NCBI RefSeq assembly: GCF_001618865.1
Contig: NZ_CP015136.1
Span: 5,243,001 to 5,307,000 of the forward strand
Source of the DNA: Luteitalea pratensis
GTDB taxonomy: Bacteria; Acidobacteriota; Vicinamibacteria; Vicinamibacterales; Vicinamibacteraceae
Reading direction: 5' to 3'
DNA: 64,000 bases
The position numbers and the translations under genes are program-made. Below are positions 1 through 64,000 of this stretch, piece after piece (the first letter of the stretch is position 1; each line of letters opens with the position of its first letter). The notes below the pieces were generated by a model. That model was not told the origin of the DNA, did not search any database, and was given only the letters and a program-made list of their open reading frames with translations.

Positions 1-669
1 CTCGGTGATGGCTTTGGCGTCCCCCACAAACAGCACGAGCGTATCGATGTCCTTACGCAGGCGCATGATGTCCGGGCCGGCACGTTCGACGAGGGCCGTC
101 AGTGCGGGCGCGTCGATGCGCTTACCGGCGGCCTTGACCCGGTCGGCGGCAAACTGCATGGCCTCACGCAGCGCCGTCTGCGCACCGCTGAAGCCATCGG
201 TGTTGAAGCCGTCGCACTCGACCGTCGCTGCCAGTTTGGCGAGTGCCTTGCCGAGTTTCGTGCTGCGATTGACGTCGGTCGCGACGAGCACCAGCACGTT
301 GGACGGCTCGGGATTGGCGATGTAGCTTTCGAGCCCGCCAGGGTCTGGCGGCGCCGAGTCCTCTGCGCCGTCCTCGTCCTCCATCTCGGCGAGTTTCTTG
401 CGGCCCTTGAACAGGCGCTCGATGTGGGCAAACACCACGACCCGCCGCTCGCCGAGCATCGGCCGCGTCCGCGCCGCGAAGACGACGTCATCGGGTCGCG
501 CGTCGCCGGCCGTGAAACGCTCGACGTTGAAGCCGCGCAGGTCCTCGTCCACGAGGCCCGTGAGCGAGGCCACGACCTCGTCCTTTCCGGCATCGTCGTC
601 GCCTATGACGAGATAGACGGGAGCGACGGTGCCGCGCTCGAGCGTGGCTGCAAGTTCGCGCGAGGTCAT
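1..669 (-). CDS. holA: DNA polymerase III subunit delta (partial, C-terminus outside window)
   Basis: Probable delta subunit of the replicative polymerase clamp loader, which opens the sliding clamp. The frame is open from the ATG at 669 to base 1, giving 223 residues, and the rest of the gene lies beyond the window. The protein starts MTSRELAATLERGTVAPVYL and continues with VIGDDDAGKDE, the P-loop-like start typical of HolA; later segments (NVLVLVATDVNRSTKLGKAL, then ERAGPDIMRLRKDIDTL) also fit the family. It starts 5 bp after the lptE stop codon. The order leuS-lptE-holA is the classic arrangement in Gram-negative bacteria, which supports the call. Confidence 0.85.
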   Translation of the reverse strand, partial: MTSRELAATLERGTVAPVYLVIGDDDAGKDEVVASLTGLVDEDLRGFNVERFTAGDARPDDVVFAARTRPMLGERRVVVFAHIERLFKGRKKLAEMEDEDGAEDSAPPDPGGLESYIANPEPSNVLVLVATDVNRSTKLGKALAKLAATVECDGFNTDGFSGAQTALREAMQFAADRVKAAGKRIDAPALTALVERAGPDIMRLRKDIDTLVLFVGDAKAITE

Positions 670-674
670 GGCCT

Positions 675-1226
675 CTAGAACGCCTCGAGGATCGACGACA
701 CCGTGCGGCGTGCGACCGTGTCGGCGATGCGGTCCGCAGCGGCCCGGTTCTGTCCGAGGAACGCCGAGGCATCGAGCGCGCCGGTGCCGGTCGTGAGGTC
801 GTACTCGTCGAGGATCTCGAGCGACGGGTTCTCCCAGATCAGCTTGTTGGCCTTGACGTCGCGGAACTCGAGCTTGAGTTGCACGCGAACGAGGTACCGG
901 GTGGCCTGGTTGTTCTCGTTGAAGCCGCTCGGTTCGAGGCTGAGCCCGGCCACCGTGCCGCCCAGGATGGCGTCGGCGCCATCGGTCAGGGGGATGACCT
1001 GGTACCGGCCACGCCCGAGGAACTCACTGCGGACGCGCGTCGTGAACAACTGCTCGATGTCGTACACCGACGTGTTGTTGGCAAACAGCGGGATGCCGAT
1101 CACGCGGATGTACGACGGCAGGAAATTGCCACGGCCGGACAGGTTGTAACCGCACGCCGCTTGCAGTGCGGCTGCCGACGGCAACAGTGCTGCCACGAAC
1201 GCACGACGCGATCGCGAACGCATCAC
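675..1226 (-). CDS. lptE: LPS-assembly lipoprotein LptE
   Basis: Lipoprotein of 183 residues that plugs the LptD barrel and helps insert LPS into the outer leaflet of the outer membrane. The N-terminus has arginines, a hydrophobic stretch and a lipobox ending AAC with the lipidated cysteine at residue 25, followed by GYNLSGRG, the usual LptE opening ('CGY.L.G'). The segment [17 protein letters not shown] is also typical. Its ATG overlaps the leuS stop by 4 bases, so translation is probably coupled. The presence of LptE implies a true LPS outer membrane, which agrees with lpxA, lpxI and bamA further along. Confidence 0.88.
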
Positions 1227-3787
1227 TTCACCACCACGCTCACGAGGCGTCCCGCGGCCACGATCACCTTGACGATGGTCTTGCCGTCGGTGTGCGCTTT
1301 CACGTTCGGGTCGGCGAGCGCAGCAGCCTGCACGACGTCGTCAGCCGACCCGGCGGGCACGGTGACGCGCCCGCGCACCTTGCCATTCACCTGCACCGGG
1401 AGTTCGACGGCCTCTTCAGCCGCCACCGCCGGATCGCTGACCGGCCAGCCTGCCGCGACGATTCCACCGGTGTGTCCGAGTAGTTCCCACAACTCCTCGG
1501 CCATGTGCGGCGCGAACGGTGACATCAGGCGCACGAGCGCCTCCACGGCTTCGCGACCAGCCGCCAGCGTACTCGCCGGCACGTCCGGTACCACCGGCGC
1601 GGACTCCTGCTCCGCAGCCGCTCGGCGGCCGGGCTTGAAGACTCCGGTGGCGTCGCCGAACAGGTACAGTTCGTTCACGAGTTCCATCAGACCCGAGATG
1701 GCCGTGTTGAGATGCACACGCGGATACAGGTCGTCGGTGAGCTTCGCGATGGTCTGGTGCGTCTTGCGTCGCAGCGCCCGCTCGGGAGCGGAGAACTCCG
1801 CCGTGTCGGCAACGGTCGGGGCCGAACCGAGCGCCCCGGCCAGCGGCTCGACGAACCGCCACACCCGCGTGAGGAAGCGAAAGCTGCCCTCGAGGCCGGT
1901 GTCGGTCCACTCGACTTCCTTCTCGGGCGGCGCGACGAACATCACGTAGAGCCGCAGCGCGTCGGCGCCGAACTTCGCGATCATCTCGTCCGGATCGACG
2001 ACGTTGCCCTTGGACTTGGACATGACCTGTCCGTCCTTGAGCACCATGCCCTGCGTGAGCAACCTGGCGAACGGCTCGTCGTGCGACACCATGCCGAGAT
2101 CGCGGAACACGCGCGTGAAGAAGCGCGAGTAGATCAGGTGCAGGATCGCGTGCTCGACGCCGCCGCTGTAGAAATCGACCGGCGCCCAGTAGTTGCACTT
2201 GACCGGGTCGAACGCCTGCTTGTCATTCTTCGCATCAGTGAACCTGTAGAAGTACCAGGACGAATCGAAGAACGTATCCATCGTGTCGGTCTCGCGCCTC
2301 GCGGCGCCGCCGCACTTCGGGCACGAGACGTTGACGAACTCCGGCAGCTGCGCCAGCGGCGATTCACCCTTGCCGGTGAACTCGACGATCTTCGGCAGCA
2401 CCACAGGCAGCTGGTCGTCGGGCACCGGCACCACGCCGCACGACGGGCAGTGGATCATCGGGATCGGCGTGCCCCAGTACCGCTGCCGCGACACGCCCCA
2501 GTCCTTCAGCCGGTACTGGATCGTCTTCTGGCCGATGCCGCGCGCCTCGGCCGAGGCCGCCATCGTCTCCCACGCCGTCTCCGTCGCCAGCCCCGAGAAC
2601 TCGTCCGAGTGCACGCTCTCGCCGAACTCGGTGAACGCCTCGGTCAGCGTCGCGCCGTCGTCGGTCGTCTCGCCTCCGACGGGTTTCACCACGACTTGCA
2701 CAGGGAGACCGTACTTGCGCGCGAACTCGAAGTCACGCTGGTCGTGCGCCGGGACCGCCATGATCGCGCCGGTGCCATAGCCACCGAGCACGAAGTTGGC
2801 AACCCACACCGGCACCGTCTCGCCGGTGAAGGGATTCATCACCCGGCGGCCGGTGTCGAAACCTTCCTTCTCGACCTCACCCGACATGCGGCCGAGGCGA
2901 TCCTGCTGCCGGAACCGGTCAGCCTTCTTGCGGAAGCTGGCAGGATCGGCGGACTCGCTGGCAAACGTCTCCACCAGTTCGTGCTCGGGCGCGATCAGTA
3001 CGAACGTCGCGCCGAAGATCGTGTCGATGCGGGTCGTGAAGATCTCGATGCCGTGGGTCGTGGCGCGGCCCTCGACGTCGGCGATCGGGAACGTGGCCTG
3101 CACGCCCTCCGACTTCCCGATCCAGTTGCGCTGCATCGTCAGGACCTTCTCGGGCCAGTCGGGAAGGTGGTTGGCGCCCTCGAGCAGTTCCTCGGCGTAG
3201 TGCGTGATGCGCAGGAACCACTGCTCGAGCTCACGGGACGTGACCTGCGTGCCGCAGCGCCAGCACGCGCCGTCGATCACCTGCTCGTTGGCAAGCACGG
3301 TCAGGCAGCTCGGGCACCAGTTGACGGTCGAACGCCGGCGATACGCCAGGTCGCGCTCGAACATGCGAATGAAGAGCCACTGGTTCCAGTGGTAGTAGTC
3401 AGGCAGGCACGTGGCCAGTTCCCGGCCCCACGCGTAGCTGATCCCGAGACGCTGCAGCTGCCCCTTCATGTGCGCGATGTTGTCGAGCGTCCACTGCTCC
3501 GGGTGCAGGTTGTTCTTGATGGCGGCGTTCTCGGCCGGCATGCCGAACGCATCCCATCCGAACGGATGCAGGACGTTGGCGCCCTGCATGCGCTTCAGGC
3601 GGGCGACCACGTCGCCAATCATGTAATTACGGACGTGTCCGACGTGGGCCCGGCCCGACGGGTACGCGAACATCTCGAGGCAGTAGAACGGCGGCTTCGA
3701 CGCATCCTCGGTGACCTCGAAGGCCCCGGTCGCGGTCCAGCGTTCCTGCCACTTTTGCTCGATGGATTGCGGAGAATAGTCAGCCAC
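1223..3787 (-). CDS. leuS: Leucyl-tRNA synthetase
   Basis: Class Ia synthetase charging tRNA-Leu. The start is placed at the GTG at 3787 (protein begins [17 protein letters not shown]), giving 854 residues, the normal bacterial length; upstream in-frame sequence is repeat-derived and not protein-like. The HIGH motif is HVGH at residues 48-51 and the KMSKS signature is VMSKSKGN in the last third. A CP1 editing domain with [12 protein letters not shown] and zinc-finger cysteine pairs (CPSC, CWRC, CPSCG, CPKCG) are present. A candidate -10 TATACT lies only 12 bp before the GTG, so the transcript may have a very short leader. First gene of leuS-lptE-holA, divergent from the glycosidase at 3962. 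Confidence 0.97.
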
Positions 3788-3799
3788 GGTAGAACCCCC

Positions 3800-3805
3800 A
3801 GTATA
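3800..3805 (-). promoter_or_regulatory. Possible -10 box for leuS
   Basis: TATACT on the minus strand lies 12 bp before the leuS GTG. No convincing -35 hexamer is found 16-18 bp further upstream, where the GGGTACC array already starts. If used, it would give a leader of only about five bases. Confidence 0.3.
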
Positions 3806-3818
3806 CCGCCCGGGTTGA

Positions 3819-3860
3819 GGGTATCGGGTCGGGTACCGGGTCCCGGGTATCGGGTACCGG
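3819..3860. repeat. Heptamer array, GGGTACC/GGGTATC family
   Basis: About six degenerate 7-bp units (GGGTATC, GGGTACC, GGGTCCC variants) fill the divergent gap between leuS and the family 2 glycosidase. The array directly precedes the REP-like element at 3871. Similar arrays occur at 11802, 21697, 33299 and 55650. Confidence 0.85.
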
Positions 3861-3870
3861 CAGGCTAAAG

Positions 3871-3928
3871 GTAGGGCCGGCTCTCCGAGCCCGGCCCGTG
3901 TCCGGCGCGTTCGGGGAACGCGCCCTAC
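3871..3928 (+). repeat. REP-like compound palindrome headed by GTAG
   Basis: Starts GTAGGGC and ends with its complement GCCCTAC, enclosing two hairpins. The first (about 3874-3897) has arms rich in GGCCGG/CCGGCC around CTCTCCGAG. The second has perfect 9-bp arms GGCGCGTTC (3904-3912) and GAACGCGCC (3916-3924) with a GGG loop. A GTAG tetranucleotide at the foot of a hairpin is the hallmark of REP elements. It lies 33 bp before the glycosidase start codon. Confidence 0.65.
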
Positions 3929-3961
3929 CCGCCATGCCACCTCGTGTTAGCGTTTGCCACC

Positions 3962-5788
3962 ATGCCATTCCCGCGCGCCCTTTGTCTGGCCCTGTTGCTT
4001 GCCGCGGCCCCGGCCTTCGGCCAATCGCAATCACCCGCGGCCCTGCCCCGACCCGAGTTCCCGAACCCGCAGTTCGAGCGAGCCGACTGGGTCAACCTCA
4101 ACGGCTCCTGGCGGTTCGCGTTCGACGACACGGATGCGGGGATGCGGGAGGCCTGGTACGGCGGCGGTCGGCGGTTCGACAAGCAGATCGTCGTGCCATT
4201 CGCCTTCGAGAGTCCGAAGAGCGGCATCGCCGACCCGACGTTCCACCCCGTGGTCTGGTACCAGCGAGACGTCACCATACCGGCGGGATGGAAGGGGCGT
4301 CGTGTCCTTCTCAAGTTCGGGGCCGTGGACTACCGCGCGACGGTCTGGCTGAACGGGCAGCAGGTCGGCGGCCACGAAGGTGGCAACACGCCGTTCGGCT
4401 TCGACGTGACCGATCTGCTGAAGGACGGCACGAACGCGCTCGTGGTGCGCGCCGAGGATCCGCCGACCGACCGTTTCATCCCGCGTGGCAAGCAGTACTG
4501 GAAGGAGAAGTCAGAGAGCATCTTCTACACGCGCACCACCGGCATCTGGCAGACGGTCTGGCTCGAGGCCGTCGGCGACAGCTACCTCTCGCACGTGCGG
4601 ATCCAGCCGGCGATGGATGGCGCGGTGCGCTTCGATGCACGACTCGCACGTCCCGCCGCCGGGCAGGTGCTGCGCGCGGTCGTGCGTTTCGCGGGTACGG
4701 AAGTGACGCGCGGCGAGGTGACGGCAGACGGCGGGCGCGCGAGCCTCGGGCTGTCGGTCACCGACCCGCGGCAGTGGAACATCGGCCAGGGCAACCTGTA
4801 CGACGTCTCGCTGGAACTCCTTCGCGGCACGCAGGTCGTGGACCGCGTTCAGTCGTACTACGGCTATCGCGAGGTGACCGTCGATGCCAAGGGCTTGCAA
4901 TTCAACGGAAGGCGCGCGTACCTGCGGATGGTGCTCGACCAGGGCTACTGGCCAGAGTCGCTGCTGACGCCACCCTCCGACCAAGCCATCCAGTACGACA
5001 TCAAGACCGCACAGGCGATGGGCTTCAACGGCGCGCGCAAGCACCAGAAAGTGGAGGATCCGCGCTTCCTGTACTGGGCCGACAAGCTGGGCTATCTCGT
5101 CTCCGGCGAGATGGCCAACGCGTACCTGTACGACGACCAGTACGTGGCGCGGTTCACGCGCGAGTGGCTCGAGGTGCTGGAGCGCGACATCAACCACCCG
5201 TCGATCGTGATGTGGATCCCGATCAACGAGAGCTGGGGGACGCCGAACCTGCGCGACCGCCGCCAGCAGGCCCACCTGAAGTCGAACTACTGGCTGACCA
5301 AGTCCCTCGATCCGACGCGGCTGGTGATCGAGAACGACGGCTGGGAGCACGTGGACACGACCGACGTGTTCGGCATCCACGACTACGCGCGGACCGGCGA
5401 CATGTTCGCGAAGAAGTACGCGGTACTCGACAACCCGACGGCACGTATCCCGGACAACAGCCGCGCGGCGCTCGTCCCCGGCTACGAGTACAACGGCTCG
5501 CCGATCTTCCTCTCGGAGTTCGGCGGCATCGCGTACCACGTGCCCGGATCTCCTGCACCCGAAGGCGCGTGGGGCTACTCCGGCGTCGAGAAGACGCCCG
5601 AGGATGCGCTCACCCGATTACGCGGCCTCTACGAGGCCATTGCGAAGGTGCCACGAATCATCGGCGTGTGCTACACGCAGCTGACCGACGTCGAGCAGGA
5701 GATCAACGGGCTGCTCACGTACGACCGCAAGCCGAAGTTCGACGTCAACGCCGTGAAGACGATCAACGAACTGGTGAGGGGACAATAA
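3962..5788 (+). CDS. Secreted glycoside hydrolase family 2 (beta-galactosidase/beta-glucuronidase type)
   Basis: Retaining glycosidase of 608 residues from the ATG at 3962; this start is chosen because it gives a clean signal peptide (MPFPRALCLALLLAAAPAFG). It is therefore exported. Order of domains: jelly-roll sugar-binding domain (about 30-200), immunoglobulin-like domain (about 205-310) and a TIM barrel. The barrel carries HPSIVMWIPINESWG with the acid/base Glu at residue 423, and IFLSEFGG with the nucleophile Glu at 519. The substrate cannot be read from sequence; length and the NESWG form resemble uncharacterised family 2 enzymes more than LacZ. It stands alone on the plus strand, divergent from leuS, with a REP-like element immediately upstream. 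Confidence 0.9.
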   Translation: MPFPRALCLALLLAAAPAFGQSQSPAALPRPEFPNPQFERADWVNLNGSWRFAFDDTDAGMREAWYGGGRRFDKQIVVPFAFESPKSGIADPTFHPVVWYQRDVTIPAGWKGRRVLLKFGAVDYRATVWLNGQQVGGHEGGNTPFGFDVTDLLKDGTNALVVRAEDPPTDRFIPRGKQYWKEKSESIFYTRTTGIWQTVWLEAVGDSYLSHVRIQPAMDGAVRFDARLARPAAGQVLRAVVRFAGTEVTRGEVTADGGRASLGLSVTDPRQWNIGQGNLYDVSLELLRGTQVVDRVQSYYGYREVTVDAKGLQFNGRRAYLRMVLDQGYWPESLLTPPSDQAIQYDIKTAQAMGFNGARKHQKVEDPRFLYWADKLGYLVSGEMANAYLYDDQYVARFTREWLEVLERDINHPSIVMWIPINESWGTPNLRDRRQQAHLKSNYWLTKSLDPTRLVIENDGWEHVDTTDVFGIHDYARTGDMFAKKYAVLDNPTARIPDNSRAALVPGYEYNGSPIFLSEFGGIAYHVPGSPAPEGAWGYSGVEKTPEDALTRLRGLYEAIAKVPRIIGVCYTQLTDVEQEINGLLTYDRKPKFDVNAVKTINELVRGQ

Positions 5789-5812
5789 GGACCGCGACGC
5801 AGGGACGCGACG

Positions 5813-5837
5813 GTAGGGCCCGCTCTCCGAGCGGGCC
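5813..5837 (+). repeat. REP-like hairpin headed by GTAG, between convergent genes
   Basis: GTAG (5813-5816) is followed by perfect 9-bp arms GGCCCGCTC (5817-5825) and GAGCGGGCC (5829-5837) around the loop TCC. It lies between the convergent stops of the glycosidase and the FG-GAP gene and may also act as a bidirectional terminator. Compared with the copy at 33350, one base pair in the stem is flipped on both arms. Confidence 0.75.
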
Positions 5838-5860
5838 ACGAGGATCACGGGAAGTACCGC

Positions 5861-8713
5861 TCACTGCAGCTTCGTGGCGAGCGCGTTGGTCCCCGCCGCC
5901 CACCTCTGCCCGAGGGCGTCCCAGTACATCGCGCGCTCGACGACGATCTGGGCCGGCGCAAGTCCCACGCTCTCGACAATGGCCCCAAAGCGCTTGTCGA
6001 CCGTCGACGGGAACTCGGTCCGCACATCGACGTTGAACCGGCTGTTGGCCGGGACGGGGAACGTCCGCTCGGCGCTCGTGCCGTTCTCCAACAGCACGGT
6101 CACGTTCACCGTCCCGGTCGTGGGAGACGTGTTCGCGAGCAGGATGTAGGTGTCCACTCCGCGGGCTCCCCCGACTTCGCCCTCGGCAAGCGCCCACTTG
6201 GTGCCGGTCACCGTTGACCCCGGTGAGTTGTGCGCCTCGTACCAGTTGTTGCCCGGCCACCACATCGCCCGCTCGACGACCACGGGGACGCTGTTGATGG
6301 CGCGAATGGTCGTGGACAGCGCGGTATTGGCCAGACGCGCATCTTCGTAGTCCACCCAGATGTTGAAGCGACTGTTTGCCGCGACCGTGTACGGCTTCGT
6401 GATCGTGGAGCCGTCCGGGAGCAGGTACGTCGCCTCGATCAGGGCGTCGGACGCGCCGGGATTCGCGATCAGCACGAAGAGATCGAAGAATGGTCCGGTC
6501 GCCCCCTCGGCCAGGAACCACTGCGTGGCCGGTGCCGTCACCCCGGCGCTTTCGTGGCCCGCTCCGAACATCTCCCCCGGCAGATCGAGATACATGGCGC
6601 GCTCGACGATGATCGGCTGGTCGTTGAGCACCTCGAAGACTGCGGACACGTCGGTGCTGGCCAGCAGCCTCTGGCCGCCGAACTCTTCGACGTCCACCCA
6701 GATGTTGGTCCGTGAATCAGCGGGGAGCGTATAGATCTTCTCCAGCGACACCCCGCTGGGTCGCAGGTAGCGCACGCGAACCTGCGCCTCCGCGGCATTG
6801 GGGTTCAGCAACAGGTAGAAGAGATTGAACCCGCTGTGCGTGGCCCCCTCGGCCAGATACCAGATCGGCGATGGCGCGGCAACGGCAGTCTCGGCGTGCG
6901 CGCCATAGGCATCGGTGCCCCAGGACATGGTGCGGTCCACCACAAAGGGCTGATCGGACTCGAGCTTCGTCGAGAATTCCGTCGTCGCGGCCCCGAACCG
7001 GCGGTTCGGATCCACTGTGACACGGGTGGCCGCAGGGAGTGGGACCCGCACGGCCACGGTCGCGGCGCCGACCCGACGATACGATAGCGTCGCCGTGGCG
7101 CCGGTGCTACCTGGGTTCAGCAGCGCGAGGCGCGTGTCGAAGAAGCTCGAGGTGGCACCCTCTGCCAGATAGCGAGTGAAGAACCCACGCGGGTGCGTGC
7201 CCACGGCCAGTTGCTGCACGTTTGTCAGGCCATCCCCGTCCAGGTCGCCTGACCTGCCGTTGTCACCGGTCGAGGACGTGGGATCCAGGCCGAACGCGGT
7301 TTCCCAGTCGTCGGGCAGGCCGTCCTGATCGGTGTCCACGCGGGGTCCGAACAAATACGCCGCACCGGCGCCATTGATGCTGTTGTCGTACTGGTTCCCT
7401 ATCACTCTCGTGTCGCTGCTCGCCTCGAACGGCGCCCCGACGAGCACGGTATCGGTCGCAATCGCCACCGAGTTGCCAAAGAAATCCCCGGCGTCGGTAT
7501 TCGAGGCCTTGAAGTAGGACTCCTGGCTCCACGTGGTCCCGTGGCGCACGAACGCATACGCAGCTCCGGCGAAGGCCTCGCCGCTGTCGCCCTGGTCGCC
7601 ATTCACGTCCGTGGCGCCGCTGCGCTCGCCGGCCGATCCCACGACCAGTCGGTCACCGGCGATGCCAACGGAGTTGCCAAAGAGGTTGAACGTCGCGGTA
7701 TTCGAGGCCTTCAGGTAGGCCTGCTGGCTCCACGTCGTCCCGGTGCGGACGAACACGTACGCCGCCCCCGCCAAGCTGGCGTCGTTGCCCCCCTGATCGC
7801 CGTTCACCCCCATGGCACTACTTTCCTCACCGGGCGCGCCGATCACGACCGTGTCGCCTGCGGCCGCGACCGCCACACCGAACCCGTCGTTCGAATCGGC
7901 ATTGGAGGCCTTGAGGTACGCCTGCTGGCCCCACGTCACCCCGCTGCGCACGAACACATACGCCGCCCCCGCTTCGTCCGCGCCGTTGTCCTGCTGGTTG
8001 CCGTTGACGACGCGGGACCGGCTGTCCTCCAGACCGGCCCCGACGACGAGCGTGTCGCCGGCCAGGGCGGTGGACGTGCCGAATTCGCCGGAAGCCTCCG
8101 CGTTCGAGGCCTTCAGGTAGGCCTGCTGACTCCACGTCGTCCCGGTGCGGACGAAGACGTACACTGCGCCGGCATCGTCTGCGCTGTTGTTGCCCTGATC
8201 ACCATTCACTCCCGTGCCCGCGCCATCCTCGCCTGGCGCACTCACCACCACGGTGTCTCCCCCCACCGCCACCGCAGTGCCGAAGCTATCGTCGGTGGCG
8301 GCGTTCGAGGCCTTGAGGCGAGCCTGCAAGCTCCACGACGCACCACTGCGCACGAAAACGTAAGCCGCCCCCTCGCCCTCGTCATCGCCGACCACCACCG
8401 TATCGCCAGCCACCGCCACGGAAACGCCGAACGCGGACGAGTTGGAGACCGTCAGGCGGGCCTGCTGACTCCACGACACCCCGTTACGCACGAACACATA
8501 CGCCGCGCCCCCACTCTCCTCCAGATATGCGCCGACCACCGCGGTATCTCCCGCGATGGCCACCGACGCGCCGAAGAAACTGGACACGCGAGGGGTCGAC
8601 GCCTTCAGGAAGGCCAATTGCGCGGAGGTCGGACCAGGCGTCTGCGCCGAGGTCGTGTCAGCCAGGGCCAGGAATGCGGCGACCAGAGCGACCAGAAACC
8701 GTCGGAACAGCAT
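5861..8713 (-). CDS. Secreted FG-GAP beta-propeller protein with four C-terminal YLAEGAT repeats
   Basis: Exported protein of 950 residues; signal peptide ends near residue 23 (LADTTSAQ). Residues about 34-455 hold seven FG-GAP units, each with 'FG.SVA.AGDTVVVGA' and ending 'AYVFVR.G..W.QQA', so a closed seven-bladed propeller. Several blades carry a long D/N-rich insert (VNGDQGNNSADDAG), probably a calcium loop. DQDGLPDDWE and DLDGDGLTN (about 458-495) are further calcium sites. Residues about 511-950 are four repeats of 105-115 residues starting YLAEGAT, WYLAEGAT, WFLAEGAT and WALAEGE and ending with a VVERAM-type motif. No membrane anchor is seen. Strong ribosome site AGGAGGAG before the ATG. 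Function unknown; adhesion or matrix binding is a guess from the fold. Confidence 0.8.
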   Translation of the reverse strand: MLFRRFLVALVAAFLALADTTSAQTPGPTSAQLAFLKASTPRVSSFFGASVAIAGDTAVVGAYLEESGGAAYVFVRNGVSWSQQARLTVSNSSAFGVSVAVAGDTVVVGDDEGEGAAYVFVRSGASWSLQARLKASNAATDDSFGTAVAVGGDTVVVSAPGEDGAGTGVNGDQGNNSADDAGAVYVFVRTGTTWSQQAYLKASNAEASGEFGTSTALAGDTLVVGAGLEDSRSRVVNGNQQDNGADEAGAAYVFVRSGVTWGQQAYLKASNADSNDGFGVAVAAAGDTVVIGAPGEESSAMGVNGDQGGNDASLAGAAYVFVRTGTTWSQQAYLKASNTATFNLFGNSVGIAGDRLVVGSAGERSGATDVNGDQGDSGEAFAGAAYAFVRHGTTWSQESYFKASNTDAGDFFGNSVAIATDTVLVGAPFEASSDTRVIGNQYDNSINGAGAAYLFGPRVDTDQDGLPDDWETAFGLDPTSSTGDNGRSGDLDGDGLTNVQQLAVGTHPRGFFTRYLAEGATSSFFDTRLALLNPGSTGATATLSYRRVGAATVAVRVPLPAATRVTVDPNRRFGAATTEFSTKLESDQPFVVDRTMSWGTDAYGAHAETAVAAPSPIWYLAEGATHSGFNLFYLLLNPNAAEAQVRVRYLRPSGVSLEKIYTLPADSRTNIWVDVEEFGGQRLLASTDVSAVFEVLNDQPIIVERAMYLDLPGEMFGAGHESAGVTAPATQWFLAEGATGPFFDLFVLIANPGASDALIEATYLLPDGSTITKPYTVAANSRFNIWVDYEDARLANTALSTTIRAINSVPVVVERAMWWPGNNWYEAHNSPGSTVTGTKWALAEGEVGGARGVDTYILLANTSPTTGTVNVTVLLENGTSAERTFPVPANSRFNVDVRTEFPSTVDKRFGAIVESVGLAPAQIVVERAMYWDALGQRWAAGTNALATKLQ

Positions 8714-9066
8714 GGCTCCTCCTTCTGCGAACAGCGGCGTCCTCAGGGTTCTCCTGTGGACACGACACTTTCGGCGGGAGGGCCGGGCAGGTCTGCTCGG
8801 GACTGATGTGGGAGTTCGATGATTGCGCCGCTGAACACGAGCGCGAGCATCGGACGCTTGATGTGACTGCTCGTGTTGTAGACCACAACGAAGTCAAATC
8901 CAAGTGAAATCGCTGACGGTAATGGGATTTCGGAGCCGGAGGCGCGGCTGGCGCGTAAACGTCTCGCTACGAATGAGGCGACCTGGTGACGGCGGTATGA
9001 CCGATCGTGAATCTCTGACTTACGGCTTACGGTGCCCGGTCTGCGGTGCCCGCCCTGGGGCCCTTC
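8714..9066. other. Intergenic stretch, no gene recognised
   Basis: Upstream region of the FG-GAP gene. It has lower GC content than its surroundings in the middle (8870-8930). A small dyad GTTGT-N5-ACAAC lies at 8875-8889. No convincing -35/-10 pair, RNA gene or coding sequence was found; open frames here show no protein-like composition. Confidence 0.5.
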
Positions 9067-9094
9067 GGCGTTCAGCGTTCATCGTTCGGCGTTG
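9067..9094. repeat. Heptamer array, GCGTTCA/GGCGTTC family, overlapping a gene end
   Basis: Four units (GGCGTTC, AGCGTTC, ATCGTTC, GGCGTTG). Read on the minus strand, the array encodes the last residues of the membrane protein above it and supplies its TGA stop at 9079-9081. Confidence 0.75.
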
Positions 9095-10116
9095 GTCGAC
9101 GATGCGCCGTCTGGCTCGGCGCCGGCAGCATGCCGACCGTCGCCGAGCGTCCGCAACCGGTAGTACTGTTTGCCGATCTCGATCAGCGTGAGGACGATCA
9201 CGATGCCGAAGCCGATCGCCACACCCGTGTTCACCCAGGTGAGGAGTTGGGGCAGCTGGTGCGCAGGGACGACTTCAGAACGTACGGCGGTCCCGGCCAC
9301 GACCCACACCCGCGCCGACAGGATCATCAGCGCGACGACGAGCTGACACGCCAATGCTGCCAGCTTGAGTGTGACGCGACGAGCCGTGCGCGTCGGATGG
9401 AACAATCCGTAAGCGTCGAGTGCCAGGTTCGCGACGCAGACCAGGACCAACGGCACGTACCAGATGCGCCAGACGGGAGCGAATGCGAGCACTGTCGAGA
9501 GCGGCCCCATGGCCAGCCACGGCGAAGTCGGCACCATCAAGAGCCAACCGAGCCCCAGGACGCCGAAGATGACCTCGACCACCGCACGTATCCGGTCGTG
9601 CAGAGGATCGGGCCGTCGCGCGCCGACCATCCAGTCCGGTATCTTCCGCGGGTCCCAGTCGGGCTTCAGTTGCGCCTGACTGCTGGCCATGTCCACCACC
9701 GCGAACCCGATCGTCGTCCAGGCAAAGACGATCAGCGCTCGTTCGGGATACGCGAGCATGCCGTCGACGAAGTGCGGCACGGAGCCGCCACGCAAGGCGG
9801 CGCCGATCACGGACACGATGACGGTCACCACCAACGCCACACCGAGCCCGAGCTTCAGCGCCAGCAGGTAGATCGGGAACATCACCGGGCCGATCAGCTG
9901 TTGCCGCGGTGCATAGCGGGCGGCAACGACGATCGGGTGCCCGTGCCGGCGCAGGATGTCGGCGAGTTCCTTCTCGGACAGATCCCGGCCCAGCGTCTCG
10001 CTGCGCTCCTCGATCTCGGACGCGAGGTTCTCCGAGAGCTCACGGACGATGTCGTCCTGCTGCCGGCGCGGCAGGAAGAAGCGGACGGCGCGAAGGTAAC
10101 GTTGGTCGAGGGTCAT
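9079..10116 (-). CDS. Multi-pass membrane protein with N-terminal permease-prefix-like region
   Basis: 345 residues from the ATG at 10116, which overlaps the PadR stop (ATGA). Residues 1-75 are soluble and resemble the region in front of PadR-linked permeases (YLRAVRFFLPRRQQDDIVRELSENLASEIEER). Then six or so hydrophobic segments follow (PIYLLALKLGLGVALVVTVI, ALIVFAWTTIGFAVV, VVEVIFGVLGLGWLLM and others). No FtsX or MacB domain and no ATP-binding motif is present, so this is not a complete permease. It is probably controlled by the adjacent PadR repressor. The C-terminus (SSTNAER) is encoded by a heptamer array. Function unknown. Confidence 0.75.
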   Translation of the reverse strand: MTLDQRYLRAVRFFLPRRQQDDIVRELSENLASEIEERSETLGRDLSEKELADILRRHGHPIVVAARYAPRQQLIGPVMFPIYLLALKLGLGVALVVTVIVSVIGAALRGGSVPHFVDGMLAYPERALIVFAWTTIGFAVVDMASSQAQLKPDWDPRKIPDWMVGARRPDPLHDRIRAVVEVIFGVLGLGWLLMVPTSPWLAMGPLSTVLAFAPVWRIWYVPLVLVCVANLALDAYGLFHPTRTARRVTLKLAALACQLVVALMILSARVWVVAGTAVRSEVVPAHQLPQLLTWVNTGVAIGFGIVIVLTLIEIGKQYYRLRTLGDGRHAAGAEPDGASSTNAER

Positions 10117-10472
10117 CGGGGGAACTCCCGCAGCAGTCCGGTGAGGGCGGCGTCGAGGGCCTGCCACTCGTCGAGCAGCTGGCCCAGCATCGCGGCGCCG
10201 GACGGAGACAATCGATAGAAGCGCTTGTTGCGCTTGCCTTCCTCGCGCCATTCGCTGGCGAGGAGTCCCTGCGTCTCGAGCCGCCGCAACAGGGGGTACA
10301 ACGTGCCTTCGTCGACCTCCAACCCCTCGTCGGCGAGCTGCTTGCGCAGCGAGTAGCCGTATTGCTCCACCTTGAGCGCGGCCAGCACCGAGGCGATGAG
10401 GTAGCCGCGGCGCATCTCACCCTTGAGGTTGTCGAAGAGGGCGGCCTCGGCGTCATGAGCTGTGCGATACAT
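10113..10472 (-). CDS. PadR family transcriptional regulator
   Basis: 119 residues from the ATG at 10472. A winged-helix PadR domain is clear: GYLIASVLAALKVEQYGYSLRKQL, then EGTLYPLLRRLETQGLL and KRFYRLSPSGAAML. The start is chosen because the domain begins shortly after it; upstream in-frame sequence is not conserved-looking. PadR proteins usually repress their own operon together with a membrane protein gene, and the next gene overlaps by 4 bases. A short dyad just before the start codon may be the operator. Confidence 0.88.
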   Translation of the reverse strand: MYRTAHDAEAALFDNLKGEMRRGYLIASVLAALKVEQYGYSLRKQLADEGLEVDEGTLYPLLRRLETQGLLASEWREEGKRNKRFYRLSPSGAAMLGQLLDEWQALDAALTGLLREFPR

Positions 10473-10473
10473 G

Positions 10474-10507
10474 GTGTACGCCACACAGTATGCCACGCAC
10501 AGTACGT
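10474..10507. promoter_or_regulatory. Candidate PadR operator at the start codon
   Basis: GTGT-N5-ACAC dyad at 10474-10486 begins two bases upstream of the padR ATG. It is followed by a direct repeat (GCCACACAGTA and GCCACGCACAGTA). The second padR gene (33215) has a dyad at the same distance from its ATG, which supports autoregulation. Not tested. Confidence 0.35.
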
Positions 10508-10576
10508 ACGGATCAAGGCGAGGCTCGTTCCGCACGCTCAGAGTGGGAACGGAGGCGACAGCGGCGCAGCGCGCGA

Positions 10577-10762
10577 TCAGCGACGGCGGTGGCCGCGCGT
10601 CGCGATCGTTGCCCCGATCGCACCGGCAACGGCGCTCTCGATCAGGATGCGACCGGCACGGACATGCGCGCCGCCACGAGACGCCCATTCGACCAGGGTC
10701 AACAGCGTCCCGATCACCGCGGCGACCTGCAGGAAACGTCCGACCCAGCGCTGCCACGGCAT
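10577..10762 (-). CDS. Small two-helix membrane protein
   Basis: 61 residues from the ATG at 10762 (MPWQRWVGRFLQVAAVIGTL). Two hydrophobic segments: WVGRFLQVAAVIGTLLTLVEW, and ILIESAVAGAIGATIA after a polar linker; the end is RGHRRR, a positive-inside tail. It begins 10 bp after the deacetylase stop, so the two are likely co-transcribed. No family recognised. The longer frame reaching back into the deacetylase gene is judged a shadow. Confidence 0.5.
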   Translation of the reverse strand: MPWQRWVGRFLQVAAVIGTLLTLVEWASRGGAHVRAGRILIESAVAGAIGATIATRGHRRR

Positions 10763-10772
10763 GGGTCCGGCC

Positions 10773-11795
10773 TCACGAGCTGCGCGCCACCAGCGGATGC
10801 GACTGCAGCGCCTGCACGGTCTCCCTGCCGCGTCGATCCGGTCCGCCCGCGTCGCGCCACTCGCTGTCGGCGGCAACAGGGCCGTGCAGGACGTCGACGG
10901 TGGCGTCGAGGCACGCACGTAGGGCCGTCAGGTCATAGCCGCCTTCGGTGACCACGGCCAAGCGGCCGCCGCATGTCTGCTCTGCCCGGGCGCGGATGGC
11001 GGTCAGCCACGCCCGGTAGCCCCTCGTCGTCATCCGCTGCGAGCCCAGCGGATCGTCCTGGTGGCCGTCGAAGCCAACCGAGACGACGATGAGGTCGGGT
11101 GCGAACCGCACGAGCGCCTGATCGATCACGGCGTTCCACACCTGGGCATGATCGGCGTCGGTGGCGCCTGCCTCCAGCGGCAGGTTCAGCGTCAGCCCGA
11201 TACCTGCGCCGTGCCCCGCTTCCGACACCGCGCCCGTACCCGGATAGAACGGGAACTGGTGCGTGTTCACGACGAGCACGGTCGGGTCGCTGTAGAACGC
11301 CCATTGGGTGCCGTTGCCATGGTGGACGTCGATGTCGACAACGGCGACGCGCGCGGCCCCGGCTGCGCGCGCCGCGGCGACCGCCATCGCCACGTTCGAG
11401 AACAGGCAGAAGCCCATCGCCTGCGAGCGTTCGGCGTGATGGCCTGGCGGACGCACGATCGCGAGCGCCGGCTCGCCCGTCGCGTAGGCGTGCAGCGCGG
11501 CCTCGCACGCCGCTCCGGCGGCAAGCCGGGCCACGTCATGGCTGTCTGGCGACGTGAACGTATCCGCGTCGAGGGCGATGGCACGTCCTCGCGTCGCCTT
11601 GATCGCGGCCAGGTGACCGGTATCGTGCACCCGCAAGATCTCTTCGTCGGTCGCCGCACGAGGCTCGCGCACGGTGATGCCGAGGTCGCCCGCACGCAGC
11701 GCCGCCGCGCGCATGACGTCGCCGCGCTCGGGCGACTCCGGGTGACCTGCCGGAGTGACGTGGTCGAGGACGCGCGGGGTGAAGAGGAGCAGCAT
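10773..11795 (-). CDS. Histone deacetylase family protein (AcuC/class II type)
   Basis: 340 residues, zinc-dependent amidohydrolase of the arginase/deacetylase fold, acting on acetyl-lysine or acetylpolyamines. Signatures: RPPGHHAE with the His pair at 119-120, DIDVHHGNGTQ with the zinc ligands Asp156 and His158, and later SVGFDGHQDDPLG holding the third zinc-ligand Asp. EGGYDL near the end is also typical. Bacterial members include AcuC and acetylpolyamine amidohydrolases; the exact substrate is not decidable here. It is followed by a small membrane protein and preceded by a mixed heptamer array. Confidence 0.92.
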   Translation of the reverse strand: MLLLFTPRVLDHVTPAGHPESPERGDVMRAAALRAGDLGITVREPRAATDEEILRVHDTGHLAAIKATRGRAIALDADTFTSPDSHDVARLAAGAACEAALHAYATGEPALAIVRPPGHHAERSQAMGFCLFSNVAMAVAAARAAGAARVAVVDIDVHHGNGTQWAFYSDPTVLVVNTHQFPFYPGTGAVSEAGHGAGIGLTLNLPLEAGATDADHAQVWNAVIDQALVRFAPDLIVVSVGFDGHQDDPLGSQRMTTRGYRAWLTAIRARAEQTCGGRLAVVTEGGYDLTALRACLDATVDVLHGPVAADSEWRDAGGPDRRGRETVQALQSHPLVARSS

Positions 11796-11801
11796 GTTGG
11801 A

Positions 11802-11889
11802 ACCGGGTACCGGGTACCGGGTACCGGAAATCGGGAATCGGGAATCGGGAATCGACGATGGCGTTAAGCGTTAAGCGTCAACAGGCTAC
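11802..11889. repeat. Composite heptamer array: GGGTACC, GGGAATC, GCGTTAA, CAGGCTA
   Basis: Three GGGTACC-type units are followed by four GGGAATC-type units, two GCGTTAA units and one CAGGCTA unit in a row. It fills the gap between the deacetylase start and the DUF374 gene end. It is the clearest case of different word families adjoining in one array. Confidence 0.85.
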
Positions 11890-11913
11890 ATCCGATTCGG
11901 GAGTGGCAGGCAT

Positions 11914-12597
11914 CTACCGCTGCTGAAGCATCGCGGTGGCTCGCTGCTCCAGCCGGTGGAGCTCCGCCTCGAGATCCTGGCGGCGCTGTTCGAGGCCGGC
12001 ATCGTCAGCCTCCGCGGCCACGAAGAACGGCGGCCCGACCGCCACGGTAACCCGCGAGAACGGCCGCGGCACGAGGGCGCGGTCCCAGCTCCTGACATGC
12101 CAGGCCGACGCCGCCTCGATGTGAAAGGGAAGGATCGGCTGACCTGTCGCCTTTGCGAGCCAGAGAGCACCTGGCTGGGCTCGCCGCGCCGGGCCGCGCG
12201 GGCCATCGACCGTGAACGCCGTCGGGTGGCCCTGCGCCACGAGTCGCTTGAGTTGCACCAGGGCCTTCACGCCACCGCGGGACGTCGAGCCGCGTGCTGC
12301 GGCGTATCCGAACCGATGCATGATGCGGGCGATCCATTCACCGTCGAAGTTCTCGCTGGTGATGGCGACGATCCCGCGATCGCGCCAGAACGGCGTGGCC
12401 GGCAGGATGCGGCCGTGCCAGAGCGCCAGGATCGGGCACTGCCCCGCAGCGAGGCACTGGTCGAACGCCTCTGCGCCCTCGCTGGTGTATCGCCAGGTGC
12501 GGCCGAGCGCGGCAACCAGCGGCGTTCCGACGTGCGCGATCAGCGCCACTTGTCGCCGCTTCGAGGCAGAGCCCTCCCACGCGGGGCGATCACTCAC
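11914..12597 (-). CDS. DUF374 lysophospholipid acyltransferase-like protein
   Basis: 227 residues. Recognised by the family motifs LWHGRILPATPFWRDRGI, SENFDGEWIARIMHRFGY, ARGSTSRGGVKAL and FTVDGPRGPARRAQPGALWLA. DUF374 proteins are related to PlsC/LpxL-type acyltransferases and probably transfer acyl groups to a lipid at the inner membrane, possibly in lipid A assembly; the substrate is unproven. The HG of LWHGR would be part of the active site. Its ATG overlaps the stop of the Fe-S reductase upstream by 4 bases, so it ends the etf operon. Confidence 0.82.
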   Translation of the reverse strand: MSDRPAWEGSASKRRQVALIAHVGTPLVAALGRTWRYTSEGAEAFDQCLAAGQCPILALWHGRILPATPFWRDRGIVAITSENFDGEWIARIMHRFGYAAARGSTSRGGVKALVQLKRLVAQGHPTAFTVDGPRGPARRAQPGALWLAKATGQPILPFHIEAASAWHVRSWDRALVPRPFSRVTVAVGPPFFVAAEADDAGLEQRRQDLEAELHRLEQRATAMLQQR

Positions 12598-14483
12598 CCG
12601 TGCGCCGACTCCCCGGGCGCGGCACCGGACGCGGCAGCGTCGGCCTGCGCGAGGCGGCCAGCCTTGCGAAGGCGACCCTCCGTCCAGGTCATCAGGTCGA
12701 CCATCTGGATGGCATCGGTGTCAGGCGTGCTCGCCTTGGCGCCCTTGAGCATGATCGAGCAGAACGGGCAGCCCATCACGATGGTGTTCGCGCCGGTCGC
12801 CTGCAACTGCTCGAACCGCGCCTGGCTGATGCGGGTGCCGACTTCGTGCTCCTCGAACAGCAACCCGCCACCGGCGCCGCAGCAGAACGGGTTGTCCTTC
12901 GTCCGCTCCGGCTCGGCGACATCGCCCCCATAGCGCTCGAGCAATGCGCGAGGCGCCATGTGTTCTCCGGCATAGCGTCCCAGGTAGCACGGGTCGTGAA
13001 ACGTGACGGCTTCTTCTTCGAGGCGCAGTGGTTGCTCGTGACGCGTGATCTCCTCGACCAGCACCGACGAGTGCATCACCTTGCCTTCGAAGCCGAACTG
13101 CCGGTAGTCGTGCCCGAGCGTCTTCAGGCAGTGCGGGCACGAGGTGACCACCTTCTTCACGCCGGCGTCCTGCAGGTCCCCGACGTTGGCCGCGGCGAGC
13201 TCCTGGAACTGGTATTCGTTGCCGGTGCGCTTGGCGACGTCGCCGGTGCAGCGTTCCTTGCTCAGCACACCGAACGTCTTGCCCTGCGCGCGCAGGATCT
13301 CGGCAAGCGATCGCAGCGACTTCTGGAAGTCTGGCTCGGTGCCGCCGGCGCAGCCCAGCCACAGCAGGTACTCGTGCCTCGCGGGGTCGAACGTCTCCAG
13401 TTGCGCCGACGCGACGAACTTCTGCCGAACGTCGGAGGTCTGCCCCCAGAGGTTGCCGCGACGCTCGAGGTTGTTGTAGACCGGCGCCAGGTATTCGGGC
13501 GCCTCGCCGTTGCTGACCAGCCCGCGTCTCGCACCGATGATCACTGGCGTGTGCTCGATGCCGACCGGACACGCGTCCTCGCAGGCACCGCACGTCGTGC
13601 ATTGCCACAGCACTCCAGGGTCGTACACGTCCACGAGCTTCGCGTCGCTTGCGCCGGCGAGCAACGCCGCCTCGGTCTGGAGGATGAGGGCCTTGGGGTT
13701 GAGCAGCTTGCCGGTGGCGGTCGCCGGGCAGTTCTCCATGCAGCGGCCGCATTCGACGCACGTGAAGGCGTCCAGCACGGCCTTCTTCGGCAGGTCCTTC
13801 ACGGCCTCGAACCCGACCTCTTCCTTCTCGAAGTCGAGGTTGGGCACGGTGCCGAGCACGGGCGCCTTCAGGAACACCGTTGCCGGCGACAGCAGCAGGT
13901 GCAGGTGCTTGGAGTTCGGGATCAGCACCAGGAAGGTGTAGATCACGAGCATGTGCACCCACCAGTTGACGCGACCGCCGATGCCTCCCGCGAGCACGAA
14001 CATGTCGAGCAGGAACGTGACCATCAGCACCGCGATGAAGCCGGCGATCAGGATCGATTCACCGGACACAGTCGTACCGAGCGCACGCGGCCGGACGATG
14101 CCGCGACGGACGGCCAGCAGCACGATCCCACCGAGCACCGCCGCGCAGAACGGGACCAGCAGCCACATGTAGACGCGGAAACCGATCGTACCGGTCAGGT
14201 CGACGACGCCGAGGCCGTGCAACGTCTCGACCAGCGTGTAGCCGCCGAAGGCGACAAAGCCCCAGAACACGAAGAGGTGCGCGATGCCGACCCACGGCTT
14301 GCGCGCGATGACCTTGCCCTGGAAGACGACGTCGACGAGGAACCGCTCGACGCGACGCGGCAGCGCGTCGAGGGAGAACGATCCGGGCGCGGCCAGCACG
14401 AGCCGCCAGCGCGTCGACATCTGGACAGCGAACAGGGCCAGGCTGGCAAGGACGACGACCCAGAACGCGAGCATCTCGAGCAT
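12594..14483 (-). CDS. Membrane Fe-S oxidoreductase, probable ETF:menaquinone reductase
   Basis: 629 residues in three parts. Residues 1-205 have several membrane helices like the NarI/HdrE cytochrome b fold, with candidate haem histidines (GIAHLFVFWG, WVHMLV). Residues 242-252 (CVECGRCMENC) and 295-305 (CTTCGACEDAC) bind two [4Fe-4S] clusters. The C-terminal half has HdrB/GlpC-type CCG domains (CPHCLKTLGHDY, CCGAGGG, CPFCSIMLKG). This HdrD-like architecture beside etfAB matches the membrane EMR enzymes that pass electrons from ETF to menaquinone. It lies directly downstream of etfB-etfA and the organism makes menaquinone, so beta-oxidation electrons probably reach the quinone pool here. Confidence 0.85.
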   Translation of the reverse strand: MLEMLAFWVVVLASLALFAVQMSTRWRLVLAAPGSFSLDALPRRVERFLVDVVFQGKVIARKPWVGIAHLFVFWGFVAFGGYTLVETLHGLGVVDLTGTIGFRVYMWLLVPFCAAVLGGIVLLAVRRGIVRPRALGTTVSGESILIAGFIAVLMVTFLLDMFVLAGGIGGRVNWWVHMLVIYTFLVLIPNSKHLHLLLSPATVFLKAPVLGTVPNLDFEKEEVGFEAVKDLPKKAVLDAFTCVECGRCMENCPATATGKLLNPKALILQTEAALLAGASDAKLVDVYDPGVLWQCTTCGACEDACPVGIEHTPVIIGARRGLVSNGEAPEYLAPVYNNLERRGNLWGQTSDVRQKFVASAQLETFDPARHEYLLWLGCAGGTEPDFQKSLRSLAEILRAQGKTFGVLSKERCTGDVAKRTGNEYQFQELAAANVGDLQDAGVKKVVTSCPHCLKTLGHDYRQFGFEGKVMHSSVLVEEITRHEQPLRLEEEAVTFHDPCYLGRYAGEHMAPRALLERYGGDVAEPERTKDNPFCCGAGGGLLFEEHEVGTRISQARFEQLQATGANTIVMGCPFCSIMLKGAKASTPDTDAIQMVDLMTWTEGRLRKAGRLAQADAAASGAAPGESAHG

Positions 14484-14500
14484 GCGAGTCGAGGATAGAA

Positions 14501-14560
14501 CAGCCTGCGGCCTACGGCCTACAGCCTGCTCGCAGGCTGCAGGCTACAGGCTGCAGGCTA
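14501..14560. repeat. Heptamer array, CAGGCTA/CAGCCTG family
   Basis: Seven or more degenerate units (CAGCCTG, CGGCCTA, CAGGCTG, CAGGCTA) fill the gap between etfA and the Fe-S reductase. The last CTA (14558-14560) is, on the minus strand, the TAG stop codon of etfA. Confidence 0.85.
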
Positions 14561-15511
14561 TCTCTTGAGTTCCGCAATGAGGGCCGGCACGATCTCGAAC
14601 AGATCACCGGCGATGCCATAGTCGGCAATCTCGAAGATCGGTGCCTCGGGATCCTTGTTGATGGCAACGATCGTCCTGGCGCCCTTCATGCCCACCACAT
14701 GCTGGATCGCCCCCGAGATGCCAAGCGCAAGATACAGCCTCGGCGCGACCGTCTGCCCCGAGCTGCCGATCTGCCGATCCATCGGTAACCAACCGTTGTC
14801 GCAAATCGGGCGCGACGCCGCGAGCTCGGCGCCCAGGGCCTCGGCCAGTTGCCTGACCATGTCGAGGTGCTCGGGGCCCTTGATGCCTCGTCCGACCGAG
14901 ACGATCCGCTCGGCGGCGGTGAGATCGACCGCCTGCTTGGACTCCTTGAACGGCGGCTCGGGACGCTGGCGCACCGCGGCCGTGTCGAGGCTCACCGCCT
15001 GCGCCGAGACGGGCGCACTGCCCTTCTGCACAGCGTCGGCGCGGACCGCGCCCGCCTGCAAGGTCGCGAAGTGTGGCGCCGCGCCCACCGCAAGGACGTC
15101 AGCGAGCAGCCGCGCCTGGAACACGGGCCGCGTGAAGCGGAAGCTCTCGGCATCGGCGCCAACGGCCACGCAATCGGACACCAGGCCGCGCCCGCAGCGA
15201 GTCGCGAGCGTGGGCATGAAGTCGCGCGCCTGGTACGTGTGCGCCGCCAGCACGAGCGACGGTGCAGTGGCGCCGACGACCTCGGCCAGCGCCGCAACGT
15301 ACGCGTCGGCCGTGTAGTCGGCCAGCGCCGCGTGCTCGACGACGAGCACCTGCGTCACCTGCGCTTCGGCCAGAGCCGCGCCGATCGCCGCGATGTCATG
15401 ACCGGCGACGACCACGCTCACGGGTTGTCCCAGCGCCTGCGCGGCGGCGATGGCCTCCCACGTCGAGCGATGTACCTGGCCGGCATTGTGTTCAGCGATG
15501 ACGAGAATCAT
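14558..15511 (-). CDS. etfA: Electron transfer flavoprotein alpha subunit
   Basis: 317 residues from the ATG at 15511 (MILVIAEHNAGQVHRSTWEA), overlapping the etfB stop by 4 bases. The longer frame reaching upstream is an etfB shadow. The FAD-binding C-terminal half is intact: VSVGRGIKGPEHLDMVRQLA, ASRPICDNGWLPMDRQIGSSG, LYLALGISGAIQHVVGMKGA and TIVAINKDPEAPIFEIADYG. With EtfB it accepts electrons from acyl-CoA dehydrogenases (one is at 56850) and passes them to the membrane reductase downstream. The TAG stop lies inside a CAGGCTA heptamer array. Confidence 0.96.
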   Translation of the reverse strand: MILVIAEHNAGQVHRSTWEAIAAAQALGQPVSVVVAGHDIAAIGAALAEAQVTQVLVVEHAALADYTADAYVAALAEVVGATAPSLVLAAHTYQARDFMPTLATRCGRGLVSDCVAVGADAESFRFTRPVFQARLLADVLAVGAAPHFATLQAGAVRADAVQKGSAPVSAQAVSLDTAAVRQRPEPPFKESKQAVDLTAAERIVSVGRGIKGPEHLDMVRQLAEALGAELAASRPICDNGWLPMDRQIGSSGQTVAPRLYLALGISGAIQHVVGMKGARTIVAINKDPEAPIFEIADYGIAGDLFEIVPALIAELKR

Positions 15512-16278
15512 GACGCCACCACCCGTGCGTCCTCGCGCAAGGCGCGGACCAGTTCGCGGGCCGCCTCCGCGGGCGTGCCCGCGATCATGCGCGTCTGCTT
15601 CTGCTTTTCGGGCGCCCGCAGATCGACGAGCTGCTGCGCCGCGTCCGCCGCTGTCGCTGTCGCTGCGACAGCGCGGATTTCCTTCTTCTTCGCGGCCATG
15701 ATCCCCTTGAGCGTCGCGTACCGAAGTTGGTTGATGCCGCTCTGGATCGTCAGCAAGGCCGGCAACGGCATCTCGAGCCACTGGAACCAGCCGCCCTCGA
15801 GTTCGCGCTTGACGCGCACGCCGCTGCCCTGCACCTGCACGTCCATGATGATGGTCGCGTGGGCCAGCCCGAGCCGCTCGGCGAGAATCACGCCGGTCTG
15901 GCCGAAGCCCATGTCGTCCGACTGCAGGCCGGTGAGCACGAGATCCGGTGACTCGGGGCCGATCGCGGTGCCGAGCGCGGCCGCCACGACCAACGCGCCG
16001 GCCCTCGCAAGCGCCTCGCCTTCGACGTGCAACGCCCGATCCGCGCCTCGCGCCAGTGCCTCGCGCAACACCTGCGTGACGCGCGACGGACCCGCGGAGA
16101 CGACGATCACCTCGCCGCCGTGCGCTTCCCGCAACCGCAGCGCGGCCTCGAGCGCGTAGGCGTCGGGCTCGTTCATCTCGAACTCGGCGTCGCCATCGCG
16201 AATCCAGGTTCGCGCCTCGTCGGGACGGACCTGCCAGTCGCGGGTGACGACCTGCTTGATGCACACGACAATTTTCAT
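15508..16278 (-). CDS. etfB: Electron transfer flavoprotein beta subunit
   Basis: 256 residues, MKIVVCIKQV at the N-terminus. The family signature is present (LVLTGLQSDDMGFGQTGVILAERLGL), as is LPALLTIQSGINQLRYATLKGIMAAKKKEI, the EtfB C-terminal recognition region that contacts partner dehydrogenases. It binds AMP rather than FAD in the family. First gene of the etfB-etfA-reductase-DUF374 run, with 4-base overlaps at two of the three junctions. Confidence 0.96.
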   Translation of the reverse strand: MKIVVCIKQVVTRDWQVRPDEARTWIRDGDAEFEMNEPDAYALEAALRLREAHGGEVIVVSAGPSRVTQVLREALARGADRALHVEGEALARAGALVVAAALGTAIGPESPDLVLTGLQSDDMGFGQTGVILAERLGLAHATIIMDVQVQGSGVRVKRELEGGWFQWLEMPLPALLTIQSGINQLRYATLKGIMAAKKKEIRAVAATATAADAAQQLVDLRAPEKQKQTRMIAGTPAEAARELVRALREDARVVAS

Positions 16279-16297
16279 GGTGTCAGTTCAGGAGCTT

Positions 16298-16470
16298 GCG
16301 TCTCAAGTCTCAGGTCCCAGGCTCGCCAACAGGGAGATCGAGGTGCCGGCATGAACCTCGCTCAGGCCGTCGGGCGAGAGCCCGGCATCGTCCGCGGTCA
16401 CTCTCGTCAGGCGGTTCACCCTCGCCGGCGAGGCCGTCTGAGCTTGAGACGTGAGACCTGAGACCTGGGC
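16298..16470. repeat. Pair of inverted CAGGTCT-type heptamer blocks
   Basis: One block (about 16300-16325: TCTCAAG, TCTCAGG, TCCCAGG) and its inverted relative (about 16439-16468: TGAGACG, TGAGACC, TGAGACC) flank about 115 bp with no recognisable gene. Together they could fold into a long stem between fabF and etfB. The same words recur at 58621-58690. Confidence 0.6.
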
Positions 16471-16480
16471 GTGGTGTCGC

Positions 16481-17722
16481 CTATTCTTCGTACGCCTTGA
16501 ACAACAGCGACGCGTTGGTGCCGCCGAAGCCGAAGGAGTTCGACAGCGCGTAACCGATGCGTCCCGGGCGTGCCGCGTGCGGGACGTAGTCCAGGTCGCA
16601 GCCTTCGGCCGGGTTGTCGAGGTTGATGGTCGGGGGCAACACCTGGTGCTTGATCGCCAGCGCCGTGATGCCGGCCTCGAGCCCGCCCGCGGCACCGAGC
16701 AGGTGCCCGGTCATCGACTTGGTGGACGACACGGCGAGCCGATATGCGTGGTCGCCGAACGCCGTCCTGATGGCCTGCGTCTCGGTCGGGTCGTTGACCG
16801 GCGTCGACGTCCCATGGGCGTTGATGTAATCGACCTTCGACGGATCGATGCCGGCCTTGCGCATCGCCATCCGCATCGAGCGCACTGCGCCCTCGCCGCC
16901 TTCCGGCTGGCCGGTCATGTGGAACGCATCCGAGGTGCTGCCGTAGCCCACCACCTCGGCATAGATCGAGGCGCCACGCGCCTTCGCCCGCTCGAGTTCC
17001 TCGAGGATGACGATCCCCGAGCCCTCGCCGATGATGAAGCCGTCGCGATCGCGGTCGAACGGCCGACAGGCCCGCTCCGGTTCGTCGTTGCGCGTCGAGA
17101 GGGCGCGCATGGAGCCGAACCCACCGACGCTCATCGGCGTGACCGCGGCCTCGGCGCCACCGGTGATCATCACCTCGGCGTCGCCGCGCTTGATGATTTC
17201 GTACGAATCGCCGATGGCGTGCGCACTCGCCGAGCAGGCGGTGCACGACGACTGGTTGGGGCCACGGGCGCCAAAGCGGATCGAGACCTGGCCCGATGCC
17301 AGGTTGATGATCGCCGACGGAATGAAGAAGGGCGAGATCTTGCGTGGCCCGCCCGCGAGGTAGGCCTCGTGCTCGTTCTCGATGGTGCGGAACCCGCCGA
17401 TACCCGACGCGATGTACACGCCGATGTCGACCGAGTTCTCGACCGTCACCTCGAGGCGTGCGTCGTCGACCGCGAACTGACTCGCAGCGATCGCGAACTG
17501 GATGAAGGGGTCAATCTTCTTGACCTCCTTCTTCTCGACGTAATCGAGCGGGTCGAAGCCCTTGACTTCGCCCGCGATCCGCGTCGAGAACGACGTCGCG
17601 TCAAAGTGGGTGATCGTGCCGATACCCGATCGGGCGGCGTTGATCGCCGCCCAGTTGGCACTGGTGCCCACTCCGAGCGACGACACCAGCCCGACACCCG
17701 TCACCACGACTCGCCTGGACAC
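16481..17722 (-). CDS. fabF: Beta-ketoacyl-ACP synthase II
   Basis: 413 residues. Condenses malonyl-ACP with acyl-ACP in fatty acid elongation. Catalytic triad visible: Cys163 in SSCTACSASAHAIG, His in NAHGTSTPVNDPTE, and His in STKSMTGHLLGAAG. The glycine-rich end NSFGFGGTNASLLFK is typical. Last gene of plsX-fabD-fabG-acpP-fabF, 40 bp after acpP. Confidence 0.97.
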   Translation of the reverse strand: MSRRVVVTGVGLVSSLGVGTSANWAAINAARSGIGTITHFDATSFSTRIAGEVKGFDPLDYVEKKEVKKIDPFIQFAIAASQFAVDDARLEVTVENSVDIGVYIASGIGGFRTIENEHEAYLAGGPRKISPFFIPSAIINLASGQVSIRFGARGPNQSSCTACSASAHAIGDSYEIIKRGDAEVMITGGAEAAVTPMSVGGFGSMRALSTRNDEPERACRPFDRDRDGFIIGEGSGIVILEELERAKARGASIYAEVVGYGSTSDAFHMTGQPEGGEGAVRSMRMAMRKAGIDPSKVDYINAHGTSTPVNDPTETQAIRTAFGDHAYRLAVSSTKSMTGHLLGAAGGLEAGITALAIKHQVLPPTINLDNPAEGCDLDYVPHAARPGRIGYALSNSFGFGGTNASLLFKAYEE

Positions 17723-17762
17723 TCCCCCTCCGTCCCCGGTCTCGTTGCCGGTGTGGCAGTAC

Positions 17763-18008
17763 CTACTTCTTCGCCTTGCCGTGCTGCTCGATGTAGGCGA
17801 TCGCCTCGCGCACGCGGGTGATCTTCTCCGCGTCGTCGTCCGGGATCTCGACCGCGAACTCCTCCTCGAAGGCCATCACCAGTTCCACCACGTCGAGCGA
17901 ATCGGCGCCGAGGTCGTCCACGAAGGACGCATCCGGCGTGACCTCTTCCTCGTCGACGCCCAGCTGCTCCACGATGATGCTCTTGACCTTGTCTGCCACA
18001 GACGACAT
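17763..18008 (-). CDS. acpP: Acyl carrier protein
   Basis: 81 residues from the ATG at 18008, preceded by a strong AGGAGGAG ribosome site; a longer upstream extension is rejected for this reason. The phosphopantetheine attachment site is Ser37 in [20 protein letters not shown]. The protein is acidic with a short lysine tail (HGKAKK). It sits between fabG and fabF as in most bacteria and carries the growing acyl chain for fatty acid and lipid A synthesis. Confidence 0.97.
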
Positions 18009-18024
18009 CTGACACTCCTCCTGC

Positions 18025-18768
18025 TCAGGCGTACATGCCGCCATTGATGGCGAGCACCTGCCCGGTGATGTACCCAGCCGCATCTGATGCGAGGAAGCAC
18101 ACCGCCGCGGCTACATCTTCCGGCGTGCCCAAACGACCGAGCGGGATCGCCGACGCCCAGTTGGCCTGGGCGTCCGAGCTGATGTCCCGCGTCATGTCCG
18201 TATCGATGAGCCCCGGGGCCACCACGTTGACGGTGATGGACCGCGAGGCGACTTCGCGCGCGAGCGCCTTGGAGAAGCCGATGATGCCGGCCTTGGTCGC
18301 CGCGTAGTTGGTCTGCCCGGGGTTGCCACTCTGGCCGACGACCGAGCTGATGCTGATGATTCGCCCGCTGCGCTGCTTGAGCATGGTTCGCAGCACGGCC
18401 TGCGTGCAGAGGAACGTGCCGGTGAGATTGGTCGCCAGCACCGCGTCCCAGTCCTCGCGCTTCATGCGCAGCAACAACTGATCCCTGGTGATGCCGGCAT
18501 TGTTGACGAGCACGTCGAGGCGCCCAAAGCGCGCCGTCGTCGTCTCGACAACGTGTTGCACCGCCTCGGCGTCGGCCACGTCGGCCGCGAACGCGAGCGC
18601 CTGGCCGCCGGCCGCCGTCACCTCGGCCGCCACGGCAGCGGCGGCATCACCACGGGAGGTGAGCACCACGGTCGCGCCGGCGCCGGCGAGCGTGAGGGCC
18701 GTCTGCCGGCCGATGCCACGCGACGCGCCGGTGATGACGGCTACCTTGCCTGAGAGATCGAGCCTCAC
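18025..18768 (-). CDS. fabG: 3-oxoacyl-ACP reductase
   Basis: 247 residues, starting with GTG at 18768 that overlaps the fabD stop. Short-chain dehydrogenase: NADPH-binding TGASRGIG (13-20), NNAG (89-92), and catalytic Ser142, Tyr155 and Lys159 ([19 protein letters not shown]). The first reduction in each elongation cycle. Start choice is supported by the GTGA overlap. Confidence 0.95.
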
Positions 18769-19697
18769 GATGCTGCGAAGAGCGCCTCCACCGCGGCGAG
18801 TTGTTCAGGGGCTCCGAAGCTCACCACCTGAGCCTCGCGATCGATCTTGCGCACCAGTCCCGCGAGCACCGTTCCCGGGCCCACCTCAACATACGCGCGC
18901 ACACCAGACGACACAAGATACCCGATGACGTCCTCCCAGCGCACGGCGCCGGATACCTGGGCGACGAGCGCGTCGATGGCCGACGCGGCGTCGCGGCGCG
19001 GTTGCCCGTCGACGTTGGCCACGACCGGCACGCGTGGCGCCTGGACGGCGAGCGCCCGCAACTCCGGTTCGAGGCGCGCCTGCGCCGGCGCCATCAGCGC
19101 GCAATGGAACGGGGCACTCACGTTCAGGGCGATCACCCGCTTGGCGCCCCGGGCCTTGGCCTCGACGCCAGCCCGTTGGACAGCGGCCCTGGACCCGGCG
19201 ATCACCACTTGTCCGGGCGCATTGAGGTTGGCAGGGCTCACGACCTCGCCCTGTGCAGCGGCCTCGCAGGCCGCGGTCACGGTCGCGGCGTCGAGCCCGA
19301 GGATCGCCGCCATGGCGCCTGCGCCAACCGGCACCGCCTCCTGCATGTACCGGCCGCGGTGTGACACGACGCGCACGGCATCGGCGAAGGCCAGCGTCCC
19401 GGCCGCCACATGCGCCGAGTACTCACCGAGCGAATGCCCCGCCGCCCACGCGGGCGCCAGCCCACGCGCCTCGAGCACGCGCCAGGCTGCCACACTGGTC
19501 GCGAGGATCGCGGGTTGGGTGTTCTCGGTGAGCGTGAGCTGGTCGTCGGGGCCGTCGAAGCACAGGCCGCTCAGCGAGCGGCCCAGCGCGGCGTCGGCTT
19601 GGTCGAAAGCGGCGCGTGCCTCGGGGAACGCGCCGGCCAGGGCCTTGCCCATGCCGACTGCCTGCGAGCCCTGTCCTGGAAAGAGAAAGGCAATCAT
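18765..19697 (-). CDS. fabD: Malonyl-CoA:ACP transacylase
   Basis: 310 residues from the ATG at 19697 (MIAFLFPGQGSQAVGMGKAL), overlapping the plsX stop by 4 bases; sequence further upstream in this frame is a plsX shadow. Nucleophile Ser89 in AAGHSLGEYSA, oxyanion Gln in FPGQGSQ, and catalytic His in NVSAPFHCALM. Loads malonyl groups onto ACP for FabF. Confidence 0.96.
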   Translation of the reverse strand: MIAFLFPGQGSQAVGMGKALAGAFPEARAAFDQADAALGRSLSGLCFDGPDDQLTLTENTQPAILATSVAAWRVLEARGLAPAWAAGHSLGEYSAHVAAGTLAFADAVRVVSHRGRYMQEAVPVGAGAMAAILGLDAATVTAACEAAAQGEVVSPANLNAPGQVVIAGSRAAVQRAGVEAKARGAKRVIALNVSAPFHCALMAPAQARLEPELRALAVQAPRVPVVANVDGQPRRDAASAIDALVAQVSGAVRWEDVIGYLVSSGVRAYVEVGPGTVLAGLVRKIDREAQVVSFGAPEQLAAVEALFAAS

Positions 19698-20725
19698 TCT
19701 GCGTGTCCATGCGACGTCGAGACGCGCAGCGCGCCGGTCTCCCGCAGTCCGTCCTCGAGGCGCGTCACGAGCCGCTCTCGCGCGAATCGCGCCGTGAGCC
19801 GCACCCCCGTCGCAATCGCCTTCGGCGAGGACCGCCCGTGCCCGATCACGCACACGTGACGCAGGCCGAGCAGCGGTGCCCCGCCGTACTCGGAATAATC
19901 CAGGCGGGCCCGGAACCGGCGCAGCGCGCCGCGCGTCAGCACGGCGCCGACCTGCGCGGTCACCGACCGCGCCATCTCGTCGGCCATCAGCGCGTCGATG
20001 GCCTCGACCAACCCTTCGCTGGTCTTCAGCACCACGTTGCCGGTGAAGCCGTCGCACACGATCACGTCAGCCGCGCCCGTGAACAACTCGGAGGCATCGA
20101 GGTTACCGATGAAGTGCAGCCGCGTCTCCGCGATGCGCGCGTGAGCCCCTCGCACGAGCGGTGTTCCCTTGGCGGCTTCCTCGCCATTGGACAACAGCCC
20201 GACCCGCGGACGATCGATACCCAGCATCGCCGACGCGTACGCTGCGCCGAGCCGCGCAAACACCAGCAGGTGCTGGGGCCGGCAGCTCACGCTCGCCCCG
20301 GCGTCGACGAGAATCGCCGCACCGTCGCGCGTCGGAATCGTCGCCGCGATGGCTGGTCGCTCGATGCCGTCCAGCAAGCCGAACGCCGCGTACGCGGCCA
20401 TCACCGCCGCGCCCGAGTGCCCCGCGGTAAAGAGCGCCGCCGCCTCACCCGCCGCGACCGCCTCGGCCGCCACGCGCACCGACGCGCGAGGCCGGCGGCG
20501 GACCGCCACCGCGGGCTCGTCCATGCCGACGACATCAGGGGCGTCGAGAATGGCGATGGAAAGGCTGTCGACTTCGGGGAACCGGGCGAGTTCGTCCTCG
20601 AGCATCGCGCGCGCCCCGACCAGGGTCAGGGCGAGGCCGTCCTCGCGGGCAGCCGCCACCGCGCCGTGCACCACGGTGCGGGGGGCGTCGTCGCCCCCCA
20701 TGGCATCGACCGCGATGCGCATCAT
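19694..20725 (-). CDS. plsX: Phosphate acyltransferase PlsX
   Basis: 343 residues. Makes acyl-phosphate from acyl-ACP for phospholipid synthesis. Family features: MRIAVDAMGGDDAPRTVVHGA at the N-terminus, LFTAGHSGAAVMAAY, ATIPTRDGAAILVDAGA, ASAMLGIDRPRVGLLSNGEEAAKGT and VICDGFTGNVVLKTSEG. Two adjacent ATG codons (20725, 20722) are possible starts. The rpmF-plsX-fab order is widely conserved. A 27-bp tandem repeat separates it from rpmF. Confidence 0.95.
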   Translation of the reverse strand: MMRIAVDAMGGDDAPRTVVHGAVAAAREDGLALTLVGARAMLEDELARFPEVDSLSIAILDAPDVVGMDEPAVAVRRRPRASVRVAAEAVAAGEAAALFTAGHSGAAVMAAYAAFGLLDGIERPAIAATIPTRDGAAILVDAGASVSCRPQHLLVFARLGAAYASAMLGIDRPRVGLLSNGEEAAKGTPLVRGAHARIAETRLHFIGNLDASELFTGAADVIVCDGFTGNVVLKTSEGLVEAIDALMADEMARSVTAQVGAVLTRGALRRFRARLDYSEYGGAPLLGLRHVCVIGHGRSSPKAIATGVRLTARFARERLVTRLEDGLRETGALRVSTSHGHAE

Positions 20726-20733
20726 CCGCCTTC

Positions 20734-20830
20734 GCCAAGGCTTCGGCGGACTACGTCCACGCCAAGGCTCCGGCGGACCACGTCCACGCCAGGGCTTCGG
20801 CGGACTACGTCCAGGCCAAGGCTCCAGCGG
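20734..20830. repeat. 27-bp tandem repeat, about 3.6 copies, REP-like core
   Basis: Copies at 20734-20760, 20761-20787, 20788-20814 and a partial copy at 20815-20830, a few mismatches each. On the minus strand each unit starts near GTAGTCCGCCGAAGCC (or GTGG in one copy) and can fold as CCGCC-GAA-GCC paired with GGC-GAA-GGCGG. The core CGCCGAAGCCTTGGCG is shared with the element at 53056. It fills the plsX-rpmF gap. Confidence 0.85.
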
Positions 20831-20858
20831 GCAGGGGCCAGCATGTGGGCGAACCGGC

Positions 20859-21044
20859 TCAGGCTTCCTCGGTGACCGGGCGCACCTGCCGACCGCGGTA
20901 GTGCCCGCAGTTGGTGCACACCACGTGGGGTGGCTTCAGTTCGCTGCACTGGGGGCAGGGACCGAGGGCCACGGCCTTGAGGGCGTCGTGCGTACGGCGC
21001 TTGCTCGTACGGCTCTTCGAATGGCGTCGCTTGGGATTCGGCAT
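20859..21044 (-). CDS. rpmF: 50S ribosomal protein L32
   Basis: 61 residues, MPNPKRRHSKSRTSKRRTHD, the standard L32 opening with basic residues. Four cysteines in CPQC and CTNC form the zinc ribbon of the zinc-bound type. Follows the DUF177 gene by 7 bp, as in many bacteria. Confidence 0.96.
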   Translation of the reverse strand: MPNPKRRHSKSRTSKRRTHDALKAVALGPCPQCSELKPPHVVCTNCGHYRGRQVRPVTEEA

Positions 21045-21051
21045 GACTCGT

Positions 21052-21633
21052 CTACTCGCGCGGCCCTGGACCGTCCGCGTCCTTCAGGAGGGACTTCAGA
21101 CCCGCCAGTCGCGGATCCTCCCACCGGTTCTCACACGTGCACGTCCCGGTGTTGCGGTTCGTTCCGCAATGCGGGCACAGACCCTGGCAATCAGGCCGAC
21201 ACAACGGCTTCATCGGCACGGCCAGGTAACACTGCTCGCGCGCAACCTGCGCAAGGTCGATCCGCGGTTCGTCGTACAGCACGAGCGACGGATCGTCTTC
21301 GGCCATCTCACGGCCATCATCATCGTCACTGTCCGACGATGACGGCGGGCGCGCGCCGGCCTTCTCTGCCGCGGCTGGAACAAAACGCAGATCGACCGGC
21401 ACGTCGACCGGAAAGTCCGACGGCTCGGTGCACCGCGCGCACGGGAGGGCCAACTGGGCCTTCAACTGGCCGCGCAGGTGATACGTCTCGCCACTGCCCC
21501 GCTCGACGTCGCCCTCGAACCGCACTGGACCAATGACCGAGAAGTCCTCGGCTGGCACGTCGAGTGCCGCGGCGGGGATATCGGCCACCACGGGAACGCG
21601 GTCGGCAGCGAGAGTCGTGAGGTCAATCACCAT
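21052..21633 (-). CDS. DUF177 (YceD-like) 23S rRNA accumulation protein
   Basis: 193 residues from the ATG at 21633; an alternative TTG at 21675 would add 14 residues. Recognised by LALPCARCTEPSDFPVDVPVDLRFVP and by the C-terminal zinc-ribbon-like CRPDCQGLCPHCGTNRNTG. A central acidic insert (SSSDSDDDDGREMAEDDP) is unusual in length. DUF177 proteins are nearly always encoded before rpmF, as here; in E. coli and plants the family affects 23S rRNA levels. Mechanism unknown. Confidence 0.88.
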   Translation of the reverse strand: MVIDLTTLAADRVPVVADIPAAALDVPAEDFSVIGPVRFEGDVERGSGETYHLRGQLKAQLALPCARCTEPSDFPVDVPVDLRFVPAAAEKAGARPPSSSDSDDDDGREMAEDDPSLVLYDEPRIDLAQVAREQCYLAVPMKPLCRPDCQGLCPHCGTNRNTGTCTCENRWEDPRLAGLKSLLKDADGPGPRE

Positions 21634-21696
21634 GACTGGGCTTACAGCGCCAGTCCGGAGGACCCGCGCGAACAAATAAGGATAGCAGAACCGCGC

Positions 21697-21768
21697 CGGG
21701 AATCGGGAATCGGGAATCGGGTACCGGGTACCGGGTACGGCAGGTGTGGACGCCGGACTTGTCCGGCG
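21697..21768. repeat. GGGAATC/GGGTACC heptamer array followed by a hairpin
   Basis: Three GGGAATC units and three GGGTACC-type units (21697-21741). Ten bases later there is a perfect hairpin, arms CGCCGGAC (21751-21758) and GTCCGGCG (21761-21768) with a TT loop, preceded by GTGTGGA rather than GTAG. Lies between dgt and the DUF177 gene. Confidence 0.75.
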
Positions 21769-21783
21769 CTCAGCAAACGGCCG

Positions 21784-22833
21784 TCAGGCCCGCGGGGCCT
21801 CGATCCAGGGACGGGGGATGAAGAGTTCCTCGAACAGGCGCACGGCGTAACGGTCGGTCATGCCGGCCAGGAAGTCCCTGGCAGCCGCATCCAACCCCTC
21901 CCGTTCGAGCGTGCGCGCGTCCAGCCAGGTGCCTGGCTGCTCCCGGACCTTCTCCCAGAGGCCCCCCAGGATCCCCGTGGCCTTGGCGAACTCGGCCGTG
22001 GCGACGTCGTTCTCGTACACGTGCGCGAACATGAAGGCACGGAGGTCCAGGAGTGCCTGCAGCACCGGTTCGCTCATCCGGAGCGACTCCAGGTCGCACG
22101 CCAGGCTCTGCCGGACGACATCGGTGACCATGGCGCCAATCCGGGCCGACGATGACGTCCCGAGCACGGCGACCGCCGAGGACGGGAGTTCTGCCGGGTT
22201 CAGCACCCCGGCGCGCACCGCGTCGTCGATGTCGTGGTTGACGTACGCGATGATGTCCGCAACGCGCGCGATCTGCGCCTCCAGCGTCGCTGCCCGCTCG
22301 TGGGCCGGCACGTTGATCGGCAGGCCATGCTTGCCCTTCGAGTGCGTCGAGATGCCCTGCCTCACTTCGTAGGTGAGGTTCAGCCCCTCGCCCCCCTGCT
22401 CCAGCACCTCGACGATGCGCAGGCTCTGGGCGGCGTGGGAGAAGCCGCCGGGCACGAGCTTGTCGAGGACCCGCTCGCCGGCATGGCCGAACGGCGTGTG
22501 CCCGAGGTCGTGCGCGAGCGTGATGGCCTCGGTGAGTTCCTCGTGCAGGTTCAGCACCTTGGCCAGCGTGCGGGCGATCTGCGAGACCTCGAGCGTGTGG
22601 GTGAGCCGCGTACGGTAATGGTCGCCCGCCGGCGAGAAGAACACCTGCGTCTTGTGCTTCAACCGGCGGAAGGCCTTCGAATGCACCACCCGATCGCGAT
22701 CGCGCTGGAACGCCGGGCGAATCGGATCCTCGGCCTCGGGGCGCGCACGTCCCTGGCTGGCGTCGCTGAAGGTCGCCTGGGGCGCGAGCATCACGCGCTC
22801 CCGGGCCTCGAGTTGCTGCCGAATCGTGTTCAT
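21784..22833 (-). CDS. dgt: dGTP triphosphohydrolase-like HD protein
   Basis: 349 residues. HD-superfamily metal hydrolase that cleaves dNTPs to nucleoside and triphosphate. Signatures: DRDRVVHSKAFRRLKHKTQVF, DHYRTRLTHTLEVSQIARTLA (first His), LAHDLGHTPFGHAGE (His-Asp), and VADIIAYVNHDIDDA (last Asp). The length corresponds to the shorter dGTPase-like class. Overlaps the deoB stop by 4 bases; both act on deoxynucleotide metabolism. Confidence 0.9.
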   Translation of the reverse strand: MNTIRQQLEARERVMLAPQATFSDASQGRARPEAEDPIRPAFQRDRDRVVHSKAFRRLKHKTQVFFSPAGDHYRTRLTHTLEVSQIARTLAKVLNLHEELTEAITLAHDLGHTPFGHAGERVLDKLVPGGFSHAAQSLRIVEVLEQGGEGLNLTYEVRQGISTHSKGKHGLPINVPAHERAATLEAQIARVADIIAYVNHDIDDAVRAGVLNPAELPSSAVAVLGTSSSARIGAMVTDVVRQSLACDLESLRMSEPVLQALLDLRAFMFAHVYENDVATAEFAKATGILGGLWEKVREQPGTWLDARTLEREGLDAAARDFLAGMTDRYAVRLFEELFIPRPWIEAPRA

Positions 22834-24029
22834 GCGGTGGGTCGGACCAGGGACGAGCTCCCCAGCGCCTCGAGAAAGCTCGTGCCGCGCGGCAGTGGCG
22901 CCACGCCGAAGTTGTCAGCCATCGTCTGGCCCAGATCGGCAAACGTTTCCCGAGTGCCGAGACTGACACCGGCGGCGACGAGTGCCCCGACGGCCAGCAG
23001 CGGCACGTATTCGCGCGAGTGGTCGGTGCTGGGCGTCGTCGGGTCGTTGCCATGGTCGGCCGTGACGACCAGCAGATCAGTCCGGCGCAACTGCGGCAGC
23101 AGGTCGGCGAGCCGCGCGTCGAACCGCTCGAGGTTGCGTGCGTAGCCGCCGACGTTGTTGCGGTGCCCGTACAAGGCGTCGAAGTCCACGAGGTTGGCCC
23201 AGATGAGGCCCCGCGGCACGTCACGCATGGCCTCCTCCACCCGATCCATTCCCTCGTCGTCGGATGCCGTCGCGAGATGCCGCGTCACGCCGCGCCCGGC
23301 GAAGAGGTCCTTGATCTTCCCGATCGCGACGACCGGGTGGCCAGCGTCCGTGAGGTGATCGAGCACGGTCGGCACGGGCGGCTCCAGCGCGTAGTCGTGT
23401 CGATTGCTGGTGCGCTCGAACGCGCCCAGTTCGCCGACGAACGGGCGTGCGATGACCCGGCCCACGCCCATGCCCTTGCCCACGATCTCGTAAGCGACTT
23501 CGCACCAGCGATACAGCTCGGGGACGGGTACCACGCCCTCGTGGGCCGCGATCTGGAAGACGCTGTCGGCCGAGGTGTACACGATTGGCGCGCCGGTGCG
23601 CAGGTGCTCGGCGCCAAACCGCTCGATGACCTCGGTACCCGATGCGACGACGTTGCCGATAGCGGGGCGCCCGATGCCGCGCGTGAACGCGTCCATGACC
23701 TCCGGAGGGAAGCCGTCGGGAAACGTCGGGAACGCCCGCTCGAGGACGATCCCGGCCATTTCCCAGTGACCGGTCACCGAGTCCTTGCCCGCGGAGGCCT
23801 CGGCCATGCGGCCCCAGGCTCCGGCCGGCACGCCGCCGGAATGACCGAGCGCGGGCACGAGGCGGTCGAGTCCCAGGTGACGCAGCGCGGGCAGGTGCAG
23901 GGTGACGCGGCGGGCGATGTTGCCAAGCGTGTCGCTGCCCTCGTCACCGTACCGGGACGCGTCCGGCAGTTCGCCGATGCCGACGCTGTCGAGCACGATC
24001 GTGACGATCCGCTCGAAGCGGACACCCAT
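22830..24029 (-). CDS. deoB: Phosphopentomutase
   Basis: 399 residues. Interconverts (deoxy)ribose 1- and 5-phosphate in nucleoside salvage. Alkaline phosphatase fold: metal ligand Asp in IVLDSVGIGELPDA, catalytic Thr in GKDSVTGHWEMAG, and metal ligands in WANLVDFDALYGHRNN and VTADHGNDPTTPSTDHSREYVPLL. Sits between hfq and dgt; products of nucleoside phosphorylases such as the one at 54777 could feed it. Confidence 0.95.
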   Translation of the reverse strand: MGVRFERIVTIVLDSVGIGELPDASRYGDEGSDTLGNIARRVTLHLPALRHLGLDRLVPALGHSGGVPAGAWGRMAEASAGKDSVTGHWEMAGIVLERAFPTFPDGFPPEVMDAFTRGIGRPAIGNVVASGTEVIERFGAEHLRTGAPIVYTSADSVFQIAAHEGVVPVPELYRWCEVAYEIVGKGMGVGRVIARPFVGELGAFERTSNRHDYALEPPVPTVLDHLTDAGHPVVAIGKIKDLFAGRGVTRHLATASDDEGMDRVEEAMRDVPRGLIWANLVDFDALYGHRNNVGGYARNLERFDARLADLLPQLRRTDLLVVTADHGNDPTTPSTDHSREYVPLLAVGALVAAGVSLGTRETFADLGQTMADNFGVAPLPRGTSFLEALGSSSLVRPTA

Positions 24030-24039
24030 GCGAGCGACC

Positions 24040-24306
24040 TCAGGCCTCGTGCGTGGCCGAGGAGAAGTAGTTGGGGACGGAGCGATTGGATCGGATCGTC
24101 GAGATGGCGTGCTTGAACACCATGTGATCCGCGCCCTCGTGATCGATCACCAGGGCGAACCGATCGAAGTTCTTGATGCGCCCCTCGAGCACCTGTCCAT
24201 CCATGAGGCGAATCTGGACGACGAGCCGTTCCCGACGCGCGGAGTTGAGAAACACGTCCTGGATGTTGGGCGGCGCTGACGGCTTGGATTCGCGATGGGT
24301 GGGCAT
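24040..24306 (-). CDS. hfq: RNA chaperone Hfq
   Basis: 88 residues from the ATG at 24306. Sm1: NIQDVFLNSARRERLVVQIRL then GQVLEGRIKNFDRFALV. Sm2: HMVFKHAISTI, where the usual Y-KH is F-KH. Binds small RNAs and mRNAs. Directly follows miaA, its ATG sharing one base with the miaA TGA; miaA-hfq is a classic order. The tail is short (NYFSSATHEA), unlike the long disordered tail of E. coli Hfq. Confidence 0.95.
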   Translation of the reverse strand: MPTHRESKPSAPPNIQDVFLNSARRERLVVQIRLMDGQVLEGRIKNFDRFALVIDHEGADHMVFKHAISTIRSNRSVPNYFSSATHEA

Positions 24307-25265
24307 CAGCGGCAGACTCCGTGGGTCTCGATGAGGGCGCGGGCCGCGTCGAACGTCTCGTCGCGTTCTCCCGCGCCGTCCAACCATATCACTCTCGGTT
24401 CCTTGCGGAACCAGATCAGCTGGCGGCGCGCGTACTGCCTGTTCTCGCGCACGATCAGTGCACGCGTCTCGGCATCATCACGCAGCCCGTCGAGCATCTC
24501 GAGGATCTGCCGGTACACGAGCCCGCCGAACGGATTGGCCTCGCGCGGGATGCCCGCGGCGAGGTTGTCGCGCACCTCCTGCACGACCCCGCGCGCCCAT
24601 TGCGCCTCGACGCGCCGGGCCACCCGCTCGCCGATGTCCTCCGGCGGCAACCGCAGCCCGATGACACAGATGTCGTACTCGGGCAGCGGTGGCCGCGTCT
24701 CGGCAAAGTGCGCCGAGAGCGGCTGCCCCGTGAGCAGCCAGACCTCGAGCGCGCGCACGAGGCGCTTCTCGTCGCGCGGCATGATGCGCGCCGCTGACGT
24801 CGGATCGACACGCGCCAGGATCCGATGGAGGTGTTGGACGCCATGGCGAACCGCGCGTGCGTGCAACCGCGTGCGAACGACGTCGTCGCGACCGGGTCCG
24901 TCGAACAGGCCCTCGACGAGGGCCCGGAAGTAGAAGCCGGTCCCGCCCACGAGCATCGGCAGTCGCCCGCGCGCGGAGATCGCGCGAATGCGCGTGGCCG
25001 CATCACGCGCGAACTGCGCCGCCGAATAGATGTCGGTCGGCTCCACGACGTCGACCAGGTGATGCGCGATGCCGCCCTGTTCGTGCGCGGGCACCTTGTC
25101 GGTGCCGATGTCGAAGCGGCGATAGACGGCCGTGGAGTCGCAGTTGACGATCTCGCCGTCGTAGGCCTGCGCGAGGCGGATCCCGAGCGAACTCTTGCCG
25201 GTCGCGGTGGGGCCGAGCACGGCCACCAGCAGCGGCCGTCCCGAGGCTGAGAGTGGCGCGGTCAC
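24306..25265 (-). CDS. miaA: tRNA dimethylallyltransferase
   Basis: 319 residues. Adds the isopentenyl group to A37 of tRNAs reading UNN codons. P-loop GPTATGKSSLGIRLA near residue 15; DSTAVYRRFDIGTDKV is the substrate-recognition segment; also LVGGTGFYFRALVEGL and RQLIWFRKEPRVIWLD. Follows the TonB gene by 9 bp and overlaps hfq. Confidence 0.95.
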   Translation of the reverse strand: MTAPLSASGRPLLVAVLGPTATGKSSLGIRLAQAYDGEIVNCDSTAVYRRFDIGTDKVPAHEQGGIAHHLVDVVEPTDIYSAAQFARDAATRIRAISARGRLPMLVGGTGFYFRALVEGLFDGPGRDDVVRTRLHARAVRHGVQHLHRILARVDPTSAARIMPRDEKRLVRALEVWLLTGQPLSAHFAETRPPLPEYDICVIGLRLPPEDIGERVARRVEAQWARGVVQEVRDNLAAGIPREANPFGGLVYRQILEMLDGLRDDAETRALIVRENRQYARRQLIWFRKEPRVIWLDGAGERDETFDAARALIETHGVCR

Positions 25266-25274
25266 GTCAGCGCC

Positions 25275-26363
25275 CTACTGCGAGGGAGGTTGCTCGTTGT
25301 AGTAGAAGGTCACCGTGAAGAACGCGGTCGGCGACGGGTACTCCGGCGGCAATGGCGTCGTCGGGTTCGACCACTGCAACGAGTTGGCCGCGGCGCGGTC
25401 GAAGGCATCGATGCCCGAGGGCTGCTTGATGCTGACGTCGGTGATGCGGCCGTCCTTGTGGACGTTGAAGGTCACGACGACGTGGCCCTTCATCACCATC
25501 GCCGCCTCGGGAATCAGCCAGTTGCGCTTGATCTGCGCGACGAAGCGACGGATCCACGGCCCGAACTCGACGCCCTTGGTGTCGAACTGGATGTAGGGAC
25601 CGAAGGGTGAGTTGCCACCATCGGGATTGTTGAACGCCTCGTTCTGGACGTACTTTTCGAGGTTGCGCAACGCCTGGCCCAGAGACCCGCCTGGTGGCCG
25701 CGCCGCCGGCGATGCCGTTGCCGGGGTGTTGCGGGCCTGCGGGTTTGCGACGACCCCCGTGTCGCCCCTGGCAAGCAGGCCGTTCTGGCCCTCGCGCACG
25801 TTGACACCCTGGTTGGTGGCCGGCGCCTGCGCCGATGGCGTCGCCTGGCTCTGGGGCGGCGTCGGAGCGGCGGCGCGGGCCTGCTGCGCCTGCATCTCGC
25901 GCGGTGACTCGGAGGGCTCGGGCGCGGGTCCCTTGCCCTTCGCGAGGTCCTTCTGCGACTGCTTCTCGACGAACTCCAGGCTGTTGCCGCGCGAGAGCGG
26001 CTGGCTGTTGGTCGCGTTGGGCGCGCGCTGCGTCGTCTGCGCGACGCGATCCTGATCGGCCAGCGAGGCGTTGTCCTTGGGCTTGGCCGCCTTCATGTCG
26101 ATCCGCGGCTGCACGAACACGAAGCGCGGGCGCTGCTGCTGCTGTTGCTGCATCGCCAGCTGCTGCATCTTCTGCACTTCCTGCTGCTGCAGTTCGGCCT
26201 GCTGGGCGAGGTACTCCTGGATGAAGGGGAGCTTGGGCCCGAACAGGAGCAGCGCCAGGATTGCGGCGTGCAGGAACACCGACATCATCACGGCCTCTCG
26301 CCGTGACATCGCCGAATCTATGCTCGGCGGCTCTGGTCGGTGATCCTCGAAATCTATGAACAT
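25275..26363 (-). CDS. TonB C-terminal domain protein
   Basis: 362 residues. One membrane helix near residue 30 (VFLHAAILALLLFGP), then a long periplasmic glutamine- and alanine-rich segment (poly-Q around QLAMQQQQQQR), then a TonB-type C-terminal domain (about 265-355) with VVVTFNVHKDGRITDVSIKQPSG and FDRAAANSLQW. It probably energises an outer-membrane receptor, but exbB/exbD are not nearby. Precedes miaA in the same run. Confidence 0.78.
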   Translation of the reverse strand: MFIDFEDHRPEPPSIDSAMSRREAVMMSVFLHAAILALLLFGPKLPFIQEYLAQQAELQQQEVQKMQQLAMQQQQQQRPRFVFVQPRIDMKAAKPKDNASLADQDRVAQTTQRAPNATNSQPLSRGNSLEFVEKQSQKDLAKGKGPAPEPSESPREMQAQQARAAAPTPPQSQATPSAQAPATNQGVNVREGQNGLLARGDTGVVANPQARNTPATASPAARPPGGSLGQALRNLEKYVQNEAFNNPDGGNSPFGPYIQFDTKGVEFGPWIRRFVAQIKRNWLIPEAAMVMKGHVVVTFNVHKDGRITDVSIKQPSGIDAFDRAAANSLQWSNPTTPLPPEYPSPTAFFTVTFYYNEQPPSQ

Positions 26364-26407
26364 CCGGTTTCTTCAGTATAGAGGGCGAGGGGAAGAATGA
26401 CGGCCCC

Positions 26408-27163
26408 CTATGCTGCCCGCCGGGCAACGTAGAGATAGACGACGCCAAACGTCAAAGGGACGGCCTCGCACTGCGTCAGCCCGGCCGCCTCGAGCTGGGC
26501 CACGAACTGCGCCGGGGGCGTGAAGCTCTCCACCGAGGCAGGAAGGTACGCGTAGGCCTCGCCGTGCCGTGACACGAGGCCACCGAGCCGCGGCAGGACG
26601 TTGCGGAAATACCAGAGGTACGCGGCACGGACCGCGGGCTGTTGCGGGGTCGAGAACTCCAGGATGGCCAGCCGGCCCCCGGGCTTCAGCACCCGCGCGA
26701 CTTCCGCGAGTGCGACCGACGCGTCCTGGACATTGCGGATGCCGAAGGCGATGGTCACGGCGTCCATCGACCCGGACGCGGCGGGCAGACGCATCGCGTC
26801 CCCACGGACCAGCGGAATCACACCGGCGCGGCCCTCGCCGCGCAGCTTTCGCTGCCCCACCTTGAGCATCTCGGCCGAGAAATCGATGCCCAGCACGCGC
26901 CGGGCGAGCCGCCGCCGGACCATCGTCCGGGCGACATCGCAGGTGCCGGTGCAGAGGTCGAGGACGCGCTCGGTGCCGGTCAACCGCAGGCGCCGCACCG
27001 CGCGCCATCGCCAGTAGAGATCCTGGCCACCGCTGAGCAGGTGGTTCAGCAGGTCGTAACGGCCGGCGATGGCGTCGAACATCCCCGCGATCTTCGCGGG
27101 AGCCTTGCCGGTGTCGGGTGAGAGGCCGCCGTAGGTCGGGACCCCGGGGTCCATGGCGGTCAT
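26408..27163 (-). CDS. menG: Demethylmenaquinone methyltransferase (UbiE/MenG family)
   Basis: 251 residues. SAM-dependent C-methyltransferase, last step of menaquinone synthesis. Features: FDAIAGRYDLLNHLLSGGQDLYWR, VLDLCTGTCDVARTM (SAM site; GTCD where GTGD is usual), VTIAFGIRNVQDASVALAEVARVLKPGG and GGLVSRHGEAYAYLPASV. UbiE and MenG cannot be told apart by sequence; menaquinone is chosen because of mqnA and mqnC nearby. ATG overlaps the ubiX stop. Confidence 0.9.
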   Translation of the reverse strand: MTAMDPGVPTYGGLSPDTGKAPAKIAGMFDAIAGRYDLLNHLLSGGQDLYWRWRAVRRLRLTGTERVLDLCTGTCDVARTMVRRRLARRVLGIDFSAEMLKVGQRKLRGEGRAGVIPLVRGDAMRLPAASGSMDAVTIAFGIRNVQDASVALAEVARVLKPGGRLAILEFSTPQQPAVRAAYLWYFRNVLPRLGGLVSRHGEAYAYLPASVESFTPPAQFVAQLEAAGLTQCEAVPLTFGVVYLYVARRAA

Positions 27164-27789
27164 TCACGCCCCACTTGCGGATCCCACACGGGATACAACT
27201 GGTGGTCGATGCGCAGCAAGGACAGGATCCGTCCGGCCATGAAGTCGGCCAGATCGGCAATCGTCTGCGGCCGTTGGTAGAACCCCGGCATGGCGGGCAC
27301 GACCACCGCGCCGGCCTCGGCGCAGAGGACCATGTTCCTGAGTTGCGGCAGGCTCATGGGGGTCTCCCGCGGCATGATCAGCAGCGGCCGGCGCTCCTTG
27401 AGCATCACGTCCGCGGCCCGTTCAACGAGGGAGCGCGAGAGGCCGTGCGCAATGGCCGCCATCGTCTTCATCGAGCAGGGGGCGATCACCATCGCGTCGG
27501 CGCCCTTGCTGCCGCTGGCGATCCGCGAGCCGAGATCCTTGTTGCTGTGCAGCACCCAGCCGCCGCGACGCACGCCCTCGCCCCAGATCTCCTCCAGGTA
27601 CGCCTGCAGGCGATCGACGCGGGCCTGCGGGCCAAGTTCGTCGGTCAGCAGGCGCCGGCCGTAGTCGGTGATGACGAGATCGACGTGCTGCCCGTGCTGC
27701 AACAGCGCCGACAGCGTGCGCATCGCATAGAGCGCACCACTGGCGCCAGTGACGGCGAGCACGATGCGTCGTGGGGTCTCAACTGACAT
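27160..27789 (-). CDS. ubiX: Flavin prenyltransferase UbiX
   Basis: 209 residues. Makes prenylated FMN, the cofactor of UbiD-type decarboxylases. Signatures: VTGASGALYAMRTL, ADVMLKERRPLLIMPRETPM and VVPAMPGFYQRPQTIADLADFM. In futalosine-pathway organisms such a cofactor would serve the UbiD-like decarboxylase acting on the naphthoate intermediate. No ubiD homologue lies in the window. Overlaps the UbiA gene by 11 bases. Confidence 0.94.
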   Translation of the reverse strand: MSVETPRRIVLAVTGASGALYAMRTLSALLQHGQHVDLVITDYGRRLLTDELGPQARVDRLQAYLEEIWGEGVRRGGWVLHSNKDLGSRIASGSKGADAMVIAPCSMKTMAAIAHGLSRSLVERAADVMLKERRPLLIMPRETPMSLPQLRNMVLCAEAGAVVVPAMPGFYQRPQTIADLADFMAGRILSLLRIDHQLYPVWDPQVGRE

Positions 27790-28636
27790 AGATGCTCAAT
27801 CCCGTCGTGGCCAGGTACAGCAGGCCGACCCACCCGTTCATGTCGAAGGCCCGTTTCACCTGGGACAGATCGGTCGCGCTGACCAGCGACTGCTCGAAGA
27901 CCAGCAGGGCGGCCACCAACGCGACGCCGCCGTGGTACACGGCGCCGAGGCCGGCCACGATGCCAAGCGCCGCGAGGCTGGCGATCGTGAGGACATGCAG
28001 GCCACGGGAGATGGAGATGGACTTCGGCACGCCGAAACGCACTGGAATCGATCGCAGGCCATGCGCCCGGTCGAAGTCGAGGTCCTGGCACGCGTACAGC
28101 ACGTCGAAGCCGCCTACCCAGGTGCCGATCGCCAGCGCGAGCAGGACCGGCTGCCACGACGGCCCGCCACCCGAGGCGATCCAGCCGCCCACAGGCGCGA
28201 CCGCCATGGCGAGGCCGAGGAAGAACTGCGTCGCCCAGGTGACCCGCTTGGCCAAGGAGTACCAGAAGACAATGCCCAGCGCGACAGGCGCGAGCAGCAG
28301 GCACAGACGGCTGATCTGCGCACACACGCCGAGGAAGGCCAGGCTCGCCACGACAAGGAAGACCGCGGCTTCGCGGACCGACATCGCGCCGCGCGGAATC
28401 TCTCGTTGCGCCGTTCGCGGATTGAGTGCGTCGTAGCGCGCATCGACGAGCCGGTTGAACGACATCGCCGCGCTGCGGGCCGCGACCATCGCCGCGACGA
28501 TCCAGGCGAGACGAGCCCACGTCATCGGCACGAGGCGGCTCGCCAGCAGTGCGCCGACCAGCGCAAACGGCAGGGCGAACACCGTGTGGCTGAAGCGCAC
28601 GAACGCGAGATACGTGCGGAGGCGGTCGAAGAGCAT
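27779..28636 (-). CDS. mqnP: UbiA-family polyprenyltransferase (MqnP-like)
   Basis: 285 residues, about eight membrane helices. Two prenyl-diphosphate binding motifs: NRLVDARYDALNPRT (N-x3-D-x3-D) and YACQDLDFDRAHGLRSIP. It transfers a polyprenyl chain to an aromatic acid. Its place with ubiX and menG next to a probable aminofutalosine deaminase suggests prenylation of the dihydroxynaphthoate intermediate (MqnP) rather than 4-hydroxybenzoate, but that is inference from context. Confidence 0.8.
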   Translation of the reverse strand: MLFDRLRTYLAFVRFSHTVFALPFALVGALLASRLVPMTWARLAWIVAAMVAARSAAMSFNRLVDARYDALNPRTAQREIPRGAMSVREAAVFLVVASLAFLGVCAQISRLCLLLAPVALGIVFWYSLAKRVTWATQFFLGLAMAVAPVGGWIASGGGPSWQPVLLALAIGTWVGGFDVLYACQDLDFDRAHGLRSIPVRFGVPKSISISRGLHVLTIASLAALGIVAGLGAVYHGGVALVAALLVFEQSLVSATDLSQVKRAFDMNGWVGLLYLATTGLSIYVS

Positions 28637-28690
28637 CGGAGTCGGGATCGGGAGTCGGGAATCGTCGTCGGGTTCCGGGTCAAGATATTC
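28637..28690. repeat. Heptamer array, GGGAGTC/GGGAATC family
   Basis: Degenerate units (GGAGTCG, GGATCG, GGAGTCG, GGAATCG, GGGTTCC) directly upstream of the UbiA gene; a further GGGTACC remnant lies at about 28753. Followed by the GTAG hairpin at 28710. Confidence 0.65.
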
Positions 28691-28709
28691 GGGTCATCGA
28701 CGTCGTCGA

Positions 28710-28733
28710 CTGTCGACCAAGGTCGACAGCTAC
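28710..28733 (-). repeat. REP-like hairpin headed by GTAG (minus strand)
   Basis: On the minus strand GTAG (28733-28730) is followed by perfect 9-bp arms CTGTCGACC and GGTCGACAG around a TT loop. The arm sequence is unrelated to the copies at 5813 and 33350 but the layout is the same. Lies between the amidohydrolase and UbiA genes. Confidence 0.7.
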
Positions 28734-28775
28734 ACCTCGGTCGGGTGCCTGGCCGGGTACCGGAGGCGGTGCCGT

Positions 28776-30038
28776 TCAGGACGCCGCGTGCGCAACGAGT
28801 TCGTCCAGCCAACGCAGGTCACCGGTGTCCGCGGCATCGGCGACCAACCATTGTTCCACGTCTGCGATTCCGGTGGGCGGTACTCGCACGATCGCATGGC
28901 TGGTCGCACCGGGCGCAAGGACGCCAAGGCCTTCGCGCCGTAGCGCTTGCGCGCCACCGCGGGTGGCCGCCGCCAGCAGCGCGGCGGCTGGGACGTCTGG
29001 GGCAATCCGCCGCAGAAACGCCAGTTCCGCGAACAGGTTCAGGTCCTCGACGCTGGCCAGGCTGTCGGTGCCGACCGCGACCCGAACGCCCGCCGCGAAG
29101 GCCGCGGCGACGGGAGGCACGCCGGCGCCGACCCATCGGTTGCTCCGCGGACACAGCACGACGGTCGCGCCGACGTCGGCCAGCGTCCTGAGTTCTCCCG
29201 CACCGAGCTGCGTGCCGTGGACGACAAGCAGCCGCGCATGGAGCGCGCCGAGTTGCTGCAGGTACGGCACGGGTGCGAGGCCAGGCGGCACCCACGTGTC
29301 GTCCCAGGCGCCGAGATCGGTGAGCAGGGCGCGGAACGGGCCCGTGCCGCTCGCAAGGAACTCGAGTTCCTCTGGCGATTCGGCCAGATGGATCGACGAC
29401 ACCGCGCCGGTGGCCTCGTAGCCCGCCGCCAGCGACTGGATGAGCGGAGCCGATGTCGAATAGGGCGCGTGTGGCGCCACCGACGCCACCAGCCGCGTCG
29501 ACCGCTGCTCGGTGAGCCGCGTCTGTGCCAGCGCGGCACCCAGCCGGGTCTCGCCTCCGATGCGCGCCGCGTCGGCCCGCTTGAGCCCGAGTGCCTCGCG
29601 GAAGTGCACGCCCGACAGCGACGAGGCGGCCAGTGGCAGCACGGCGACGTCGGTGTTGCCGATGTCGCCGACGCCGGCGGTGCCTGTCGCCTCCATCTGG
29701 CCAATCGCCCGGACGACGGCGGCGGTGACGTCTGCCACCGAGGCCGACGAGCCGAAGCGCACGCCCAGCATCGCGCGCACCCACGACACGAAACTGTCGG
29801 CAGGCGCCACCGCGCCGGCAAGGTGCGACAGCTCGAGGTGCGTGTGCGCGTTGACGAGGCCCGGCAACACGACGGCGTCGCCCAGGTCGAGGACAGCATC
29901 GGGTCCGGGCTGCGGCGCCGATCTCGCAGCGCCAAGCCCGACGATCTCACCGCGCGCCGAATCGACGTCGATCCAGCCATCTCGCAGGACCGGCGCCGCG
30001 ACGGGAATCACCCACCTGGAGTGGACACGGATGATCAC
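28776..30038 (-). CDS. mqnX: COG0402 amidohydrolase, probable aminofutalosine deaminase
   Basis: 420 residues, GTG start. Metal-dependent deaminase of the cytosine deaminase/ATZ group: LPGLVNAHTHLELSHL (first metal ligands), SVAPHAPYSTSAPL, SSIHLAESPEELEFL, LLVVHGTQL and AVGTDSLASVEDLNLFAELA with the metal-binding Asp. Some COG0402 members deaminate aminofutalosine in the futalosine pathway. The position just upstream of the UbiA, ubiX and menG genes and near mqnA/mqnC makes that the best reading. S-adenosylhomocysteine or guanine-type deamination cannot be excluded. Confidence 0.68.
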   Translation of the reverse strand: MIIRVHSRWVIPVAAPVLRDGWIDVDSARGEIVGLGAARSAPQPGPDAVLDLGDAVVLPGLVNAHTHLELSHLAGAVAPADSFVSWVRAMLGVRFGSSASVADVTAAVVRAIGQMEATGTAGVGDIGNTDVAVLPLAASSLSGVHFREALGLKRADAARIGGETRLGAALAQTRLTEQRSTRLVASVAPHAPYSTSAPLIQSLAAGYEATGAVSSIHLAESPEELEFLASGTGPFRALLTDLGAWDDTWVPPGLAPVPYLQQLGALHARLLVVHGTQLGAGELRTLADVGATVVLCPRSNRWVGAGVPPVAAAFAAGVRVAVGTDSLASVEDLNLFAELAFLRRIAPDVPAAALLAAATRGGAQALRREGLGVLAPGATSHAIVRVPPTGIADVEQWLVADAADTGDLRWLDELVAHAAS

Positions 30039-30217
30039 GAGGGGACGACCTGCATCGGGAGTTTTGATTGGCTGCCAGGAACTGACTTTTCAGGTCTCAC
30101 GGACCGGGTCCGTCGACCGGCACATCAAGAATTGTAGCCGCCCACCACAGGCAGATGGCGCGCTTGAACGTCCGCGCCGCGGCGGTCATGGCCGACGGCT
30201 GCACCACGCAACCGCAC

Positions 30218-32875
30218 CTATTCCTGGCGCAACGCTGCTGTCGGATTGAGGCGCGCGGCCCGAGCCGCCGGAATCGCGGCGGCCGCCAGGCACGCGGCGA
30301 CGATGACGACGCCGGCGGCGGCGTATGAAACAGGGTCGAGCACCCGCACGATTCCGCCCAGGCCCGCGGCGGCTGGCGAGGCCAGCAGCAACACCGCCAG
30401 TCCAGCCGCGGCCAGCGCGCCGATCGCGAGGCCGATGCCGACGGGCCGAATCGTCTGCAACAGGACGAGCCGCGTCACGTCGGACGCCGCGGCGCCGAGC
30501 GCCATGCGGATACCGATCTCCCTGGACCGTCGCTCCACGAGATAGGACAGCACCCCGAACAGACCGGAGAGCGTCAACGCCAGCGCCAGTGCGCCGAGCA
30601 CGACCGTCAACCAGAACGCGAGCCAGAGGAAGTACGTGACCATGCGCGTCACCCACACCATGGCGCCTACCTGGCCGCGGTTGGCCATGTTGGGATCGAT
30701 CGCCGAGAGCCGTGTCACGAGTGACTCCTGCGCGCGGGTGGCGTCACCGTGCACACGCGCGATCAGTGACGTGCCTGGCATTGCCGCACTGGTCGGGACG
30801 TAGACGACGGCGGCCTCGAGCGGCGCGATGCGGAAACCAGCCACGTCCTTGACGACACCGACGACCGTTACAGTGCGCGATTCCAGGACGGGTTCACCAG
30901 GCGTGATCACGCCCGCGCCCGTGTCGCGGTCGAGGCGCAGCACCTGACCGACGGCCTGGCCTGTGGGCCACAGCCGACGCGCGGTCGCCTCCGAGACGAC
31001 GGCGACCGAGAGGTTGGACGAGCGCTCCGCGGGCATGAAGCCTCGGCCCTGCAGCACCTCGATACCAAGCAGGCCGAAGTACTCCGGCGAGACGAACTGG
31101 CACGGCAGCGTCGTCTTGCCGGTGTCGGTTTCGGCGACGACCCGTGGACCGGTGCTGAGCGCGCTCGGCCACGACGCGGCAATCGCGGCCACCGACGGCT
31201 CGTCGCTCACCGCCTGCACCATCGCCATGCGCGCCTCCTCGCTGCTCACCCGGACCACGACGATGTCCGAGATTCGTACGCCGGGACTTTCGATCGCAGC
31301 GGTGAACGTGCTCCGCAGGAACACCGCCGCGCAGATCAGCAGAAGGGCCGAAGCGCTCACCTGGAGGCCGATGAGGAAACTGCGCGCGCGCCCGGGCCGC
31401 GTGTCCCGGGTCACTTCGCCGCGTATCGTCCGGACCGGTTCGATCCGCGTCGCCTGCAGCGCCGGCGTGAGGCCGAAGAACGCCGTGGACAGGACAGCCC
31501 CAATCACCAGGAACAGCAGCACTCGCCAGTCGGCGTCCGGCACCCTCAGGCGCACGTCGCCGATGGCCGACGGGATGCTGGTCATCACCCCGTTGATGAT
31601 GCCCCTGAGCACGACGCGTGAGATGACGTATCCGGCCGCTGCGGCCACCAGCGCCAGCAGCAGGCTCTCGGTCAGCAACTGGAAGACGATGCGTCGTCGT
31701 GTGGCGCCGATCGACAGCCGGATGCCGATCTCGCGCTGGCGCGCCACGCCTCGCGCCAGGAGCAGATTGGTGACGTTGGCACACCCGATCAGGAGAATCA
31801 GGCCAAATGCGAAGAACAGCGGCGCGGTCACGATCACCGCTTCGAGCGGCTGCGGCACCGTGCCGCGTCGTGGCGTGAGCACGACGTCCGACACGCCCTT
31901 CTCGTTCGGGTCACGGGCCTCCTGCGCGCCATCCCACACGGCGAGCTCGGCACGTGCCTGCTGCGGCGTCAATCCGGGCCTCAGGCGCCCGATGATGCCC
32001 ACACCGGCCTCGGATGGACGGTCTCGATGTGCCGGAAGCAACTGACCGAGCAGCGAGAGCGGCGCCCAGTAGTCCGGGGGACCAACCATCAGGCCGCGGA
32101 ATCCTTCGGGCATGACGCCGACAATCTGGAACGTGAGACCGTTGACGAGCAACTCACGGCCGAGAATGGCCGGATCCCGGGCGAACATGCGCTCCCAGCC
32201 GCGGTGGCTGAGCACCATCACCTGTCGTCCCGCCAGCGGCTCGTCGTCGCTCTGCGTGAGCGCACGGCCCATTGCGGCGTGGACACCGAGGACCTGAAAG
32301 AAGTTGCCGGTGACGAGCGACCCCGTCATCGTCCGGCCCTCGACATGGCTGTCGAGGTCGGCAAACTCCGCGTAGGTCCCCGTGAAGACCCTGGTGTCGC
32401 GAGCCAGCGCGTCGAATTGGCCCCGCGTGAACGGCGGCGATGGGTCGCCGCCCGTTCGTGCCCGTTCCACCGCGAACATCTCGTGGATGTCCGGAACGCG
32501 ATCGACACGGAACAGGAACGTGCTGAGGAACGTGAAGGCCGCGGCGACCAGCCCGAGGCCGAGCCCGACCGTCGCGATGATGGTGAGCGAGACCAGCGGC
32601 GCGCGCGCGAAGCCTCGCAGCGCGTACCGCGTGTCGCGCACGATGTTGTCGATGGCGTTGATGCCACGCGCGTCTCGACACTCGTCGGCGATCCCTGGCA
32701 TGGAGCCGAAACGCCGCCGCGCCGCGACGCGGGCATCCGCTTCCGGCACGCCCTCGTCGATGAGTTTCTGTACTTCCCGATCGATGTGGAACGCCAGTTC
32801 CTCGTCGAGTTCGCGTTCGACGCGGCTGCGGGCAAACATCGCACGGGCGCGCAACGACCAGCTGCGGAGATTCAT
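30218..32875 (-). CDS. FtsX/MacB-type ABC permease of the acidobacterial duplicated (ADOP) type
   Basis: 885 residues. Residues 1-80 form the permease prefix (ELDEELAFHIDREVQKLIDEGV). Then a first membrane helix (LVSLTIIATVGLGLGLVAAAF), a MacB-like periplasmic domain, an FtsX domain (GLILLIGCANVTNLLLARGVARQREIGIRLSIGA), a second periplasmic domain and a second FtsX domain (LFGVLSYLVERRSREIGIRMALGA). The duplicated FtsX unit without its own ATPase and with an upstream PadR gene is the ADOP pattern. It starts 4 bp after padR. Substrate unknown. It splits the menaquinone genes into two blocks. Confidence 0.9.
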   Translation of the reverse strand: MNLRSWSLRARAMFARSRVERELDEELAFHIDREVQKLIDEGVPEADARVAARRRFGSMPGIADECRDARGINAIDNIVRDTRYALRGFARAPLVSLTIIATVGLGLGLVAAAFTFLSTFLFRVDRVPDIHEMFAVERARTGGDPSPPFTRGQFDALARDTRVFTGTYAEFADLDSHVEGRTMTGSLVTGNFFQVLGVHAAMGRALTQSDDEPLAGRQVMVLSHRGWERMFARDPAILGRELLVNGLTFQIVGVMPEGFRGLMVGPPDYWAPLSLLGQLLPAHRDRPSEAGVGIIGRLRPGLTPQQARAELAVWDGAQEARDPNEKGVSDVVLTPRRGTVPQPLEAVIVTAPLFFAFGLILLIGCANVTNLLLARGVARQREIGIRLSIGATRRRIVFQLLTESLLLALVAAAAGYVISRVVLRGIINGVMTSIPSAIGDVRLRVPDADWRVLLFLVIGAVLSTAFFGLTPALQATRIEPVRTIRGEVTRDTRPGRARSFLIGLQVSASALLLICAAVFLRSTFTAAIESPGVRISDIVVVRVSSEEARMAMVQAVSDEPSVAAIAASWPSALSTGPRVVAETDTGKTTLPCQFVSPEYFGLLGIEVLQGRGFMPAERSSNLSVAVVSEATARRLWPTGQAVGQVLRLDRDTGAGVITPGEPVLESRTVTVVGVVKDVAGFRIAPLEAAVVYVPTSAAMPGTSLIARVHGDATRAQESLVTRLSAIDPNMANRGQVGAMVWVTRMVTYFLWLAFWLTVVLGALALALTLSGLFGVLSYLVERRSREIGIRMALGAAASDVTRLVLLQTIRPVGIGLAIGALAAAGLAVLLLASPAAAGLGGIVRVLDPVSYAAAGVVIVAACLAAAAIPAARAARLNPTAALRQE

Positions 32876-32879
32876 CTCG

Positions 32880-33215
32880 TCACGCCAACTTCATGACGCG
32901 ACCGATCGCGGCGGCCATGCGATCCCACTCGCGCGCCTCGACAGCCAGCTGCCGGCGGCCCGAGGCGGTGAGCCGGTAGTACTTCGCGCGACGTCCAAGC
33001 TCGGACACGGCCCACTCGGCCTCGATCCAGTCCTGATGTTCGAGCCGATGGAGGGCGGGATACAGCGACCCCTGGTTCACCTGGAGGACGTCCCCGGAGA
33101 TCCGCTGGATGCGTTCGGAGATCGCCCAGCCATGCAATGCGTCGTTCTGCAGGGTCCGGAGGATCAGCAGGTCCAGCGTGCCGGGGAGGAGGTCTGGTGT
33201 AGGGCGGCGTGCCAT
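32880..33215 (-). CDS. PadR family regulator of the ADOP permease
   Basis: 111 residues from the ATG at 33215 (MARRPTPDLLPGTLDLLILR), the usual length and opening of this subgroup; a GTG six codons upstream is less likely. Winged helix: ALHGWAISERIQRISGDVL and VNQGSLYPALHRLEHQDWIEAEW, then RRAKYYRLTASGRRQL. Probably represses its own operon through the dyads overlapping its start region. Confidence 0.92.
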   Translation of the reverse strand: MARRPTPDLLPGTLDLLILRTLQNDALHGWAISERIQRISGDVLQVNQGSLYPALHRLEHQDWIEAEWAVSELGRRAKYYRLTASGRRQLAVEAREWDRMAAAIGRVMKLA

Positions 33216-33216
33216 G

Positions 33217-33260
33217 GTGTCGACTACCGACACTAAGGCCGTTGTTGTCGACTGTCAACA
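33217..33260. promoter_or_regulatory. Two dyads before padR, candidate operators
   Basis: Dyad 1: GTGTCG-N5-CGACAC at 33217-33233, ending two bases from the ATG. Dyad 2: TGTTG-N8-CAACA at 33243-33260. Both contain TCGACT. The spacing of 26 bp suits binding of two PadR dimers. The site overlaps the expected ribosome-binding region. Confidence 0.45.
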
Positions 33261-33298
33261 CCAGCGACGCGATTCGTCACAGGGGACTGAAGAATGTC

Positions 33299-33350
33299 CG
33301 GGTACCGGGTCCCGGGTATCGGGTACCACACTCCGGGATTCGGGATTCGG
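33299..33350. repeat. Heptamer array, GGGTACC then GGGATTC
   Basis: Units GGGTACC, GGGTCCC, GGGTATC, GGGTACC, then GGGATTC twice, running straight into the GTAG hairpin at 33350. Fills the gap between padR and mqnC. Confidence 0.85.
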
Positions 33351-33374
33351 TAGGGCCGGCTCTCCGAGCCGGCC
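33350..33374 (+). repeat. REP-like hairpin headed by GTAG
   Basis: GTAG (33350-33353) followed by perfect 9-bp arms GGCCGGCTC (33354-33362) and GAGCCGGCC (33366-33374) with loop TCC. Same loop and stem base as the copy at 5813 but with a compensating C-G to G-C swap at the fifth stem pair. Lies 11 bp beyond the mqnC stop. Confidence 0.78.
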
Positions 33375-33385
33375 AAGAGCCGCTA

Positions 33386-34603
33386 TTACGCCAGCTGCGA
33401 ACGGCGGGCACGCTCCTCGCGGCTCCGCGCCTCGTAGGCCGCGAGTTCGGCGGGCATGCGCTCGGCCCCCTCCTGCTTGGCGACGTCCAGCGACAGCCTT
33501 CGCGGCACCGCGCGCTCGCGGAACACCGGCGGCCCGACGAGGTCGTAGTGCATCGTGCGCCGCATCGGCGTGAACCCGGCGTTCTCGATGTTGCGCACGA
33601 TCTCGACTTCGTCCATGCAGTAGCTCGCGCCAGCCGCACGGACGACGTTCTCCTCGATCATCACGCTGCCCATGTCGTTGGCGCCGAAGGCCAGGCTCAA
33701 CTGGCCGACCTTGCCGCCTTGCGTGACCCACGAGGCCTGCACGTTGTCGAAGTTGTCGAGGACGATGCGGGCGAGCGCAAGCGTGCGGAGATATTCGATG
33801 CCCGTGAGCTCGACGCCGGCAAGCTCGGTGTGATCGGGCTGGTAGCTCCACGTGATGAAGGCCGTGAACCCGTGCGTTTCGTCCTGCAGGGCGCGCAACC
33901 GCATCATGTGCTCGATGCGCTCCGCTGGCGTCTCCACGCTCCCGTACATCATCGTCGCGGTGGTACGTAGTCCCTGGAGGTGCACTTCGCGCATGATGCC
34001 GAGCCACTCGTCCGCGGTTGCCTTGCCGTAGCAGTTGAGCAGCTTGCGGACACGGTCGACGAGGATCTCGGCGCCACCGCCGGGCACGCTGTCGAGCCCG
34101 GCCGCGATCAACCGCGAGACGACCTCCGGTACGGGCAACTTCGACATCCGGGAGATGTGCAGAATTTCGGGAGGCGACAGCGCGTGCAGCCTGAATGTCG
34201 GGTACGCCGCCTTGACGGCGCGGAACAGGTCCTCGTACCAGGCGAGCGGGATGTCCGGGTTGTGGCCGCCCTGCAGCAGCAACTGGTTGCCGCCGACACT
34301 GATCGTTTCGTCGATCTTGGCAAACAGCTCCTCACGCGACAGCACGTATCCATCGGCACTGCCGACGGTGCGGTAGAACGCGCAGAAGTTGCAGCGGGCC
34401 ACGCAGACGTTCGTGTAGTTGACGTTGCGGTCGATGATGTAGGTGACGACACGCTCCGGATGACGCCGCGCGCGAATCGCGTCCGCAAGGCGTCCCAATT
34501 GCCACGTGCTCGCGTCGCGGTACAGCGTCAGCGCCTCGTCGGCGTCGATCCGCTCCCCGCGGTTGATCTTGTCCGCAATCGTTGCCACCGACATCTGAGT
34601 CAC
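33386..34603 (-). CDS. mqnC: Cyclic dehypoxanthinyl futalosine synthase (radical SAM)
   Basis: 405 residues. Radical SAM enzyme of the futalosine menaquinone route. The cluster motif is CVARCNFCAFYR (C-x3-C-x2-C), within YIIDRNVNYTNVCVARCNFC, the form seen in MqnC rather than MqnE. Also LLLQGGHNPDIPLAWYEDLF, SVPGGGAEILVDRVRKLL and TTATMMYGSVETPAERIEHM. A C-terminal tail of about 45 residues (from about 360) is longer than usual. It follows mqnA by 7 bp. Confidence 0.9.
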   Translation of the reverse strand: MTQMSVATIADKINRGERIDADEALTLYRDASTWQLGRLADAIRARRHPERVVTYIIDRNVNYTNVCVARCNFCAFYRTVGSADGYVLSREELFAKIDETISVGGNQLLLQGGHNPDIPLAWYEDLFRAVKAAYPTFRLHALSPPEILHISRMSKLPVPEVVSRLIAAGLDSVPGGGAEILVDRVRKLLNCYGKATADEWLGIMREVHLQGLRTTATMMYGSVETPAERIEHMMRLRALQDETHGFTAFITWSYQPDHTELAGVELTGIEYLRTLALARIVLDNFDNVQASWVTQGGKVGQLSLAFGANDMGSVMIEENVVRAAGASYCMDEVEIVRNIENAGFTPMRRTMHYDLVGPPVFRERAVPRRLSLDVAKQEGAERMPAELAAYEARSREERARRSQLA

Positions 34604-34610
34604 GGCCTCG

Positions 34611-35465
34611 TCAAGCTCTCTCGGACGCCAACGCGCCCGCCTGCGTCGTCCCGGGGACCGCCGCCTGGCCCATGCGATCGACGACCTCGAGGACCTCCGG
34701 GCGTACCGGGGCCAGCCCCTCGTCCATCGCCAGCGTCAGGTAGCGCGACAACCCGCGCAGGGCGGGCTCATCGAGATGGTACCGGATGTTCTGGCGCAGG
34801 TAGCGCTCCAGGCGGCCAGCGCGTGTGGAGTCGCCCGCCGCCTCGGCTTCTGCAAGCAAAGGAATGGCGGCCTGTCCGGCGCGACTTGCCGCGTGCAAGA
34901 GGTCGATCAACGCCGGCGTCACCACGCCGGGCCGAGCCACCCAGGCGGCAAACACGAACGGCAACCCGGTGAACGCCTGCCACGCCTCGCCGAGATCGAT
35001 TTTGATCGCGCCAAGCGATTGCCACGGGGCGTCGAGCGCGGGATCGCCGATCATCAGCGCCGCGTCGGCGACGTCCAGCATCGAGGCCAGGTCCGGCGAC
35101 GCGTCGACATATTCGGGCTCGATGCTCCAATGGTGACGACAAAGAATCCGCACCAGCCCGACCGAACTCCGAGAGCTGACATCGAGCGCCAGGCGGCGGA
35201 TCTGTGCCACCGGCACGCGCGTGAACAGCGCCACCGAGTTGACCGTGCCCTCGCAGGCGATCGCGAGTCCCGGGACGAGGTCGTAGTGCACCGGTCCTCT
35301 CAAGATCTCGATCACCGGCACGAGACCGAGATCGATCTCGCCCGCGTGCAGCAGGCTCGCGCACACCGAGGGCAGGTCGAGGCGCAGCGATACTCGAGGA
35401 TCACGGTCGAGGCCATACGCGAGGGGACTCGCGTTCAGGAACCCGACCGCCCCGATGCGAATCAC
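34611..35465 (-). CDS. mqnA: Chorismate dehydratase MqnA
   Basis: 284 residues from the GTG at 35465, which overlaps the previous stop (GTGA); upstream in-frame sequence is a shadow of the next gene. It converts chorismate to 3-enolpyruvyl-benzoate, the first step of the futalosine pathway. Periplasmic-binding-protein-like fold with RIGAVGFLNASPLAYGLD, GEIDLGLVPVIEILRG, ACEGTVNSVALFTRVP, VALDVSSRSSVGL-like segment, ALMIGDPAL and LGEAWQAFTGLPFVFAAWV, all typical. Confidence 0.92.
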   Translation of the reverse strand: MIRIGAVGFLNASPLAYGLDRDPRVSLRLDLPSVCASLLHAGEIDLGLVPVIEILRGPVHYDLVPGLAIACEGTVNSVALFTRVPVAQIRRLALDVSSRSSVGLVRILCRHHWSIEPEYVDASPDLASMLDVADAALMIGDPALDAPWQSLGAIKIDLGEAWQAFTGLPFVFAAWVARPGVVTPALIDLLHAASRAGQAAIPLLAEAEAAGDSTRAGRLERYLRQNIRYHLDEPALRGLSRYLTLAMDEGLAPVRPEVLEVVDRMGQAAVPGTTQAGALASERA

Positions 35466-36397
35466 GCCGCGCCTCGCGGGCGAAAGGCGCCGTCGCGCTC
35501 GACGGCGTCGAGCGACGCGGCGGCGAGGTTGCGCCGGACTTCCTCGAGGATCGCGCGGCGCGGCCCGTGCGGCATGTCGTCGCGCGCAGGGACGGCGTCG
35601 ATGTCGTCGGCGCCAAACAGCAGGCACGACTGCGACAGCTTCGCGCCCATGCGCACCCAGTGCGCCTGGATGTGCGGGACGTTGTCGAGCACGAGACGCG
35701 CGACCGCCACGTGGCGCATGTCGTCGTAGCCCGTTGTGGGCTGCTCGAGCGACGTCTCGACGGGTAACGGCGCACAGGCGCGCACAACGCCGGTTGCGGC
35801 CTGCCACGCTCGCAGCGCCTCGAGTTGGTCGAGCAGTGCGTCGCCGTCGACGGGCGTTCCAAGCGTGACCGACTGCACCGGCAGTCCCGCCGATGCCAGC
35901 GCGTCGAGGTCCGCGGCCACCAGGCGATCGAGCCGTGCCGAGGCCACCGCGTGGAGCCCTGCTTCGCGCAGCGTGGCGGCGACATCGGCGAGCGGCCCGA
36001 GCGCGGAAAGCTCTTCGACCGTCCACGCCGAGACGGGCACGCCGCCCCGCGACGCCGCGGCCAGCACCATCAGGCGCGCGGTGGCGAGCGAGGCTGGGGC
36101 GCCCACGAGCCGCAGTTCTCCCATGGAGAACGTGCCGCCCTCCGCGGTCGCGAGTTGTGGCAGGTCCAGGCCGAACCCGCCGGTATCGGCGGGGACGTGC
36201 GACACGTCCACGACCTGCACGCGGACGAACGTACCGCGCGTGCCGTGTCGCCGCGTTCGCGCGTCCGCCGCGAGCATGCCCAGCCCGATCAGGTCGCGGC
36301 TGTGCGCAAGGGCGTGCAACTGCGACGCCGAGAGCGCCTCGCCAGCCGCCAGGGCCTCCGTGAGTCGATCGAAATCCACCGCCGCCATTGCCATCAT
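35462..36397 (-). CDS. MqnE-like protein lacking the radical SAM cysteine motif
   Basis: 311 residues from the ATG at 36397 (4-base overlap with the upstream stop). The C-terminal third matches aminofutalosine synthase MqnE: GYDDMRHVAVARLVLDNVPHI, then HWVRMGAKLSQSCLLFGADDID and RRAILEEVRR. Where the cluster loop should be, there is GTRGTFVRVQVVDVSHVPAD; the whole protein has only two cysteines (in VRACAPL and SQSCLLF), so no C-x3-C-x2-C. The frame is intact, is in the mqn operon, and is overlapped at both ends. It may be a non-catalytic partner or a repurposed enzyme; a real MqnE must then be elsewhere. Confidence 0.75.
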   Translation of the reverse strand: MMAMAAVDFDRLTEALAAGEALSASQLHALAHSRDLIGLGMLAADARTRRHGTRGTFVRVQVVDVSHVPADTGGFGLDLPQLATAEGGTFSMGELRLVGAPASLATARLMVLAAASRGGVPVSAWTVEELSALGPLADVAATLREAGLHAVASARLDRLVAADLDALASAGLPVQSVTLGTPVDGDALLDQLEALRAWQAATGVVRACAPLPVETSLEQPTTGYDDMRHVAVARLVLDNVPHIQAHWVRMGAKLSQSCLLFGADDIDAVPARDDMPHGPRRAILEEVRRNLAAASLDAVERDGAFRPRGAA

Positions 36398-37332
36398 CCC
36401 TGGGTCATCTGGTCGTTGATGCGCTGCGCGAGCGCCAGCGCCCGGCGCCCCTGCGCGCCATCCACCCGCGGCGCGCGACCGCCACGCACCGCGCCCACGA
36501 AATCCTCGAGTTCCCGGCGAAGCGGTTCGGCCTCGGGGACGGCGACCGGACCGCCCTCGATCGCCGGACGCCCGCCGTCCACCTTGCGGAGCCGCCACAC
36601 TTCCAGCTCCCGGCTCGCGTAGTCGACCGACACGTAGGCGGCCGGCTCGATGAAGCGAACCTTGCGCACGCGATCGCGACTGATCCGACTCGCGGTCACA
36701 TTGGCGATGCAGCCACCGGCAAACTTGAGCCGCGCGTTGGCGATGTCGACACGACCGGTCAGTACCGGCACGCCCACGGCCTCCACACCCACCACCTCTT
36801 CGTCCACGACCGACAGTAGTACGTCGAGGTCATGGATCATCAGGTCGAACACGACGTCGATGTCCAGGCTTCGGTCGGGGAACGTGCCGAGCCGGTGTAC
36901 CTCGATGAAGCGCGGCCGCGAGAGAAAGGGCCGGGCCGCATCGACGGCCGGGTTGAACCGTTCCGTGTGCCCCACCGCGAGCAGCACCCCACGTGCTTGC
37001 GCCCGCGCGATGAGGTCGTCGGCCTGGGCGAGCGTGGTCGTCATCGGCTTCTCGACCAGCACGTGGATGCCGGCGTCGAGCAGCATCGCGGCAAGCTCGT
37101 GGTGCGCCTCCGTCGGCGAGGCGATCGTCACGGCGTCGACCATCCCGATCAGCGCCGAGGGGTCGGTCAGGTGCGCCTGCGCGCCATGCTGCGCCGCGAT
37201 CTCGGCAGCCCGCGAGGCATTGACGTCGACGACGGCGGCAAGCACGGCGTCGGGCGTGTCGCCAAGGATCCGGGCATGATGGCGTCCGAGCGCGCCCACG
37301 CCAATCACTCCCACCCGCACCGCATCAGCCAC
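36394..37332 (-). CDS. Gfo/Idh/MocA family oxidoreductase
   Basis: 312 residues. NAD(P)-binding Rossmann domain ([19 protein letters not shown]), conserved [19 protein letters not shown] with the catalytic Lys, and a C-terminal domain with [12 protein letters not shown] and [16 protein letters not shown] (family His). It overlaps lpxI by 8 bases and the MqnE-like gene by 4, so it bridges the lipid A and menaquinone genes. A UDP-sugar dehydrogenase such as GnnA is possible from the neighbourhood, but no partner aminotransferase is present and the LpxA here looks O-acyl specific. Confidence 0.85.
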
Positions 37333-38161
37333 GTGCCTGTTCTCCCAGGGGACGTCCGACGACGGTCACGCGCGCGGCGTCGGCCGCGTCGGCCACGGCC
37401 TGTCCGTCGAGCACGAGCGTGCGTCCGGCGTCGATGGACAGGATCCGGATGCCGGCGTCCCGCAAGACCGCAATCGTGGGCAACCCGACGATGGGGACGT
37501 CGAAGCGCATGTCCTGCCGCGGCTTGGCGACCTTGATGACGCACGCGCCGGGCCCGGCGATTCGTCCGGCCCGCCGGATCGTCTCGTCCGTGCCTTCCAT
37601 CGCCTCCACGGCCACCACGGCCTGGTCCTTCACGACGATCGTCTGTCCGATGTCGAGGCCGGCAATGGCGTCGGCCATCCGGTAGCCGAACTTGAGGTCG
37701 GCCCTTGCCACGTCGTCTGGCGCGGGCCCGGCGATGTGACCTTCCCGCGCCAGCAAGGGCTGCAGGAACACCGTCGAGTCGAGCAACTCGATGCCCTTGC
37801 CGCGCATCACGTCGGCGATCGCCGAGATCAGGGCATCGGTGGACTTGGCGCGCAGGCGCATCAGCACCTGCAACAGCGTCCAGTCGGGCGTGATATTGGC
37901 AAACAACTTGGCGTGCTTGACCTGGCCGGCCATCACCGCCTGTGCGCAGCCGGCCTCCTGCAACAGCTGGATGCAGCGCCCCAACTGGCCGAGCGAGACC
38001 GAGTGCAGAGCGGCGCCGACTGCCGCGGCGCGTTCGACCAGATCGTCGCCGGTTTCTTCCTTGATCGCGACGACGGTGACCTCATGCCCCAGGGCGGAAG
38101 CCGCGTCGAGCACGAGCAGGGGGAACTTGCCGTTGCCGGCGATGAGGCCGATGGGAGGCAT
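37325..38161 (-). CDS. lpxI: UDP-2,3-diacylglucosamine diphosphatase LpxI
   Basis: 278 residues. Hydrolyses UDP-diacylglucosamine to lipid X in lipid A synthesis, replacing LpxH. Family features: [109 protein letters not shown] and [19 protein letters not shown]. Downstream of fabZ-lpxA, but lpxB is not adjacent. Confidence 0.94.
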
Positions 38162-38165
38162 GGAT

Positions 38166-38219
38166 CAGGCAGCCTGCCGCCTGCAGCCTGCAGCCTTGGG
38201 CTACAGGCTACCGGCTACA
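38166..38219. repeat. Heptamer array, CAGCCTG/CAGGCTA family
   Basis: About seven units (CAGCCTG, CCGCCTG, CAGCCTG, CAGCCTT, CAGGCTA, CCGGCTA) occupy almost the whole gap between lpxI and fabZ-lpxA. Confidence 0.82.
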
Positions 38220-38221
38220 TG

Positions 38222-39496
38222 TCACTCGTCTGGAGAGACGTCTTCGGGACGCCGGGTCGCACGGCGCAGGATCACCCCGCGCTTGCTCTGCCGGATGAAA
38301 TCGATGAGGTACTGCACCTCGGTGCACTGCAACTCGGGATCCTTTTCAATCTCGGCCAACGCTCGCGTGGTGTTGAGCCGTGACACGAGGAGATACCGGT
38401 ACGCGTGGCGGAGGCGCGTGACCGCGCCGGCGGTGAACCCCCGCCGCATCAGGCCGATGGTGTTCAGCCCGTAGTTGCGGGCGCGGTTGCCCACGGTCTT
38501 GGCAAATGGCAGCGCGTCCTTGGTGACCACCGAGTAGCCGCCGATGAACGCGTGGCTGCCGATACGGCAGAACTGGTGCACCCCAGAGAACGCGCTAATC
38601 GTCGCGCAGTCCTCGACGGTGACGTGCCCGCCCAGGGTGGCGGCGTTGCCGAAAATCGTGTGATTGCCGACGCGGCAGTCATGCGCGATGTGCGAGTACG
38701 CCATGAACAGGTTGTGGTCGCCGATGCGCGTAACGCCGCCGCCGCCCTCGGTGCCGCGATGCACGGTGACGAACTCGCGGAAGACGTTGAACCTGCCGAT
38801 CTCGAGCCGCGTCGGTTCGCCGCGGAACTTCGTGTCCTGCGGGATGAGGCCGATCGACGCGTACGGGAACACTTCCGTCCCTTCGCCGATGGTCGTTGCG
38901 CCGTCGATGATCGCGCCCGCGCCGATCTTGCAGCGCGGCCCGATCTTCACCTGCGGCCCGATCACGGCATTGGCCGCGACCACCGTCCCGGCTCCGATCT
39001 CCGCGCCCTGCTCGACCACCGCCGTCGGATGGATGATGGCCGGCTCGGGCTCGATCGCCATCACGAGCGTGCCCTCGGCCACGATCTGGTCGTGGACGTA
39101 GGCGACACCGCGGACACGCGCCATCGTTGCGCGCCGCCGCTCGATCGAGAGCTCGAGACGCACGCGATCGCCGGGGCCGACCGGCTTGCGGAACTTCACG
39201 CCATCGGCGCCGCGCAACGACGCACGGTGCGGCAGGATCGTGCCGTCGGCGGCCTGCAGGAGCAGCACGCTTGCAGCCTGGGCCATCGACTCGATCATCA
39301 GCACGCCCGGCATCAGCGGCGCGCCCGGGAAGTGGCCCGGGAAGAAGTCTTCGTTGACCGTGACGTTCTTGATCGCGACCAACCGCTCACCGCACGTGAA
39401 GTCGGTGACGGCATCGACCATCTGCAGCGGGAAACGCGAACAGAGCCGGTCGATGACTGGAGGGAGATGGATGGACACGAAGCGTTCGTCCGGCAA
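38222..39496 (-). CDS. Fused 3-hydroxyacyl-ACP dehydratase FabZ / UDP-GlcNAc acyltransferase LpxA
   Basis: 424 residues, two enzymes in one frame. Residues 1-150 are FabZ: QMVDAVTDF, EDFFPGHFPGAPLMPGVLMIE with catalytic His, and FRKPVGPGDRVRLELSIER. Residues about 153-424 are LpxA: left-handed beta helix hexapeptides (IHPTAVVEQGAEIGAGTVV), catalytic His in AYSHIAHDCRVG, ATLGGHVTVEDCA and FSGVHQFCRIGSHAFIGGYS, and an alpha-helical tail. The Gly at the position equal to E. coli Gly173 points to UDP-GlcNAc (O-acyl) use. FabZ feeds the 3-hydroxyacyl-ACP pool that LpxA uses. No lpxD lies between ompH and this gene. Confidence 0.93.
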   Translation of the reverse strand: MPDERFVSIHLPPVIDRLCSRFPLQMVDAVTDFTCGERLVAIKNVTVNEDFFPGHFPGAPLMPGVLMIESMAQAASVLLLQAADGTILPHRASLRGADGVKFRKPVGPGDRVRLELSIERRRATMARVRGVAYVHDQIVAEGTLVMAIEPEPAIIHPTAVVEQGAEIGAGTVVAANAVIGPQVKIGPRCKIGAGAIIDGATTIGEGTEVFPYASIGLIPQDTKFRGEPTRLEIGRFNVFREFVTVHRGTEGGGGVTRIGDHNLFMAYSHIAHDCRVGNHTIFGNAATLGGHVTVEDCATISAFSGVHQFCRIGSHAFIGGYSVVTKDALPFAKTVGNRARNYGLNTIGLMRRGFTAGAVTRLRHAYRYLLVSRLNTTRALAEIEKDPELQCTEVQYLIDFIRQSKRGVILRRATRRPEDVSPDE

Positions 39497-39551
39497 CCTG
39501 AAGGGCAGCCCGGCCCCGGCGCGTCGCCGGGGTCGGCTGCAGCGGGCTGCG

Positions 39552-40190
39552 CTACTTGGCTGCCGGGGTGGCAGCGTCGAGCGCGGTGACGACGTCGGCG
39601 GTCACGTTGAGGCCGGCGTCGACCCACACGACACCGGCATCGGCGATGCTCAGGATGAAGTGGAGGTTCTTCGCCTTCGCGACCTGCTCGATGATCGGCA
39701 AGAGCTTCTGCTGGAACTGCACCTGCAACTCCTGCGTGAACTCCTGGATTTCCTTCTGGGCATCCTGGCTGGAGCGTTGCAGTTCGGTCTGCAGCCGCTC
39801 CACTTCCTTGGCCTGCTGGGCCCGCGCGGATTCGCTCAGCACCGCGCCACCTTGCTCCAGCTTCTGCTGGGCCGCCTGGAGCTGCTTCTGCTTGCCCTCG
39901 AGTTCGGCAGTCCGCTTCGCCTGGAGGTCCTTGATCTTGACGCCCGCGGCCTGCCCTTCCCTGCTCGTCGTCGCGACCGTGTTCAGATCGACGTAGGCGA
40001 TCTTGGCATCGGCCGGGAACGGCCGCGGCGCGGGACGGGCCGCAGGCGCCGCCGGCTGGGCCGGGGCGGGCTGGGCCGGGGCGGGCTGGGCCGGGGCCGC
40101 CGTGGCGCCCTTGGGGGCAGGGGTTTGCGCGCCGGCGGCAGCGGCCACCAGCAGCAGGCACATCGTGGACACGGTAATCACGGACTTCAT
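39552..40190 (-). CDS. Periplasmic chaperone OmpH/Skp-like
   Basis: 212 residues from the ATG at 40190, preceded by AAGGA; a 23-residue upstream extension is repeat-poor and rejected. Signal peptide MKSVITVSTMCLLLVAAAAG, then a Pro-Ala linker (PAQPAPAQPAPAQP) not usual for Skp, then IAYVDLNTVATTSREGQ and a long coiled coil (about 85-165), and the closing LHFILSIADAGVVWVDAGLNVT. Carries unfolded outer membrane proteins to BamA, whose gene is directly upstream. Confidence 0.88.
   Translation of the reverse strand: MKSVITVSTMCLLLVAAAAGAQTPAPKGATAAPAQPAPAQPAPAQPAAPAARPAPRPFPADAKIAYVDLNTVATTSREGQAAGVKIKDLQAKRTAELEGKQKQLQAAQQKLEQGGAVLSESARAQQAKEVERLQTELQRSSQDAQKEIQEFTQELQVQFQQKLLPIIEQVAKAKNLHFILSIADAGVVWVDAGLNVTADVVTALDAATPAAK
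40053..40100. repeat. 15-bp in-frame tandem repeat in the ompH linker
   Basis: Three near-identical copies of a 15-bp unit (GCTGGGCCGGGGCGG on the plus strand) encode the PAQPA repeats of the OmpH linker. The period is a multiple of three, unlike the intergenic heptamers. Confidence 0.7.
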
Positions 40191-40271
40191 CGACAGCAAT
40201 CCTTTCGACCCAGCATGGGCCGGCCCTTCCTGGGCCGGACCCGCATCATTGAAACACACCCGTGGTTCAGC

Positions 40272-43079
40272 TCAGAACGTCGAGCCCACGGCAAACCGGA
40301 ACTGGAAGCCCTTCGTGGGGGTGTAATCGTTGCGGAGGACACCCTCGCGCTGAGGGTTGGCAGCGAAGATCAGGCGGAACGGCACGTTCAGCACCGGCAT
40401 GAAGAACCGGACTTCTGCGCCGGTGGACGTCTTGAACTCGTCCCACGTGAAATTCTGGCGGTCAATACGGACCTGACCGGCATCGTAGAAGAGCACCAGG
40501 CGCACCGGCCCGGCGATGCTGATCAGGTATTCGAAGTTGAACAGCAGGCTCTTGTTGCCACCGTACACGGCGCCGGTCTGCGGGTCGCGCGGACCGATGG
40601 AGCGGACATCGAAGCCGCGCACGCTGTACTCGCCACCCAGCACCAGGCGCTCGAACAGGGGCAGCGGCAGCGAGTCGCCCCAGGCCTTGATGTACTCGGC
40701 CTCGGCCCGGAAGCCGAACGACGTCCGGCGCGTGTGCCGCAAAAACTGGACGAACTCGAAACGAGGCTTGTAGAAGCTCGTGTTGCCGCCGAGCCCGGCC
40801 AGGTCGATCGACGCCGTCACGCGACGACCCGTGTTCGGGAAGATCGGATTGTCCACGGTGTTGTGAACGAGGCTGGGCACGACCTTGCTGATGGTGCGGG
40901 CCCCGGCCGGGGTGCAGATCTGCCCGCCGTCGGGGTCCTCCTCGGTCGGCGGCGTCGGGGTGCACTGCAGCAGCAGCGCGTCCTGCAGGAACGGGTTGCG
41001 TCCGATCACGTCGGGGTCGGTGTAGGCCGGGTTCAGGTCGGAGATCATGACCTGCTCGAAGCTGTACTGCAGGAACCCACGCGTGAAGTTGCGCGTGAGC
41101 GGGAAGCCCCAGACCGTGTTGACGCCGGTCGTGTTCTGCGTGAAGGCGCCGATGTACTGGATGGCACGGCGTGAGACGTCCACGCCCGCGGTGATCGGGC
41201 GATCGAACAGGTACGGCTCGGTGAACGCGACCTGGTAGAACTGGGTCCGTGAGCCGGCAGCGACCGAGAGCGACAGCGTCTCGCCCCGCCCCATGAAGTT
41301 CGATGTCGAGAACGCCAGCTGTCCGAAGAAGCCCTCGTACTGGGAGACACCGGCTCCGAAGGTGAGCTGATTGCGGTTCTGCTCCTGCAGCGCGAGCGTG
41401 ACGTCGACCTTGTTCTTCTCGCCTGGCGTCTTCTTGACGTCGATGCCTTCCTGGCCTTCCTCGAGTTGCTTGAAGTAGCCGAGCTGGTTCAGGCGGCGGA
41501 CGCTGTTCTTGAGCGACTCGGTGTTGAACACGCCACCCTCGAGCAGGTTCAGCTCGCGACGGATGACGTTGTCGCGCGTCGTCGTGTTGCCCTTGAACGT
41601 GATGCGGTTGATGAAATACTGCTCGCCTTCCTGCATGCGCATGGTCACGTCGACCACGGGCGGGCCGCTCGGTTCGGAGCCCTCGGGCAGGAACTGGTCG
41701 GGATGGCTGGGGTCGACCATGTCGAGCGGCTTCAGGTCGGGAAAGCCGGTGAATTCGAAATAGCCGCCCGTGCCATACAACTCGCGAGCCTTCTCGAGAC
41801 CCTTGCGGATTTTCTTCTCGGAGTAGTAATCGCCCGTCTCGAGCTTGAAGATCGGCTGCAAGGCCTCGCCCTTCACCACCGTGTTGCCTTCGAAGGCGAA
41901 CTTGCCCACCTTGTACCGGCGGCCCTCGGTCACCGGAATGCGCAGCTGCACCGACCGGTTCTTTCCGTCGGCGGAAGCGTCGAGCGTCTTGATTTCGGGC
42001 TGCCCGACGCGGGCGGCGATGTAGCCCTCCTCGCGATAGAGCCCGCGGACGTTCTCGGCGTCGTCTTCGAACTTGGCCTGCTGGTAGACGCCCTTGCTGC
42101 GGAAGCGGTTGATGATCGTCCGCTCCTTGTTCTCCTTCATCCGGCGCTTCAGCGCCCCATCACCGATCGCCTGATTGCCGACAAACTCGATGTCCTTGAT
42201 GAGGACCCGGGGACCGTCCTTGATCGTAAACGTGAGGTTGACCAGTTTGGGCCCACCGGCAATCGGCGTGACGGTGTGCGAGACCTCGCCGTCCAGGTAC
42301 CCCTTCTCGGACAGCATCTCGCGGACGACGCCCTCGACACGGCGGATCTGCGCCGGGTCGATGAACGAGTCGAGGCGGATCACGTTGTTGATCTCGCGCA
42401 GCTTCTCGTCGACCTTGGTCGCCTCGATCTTCTCGCTGCCGACGTACTCGACGATCTTGACGCGCTGCCGCTCCTCGAGCCGGAAGCGGACGTACTTGCC
42501 GACAACCCCGTTCGGGTAGGGCGTGTCGAGCACCTCGACCGCGAGGTCGTCGAGGAAGCTCGTGGCCCAGAGTCGCTTGAAGTCCTCGACGAGATCCTTC
42601 TCGACCTCGGGTGTGAACGGCACCCAGACGTTCTGCGACGGGCGGCTGCCGCGGTTCTTGATGTAGTACAGGTACGTCTCGAACTCGATCGAGGAGACGT
42701 TGCCCTGGGTCGGGAAGCAGAGTTCCACCGCGCGAAGGACCGGGCCGCTGCCCTGCGGTGGCTGGGCGGTCGCCGTCGTGGGCGGGATGACGGCACAGGC
42801 GCCCTCGGCATCCAACACACTCTTGGCCGGCAACTGGACTTCCCCGCCGGTCGTCACCGTGGTGTCGGTCGATGGGGGCGGGGGGGGCGGTGTCGGACGC
42901 GATTGCGTCGCGTCACCCGTCGGCGGGGCTGACGGGGGCTTGGCGGGCGTCGTTGGCAGCGGCGGCCGCGGCGCGGATGGGGGTGCCTGCGGCGACGTCG
43001 GCGGCTGGCCGCCCGCGAGAGCGACCGGGGTTGCCCACAGGGCCAGGCACAGGACCCCAGCAGGGGCAGCGAATTTCAT
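40272..43079 (-). CDS. bamA: Outer membrane protein assembly factor BamA
   Basis: 935 residues from the ATG at 43079 (MKFAAPAGVLCLALWATPVA, a good signal peptide). A proline-rich segment of about 60 residues follows (PPPPPPSTD), which is unusual. Then about five POTRA domains (for example VLIKDIEFVGNQAIGDGALKRRM and YFINRITFKGNTTTRDNVIRRELNLLEGGVF) and a 16-strand barrel with GGEYSVRGFDVRS, the VRGF motif of the Omp85 superfamily. It ends in Phe (FRFAVGSTF), as barrel proteins do. First gene of the bamA-ompH-fabZ/lpxA-lpxI block. Confidence 0.96.
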   Translation of the reverse strand: MKFAAPAGVLCLALWATPVALAGGQPPTSPQAPPSAPRPPLPTTPAKPPSAPPTGDATQSRPTPPPPPPSTDTTVTTGGEVQLPAKSVLDAEGACAVIPPTTATAQPPQGSGPVLRAVELCFPTQGNVSSIEFETYLYYIKNRGSRPSQNVWVPFTPEVEKDLVEDFKRLWATSFLDDLAVEVLDTPYPNGVVGKYVRFRLEERQRVKIVEYVGSEKIEATKVDEKLREINNVIRLDSFIDPAQIRRVEGVVREMLSEKGYLDGEVSHTVTPIAGGPKLVNLTFTIKDGPRVLIKDIEFVGNQAIGDGALKRRMKENKERTIINRFRSKGVYQQAKFEDDAENVRGLYREEGYIAARVGQPEIKTLDASADGKNRSVQLRIPVTEGRRYKVGKFAFEGNTVVKGEALQPIFKLETGDYYSEKKIRKGLEKARELYGTGGYFEFTGFPDLKPLDMVDPSHPDQFLPEGSEPSGPPVVDVTMRMQEGEQYFINRITFKGNTTTRDNVIRRELNLLEGGVFNTESLKNSVRRLNQLGYFKQLEEGQEGIDVKKTPGEKNKVDVTLALQEQNRNQLTFGAGVSQYEGFFGQLAFSTSNFMGRGETLSLSVAAGSRTQFYQVAFTEPYLFDRPITAGVDVSRRAIQYIGAFTQNTTGVNTVWGFPLTRNFTRGFLQYSFEQVMISDLNPAYTDPDVIGRNPFLQDALLLQCTPTPPTEEDPDGGQICTPAGARTISKVVPSLVHNTVDNPIFPNTGRRVTASIDLAGLGGNTSFYKPRFEFVQFLRHTRRTSFGFRAEAEYIKAWGDSLPLPLFERLVLGGEYSVRGFDVRSIGPRDPQTGAVYGGNKSLLFNFEYLISIAGPVRLVLFYDAGQVRIDRQNFTWDEFKTSTGAEVRFFMPVLNVPFRLIFAANPQREGVLRNDYTPTKGFQFRFAVGSTF

Positions 43080-43228
43080 GCGTGTTCGAGAGTCCGTGGG
43101 GCGTCGCATCGGCGGCCCGGAGCCTGTCCGAGACGAGCCGGCCGTCCATGGGCAGTCCTTCCCAGGGCAGGCCAAGCCGTCAGTGTACCGGACATGAGAC
43201 GCTTCGCGCCACCGGAAGGCCGGGTTAA

Positions 43229-43359
43229 ACGACGAAGGACGGAGGACGGAGGAGGGAGGAAAGAGGTAGGACGGAGGCAAGAGGTAGGACGGAGGCAAGA
43301 GGACCGAGGACCGTCGTCGTTCCTCCGTCCTCCGTCCTCCCTCCTCCGTCCTCGGTCCT

Positions 43360-43360
<1 letters not shown>
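43229..43360. repeat. Polypurine/polypyrimidine heptamer array with inverted halves
   Basis: 43231-43312 is nearly pure purine on the plus strand (GGACGGA, GGAGGAA and GTAGGAC units). 43320-43360 is nearly pure pyrimidine and repeats the same words in inverse (TCCTCCG, TCCTCCC). It can form a long stem and is a candidate for unusual DNA structure. It fills the space between bamA's upstream region and the clpC stop, and might serve as the clpC terminator. Confidence 0.82.
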
Positions 43361-45801
<2,441 letters not shown>

Positions 45802-45854
45802 GTGGTCCCTTGCAAGAACTCACGCCGCTAAGCGTGGGGGTGCCTTATGTCGGC

Positions 45855-45860
45855 ATTATA
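45855..45860 (-). promoter_or_regulatory. Probable -10 box for clpC
   Basis: A perfect TATAAT on the minus strand, 53 bp before the clpC start. No TTGACA-like -35 at 16-18 bp. The leader holds a small hairpin, CACGC/GCGTG near 45821-45836. A HAIR-type HspR site was looked for and not found. Confidence 0.45.
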
Positions 45861-45993
45861 CGGGATGCGACTCGGCGGGTCGCCCGCGCGATCGCCCGTG
45901 TCGGCTCGCCGTCGCTTCAGAACCCAATCCCCGACACCGCGTGACGGCCCCTATCTGTAGGACGTCACGCAGCCTCGGCCGGATGGGCGCCGC

Positions 45994-46668
<675 letters not shown>

Positions 46669-46669
46669 G

Positions 46670-46788
46670 CGGCCTACAGCCTACAGCCTACGGGCTACAG
46701 GCCTGCTGGCTTCAGGCCTACAGCCTATCGGCCTATGGGCTACAGCCTGAAGCCTACGTAGGCTGCAGGCTGCAGGCTGTAGGCTACT
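46670..46788. repeat. Long heptamer array, CAGGCTA/CAGCCTA family, overlapping the lolC/E stop
   Basis: About fifteen degenerate units (CGGCCTA, CAGCCTA, CGGGCTA, CAGGCCT, CAGGCTG, TAGGCTA) fill the entire space between lolD and lolC/E. The TAG stop of lolC/E (46784-46786) lies inside a unit. Confidence 0.88.
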
Positions 46789-48010
46789 GATATCGCAACG
46801 CCTGCGCCGGGTCGAGCCGCGATGCCTGGCGCGAGGGGTAGATGGTGGCGAGGAAGCAGATCACGAGCGCGGCCAGGATGACCAGCACGAAGTCGTCGAC
46901 CTGGACCTTGAAGGGAACATAGGCGACCTGGTAGACGTCCATCGGCACCTTGATCAGCTGGTAACGATCGAGGACCGAGGTCACCGCAAGGCCGGCGGCG
47001 GCGCCGACGGTCGTGCCGATCGCGCCGATGATCAGCCCCTGCAGCATGAAGATGGCCGTGATGCTCCCGGCCGCCGCGCCCATCGTCTTGAGGATGGCGA
47101 TGTCGCGACTCTTCTCCATCACCAGCAGCACCAGTGACGCGACGATGTTGAGCGCGGCCACCATGACGATCAGGCCGATGGTGATCGAGATGGCGACCTT
47201 CTCCAGCCAGAGGGCCGAGAACAGCGACTGGTTCATCTGCGCCCAGTCCTGAGTCACGTAGGTGCCGCCAAGACGCTCCACGATGGTCTTCGCGATGCCG
47301 GGCGCGGCGTACATGTCGTCGACACGCACCTCGATGAAGTCCGGGCGATCGCGCGCGAGAAGCCGCTGCGCCGTCGGCAGGTCCAGGAAGCCGTAGGCGG
47401 CGTCGAATTCGTAGAGGCCGAGCGAGTAGATGCCGATGATCTGGAGCCGCCGGCTGCCCATGGTCGGACCGAAGGGCGAGAGCGGCCCCTCGGGCGTCAT
47501 CACCGTCACCGTGTCACCAACCTTCACCCGGAGCTGATCGGCGAGCGCCTGCCCGATCGCGATGCCGGCCAGGCTGTTCTCGGGCCGCGAGGCGAGCGCC
47601 GACAGCGAACCCTTCCGCATACGCTCGCGCACATCGGTGACCTCCCCCTCGGTGGCCGGGTCGATCCCCTTGACGGTGATGAAGGCCTGCTGCTCCCCCG
47701 CCGTGACGAGCGCCTTCCCGAGCACGATCGGCGAGGCGCCGGTCACGCGCGGCACCTGCTTCAGCCGTCGCATGTCGCCCTGGACATCGGTCAGCCCTTC
47801 GCCCACATGCCACACGTAAATGTGCGGTGACGCGCCAACGATGCGGTCCCGCAATTCGCCCTGCAACCCGGTCATCAACGCAAGCGCGATGATCAGCGCC
47901 ATCACGCCGACCGCGACCCCCGCCGTCGAGATGACCGAGATCAGCGACAGGAACGCCTGCTTGCGGCGGGCAACAAGGTAGCGAAGGGCGAGGAACAGTT
48001 CGAAGGGCAT
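46784..48010 (-). CDS. Lipoprotein-releasing permease LolC/LolE
   Basis: 408 residues. N-terminal FELFLALRYLVARRKQAFLSLISVISTAGVAVGVMALII is the LolC/E opening; a periplasmic domain follows (about 50-270), then three helices of the FtsX domain (NIVASLVLLVMEKSRDIAILKTMGA and IYPSRQASRLDPAQALRYQ at the end). A single permease gene is present, so a homodimer (LolF-like) is likely. Both flanks carry CAGGCTA arrays. Confidence 0.92.
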   Translation of the reverse strand: MPFELFLALRYLVARRKQAFLSLISVISTAGVAVGVMALIIALALMTGLQGELRDRIVGASPHIYVWHVGEGLTDVQGDMRRLKQVPRVTGASPIVLGKALVTAGEQQAFITVKGIDPATEGEVTDVRERMRKGSLSALASRPENSLAGIAIGQALADQLRVKVGDTVTVMTPEGPLSPFGPTMGSRRLQIIGIYSLGLYEFDAAYGFLDLPTAQRLLARDRPDFIEVRVDDMYAAPGIAKTIVERLGGTYVTQDWAQMNQSLFSALWLEKVAISITIGLIVMVAALNIVASLVLLVMEKSRDIAILKTMGAAAGSITAIFMLQGLIIGAIGTTVGAAAGLAVTSVLDRYQLIKVPMDVYQVAYVPFKVQVDDFVLVILAALVICFLATIYPSRQASRLDPAQALRYQ

Positions 48011-48050
48011 CAGGGGCAGCAGGCTACGGCCTGCGGCCTACAGCCTACAT
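48011..48050. repeat. Heptamer array, CAGGCTA/CGGCCTA family
   Basis: About four to five units directly at the lolC/E start codon and 31 bp before the plus-strand four-helix gene. Together with the array at 48478 it brackets that gene. Confidence 0.75.
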
Positions 48051-48080
48051 GACTGGCACGGCCTGTGCTCGGTTTGCCCC

Positions 48081-48455
48081 ATGCCACGAGACACCAGCCA
48101 GCTGCGGGTATTCCAGGACGCCGATCGCCTCGCCATCGACATCTACCGTGCGACCACGGAACTTCCATCGTCGGATCGCCATGAGCTCGGCCGCCAATTG
48201 CGGCGATCAGCCCTGTCGGTGCCCACGAATCTTGTGGAAGGGGGCCAACGACTCAGCACGCGCGACTACCGTCATTACGTCGGCATCGCGCTCGGGTCCG
48301 CGGCTGAGACGAGGTATTTGTTGACGGTCGCCCAGCGCCTTGGGCTCATGAGCAGTTCCGCCGGAGGTCTCATTAGCGACTACGAGGTCCTCTGTCGTGC
48401 ATTGCATAAACTGCACACCACCATCGGCGCGATGCCCGACACCCACCGGCCGTAG
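48081..48455 (+). CDS. Four-helix bundle protein (23S rRNA intervening-sequence type)
   Basis: 124 residues. Recognised by LRVFQDADRLAIDIYRAT, LGRQLRRSALSVPTNLVEGG and YRHYVGIALGSAAETRYLLTVAQRLG, the pattern of the S23/IVP family; these proteins are also found inside 23S rRNA insertions and as accessory variability determinants of diversity-generating retroelements. No reverse transcriptase or rRNA lies here. Stands alone on the plus strand among minus-strand genes and is bracketed by CAGGCTA arrays. Function unknown. Confidence 0.85.
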   Translation: MPRDTSQLRVFQDADRLAIDIYRATTELPSSDRHELGRQLRRSALSVPTNLVEGGQRLSTRDYRHYVGIALGSAAETRYLLTVAQRLGLMSSSAGGLISDYEVLCRALHKLHTTIGAMPDTHRP

Positions 48456-48477
48456 CCAATGTCGGGAGCCGTCGGCT

Positions 48478-48517
48478 GAGCCTGCAGCCTGCAGCCTGCA
48501 GGCGGTAGGCGGTAGCC
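48478..48517. repeat. Heptamer array, CAGCCTG then CGGTAGG
   Basis: Three CAGCCTG units, then CAGGCGG and TAGGCGG-type units, immediately followed by the 21-bp inverted repeat at 48518. Confidence 0.78.
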
Positions 48518-48569
48518 CCTGTTTCCGCTGATGCGAAGCTGCTAACGGCTTCGCATCAGCGGAAACAGG
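48518..48569. repeat. Perfect 21-bp inverted repeat spanning the lysS stop codon
   Basis: Arms 48518-48538 and 48549-48569 are exact complements with a 10-base loop. The right arm is the last coding segment of lysS and the loop contains its TAG stop. In the lysS transcript it would form a very stable stem, without a U-run, directly over the end of translation. Likely an inverted duplication now acting as a terminator or 3' stabiliser. Confidence 0.92.
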
Positions 48570-50035
48570 ATCACGTCCCTGATGCTCGCGCTGTTGGTGA
48601 GCAGCATCACGAGGCGGTCGATGCCGACGCCTTCCCCGCCGGTCGGGGGCAGGCCGTACTCGAGCGCGCGGATGTAGTCCTCGTCCATCTGGTGCGCTTC
48701 GGCGTCGCCCCTGGCGCGTTCGGCGAGTTGGCCCTCGAAGCGTCGCCGCTGCTCGGCCGGGTCGTTCAGCTCGCTGAAGGCGTTGGCCACCTCGAAGCCG
48801 CCGGCATAGAGCTCGAAGCGCTCGACGGTATCGGGATCGTCGGCCTTCTGCTTGGACAGCGGCGAGACCTCCGTCGGGAAGTCGTAGATGAACGTGGGCT
48901 GAATCAGATCGCCTTCGCAGAGTGCCTCGAAGATCTCCGTCGCCGTCCTGCCCGCGCCCTGGCCGTCTGGCACCTCGAGGCCGAGGGCGACGGCGACGCT
49001 GCGCGCGGTGGCGGCGTCGCGCAACATGTCGGCCTCGACCGAGCGCTGCAACGTCTCCGAGGCGCGCTCGGCCGCCGCGTGCCGTAGCGACAGCCGGCGA
49101 AACGGCGCGGCAAACGAGATGGCGTGTTCGCCGAAGGTCAGGTCCGTCGAGCCGAGCGTCCTCAGCGCCACCTCGGTGAGCATCTCCTCGGTGAGCCGCA
49201 TCAGGTACTGGTAGTCCACGTACGCCTGGTAGAACTCCAGCATCGTGAATTCCGGATTGTGCTGCGTCGAGATCCCTTCATTGCGGAAGTTGCGGTTGAT
49301 CTCGTACACGCGATCCATGCCGCCCACGACGAGCCGCTTGAGGTACAGCTCCGGAGCGATGCGCATGTAGAGCTTCATGTCGAGCGCGTTGTGATGCGTG
49401 ACGAACGGCCGCGCCAGGGCACCGCCGGCGATCGGCTGCATCATCGGCGTCTCGACCTCGAGGAAGCCGCGCGCGTCGAGGAAGCCGCGAATCGTCGCCA
49501 GGGTGCGCGCCCGAACGTCGAAGACGCGGCGCGCATCGGGATTGACGATCAGGTCGAGGTACCGCTGGCGATAGCGCGTCTCGACATCCTGCAGGCCATG
49601 CCACTTCTCTGGCAGCGGCAGGAAGCTCTTGGCGAGGAACGTCAGCCCGGCGGCCCAGATGGTCAGCTCGTTGGTCCGCGTCCGGAACAGGCGGCCCTCG
49701 ACGCCCACCTGGTCGCCGAAATCGAGCAGCTTGAACATCGCGAACGCCTCGGTACTGACCGAGTCCTGCCGGATGTAGACCTGCAGCGTCGCGGCGCCGT
49801 CCGACAGCACGAGGAAGTTCGCCTTGCCGAACGTGCGCAGTCCGAGGATTCGCCCCGCCGCCCGCACCGGCACGTGTTCGGCCTCGAGGGCGTCACCCGC
49901 ATGCTCACCGTACGTGGCGACGACGTCGCTGATGCGGTGGGTGACGTCGTAGGCGTTGGGATACGGCCGGATGCCGAGGGCGAGCAGTTCCTCGTAGTTG
50001 GCGCGGCGCTGCGAGACGAGTTCGGAATCGGACAT
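48542..50035 (-). CDS. lysS: Lysyl-tRNA synthetase (class II)
   Basis: 497 residues. OB-fold anticodon domain (about 55-150; AAGRILGLRTFGKANFLVLSDG), then class II core: motif 1 FLDARGFLEVETPMMQPIAGGA, motif 2 FRNEGISTQHNPEFTMLEFYQAY, and motif 3 GVGIDRLVMLLTNSASIRDVILFP. The last codons lie in a 21-bp inverted repeat. Confidence 0.96.
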   Translation of the reverse strand: MSDSELVSQRRANYEELLALGIRPYPNAYDVTHRISDVVATYGEHAGDALEAEHVPVRAAGRILGLRTFGKANFLVLSDGAATLQVYIRQDSVSTEAFAMFKLLDFGDQVGVEGRLFRTRTNELTIWAAGLTFLAKSFLPLPEKWHGLQDVETRYRQRYLDLIVNPDARRVFDVRARTLATIRGFLDARGFLEVETPMMQPIAGGALARPFVTHHNALDMKLYMRIAPELYLKRLVVGGMDRVYEINRNFRNEGISTQHNPEFTMLEFYQAYVDYQYLMRLTEEMLTEVALRTLGSTDLTFGEHAISFAAPFRRLSLRHAAAERASETLQRSVEADMLRDAATARSVAVALGLEVPDGQGAGRTATEIFEALCEGDLIQPTFIYDFPTEVSPLSKQKADDPDTVERFELYAGGFEVANAFSELNDPAEQRRRFEGQLAERARGDAEAHQMDEDYIRALEYGLPPTGGEGVGIDRLVMLLTNSASIRDVILFPLMRSR

Positions 50036-50041
50036 GGGGCT

Positions 50042-50073
50042 TCAGGCTACGGGCTACAGGCTACAGGCTACGC
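50042..50073. repeat. Heptamer array, CAGGCTA/CGGGCTA family
   Basis: Four units between nusB and lysS; the lysS start (50035) is six bases away. Confidence 0.8.
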
Positions 50074-50081
50074 GGATGTGA

Positions 50082-50561
50082 TCAGCGCGAGACAGGCGGT
50101 GTGCCTGGTTCCCGGTTCCCGGAACCCGGTGCCCGTTCCTTTTCGAGCCGCTTCCGGATGGCATCGAGGACGCCGTTGACGAACCGGACCGCATCGGGTC
50201 CGCTGAACGTCCGCGCGAGTTCGATGGCCTCGTTGATCACCACCGCAGGCGGGACGTCCGACCGCTCGAGCAACTCGTACACCGCCAGCCTGAGGACGAG
50301 ACGGTCGATGATCGCGAGACGCTCGAGGCGCCAGTTGGTGGCGGCCTCGCCAATCAACGGGTCGATGCGATCCAGCATCCGCGCCGTGCCCTGCGCGAGC
50401 GAGACGGCCAGGGTGTCGCGCTCGGCGACCGGCGGACGCAATTGCAGGTCGCGAACGCCGGCGATGGCCTCCGGCAGCGCGTCGCCGCTCAGCTCCCAGC
50501 CGTAGAGCATCTGCAGCGCGCTCTCGCGGGCGTGCCGGAGCTGTTGCGGGTCGCGCGTCAC
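50082..50561 (-). CDS. nusB: Transcription antitermination factor NusB
   Basis: 159 residues from the GTG at 50561, overlapping the ribH stop (GTGA). NusB fold with RHARESALQMLYGWELSG, NWRLERLAIIDRLVLRLAVYELL, VPPAVVINEAIELARTF and VRFVNGVLDAIRKRL. Binds boxA RNA with NusE. The tail after RLEKER (APGSGNREPGTPPVSR) is encoded by heptamers of the GGTTCCC kind and is not part of the family fold. The ribH-nusB order is widespread. Confidence 0.93.
   Translation of the reverse strand: MTRDPQQLRHARESALQMLYGWELSGDALPEAIAGVRDLQLRPPVAERDTLAVSLAQGTARMLDRIDPLIGEAATNWRLERLAIIDRLVLRLAVYELLERSDVPPAVVINEAIELARTFSGPDAVRFVNGVLDAIRKRLEKERAPGSGNREPGTPPVSR
50104..50137. repeat. GGTTCCC heptamers inside the nusB coding end
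   Basis: Units GGTTCCC, GGTTCCC, GGAACCC, GGTGCCC lie within the frame of nusB and encode its last 15 or so residues. An example of an array invading, or being read as, coding sequence. Confidence 0.75.
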
Positions 50562-51061
50562 CCCTCGCTCCCCTGTCCGGGGCCGCGGGGCTGCCACTCC
50601 CTGGCCAATTTCGCCATCGTCACCACTGCCACCGCGGCCTCGTGGCCCTTGTTGCCGGGCCCGGCCGGTACGCGCGCCTCCGCCTCCTCCAGGCTGTTGA
50701 CGGTCAGCACGCCGAATGCCATCGGCGTGCCCTGCGAGAGGGACGCCTGCATGATGCCGTGCGATACGGCCGAGGCGATGTAATCGAAATGCGGCGTCTC
50801 GCCCTTGATGAGACACCCGAGGCAGACTACGGCATCGATGCGCCCCGACGTGGCGGCGGTGCGTGCGCCAAAGGGGATTTCGTACGCGCCGGGCACGTCG
50901 AGCCGCTCGATGTCCGACGACGAGACCCCCGCCGCGGCAAGCGCCTCGAGGGCACCGGTGGCAAGACGCTCCGTGATGTCGTCGTGATAGGTGGACACGA
51001 CGAGCGCAACACGGAGGCCCGGAGCCTGCGGGACCGGCGAGACGGAGGCGGGACGGGACAC
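50558..51061 (-). CDS. ribH: 6,7-dimethyl-8-ribityllumazine synthase
   Basis: 167 residues from the GTG at 51061, with AGGAGT suitably upstream. Penultimate step of riboflavin synthesis. Motifs: VVSTYHDDITERLATGALEAL, LDVPGAYEIPFGAR, VCLGCLIKGETPHFDYIASAV and FGVLTVNSLEEAEAR. Flavin supply fits with nearby etf and acyl-CoA dehydrogenase genes but ribH-nusB pairing is general. Confidence 0.93.
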   Translation of the reverse strand: MSRPASVSPVPQAPGLRVALVVSTYHDDITERLATGALEALAAAGVSSSDIERLDVPGAYEIPFGARTAATSGRIDAVVCLGCLIKGETPHFDYIASAVSHGIMQASLSQGTPMAFGVLTVNSLEEAEARVPAGPGNKGHEAAVAVVTMAKLAREWQPRGPGQGSEG

Positions 51062-51074
51062 GGCGCGATGACTC

Positions 51075-51857
51075 CTATCGACCGGTAAAGGAAGCCTGCC
51101 GCTTCTCGAGGAAGGCGCGCACGCCCTCGGCCATGTCGCCGGTGGCCGCGGCCAGACCGAAAAGGCGGGCCTCCACTGCGAGGCCGTCGACCAGTGGCCG
51201 ATCCAGGCCCTCGGCGATCGCCTCGCGCGCATAGCGGAGGGCGAGCGGCGCTCGACTCGCCAGTTGTGCGGCCAGTGCCTGGGCTTGGTCGAGCAGTTGC
51301 GCCGCCGGAACGGCACGTAGGGCGATCCCGAGGCGGACGGCCTCGTCGGCGGCGACCTGCCGGCCGGTAAGAATCAGTTCGAGCGCCTGCTGGCGGCCAA
51401 TGGCCCGGGCGAGGCGCTGGGTGCCGCCGAACCCCGGGATGAGCCCGAGCGACGTCTCGGGCAGCCCGAGGCGCGCCGTGTCGGCCATCAGCCGGAACGT
51501 GCAGGCCAGCGCGAGTTCGCAGCCGCCGCCGAGCGCATAGCCGTTGATGGCCGCGATCGTCGGCACCGGCAGTGACTCGAGACGATCGAGCACGGCCTGG
51601 CCTTCACGGGCATACCGCGTCGCCGCGTCCGATGTCAGGCCCTCGAACTCCGAGATATCGGCCCCGGCGATGAAGGCCTTCGGGCCCGCGCCGGTGATGA
51701 TCAGCACGCGCAGCGCGGGATCGCCGGCAAGGGCGTCGAGACGCGCATGCAAGGCGGCCATGGTCGCCCGGTTCAGCGCATTCAGTTTCTCGGGACGCGT
51801 GATCGTCAACACGCGCACCGCATCCGTGCCCGACAGGTCCAGGTACTGGTCGCTCAT
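51075..51857 (-). CDS. Enoyl-CoA hydratase/isomerase family protein
   Basis: 260 residues from the ATG at 51857; the longer frame upstream is repeat-derived. Crotonase fold: oxyanion and catalytic region AAINGYALGGGCELALACTF, and LPETSLGLIPGFGGTQRLARAIG with the catalytic Glu pair (E in GGGCELA and E in LPETSLG). Likely hydrates enoyl-CoA in beta-oxidation; substrate range not readable. Ends 13 bp before ribH. Confidence 0.9.
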   Translation of the reverse strand: MSDQYLDLSGTDAVRVLTITRPEKLNALNRATMAALHARLDALAGDPALRVLIITGAGPKAFIAGADISEFEGLTSDAATRYAREGQAVLDRLESLPVPTIAAINGYALGGGCELALACTFRLMADTARLGLPETSLGLIPGFGGTQRLARAIGRQQALELILTGRQVAADEAVRLGIALRAVPAAQLLDQAQALAAQLASRAPLALRYAREAIAEGLDRPLVDGLAVEARLFGLAAATGDMAEGVRAFLEKRQASFTGR

Positions 51858-51939
51858 GATCGGGAGTCGGGAATCGGGAATCGCGAATCGGATTCGGGTC
51901 GGAAGTCGGGAATTCGACAACCGGACTGGAGAGCCGGTT
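51858..51939. repeat. GGGAATC heptamer array followed by a hairpin
   Basis: About seven degenerate GGGAATC/GGAGTCG/GCGAATC units to 51915, starting at the enoyl-CoA hydratase ATG. Next is a hairpin with arms AACCGG (51919-51924) and CCGGTT (51934-51939) whose minus strand reads ACCGGCTCTCCAG, like the loop side of the GTAG elements but without GTAG. Confidence 0.65.
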
Positions 51940-51985
51940 CGTGACGCCTCTGGACGCAGGGTGGGCAACGGCGGCAGCCGGCGTG

Positions 51986-52381
51986 TCAGGAGCGCGGGAT
52001 CGAGCAACGCCTGCCGACGAGTATAGCCCACCCCCACGCGACGGTCAGGGCGAGCGCGGCGCCCACGCCGTCGGCCAGGACGTCGGCCGCGTCCGGTGTC
52101 CGGCCGGGCACGAACGATTGGTGAAATTCGTCGGAGACCCCATAGAGCACCGCGATGACGAAGGCGCCGAGCAGACCCGCGCCGGCGACGCGGCGCCAGT
52201 TCCAGCCGGTGAGCCCCATCAGGCAAAGCACCGCGAGCACCCCGTACGTCAACGCGTGCGCTTGCTTGTCGCTGATGTGGCTCGGGCTCGGCAGCGACGG
52301 CTGTGACGAGAGGACGAAGATCAAGGCAAACCACAGGATCGCCGGCCCCCAGCCGAGCACGGTGCGCTGGGTCGGCGTCAC
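51986..52381 (-). CDS. VanZ family membrane protein
   Basis: 131 residues, four hydrophobic segments. VanZ hallmarks: WFALIFVLSSQPSLP, SDKQAHALTYGVLAVL, YGVSDEFHQSFVPGRTPDAADVLADGVGA. Named from teicoplanin resistance but mostly of unknown function in such genomes. Its ATG overlaps the stop of the small gene upstream. Confidence 0.88.
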   Translation of the reverse strand: MTPTQRTVLGWGPAILWFALIFVLSSQPSLPSPSHISDKQAHALTYGVLAVLCLMGLTGWNWRRVAGAGLLGAFVIAVLYGVSDEFHQSFVPGRTPDAADVLADGVGAALALTVAWGWAILVGRRCSIPRS

Positions 52382-52551
52382 AGCGGCAGCGGAAACATCA
52401 CCCAGCCCAGCAGCAGCGCGACGCCAATGAAGCCTCCCGCGATGTACAGGGCGAGGCGGACCTGTCCCGCACGATCGTCCTTCTGCAGGACGGCCATGAC
52501 CGTCGCCACGCAGACGGCAAAGAACACGAGCAGCAGGAAATGGCTGGTCAT
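52378..52551 (-). CDS. Small membrane protein, two helices
   Basis: 57 residues from the ATG at 52551 (MTSHFLLLVFFAVCVATVMA). Two membrane helices separated by QKDDRAGQVR. The ATG shares one base with the stop of the gene upstream and its TGA overlaps the vanZ ATG, so the three genes are translationally coupled. No family recognised with certainty. Confidence 0.6.
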   Translation of the reverse strand: MTSHFLLLVFFAVCVATVMAVLQKDDRAGQVRLALYIAGGFIGVALLLGWVMFPLPL

Positions 52552-52949
52552 CAGGGCTTGCGTCCGACCGCGATGTCGTAGGCGTCGAGCACGACCAGCG
52601 CGTTCAGCAGGCCCGCGACGATCAGGTAGGTATTGGCGTATTCGTAGCTGACCGCGACGACGTTGCCGGCGCCGAGCCCGAGCGCCCAGGCCACGAAGTA
52701 GGGCAGGCCCATGCCGATGTTGGCCAGCGCCGCGAGCGCCACGAGTGGCTCGCGCGGCTCGATCGGGAAGATGCGGCCATCGAGCCAGAGGCCGGCGGCA
52801 AACAGTGCCACCAGCACCACGAGGAAGATGAGCCCCTTGTCGCGTCGGCCCAGCCACAGGTGCGCCGCGCCGGGCACGAGCCAGCCAATCGCACAGAGCG
52901 CGAGGGGCGGGACCGCGGGCAAGGGCACGGAAGCGGGTCGAGCAGGCAT
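52551..52949 (-). CDS. Small multi-pass membrane protein
   Basis: 132 residues. Three to four hydrophobic stretches; the opening LALCAIGWLVPGAAHLWLGRRDKGLIFL resembles membrane proteins with a TM2-like GxGxHxxLGR motif. First of three overlapping small membrane genes with vanZ. Function unknown. Confidence 0.65.
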   Translation of the reverse strand: MPARPASVPLPAVPPLALCAIGWLVPGAAHLWLGRRDKGLIFLVVLVALFAAGLWLDGRIFPIEPREPLVALAALANIGMGLPYFVAWALGLGAGNVVAVSYEYANTYLIVAGLLNALVVLDAYDIAVGRKP

Positions 52950-52991
52950 CGGGTAGTCAGTGTAGCAAGAGGATCTCGACGGGCGCCCGGG

Positions 52992-53052
52992 ACGAACGCT
53001 GAACGTCGAACGCTGAACGCCGCGGACGCGGATCGCGGATCGGGGATCGACG
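52992..53052. repeat. Heptamer array: GAACGCT, then CGGATCG
   Basis: Units GAACGCT, GAACGTC, GAACGCT, GAACGCC (inverse of the GCGTTC family), then GCGGATC and GGGGATC. Directly followed by the REP-like element at 53056. Confidence 0.78.
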
Positions 53053-53055
53053 AAG

Positions 53056-53112
53056 GTAGCGCCGGGCTGTCCCTGGGGCGCCGAAGCCTTGGCGGAGGCG
53101 GCTAGCCCGGCG
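53056..53112 (+). repeat. Composite REP-like element headed by GTAG
   Basis: GTAG (53056-53059), then outer arms CGCCGGGCT (53060-53068) and AGCCCGGCG (53104-53112). The interior contains GCCGAAGCCTTGGCGGAGGC, the hairpin core of the 27-bp tandem repeat at 20734. So one REP-like hairpin is nested in another. Confidence 0.7.
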
Positions 53113-53144
53113 TTCGGAGACCATCGAAACGTCGCGGTATCGCG

Positions 53145-53657
53145 TCAGCGTTCGAGTGCGCGGCCCATGAGCCAACCCGCGGTCATGCCGAGTGGAAGCG
53201 CCGCAAGCGCCCGCAGCGGCGTACCGGGGTTCCAGAGGCCGGCGACCTCGGACAGCCAGGTGGCCGCCGTCGGAATGGCGGCGATCGCCAGACTCACCGC
53301 GCGAGGATCGAGGCGATCCGGATACCACGAAGGCATCTTGCCGCCCTGGACTGCCTGGCGCGGGCGACCTCCGATGGCCACCGCCAGCAGGCCAAAGGCT
53401 CCCGACAGGTAGAGCCCGGCGCAGCGTCCGCACACCGGCATGGACCGTCCGGAGAGATGAAAGGAGCGATCCGGCCGCTGATGGCACACGCGCGCACCGG
53501 CAACCCGCACCAACGCAGCCACGGTCGCGCGCGGGTCACGGTCGACGCCCGCTCCGTGTCCGGCCCACGCCGGGGCCACGACGATCAGCAGCGCCCAGCC
53601 GAGCGCCGCTGCCGTCAGCCCTGCACTCAGCACCTGCGACCGCCGCGCGCCGGTCAC
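53145..53657 (-). CDS. DUF2085 membrane protein
   Basis: 170 residues from the GTG at 53657, one base after the kinase stop. Helices near the N-terminus (TAAALGWALLIVVAPAWAG), then the DUF2085 core VCHQRPDRSFHLSGRSMPVCGRCAGLYLSG with cysteines that could bind a metal, then further helices. Function unknown; common in Acidobacteria and Firmicutes. Confidence 0.82.
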   Translation of the reverse strand: MTGARRSQVLSAGLTAAALGWALLIVVAPAWAGHGAGVDRDPRATVAALVRVAGARVCHQRPDRSFHLSGRSMPVCGRCAGLYLSGAFGLLAVAIGGRPRQAVQGGKMPSWYPDRLDPRAVSLAIAAIPTAATWLSEVAGLWNPGTPLRALAALPLGMTAGWLMGRALER

Positions 53658-53658
53658 C

Positions 53659-54600
53659 TCAGAACGGGCACGTGCCCCCGAACGTCTCGACGTAGCGCTC
53701 ACGGAATTCGGCGTGGCTGTACGCGTGACTCTGACCGCCAACGTGCTCGAGTGCGTATGTCGCCGCGATGCTGCCGAGACGACCGCTGGTCTCCCAGTCG
53801 GCGCCCAGGGCCAGCCCCTTCATAAGGCCGCCACGGTAGGCATCGCCCACCCCTGTCGGATCGGCGACGAGGCGCTCGGGAGCGGCCGGCACGTCGATAC
53901 GCTGTCCTTCGAGATGGATCGACGAGCCCTTCTCGCCCTTCGTGATGATCACCGCCTCGGACTTGTCGAGCAGCGCATCGACGTCCAGCCCCGTCTTCTC
54001 ACGAATCAGCTCGTACTCGTAGTCATTGCAGATCACGATGTTGGCGCCGACCAGTCCATCGGCGAGTTCGGGACCCTCCATCCGCGCACACTGCTGGCCC
54101 GGATCGAAGATGTAGCGCAGGCCGAGCGCCCGGCACTCCTCGGCGTACTGCACCATCGCGTTCGGATCGTTGGGCGAGATGATCACGAGGTCGGCCGGAC
54201 CCGCGGTTCGGAACGAGAGCGCGTGGGCCTCGGCCATTGCGCCGGCATAGAACGACGCGATCTGGTTGTTCTGCGTGTCGGTACTGCAGAAGAACGAGGC
54301 GGTGAACTTGTTCGAGACCTCGTGCACCAGCGAGGTGTCCACGTTGGCGGCCTCGAGCCATGCGCGGTAGTCGGAGAAGTCCTGCCCCGCGGTGCCCATC
54401 AGCACCGGCCGTTCGCCGAGCAGCGCCAGCGTGTAGGCGATGTTGGGCGCGCACCCGCCGCGGCGCTTCTCCATCTCGTCGACGAGGAAGCTGAGGCTCA
54501 GTCTCTGGAGGTGCTCTGGGAGCAGCAGCTCCGTGAACGTCCCCGGGAAGGTCATGAGGTAGTCGTAGGCGATCGAACCGGTGATGATGTGACGGGCCAT
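53659..54600 (-). CDS. PfkB family kinase, adenosine kinase-like
   Basis: 313 residues. Ribokinase fold: GGCAPNIAYTLALLGERPVLMGTAGQDF, VIITKGEKGSSIHLEGQ and the anion-hole/catalytic segment ADPTGVGDAYRGGLMKGLALG, with catalytic Asp in GVGDA. MTFPGTFTELLLPEHLQRLSLSF is a nucleoside-kinase-like lid. The gene follows mtnP, so phosphorylation of adenosine or a related salvage product is the best guess. Confidence 0.85.
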   Translation of the reverse strand: MARHIITGSIAYDYLMTFPGTFTELLLPEHLQRLSLSFLVDEMEKRRGGCAPNIAYTLALLGERPVLMGTAGQDFSDYRAWLEAANVDTSLVHEVSNKFTASFFCSTDTQNNQIASFYAGAMAEAHALSFRTAGPADLVIISPNDPNAMVQYAEECRALGLRYIFDPGQQCARMEGPELADGLVGANIVICNDYEYELIREKTGLDVDALLDKSEAVIITKGEKGSSIHLEGQRIDVPAAPERLVADPTGVGDAYRGGLMKGLALGADWETSGRLGSIAATYALEHVGGQSHAYSHAEFRERYVETFGGTCPF

Positions 54601-54602
54601 GG

Positions 54603-54779
54603 TCAGGAACTCAGGAGCTCAGGAAAACAGGAAAACAGGAAACTTGAATCGGGAATCGGGAGTCGGGAGTCGGGGTCGAGTCGGATGCGGGACGCGAAAA
54701 TCGGCAGTCGACGTTCGAGAGGCAGCGCTCAGCGTTCGACGTCAGCGTTCGGCGTTCGGCGTTCGGCGTTCGGCGTTCA
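54603..54779. repeat. Large mixed array: CAGGAAAA (8 bp), GGGAATC and GCGTTCG heptamers
   Basis: Starts with five 8-bp units (CAGGAACT, CAGGAGCT, CAGGAAAA, CAGGAAAA, CAGGAAAC), then six GGGAATC/GGGAGTC units, then a run of GCGTTCA/GGCGTTC units. Its end contains the mtnP TGA stop (54777-54779). It fills the whole mtnP-kinase gap. Confidence 0.88.
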
Positions 54780-55640
54780 CCCCAGGTATTTCCCCATGAT
54801 TGGCGCCAGGGCGCGACGGGTCCCTTCGGGCACGATTTCCGGCCGCGTGATGATCGCCGTCGCGAGCGCCTGGCCGCAACCGCAGGTCCGCGGCGCGGTG
54901 GCGAGCACCGAGACGGCACCGGCGATCACGCGCTGTGCGGTGCGCGCGTTCTGGTGCAGCGTGTTGATCACCATCTCCACGGTGACATGGTCGTGATCGG
55001 GATGCCAGCAGTCGTAGTCGGTGACTAGCGCGATGGTGGCGTAACAGATTTCCGCCTCGCGCGCGAGCTTGGCCTCCTGGAGATTCGTCATGCCGATGAT
55101 GTGCGCGCCCCACGCTCGGTACAGGTGTGACTCCGCGCGCGTCGAGAACGCCGGCCCCTCCATGCACACGTAGGTGCCGCCCTTGTGCACCGTGGCGCCA
55201 GCCGTGACCGCGGCGTCGTAGGCGACCTGGGCAAGGTCGCCACACACCGGATCGGCAAAGGCGATGTGCCCGACGATGCCGTCGCCGAAGAAGGTGCCGA
55301 CGCGACCGCGCGTGCGATCGATGAATTGATCGGGAATCACCAGGTCGAGCGGCGCCAGATCCTCGCGCAACGACCCGACGGCGCTCGCCGACAGCAGGCG
55401 CTCGACGCCGAGTGTCTTGAAGCCGTAGATATTGGCGCGGAAGTTCAATTCTGACGGCGTGATGCGATGGCCAATGCCGTGCCGCGCCAGGAAGGCCACG
55501 CGCGTCCCGCCGAGCGTACCGGTGACGTACGGCCCCGATGGCGGCCCGAACGGCGTGTCGATGGTCAGTTCATGCCGGTCGGTGAGTTCGGCCATGTCGT
55601 ACAGGCCGCTGCCGCCGATGATGCCGATCTGGATGGACAT
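54777..55640 (-). CDS. mtnP: S-methyl-5'-thioadenosine phosphorylase
   Basis: 287 residues. PNP/MTAP family [135 protein letters not shown]. Releases adenine from methylthioadenosine; such enzymes can also cleave related nucleosides. The stop codon is supplied by a heptamer array. Confidence 0.93.
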
Positions 55641-55649
55641 AGACGAAAT

Positions 55650-55720
55650 TGAATCGGGTACCGGGTACCGGGGAACGGGTACCGGGGACCGGGAATCGCG
55701 AATCGCGGATCGCGGATCTG
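55650..55720. repeat. Heptamer array, GGGTACC, GGGAATC and GCGGATC
   Basis: About nine units upstream of mtnP. It is followed at 55727 by GTAGGGC and a weak, imperfect palindrome. The rest of the gap to 55902 holds nothing recognised. Confidence 0.8.
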
Positions 55721-55902
55721 GCCCGGGTAGGGCACCAACCTCGAGGCACCCTGTTGCGTTTCAGTGGACCGCGTCCCGGGTGCAGGTCGTTGGCACGCCG
55801 GGCCAACACGACATGATGCGTGGCGCGCGGGCCGCTTGTCCAGCGACCGCGAGCAGCCGGAGACCGGTGATGCGTGCCGACGACAGCAAATGGCGCGGGG
55901 AA

Positions 55903-56853
55903 TCAGTCGCGTTCGATCACTCGGGCCGCCAGGCTGGCAGCGACGTCGTGCGGATCGGTTTCGCGGCGCTCGATGCGATCGAGCAGCGTCTCGAACTCGC
56001 CCGGCGCCAAGACCGACTGCTCGACGTGGACAAGCAGTCGTCGCGACAACAGGTCCTTCACCCGCGCGCCGGCCCGGAGCCGGCGCCGCGCGTCGACCTG
56101 CTCGGGGCCGCGCGCACAAAAGCGGTCAATCGCCTCGACCAGCGCCGTGATCCCGACGCCCCCGGTCGCCTCCGTGCGGAGGATCGGCGGGCGCCATCCC
56201 TCCCCCGCCATGGGCTGCAGCGCGAGCAGCGCCTCGATCGACGCCGCAGCCCGATCGGCGCCCTCGCGGTCGGCCTTGTTCACCACGTAGATGTCGGCGA
56301 TCTCCATGATCCCCGCCTTCAGCGCCTGCACATCGTCTCCGGTGCCGGGGACCACGACGACGATCGCCATGTCGGCGGTGCGGACGACCTCGACTTCGTC
56401 CTGCCCGACGCCGACGGTCTCGATGAGGACGATGTCGAAGCCGGCCGCATCGAGCACGAGCGCCACGTCGCCGGTCGCCCGCGCCAGGCCGCCGAGATGC
56501 CCGCGCGTGGCCATGCTGCGAATGAAGACGCCCTCGTCACCCGCGTGCTGCTGCATACGCACGCGATCGCCGAGCAGTGCGCCCCCCGTGAAGGGACTCG
56601 TCGGATCGACGGCGATGATGCCGACCCGGCGACCACGCGCGCGCCACTCTCCGGCCAGCCGATCGGCGAGGGTGCTCTTGCCCGCGCCCGGTGGCCCGGT
56701 CAGGCCAATGATGGTGCTGCGCCCGGTGTGGGGATGGAGCGCGGCGATGAGTGCGGCGGCCCGCGGCCCCTCGTTCTCGACCACGGAGATCGCGCGGGCG
56801 AGGGCGTGCAGGTCGCCGGCACGCACGCGATCGGCGAGGTCGTCGACGGTCAC
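55903..56853 (-). CDS. meaB: MeaB/ArgK family GTPase
   Basis: 316 residues from the GTG at 56853, overlapping the acyl-CoA dehydrogenase stop (GTGA). G1 [57 protein letters not shown], and NKAD (G4) in [15 protein letters not shown]. MeaB proteins protect and repair adenosylcobalamin-dependent acyl-CoA mutases. No mutase is in the window; the pairing with an acyl-CoA dehydrogenase suggests propionate or branched-chain breakdown. Confidence 0.92.
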
Positions 56854-57989
56854 GCCAGCAGTTGCCGGGCGATCACGAGCCGCTGCACTTCGCTCGTGCC
56901 CTCGCCGATGGTCAGGAGCTTCACGTCGCGGAAGTACTTCTCGGCCGGATAGTCCTTCACGAAGCCGTAGCCGCCGTGGATCTGCACGCACTCCTCGGCC
57001 GCGCGCACGGCCACCTCACTCGCGTACAGCTTCGCCATCGACGACTCGCGCGTGGTCCGGACACCGGCGTCCTTCAGCGCCGCGGCGCGATAGGTGAGCA
57101 GGCGTGCGGCAGCGATCTTCGTCGCCAGGTCGGCCAGCTTCCAGCGAATCCCCTGGAACGAGGCGATCGGCTGTCCGAACTGCTCGCGTTGCAACGCATA
57201 GGCGCGCGCCGCGTCGTACGCGCCCTGTGCGAGACCCACCGACAACGCGGCGATGCCGATGCGGCCGGCGTCGAGCACCTGCAGCGTGTTGATGAAGCCC
57301 TGCCCCGCCTCGCCCAGCAACGCCCCGGCCGGCACGCGGCAGTGCTCGAAGATGACTTCGCTCGTCTCGCTGGCGCGCATCCCGAGCTTGTTCTCCTTAC
57401 GCCCGGCCCGCATCCCCGGCGTGCCGGCTGGCAGCACGAAGGCCGAAATGCCGCGATTGCCTCGCGACCGGTCCGTGACCGCCATCGCCACCAGGACGCC
57501 GGCGATGTTGCCGTGCGTGATGAAGGTCTTGGCGCCGTCGATCACCCAGCCGTCCTCGTCGCGCCGTGCGACCGTGCGGGTCCCGGCGGCATCGCTGCCC
57601 GCCGTCGGCTCGGTGAGCCCCCACGCGCCGAGGACCTGCCCCGTCGCGAGCGGCACCAGGAACTCCCGCTGCTGCGCCTCACTCCCGAACATGTGAATGT
57701 GGGCGGCGGCCAGGCCGTTGTGGGCCGCGACACTGAGCGCAATCGCCGGATCCACGCGCGCGAGTTCCTCGATGCAGAGGCAGTAGTCCACGGCGGACAT
57801 GCCCGACCCGCCCAGCGCTTCCGGGAACTGGATGCCCATCAGCCCGAGGTCGGCCAGCTTGGGCAGCAGCGACATCGGGAAGTGCTGCGCCTCGTCCCAG
57901 GCCATGACGTGCGGGCGGATCTCGCGTTCGGCGAACTCACGGACGCTGTCGCGCAGCAGGCGCTGATCGTCGGTCAGGTGGAGATCCAT
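56850..57989 (-). CDS. Acyl-CoA dehydrogenase
   Basis: 379 residues, the standard short/medium-chain length. Flavin-binding and family motifs: [86 protein letters not shown] and [18 protein letters not shown] with the Glu of EGT at the catalytic position. Electrons would leave through EtfAB (14558-16278) to the membrane reductase. Chain-length preference is not readable. Confidence 0.93.
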
Positions 57990-57993
57990 GAGA

Positions 57994-58109
57994 ACAGGCT
58001 ACAGCCTACTGCCTCCGGGCTGCTGGCTGAACCCTTGGGCCTTCATCCTCCATCCTTTGACCTTTGACCTTTGACCTTCAGCGTTCGGCGTTCAGCGTTC
58101 AGCGTTCGT
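57994..58109. repeat. Mixed heptamer array: CAGGCTA, TTTGACC, GCGTTCA
   Basis: CAGGCTA/CAGCCTA and CGGGCTG units, then CATCCTC-like units, then four TTTGACC-type units in a row (58055-58078), then four GCGTTC units (58079-58109). It lies between the divergent acyl-CoA dehydrogenase and the beta-barrel gene, where promoters would be expected. Confidence 0.85.
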
Positions 58110-58130
58110 CACTGGCGCCCATAATGCCGC

Positions 58131-58613
58131 ATGCTGCCACTCGGCCATCGCACCCTGCTGGCCCTCGCCATCCTCATGGGTGCGTCCGTCCCGGCGCGCG
58201 CGGACCTCACGATCTTTACCGGGTTGCAGGGCTCGCCGGTCATCCGGCCCACCACTGGCATCAGCCTTGGTTTCGGCGTGCTCCTCGTCGGCTGGGAAGT
58301 CGAGATTGCCCGCGTCACCGAGGAGCGGGAGGACGCGGCCCCCTCGATCGCTGCGGGCACGGGAAGCGTCTACGTCCAGAACCCGGTGCCCATCAGTGGC
58401 GTGCAGTTCTACGCCATCGCGGGTGCCGGCCTCTACCGGGAACGGCTGGGGATCATCGAGCAGACCGACGTCCACCTGGCCCTCGGCGGCGGCGCCAAGG
58501 TCTCGCTTGTCGGGCCGCTCAAGCTGCGACTCGACTACCGCTACTTCCGGCTCAGGGACGCCCTCGAGCCAGATGCGCAGCGACTCTATGCAGGGCTGAC
58601 GCTCGGCTTCTGA
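58131..58613 (+). CDS. Small outer-membrane beta-barrel-like protein
   Basis: 160 residues with a signal peptide (LLALAILMGASVPARA). Alternating hydrophobic strands with glycines and aromatics: LTIFTGLQGSPVIRPTTGISLGFGVLLVGWEVEIARV, GVQFYAIAGAGLYRERLG, VHLALGGGAKVSLVGPLKLRLDYRYFRL, and the terminal LYAGLTLGF ending in Phe as barrel proteins do. It resembles the OprF/OmpA-type 8-stranded barrel group. Alone on the plus strand; function unknown. Confidence 0.7.
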   Translation: MLPLGHRTLLALAILMGASVPARADLTIFTGLQGSPVIRPTTGISLGFGVLLVGWEVEIARVTEEREDAAPSIAAGTGSVYVQNPVPISGVQFYAIAGAGLYRERLGIIEQTDVHLALGGGAKVSLVGPLKLRLDYRYFRLRDALEPDAQRLYAGLTLGF

Positions 58614-58620
58614 TCCTGTC

Positions 58621-58724
58621 GCCTCAGGACTCAGGTCCCAGGTCTCAGGTCTCAGGCTTGCTTGGGACTTGAGACCTGAGACTTGAGACGCGAGGTAGAC
58701 GCGCAGGCCGTAGGCCATAGGCCT
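58621..58724. repeat. Heptamer array with inverted halves: CAGGTCT then GAGACCT, ending CGGCCTA
   Basis: CAGGTCC, CAGGTCT, CAGGTCT, CAGGCTT units, then the inverse words (GGGACTT, GAGACCT, GAGACTT, GAGACGC), forming a stem-like region usable as a bidirectional terminator between convergent genes. It ends with TAGGCCA and TAGGCCTA; the TAG stop of the next minus-strand gene (58723-58725) lies in that last unit. Confidence 0.82.
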
Positions 58725-59178
58725 ATTTGAGGCTGATGAGAAACGTGTTTCCCGACGGGTTCGTGGGATCGAGCGCCGTCTGCAGTTCCTTCTTCAGCGC
58801 CGACGCCTGCTCGGGCAGGACGGCGTCGATCAGGACGTCGAAACCCGAACGGTCGGCATCGCCCGTCAGCGCCGGGATTTGCAGGAAGTACATCACCTTG
58901 CCGTCAGCGCTGGGCAGGGCCGATCGATGAATGCGCAGGTCGCGGGCCTGCGCCTTTCGCACCTCCTGCGTGCTTCGGGCCAGTGCCTCGCGGACCTGTC
59001 GCGCAACGGCTTCGAATTGGGCTGTGCGACCGGGCAACACGCTGTAGATCACCAGCCAGAGATCCCCGGGCCCGATCGTCGACGACGAGTCGGCGACCGG
59101 TGGGGGCGCGAGGGGAGGCGCGGCAGGCGCCTGCGCCGGCGAGGCCAACGCCATGCTCAGCAGCAGGCTCGTGATCAC
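58723..59178 (-). CDS. Secreted protein of unknown function, tandem paralogue 3
   Basis: 151 residues from the GTG at 59178, overlapping the previous stop (GTGA). Short signal peptide (ITSLLLSMALASPAQA), Pro-Ala linker, then one alpha/beta domain: LWLVIYSVLPGRTAQFEAVARQVREALARSTQEVRKAQARDL, then DGKVMYFLQIPAL and FDVLIDAVLPEQASALKKELQTAL. The beta-alpha-beta pattern suggests a dimeric ferredoxin-like barrel of the ABM type, but no catalytic residue stands out. Paralogous to the two genes upstream, same order of motifs. Confidence 0.7.
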   Translation of the reverse strand: MITSLLLSMALASPAQAPAAPPLAPPPVADSSSTIGPGDLWLVIYSVLPGRTAQFEAVARQVREALARSTQEVRKAQARDLRIHRSALPSADGKVMYFLQIPALTGDADRSGFDVLIDAVLPEQASALKKELQTALDPTNPSGNTFLISLK

Positions 59179-59711
59179 GGCTGCGGGGCCGGTGCGGCGA
59201 CCGGCGCGATCACGATGGTCAGGTTCGACGCCTGCACGGTGGGCTGGACGTGCGCGTCGCGGAACTGCTGGTACAACAGGGCCGCCTCGGCCGGGGCGGC
59301 CTCGGCCAACAGCCTGGGCACGTCGTACTCGGCATTGGCCACCACGGGATCGAGGACGGAGACGTACAGCACGCTGCCGTCGCCGAGAGGTGTGGCCTGG
59401 CGCAATACCCGCCACCCTGCGCCCTGACGGCGACGCACCTCGTTGCCGCTGACCGCGAGGAGGTCGCGCAGGCGGGTCATGACCGCCTCGAACTCGGCCG
59501 TCTTGTCCGCCTTGATGGCGTGGTAGACCATCCCCGTCGGACCGGCCATCGGCAACGCCGCGGGAACGGCGGGCACCGTAGGGGGAGCGACGGCGGCCGG
59601 CGGCTGTGCCGGCGGTGCGGCCGGTTGAGGCGGCGACGGCGCGGGCGCCTGTGCGGCTGCACCCGGCGCCAGCACGGCCACCAGGGAGAGTGTAAGCAGG
59701 AGGTTGCGCAT
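59175..59711 (-). CDS. Secreted protein of unknown function, tandem paralogue 2
   Basis: 178 residues from the ATG at 59711 (a GTG two codons upstream is possible). Signal peptide MRNLLLTLSLVAVLAPGAAAQ, Pro/Ala-rich linker of about 35 residues, then the shared domain: MVYHAIKADKTAEFEAVMTRLRDLLAVSGNEVRRRQGAGWRVLR, DGSVLYVSVLDPVVANAEYDVPRLLAEAAPAEAALLYQQFRDAH. The consensus with its neighbours is aromatic-K-x-E-F-E followed by an R-K-Q-A-G-W/M patch and a DG-V-Y strand. No cysteines. Function unknown; probably periplasmic. Confidence 0.72.
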   Translation of the reverse strand: MRNLLLTLSLVAVLAPGAAAQAPAPSPPQPAAPPAQPPAAVAPPTVPAVPAALPMAGPTGMVYHAIKADKTAEFEAVMTRLRDLLAVSGNEVRRRQGAGWRVLRQATPLGDGSVLYVSVLDPVVANAEYDVPRLLAEAAPAEAALLYQQFRDAHVQPTVQASNLTIVIAPVAAPAPQP

Positions 59712-59777
59712 GAGCACGAAGACCCCGGTCGGAGCGTGAGCGCCGCCGGGGTCGATGTGGGACGAGACTGGGACCGG

Positions 59778-60350
59778 CTACTGGCCGAGCGTCATCACGT
59801 TGGCGAGCGGAACGGCGGCGTTCAGCCCCTTGTCGTTGATGTAGCTCTGGAGCTGGTCGACGAGCGTCTTGGCCTCGGTCGGGAACACCTCGAAGAGCAG
59901 CATGCCCGGGCTGTACTCCTGACCCTTGGCAATCGGGCTGACCAGCAGGACGTAGTTGATCGTGCCATCGGCGGCCGGCGACGTCGACTTCATCAGGCGC
60001 ATCCCTGCCGCCTGCGCCTTACGCTCGGGGTTCGTGCTCTTCGACATCGCTTCCTTGACGCGACCGAAGAACTCCTCGAACTTGGCGCCGCTGTCACCCT
60101 TGACCGCGTAGAACCACACGACGGCGTCGGCATTGTCGAAGGTCAGCTGCGGCTTGGCCGGGGCAGCGGGCGCCGCCGGCTGTTCGGCCGGCTGCGCCGG
60201 TTGAGCCGGAGCAGGCTGCGTGGCGGGGGCCTGCAGGACCGTGTGTGCCGACGCGCTCCCGACCAAACTGCTGAATACCATCACGGCGGCAGCCACTGCC
60301 GCCTGCGCACCCGCACGTCGTACGGCCCGCGCCTCCATCATCGAACGCAT
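59778..60350 (-). CDS. Secreted protein of unknown function, tandem paralogue 1
   Basis: 190 residues (an ATG four codons in is also possible). Signal peptide with AVAAAVMVFSSLVGSASAHT, Pro-Ala-Gln linker (QPAPAQPAQPAEQPA), then VVWFYAVKGDSGAKFEEFFGRVKEAMSKSTNPERKAQAAGMRLMK, DGTINYVLLVSPIAKGQEYSPGMLLFEVFPTEAKTLVDQLQSYI. Same single domain as the two downstream genes, from which it is separated by 66 bp. Function unknown. Confidence 0.72.
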   Translation of the reverse strand: MRSMMEARAVRRAGAQAAVAAAVMVFSSLVGSASAHTVLQAPATQPAPAQPAQPAEQPAAPAAPAKPQLTFDNADAVVWFYAVKGDSGAKFEEFFGRVKEAMSKSTNPERKAQAAGMRLMKSTSPAADGTINYVLLVSPIAKGQEYSPGMLLFEVFPTEAKTLVDQLQSYINDKGLNAAVPLANVMTLGQ

Positions 60351-60429
60351 AGCACTTCCTCCAACTCCGAAAACAGGGGGTGGTGAATCCGGCGCCTACT
60401 GTACCGTAAGTGACGCCGAGGGCAAACCC

Positions 60430-61596
60430 TCAAACAAACACCTGCATGACTTCATTTGCGAGGAGCATGCCACGACGGGTCAGCCGAATTCGGCCCATCT
60501 CGCGCACGAGCAGGCCTGCCTCGACCGCAGGCGCAAGGGCCTCCCCGTAGCGAGTCCAGACATCCTGGCCGAATCGTACGCGATACAGATCGGTCGCGAT
60601 GCCCTCCGTCAAACGGAGGCCCATGAACAGCGCCTCACCCAATTGCGCCTCGGGGTCGAGCATTCGTGCCTCACCTGTCGGCTCCGCCCCGGCCGCCACC
60701 CGTTCGATGTACATCCGGGTATCGGCCACGTGCTTCCAACGCCGGCCGTCACGAGATCCATGGGCCCCGCAGCCAAATGCGAGCCAACCGGAATCACGCC
60801 AGTACTTCAGGTTGTGGCGGCTCTCGCGACCGGGACGAGCAACGTTGGAGATCTCGTACTGACACAACCCGACCGCCTCGAGTCGCTCCATCGCCGCCTC
60901 ATACATGTCGGCCGCATCGTCTTCCGGGGTCTGGGACCACTGCTGGCGGGCCATCAATTCCTGCAGCGGCGCGTTCGGATAGAGCTCGAGCAGGTAGAGC
61001 GAGGCGTGATCCGGCGCGACCTCGATCAAGGCATCCACCGACTGCAGCCACTGCGCGACCGACTGGCCGGGGAGCCACATCATCAGGTCGAGGCTGACAT
61101 TGTCGAATCCGCTGCGGCGCGCCTCGGCAAGCGCCTCGCGGGCCCGTGCCGCGTCGTGCAGCCGGCCGAGCCGACGGAGTTCGTCATCGAGGAAGGATTG
61201 CACGCCGAACGAGAGGCGGTTCACACCGGCGGCCCGGAAGCCCGCAAGCCTGACCTCGTCGACCGTCTCGGGGTTGGCCTCCATCGTGACCTCGGTGCCC
61301 GGGCCGATCGAGAAGGAGGCGGCACAGGCGGCCAGGACGCGCGCGATCTCGTCGGGCTCGAGCAACGACGGCGTGCCACCACCGAAGTAGATCGTGTCGA
61401 TCGGCACGTCCTCGGCGGCACGGCTGATGTGGGTGACGAGCGCGTCGACGTACGCCACCTTCAGCGCCGGGTCCATGAGGCCCCGGTTGAAGTTGCAGTA
61501 ATGGCAGATCGCGCTGCAGAAGGGGACGTGGACGTAGAGGCCGAGCGGCTCGGGCACGATCGTCAGCGGCGCGTGCCGGCGCGGCCACCCGGCCAC
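60430..61596 (-). CDS. hemW: HemW-type radical SAM protein (coproporphyrinogen oxidase-like)
   Basis: 388 residues from the GTG at 61596, which has GGAG at a good distance but overlaps the upstream gene by 34 bases; a GTG at 61557 would be the alternative. Motifs: LGLYVHVPFCSAICHYCNF with C-x3-C-x2-C plus an extra Cys-free F-N context, YFGGGTPSLLEPDEI, NRLSFGVQSFLDDELRRLGR and YEISNVARPGRESRHNLKYW. HemW inserts haem into membrane proteins; true HemN is longer. It fits the cytochrome-b-like reductase at 12594. Confidence 0.9.
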   Translation of the reverse strand: MAGWPRRHAPLTIVPEPLGLYVHVPFCSAICHYCNFNRGLMDPALKVAYVDALVTHISRAAEDVPIDTIYFGGGTPSLLEPDEIARVLAACAASFSIGPGTEVTMEANPETVDEVRLAGFRAAGVNRLSFGVQSFLDDELRRLGRLHDAARAREALAEARRSGFDNVSLDLMMWLPGQSVAQWLQSVDALIEVAPDHASLYLLELYPNAPLQELMARQQWSQTPEDDAADMYEAAMERLEAVGLCQYEISNVARPGRESRHNLKYWRDSGWLAFGCGAHGSRDGRRWKHVADTRMYIERVAAGAEPTGEARMLDPEAQLGEALFMGLRLTEGIATDLYRVRFGQDVWTRYGEALAPAVEAGLLVREMGRIRLTRRGMLLANEVMQVFV

Positions 61597-62435
61597 TTCA
61601 ACTCCGGCGCAGCCGCTCCGGCGGGTCGTTCACCTTCGCGCAGCCTGGCGCGCATCGGCGCGCTTGCCTTGGCCGGCAGTGACGGCGCACCACCCTGCTT
61701 CTTGCGCTTGCGCCAGAGCGCGATCAGATCCTGCTCGCCGCCGTTGGCGGGCAACTCACGGTAGTCGCCGCCATCGAGGTCGAGGAACTCGCACATCTCG
61801 TGCAGCCGCGACCGCATCCGGAACCCGATCCGGAACAGCAGCGAGTCGGGTGTGACGCCCTCGGGGTCGTCGACGTAGTTGGACGTGAACAGCGTCAGCC
61901 GCTTCTCGCTGTACCGCGTGTTGACAATCAGGTTCAACGTCTCGTCCACCCACTCGGATGCCTTTTCGGCACCGAGGTCGTCGAGCACCAGCACATCGGC
62001 CGTCATCACCGGGCGCAGCACGTCGCGCTCGGTCTCGCGCACCAGCGGATCGTAGGTGCTGCGAATCACGCGCAAGAGGTCGCGCGTGTCGTAGAAGATG
62101 CCGCGCGCGCCCTTCTCCTGCAGCAGTGCCCGCAGGATCGCCACCGCGAGGTGCGTCTTGCCGACGCCCGGCGGGCCGAGCAGGAACAGGCCCCGATCGG
62201 ATACGGGATAGCGCTGCACGAGCGAGCGCGCCGAGGCCAGCGCACGTTCGAGCGACTCGTTGCCGTAGGTCAGGAAGCCCGAGAAATCGCAGTGCTGATA
62301 ACGGCGGGGGATGCGGGAGTCGGCGCGACGCCGCGTCGCCGAGGCCTGTCGCCAGCAATCACAACGGGTGACACGACGTTCACCGTCGTGCTCGACCGTC
62401 TTCCAACCCGTTCCGTTGCAGAGTGCGCAGACCAC
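61563..62435 (-). CDS. DnaC/DnaI-like ATP-binding protein
   Basis: 290 residues. N-terminal zinc-like motif CALCNGTGWK and CDCW (residues 3-27), then an AAA+ domain with LLGPPGVGKTHLAVAILRALL (Walker A about 93), ADVLVLDDLGAEKASEWVDETLNLIVNTRY (Walker B and sensor region) and SNYVDDP. This is the helicase loader family, also near IstB. The disordered Arg/Ala-rich tail is longer than usual. Between hspR and hemW; role in replication start is inferred from family only. Confidence 0.82.
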   Translation of the reverse strand: MVCALCNGTGWKTVEHDGERRVTRCDCWRQASATRRRADSRIPRRYQHCDFSGFLTYGNESLERALASARSLVQRYPVSDRGLFLLGPPGVGKTHLAVAILRALLQEKGARGIFYDTRDLLRVIRSTYDPLVRETERDVLRPVMTADVLVLDDLGAEKASEWVDETLNLIVNTRYSEKRLTLFTSNYVDDPEGVTPDSLLFRIGFRMRSRLHEMCEFLDLDGGDYRELPANGGEQDLIALWRKRKKQGGAPSLPAKASAPMRARLREGERPAGAAAPELKWPGGRAGTRR

Positions 62436-62501
62436 GTTCAGGAAACGGCATGATAGCGCGAAGGGCGGACGACGACAGCCGAACGGCGAGCGAAGGTGCG
62501 A

Positions 62502-62921
62502 TCAGTCCTCGTGATCGGCTTGTATGGGCGCCTGGGCGTTGGTGCGTCCGAGCGATTCGGGCGCACTCTTGACCATCGCGGTGGAGAGCCGCTGCTCCCA
62601 GTCGCCGAGCCCGCGCACCATTTCCTGCTTGACGTACGCCATGAACTCGTTCACCTCGTGCTGCATCTGGGCCATCCGCTCGCGCAGGTTGAGGATGATC
62701 TCGACGCCGGCGAGGTTCACACCCAGTTCGCGCGTCAAGGTCAGGATCGTTTCGAGACGCTCGAGGTCCTCGTCGGAGTAGAGGCGCGTGTTGCCATCCG
62801 TGCGCGACGGACGCAGCAGGCCCTCACGTTCGTAGAGCCGCAGCGTCTGCGGATGGATGTTGTAGCGCTGGGCGACGGCGCTGATCATGTACAGCGCCTT
62901 GCCGGGACGACGCGTCGACAT
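62502..62921 (-). CDS. hspR: MerR family regulator, HspR-like
   Basis: 139 residues. Winged helix ALYMISAVAQRYNIHPQTLRLYEREGLLRPSRTDGNTRLYSDEDLERLETILTLTRELGVNLAGVEIILNLR, followed by a helix for dimerisation. HspR represses heat-shock operons through HAIR sites in actinobacteria; the position 3 bp after dnaJ supports the same role. The co-repressor there is DnaK, likely encoded just beyond the window. Confidence 0.88.
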   Translation of the reverse strand: MSTRRPGKALYMISAVAQRYNIHPQTLRLYEREGLLRPSRTDGNTRLYSDEDLERLETILTLTRELGVNLAGVEIILNLRERMAQMQHEVNEFMAYVKQEMVRGLGDWEQRLSTAMVKSAPESLGRTNAQAPIQADHED

Positions 62922-62924
62922 CGG

Positions 62925-64000
62925 TCAGCCTTCCGTCTTCACCACCACGCGGTGGCGGTGGCTGGAGTGGTCCGTGGACGCATGCGTGTCCAGGCCGTGC
63001 CCATCGTCGCCGCCAACGCGCCAGTGGGCACGCACGTCCTCGGGATGCAGGCGCGCGAACTCCTGCATCAGCTCGCGGCCGCGGGCGTCGATCACCGGCG
63101 GCAGCACGAGTTGCACGTCGAGCACGAGATCCCCGCGTGAGCCCGTGCGTGGCGACGGCACGCCGCGCTCGCGCAGGCGCAGGCGCTGACCCGACTGGAT
63201 GCCTGGCGGCACGCGCACCGACACGGGGCCATCAGCGGTCGGCACGACCACCCGCGCCCCGAGCACGGCCTCGTGCACGGCAACGGGCAGGACCATGTGC
63301 AGGTCGTTGCCCTGGCGCGTGACCCTCGCGTCCGGAGCGATGCGGATGCGGACATGCAAGTCGCCCGCAGGGCCGCCGCGGGCGCCCGCATGACCCTCAC
63401 CAGGCTGCACGAGCTGATCGCCGTCGGCCAGCCCTGGTGGCACGGTGATCCCCACGGTTTCCGTGGTGTCGTGCTGTCCCTGCCCGTGGCAGCCATGACA
63501 TGGCCGCTGGACAATCACGCCAGCGCCGCGGCAGGCGTCGCATGGCCGCACGAACACCATGTGCCCGCGCCCCAGCCGCTGCTGCCCGGCGCCACCGCAC
63601 GTGCGGCAGGGCGCCGGCGGCGCGTCGAGGACCCCAAGGCCTCCGCACAACCGGCACGCGACCCGTCGCTGCACGTCCACCCGGCGCGTCGCGCCGTGCA
63701 GGACGTCGGCGAGCGTGAGCGTGATGTCGGTGTGGAGGTCGGCACTGCGGGCGGCGCCTGACGCGCCGCCGGCCGCCTGGCGGAAGACGTCGACGAAGAG
63801 GTCGCCGAACGTCGAGGCCTCGGCGCCCTGCACCATGAGCGAGAAATCGAAGCCGGCAAACGCCGGCGGTGTCGCCGGCGCCGGTGGCACGACGACACCC
63901 GTGGCGTCATAGGCCCGCCGTCGGACGGGGTCCACCAGTGTGTCGAACGCCTCGGTGATGGCGCCGTAGCGCCGCGCGGCCTCCGCGTTGCCGGGATTCA
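62925..64000 (-). CDS. dnaJ: Chaperone DnaJ (partial, N-terminus outside window)
   Basis: The frame is open to the window edge; about 358 residues visible. The first part is the end of the J domain (NPGNAEAARRYGAITEAFDTL, VDPVRRRAYD). Then four CxxCxGxG zinc repeats (CRLCGGLG, CRTCGGAG, CDACRGAG, CHGCHGQG) and the C-terminal substrate domain (VTRQGNDLHMVLPVAVHEAVLGARV, VPPGIQSGQRLRLRERGVPS). The G/F segment is short and rich in Pro/Ala. The tail is histidine-rich (HASTDHSSHRHRVVV). Co-chaperone of DnaK; directly upstream of hspR. Confidence 0.93.
   Translation of the reverse strand, partial: NPGNAEAARRYGAITEAFDTLVDPVRRRAYDATGVVVPPAPATPPAFAGFDFSLMVQGAEASTFGDLFVDVFRQAAGGASGAARSADLHTDITLTLADVLHGATRRVDVQRRVACRLCGGLGVLDAPPAPCRTCGGAGQQRLGRGHMVFVRPCDACRGAGVIVQRPCHGCHGQGQHDTTETVGITVPPGLADGDQLVQPGEGHAGARGGPAGDLHVRIRIAPDARVTRQGNDLHMVLPVAVHEAVLGARVVVPTADGPVSVRVPPGIQSGQRLRLRERGVPSPRTGSRGDLVLDVQLVLPPVIDARGRELMQEFARLHPEDVRAHWRVGGDDGHGLDTHASTDHSSHRHRVVVKTEG

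Follow-up and report, generated by a model that had tools for sequence, protein, structure and literature searches.

The trypanosome AdoMetDC prozyme is described as a dead paralogue that activates the active enzyme of its pathway (PMC5201418), a dead deoxyhypusine synthase paralogue is kept beside the active enzyme as its activator (PMC3663545), and plant TSB-like is a dead paralogue that activates an enzyme of the same pathway (PMC12727527). Among the matches listed in our search of the open-access literature, we found no fitting description of a cysteine-less MqnE relative or of a radical-SAM pseudoenzyme. The closest named relative of the protein considered here is the radical enzyme MqnE (aminofutalosine synthase, TIGR03700; PDB 6XIG, 6XI9), followed in profile searches by MqnC (TIGR03699) and CofH.

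Here, we characterize an MqnE-derived protein without the cysteine motif from Luteitalea pratensis, follow its orthologues through the order and class, and propose a role for it beside the menaquinone enzymes MqnA and MqnC. The window analysed is a 64,000-nucleotide stretch, positions 5243001-5307000 of a single 7,480,314-base contig. We use "pE" as a working name for the product of the open reading frame at 35462-36397 on the minus strand and for its orthologues; its assignment draws on the reading frame, profile searches, an alignment and an AlphaFold2 model.

An MqnE homologue without a radical SAM site

The pE frame begins with ATG at 36397 and encodes 311 amino acids with no internal stop in the window sequence. 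Its start overlaps the stop of the upstream gfo gene by 4 bp (ATGA, 36394-36397), and its stop overlaps the start of mqnA, also by 4 bp (GTGA, 35462-35465). The TIGR03700 profile of MqnE matches the protein at 77.2 bits (E 1.1e-21), far below the curated cut-off of 434.55 bits, and the match is strongest over residues 189-305. A weak further piece of the same profile (model positions 3-59, 17.4 bits) indicates that the N-terminus preceding the lost motif is also MqnE-like, so that homology to MqnE extends, weakly, to the N-terminal helix in addition to the C-terminal part. Two cysteines are present, within VRACAPLP and SQSCLLF, and CxxxCxxC is absent. These results bear out the sequence-only reading, which had called this an MqnE homologue lacking the radical SAM cysteines, with an MqnE-like C-terminal third and an intact frame overlapped by both neighbours. 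As its role, that reading suggested a scaffold or regulator of the pathway, or an enzyme of altered chemistry.

The retained C-terminal core (residues 209-301, at 35495-35773 on the minus strand) was delimited by per-column conservation and includes a CofH_C domain (PF19288) at residues 219-269, which scores 33.3 bits against a gathering score of 27. Pfam found no Radical_SAM domain (PF04055) in window pE, whereas the window's MqnC matches that family at 63.3 bits; MqnC thus pairs CofH_C with Radical_SAM, and pE carries CofH_C alone. The same holds for the family: TIGR03700 and CofH_C each match 68 of 68 orthologues (E <= 0.001, best 1.8e-27, and E <= 0.01, respectively), and Radical_SAM matches none of the 68 at E <= 0.01. 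The C-terminal region is related to that of MqnC as well (59.4 bits), with Q244, K253 and, in most pE, N290 in common.

We compared pE with its catalytic relatives in an alignment of 73 orthologues; this set and the 73-locus set used for gene linkage hold one locus per genome, differ in a few rows, and neither includes genomes G055 and G056. No aligned pE contains CxxxCxxC (0/73), and 16 of the 73 have no cysteine at all. In window pE, the ungapped residues at the three cysteine positions, Pro, Gly and Gly, might be taken for simple point loss; we rejected this account because the family alignment shows the loop to be deleted. The stretch from strand beta-1 to strand beta-2, which in MqnE forms the cluster loop and helix alpha-1, has a median of 18 residues in pE (range 13-35, n = 73), compared with 49 in 40 MqnE and 48 in 59 MqnC. 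It measures 33 residues in window pE (residues 61-93, at 36119-36217 on the minus strand). A second deletion, 24 versus 39 residues, removes the GGG motif, which we take to be part of the SAM site; its columns are gaps in all 73 rows. The median length of pE is accordingly shorter than that of MqnE (299 versus 368 amino acids).

Among the residues identical in at least 95% of both MqnE and MqnC, those lost in pE comprise the three cysteines, the preceding TN, GGG, K197, T220, M221, H235 and D244 (numbering of the MqnE from the same genome), and those kept at 97-100% are W247, Q256, G262, D265, G278 and R301 (window pE numbering). Three arginines, R96, R280 and R281, are fixed in pE (97-100%) but in neither MqnE nor MqnC. 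T56 and G223 are likewise fixed in pE but common in MqnC, and D226 is fixed in pE and also occurs in the displayed MqnE rows of neighbouring orders. Eleven columns are invariant among 68 pE sequences. The catalytic site is lost throughout the pE family, and pE is therefore probably incapable of radical SAM chemistry.

An AlphaFold2 model of window pE, built with six sequences (L044, whose bases include positions read as N, was left out of the structure alignment), reached a pLDDT of 78.4 and a pTM of 0.80. Its best Foldseek match is the MqnE of Pedobacter heparinus (E 1.3e-18). Superposition on 6xig_B gave a VIA Z of 27.8 with 293 residues aligned at an rmsd of 3.4 A, and PylB was the next-best family (Z 20.4). 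The MqnE barrel fold is thus predicted to be retained. DSSP placed no helix between the strands at residues 51-61 and 91-95 of the model, where pLDDT is mostly around 50.

Distribution, pathway context and selection

To follow pE beyond the window we ran a profile of 68 pE sequences over 193 genomes of the class, 162 from the order Vicinamibacterales and 31 from other orders. pE is present in 138 of the 162 genomes of the order, in several only as pieces cut by contig ends (for example G188), and in none of the 31 others, where the 11 matches listed are the genomes' own true MqnE. A search of 396 genomes of the phylum at E <= 1e-35 gave matches confined to the order, apart from G003, a further genome of the class in which the true MqnE is what was matched. 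With 0 of 73 aligned pE carrying the motif, the cysteine loss is conserved in the order, which answers the check on orthologues proposed by the sequence-only reading.

In the 24 genomes of the order without pE, we saw no complete mqnA-mqnC locus that lacks it. Ten have no TIGR03700 match at E <= 1e-30 (G060, G071-G077, G089, G131). Three have a true MqnC on a contig that ends upstream of or inside mqnA, or inside mqnC (G037, G053, G109); G160 has only a relative of MqnC at 38% identity, and G064 only a partial match. The other nine have MqnE and no MqnC.

The nine with MqnE and neither pE nor mqnC are drafts (G047, G054, G080, G099, G124, G129, G139, G143 and G153; loci L139, L140 and L142-L148), seven of which also hold one PF02621 gene; an assembly gap or a split pathway is possible. 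In family f4 (G071-G077), an MqnE/MqnC-type match is absent from all seven genomes at E <= 1e-30 and PF02621 from all three tested, so this family probably has no futalosine route. The 38% relative in G160 (L157, C162, 1262-2344) is a further member of the MqnE/MqnC/CofH group, and many genomes of family f15 have three TIGR03700 matches.

The genome that carries the window also encodes, at 894992-896041 of the same contig, a relative that by its motif is of the catalytic type: a full MqnE with CQASCLFC and a TIGR03700 score of 475.7 bits. The expectation that the aminofutalosine synthase step would need another gene, and that a second MqnE with the cysteine motif might be found, was thus borne out. 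Across the order, MqnE exceeds the TIGR03700 cut-off in 120 of 138 pE genomes (L132, with 69 amino acids before a stop, was excluded from the MqnE sets), and 11 of the remaining 18 hold MqnE pieces, mostly 66-88% identical to the MqnE of the order. MqnE was undetected in the other seven (G034, G035, G055, G056, G059, G085, G165), all drafts of 57-98% completeness, three of them at 95-98%.

Near 7.0755 Mb of the same genome, an MqnB-like gene (under its cut-off) adjoins a second PF02621 gene that is probably mqnD. With MqnE, MqnA, MqnC, the MqnB-like protein, the probable mqnD and an amidohydrolase all present, the futalosine route appears to be complete even when pE is left out, and the MqnB-like and probable mqnD genes leave no step obviously open for it. 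We rejected on these grounds the idea that pE fills a missing pathway step.

Purifying selection on the orthologues, another proposed check, is evident from dN/dS values computed with our own Nei-Gojobori script: pE ranges from 0.085 to 0.32 in 12 of 12 pairs. In the three pairs within the window's genus, its dN/dS resembles that of mqnA and of the amidohydrolase; in all nine pairs outside that genus it is equal to or above that of mqnA, and it exceeds that of mqnC in all 11 pairs with a valid mqnC value (the mqnC match for L080/L103 was wrong and was ignored). Constraint on pE is moderate, since its dN/dS lies above that of mqnC and, outside the window's genus, at or above that of mqnA. The suggestion that this is not a decaying pseudogene holds up on the open frame, retention in 138 of 162 genomes and these ratios, and a sequencing frameshift or pseudogene was rejected as an account of pE for the same reasons. 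In G106 and G111 a stop falls inside the profile match, yet the pE frames are open at 292 and 291 amino acids (L081 and L063).

Gene neighbourhood and origin

In the window, pE lies directly upstream of mqnA and then mqnC, all on the minus strand. The mqnA gene (chorismate dehydratase, 34611-35465) has a GTG start and matches PF02621 at 171.6 bits. The mqnC gene (cyclic dehypoxanthinyl futalosine synthase, 33386-34603) scores 486.8 bits with TIGR03699 against a cut-off of 428.1 and has an intact CVARCNFC, so that the operon has its own MqnC with the radical SAM site that pE lacks. Farther downstream on the same strand, at 28776-30038, is an amidohydrolase, a possible aminofutalosine deaminase (NF006269, 131.4 bits, under the cut-off of 320); in most relatives with enough fetched sequence, the gene likewise lies downstream of mqnC. 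Upstream of pE is a Gfo/Idh/MocA oxidoreductase (gfo, 36394-37332, minus strand; PF01408, 101.2 bits), whose best NCBIfam match is UDP-GlcNAc 3-dehydrogenase at 186.7 bits, under the cut-off of 450.

At every one of the 73 loci of the linkage set, mqnA directly follows pE. At the 72 loci with a script-called start, pE and mqnA overlap by 1-4 bp in 45, are separated by 0-60 bp in 20, and lie farther apart in 7. An order common to many loci is fabZ-lpxA, lpxI, gfo, pE, mqnA, mqnC, amidohydrolase, in which fabZ-lpxA and lpxI were named from reading the sequences, without a family search. In the window (36394-39496) the LpxI-like, Gfo/Idh and FabZ-LpxA-fusion-like genes, which belong to lipid A synthesis by their names, lead into the menaquinone genes on the same strand, an arrangement kept in many relatives. 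Also in the window, at 30218-33233, a large permease-like and a small PadR-like regulator frame, both named from reading, separate mqnC from the amidohydrolase; in L086 and L087, loci of the same genus, the amidohydrolase directly follows mqnC.

Genus g20 departs from this pattern. In both of its drafts (G055, G056) pE and mqnC are direct neighbours, without an intervening mqnA, and the amidohydrolase is still present (L194, G056:C4, 1600-3904; L195, G055:C44, 6252-8389). We did not find mqnA in the stretches read, and MqnE was undetected in either draft genome (82% and 97% complete). Because pE adjoins mqnC without mqnA in both drafts, MqnC appears to be a steadier partner of pE than the mqnA product.

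The slot occupied by pE provides the main argument on its ancestry. In family f16, which belongs to another order of the class, mqnE-mqnA-mqnC occur in 8 of 8 fetched loci (L046-L053) with mqnE in the position of pE; its motif is C[AV]ATCDFC in the seven loci read, and the L051 mqnE is in two pieces. Genome G009, considered as a possible intermediate between MqnE and pE, has a normal MqnE with CVATCDFC (L046) and was set aside. The only f17 locus fetched (L054) has mqnE with neither mqnA nor mqnC nearby, and family f16 is thus the only one for which a shared slot has been shown. Because the pE slot is the mqnE slot there, descent from the operon copy is the favoured origin. The order's own MqnE, mostly of the CxASCLFC type, forms a separate clade.

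Phylogenetics do not prove this descent. In a free maximum-likelihood tree pE groups with MqnE of neighbouring orders (92/100, not starred), and its stem is very long, at 3.74 changes per column. Neither of the alternatives tried is rejected by AU tests: placing pE with the MqnE of its own order gave p 0.365, and placing it with MqnC gave p 0.55 at a likelihood slightly above that of the free tree. Profile scores average 76.6 bits for neighbouring-order MqnE, 81.8 and 78.6 for MqnE of the phylum (whose profiles are best for 61 of 73 pE), and 55.2 and 54.2 for the order's own MqnE and MqnC; pE scores better with MqnE of neighbouring orders or of the phylum than with its own order's MqnE and MqnC, but the scores do not tell the two better groups apart. 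We infer that pE descends from an operon mqnE.

A proposed accessory role in the menaquinone pathway

The reading we prefer, with confidence that is evenly balanced, is that pE is an MqnE-derived pseudoenzyme retained as an accessory subunit, itself non-catalytic, of the pathway proteins that the operon encodes. Another MqnE, encoded elsewhere, would have taken over the aminofutalosine synthase step; the relieved MqnE, probably that of an ancestral mqnE-mqnA-mqnC operon, would then have lost its [4Fe-4S]/SAM site to become pE, which would be co-translated with MqnA and MqnC as a non-catalytic subunit. Because pE is kept in most relatives in the order, usually beside a second intact MqnE elsewhere, it probably assists or regulates the pathway. 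MqnC would be its most likely partner and MqnA the second. Loss of helix alpha-1 would open part of the barrel wall to a partner, and the fixed arginines might serve to hold an anionic intermediate, so that pE may bind a pathway protein or such an intermediate. Co-occurrence with mqnA-mqnC may also be mere linkage. More tentatively, pE might be a radical-SAM prozyme, that is, a relieved MqnE that, after losing its cluster and SAM site, turned into an MqnC subunit with an allosteric or channelling role and was kept across the order. pE would resemble the dead-paralogue activators in being a catalytically dead copy that accompanies an active enzyme from its own pathway; those systems belong to other families, and activation is reported there while for pE it is a proposal.

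The main rival is that pE is a real enzyme that has acquired new, non-radical chemistry on a futalosine-pathway intermediate or side product, with R96, R280 and R281 in a new active site. Fixation of those arginines in pE, but in neither MqnE nor MqnC, is what such a site would predict, and the MqnE-like barrel of the model and conservation within the order agree with it; but the known pathway looks complete without pE in its own genome, the f16 slot holds a catalytic mqnE, and pE is found in none of the 31 other-order genomes, and we consider this reading unlikely. Less probable still, pE could be a soluble protein that carries or senses a pathway metabolite (the anionic MqnA product, for instance) and has no stable protein partner. 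Such a protein would fit the fixed arginines and the 45 of 72 loci at which pE and mqnA overlap, whereas the pE-mqnC unit of g20, which has no mqnA, argues against it.

That pE is a functionless relic, decaying or passively retained, is very improbable: pE evolves faster than mqnC and has lost its catalytic site, but its presence in 138 of 162 genomes, the low dN/dS, the 11 invariant columns and the kept gene overlaps are hard to square with decay. That pE still makes aminofutalosine by a cluster-independent route, at least in the seven genomes (both g20 drafts included) where MqnE is undetected, is hardly credible given the deleted SAM and cluster sites, the incompleteness of those drafts, and MqnE whole or in pieces in 131 of the 138.

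Reconstitution of MqnC or MqnA from these bacteria may have lacked pE as a component, and annotation by C-terminal similarity could mislabel it as MqnE. Dead paralogues that steer enzymes are known in other families, and none among the open-access matches listed derives from MqnE or its relatives. As a trait of most of the order, with a live enzyme in the same slot in family f16, pE offers a natural experiment in which a radical enzyme loses its chemistry but keeps a job.
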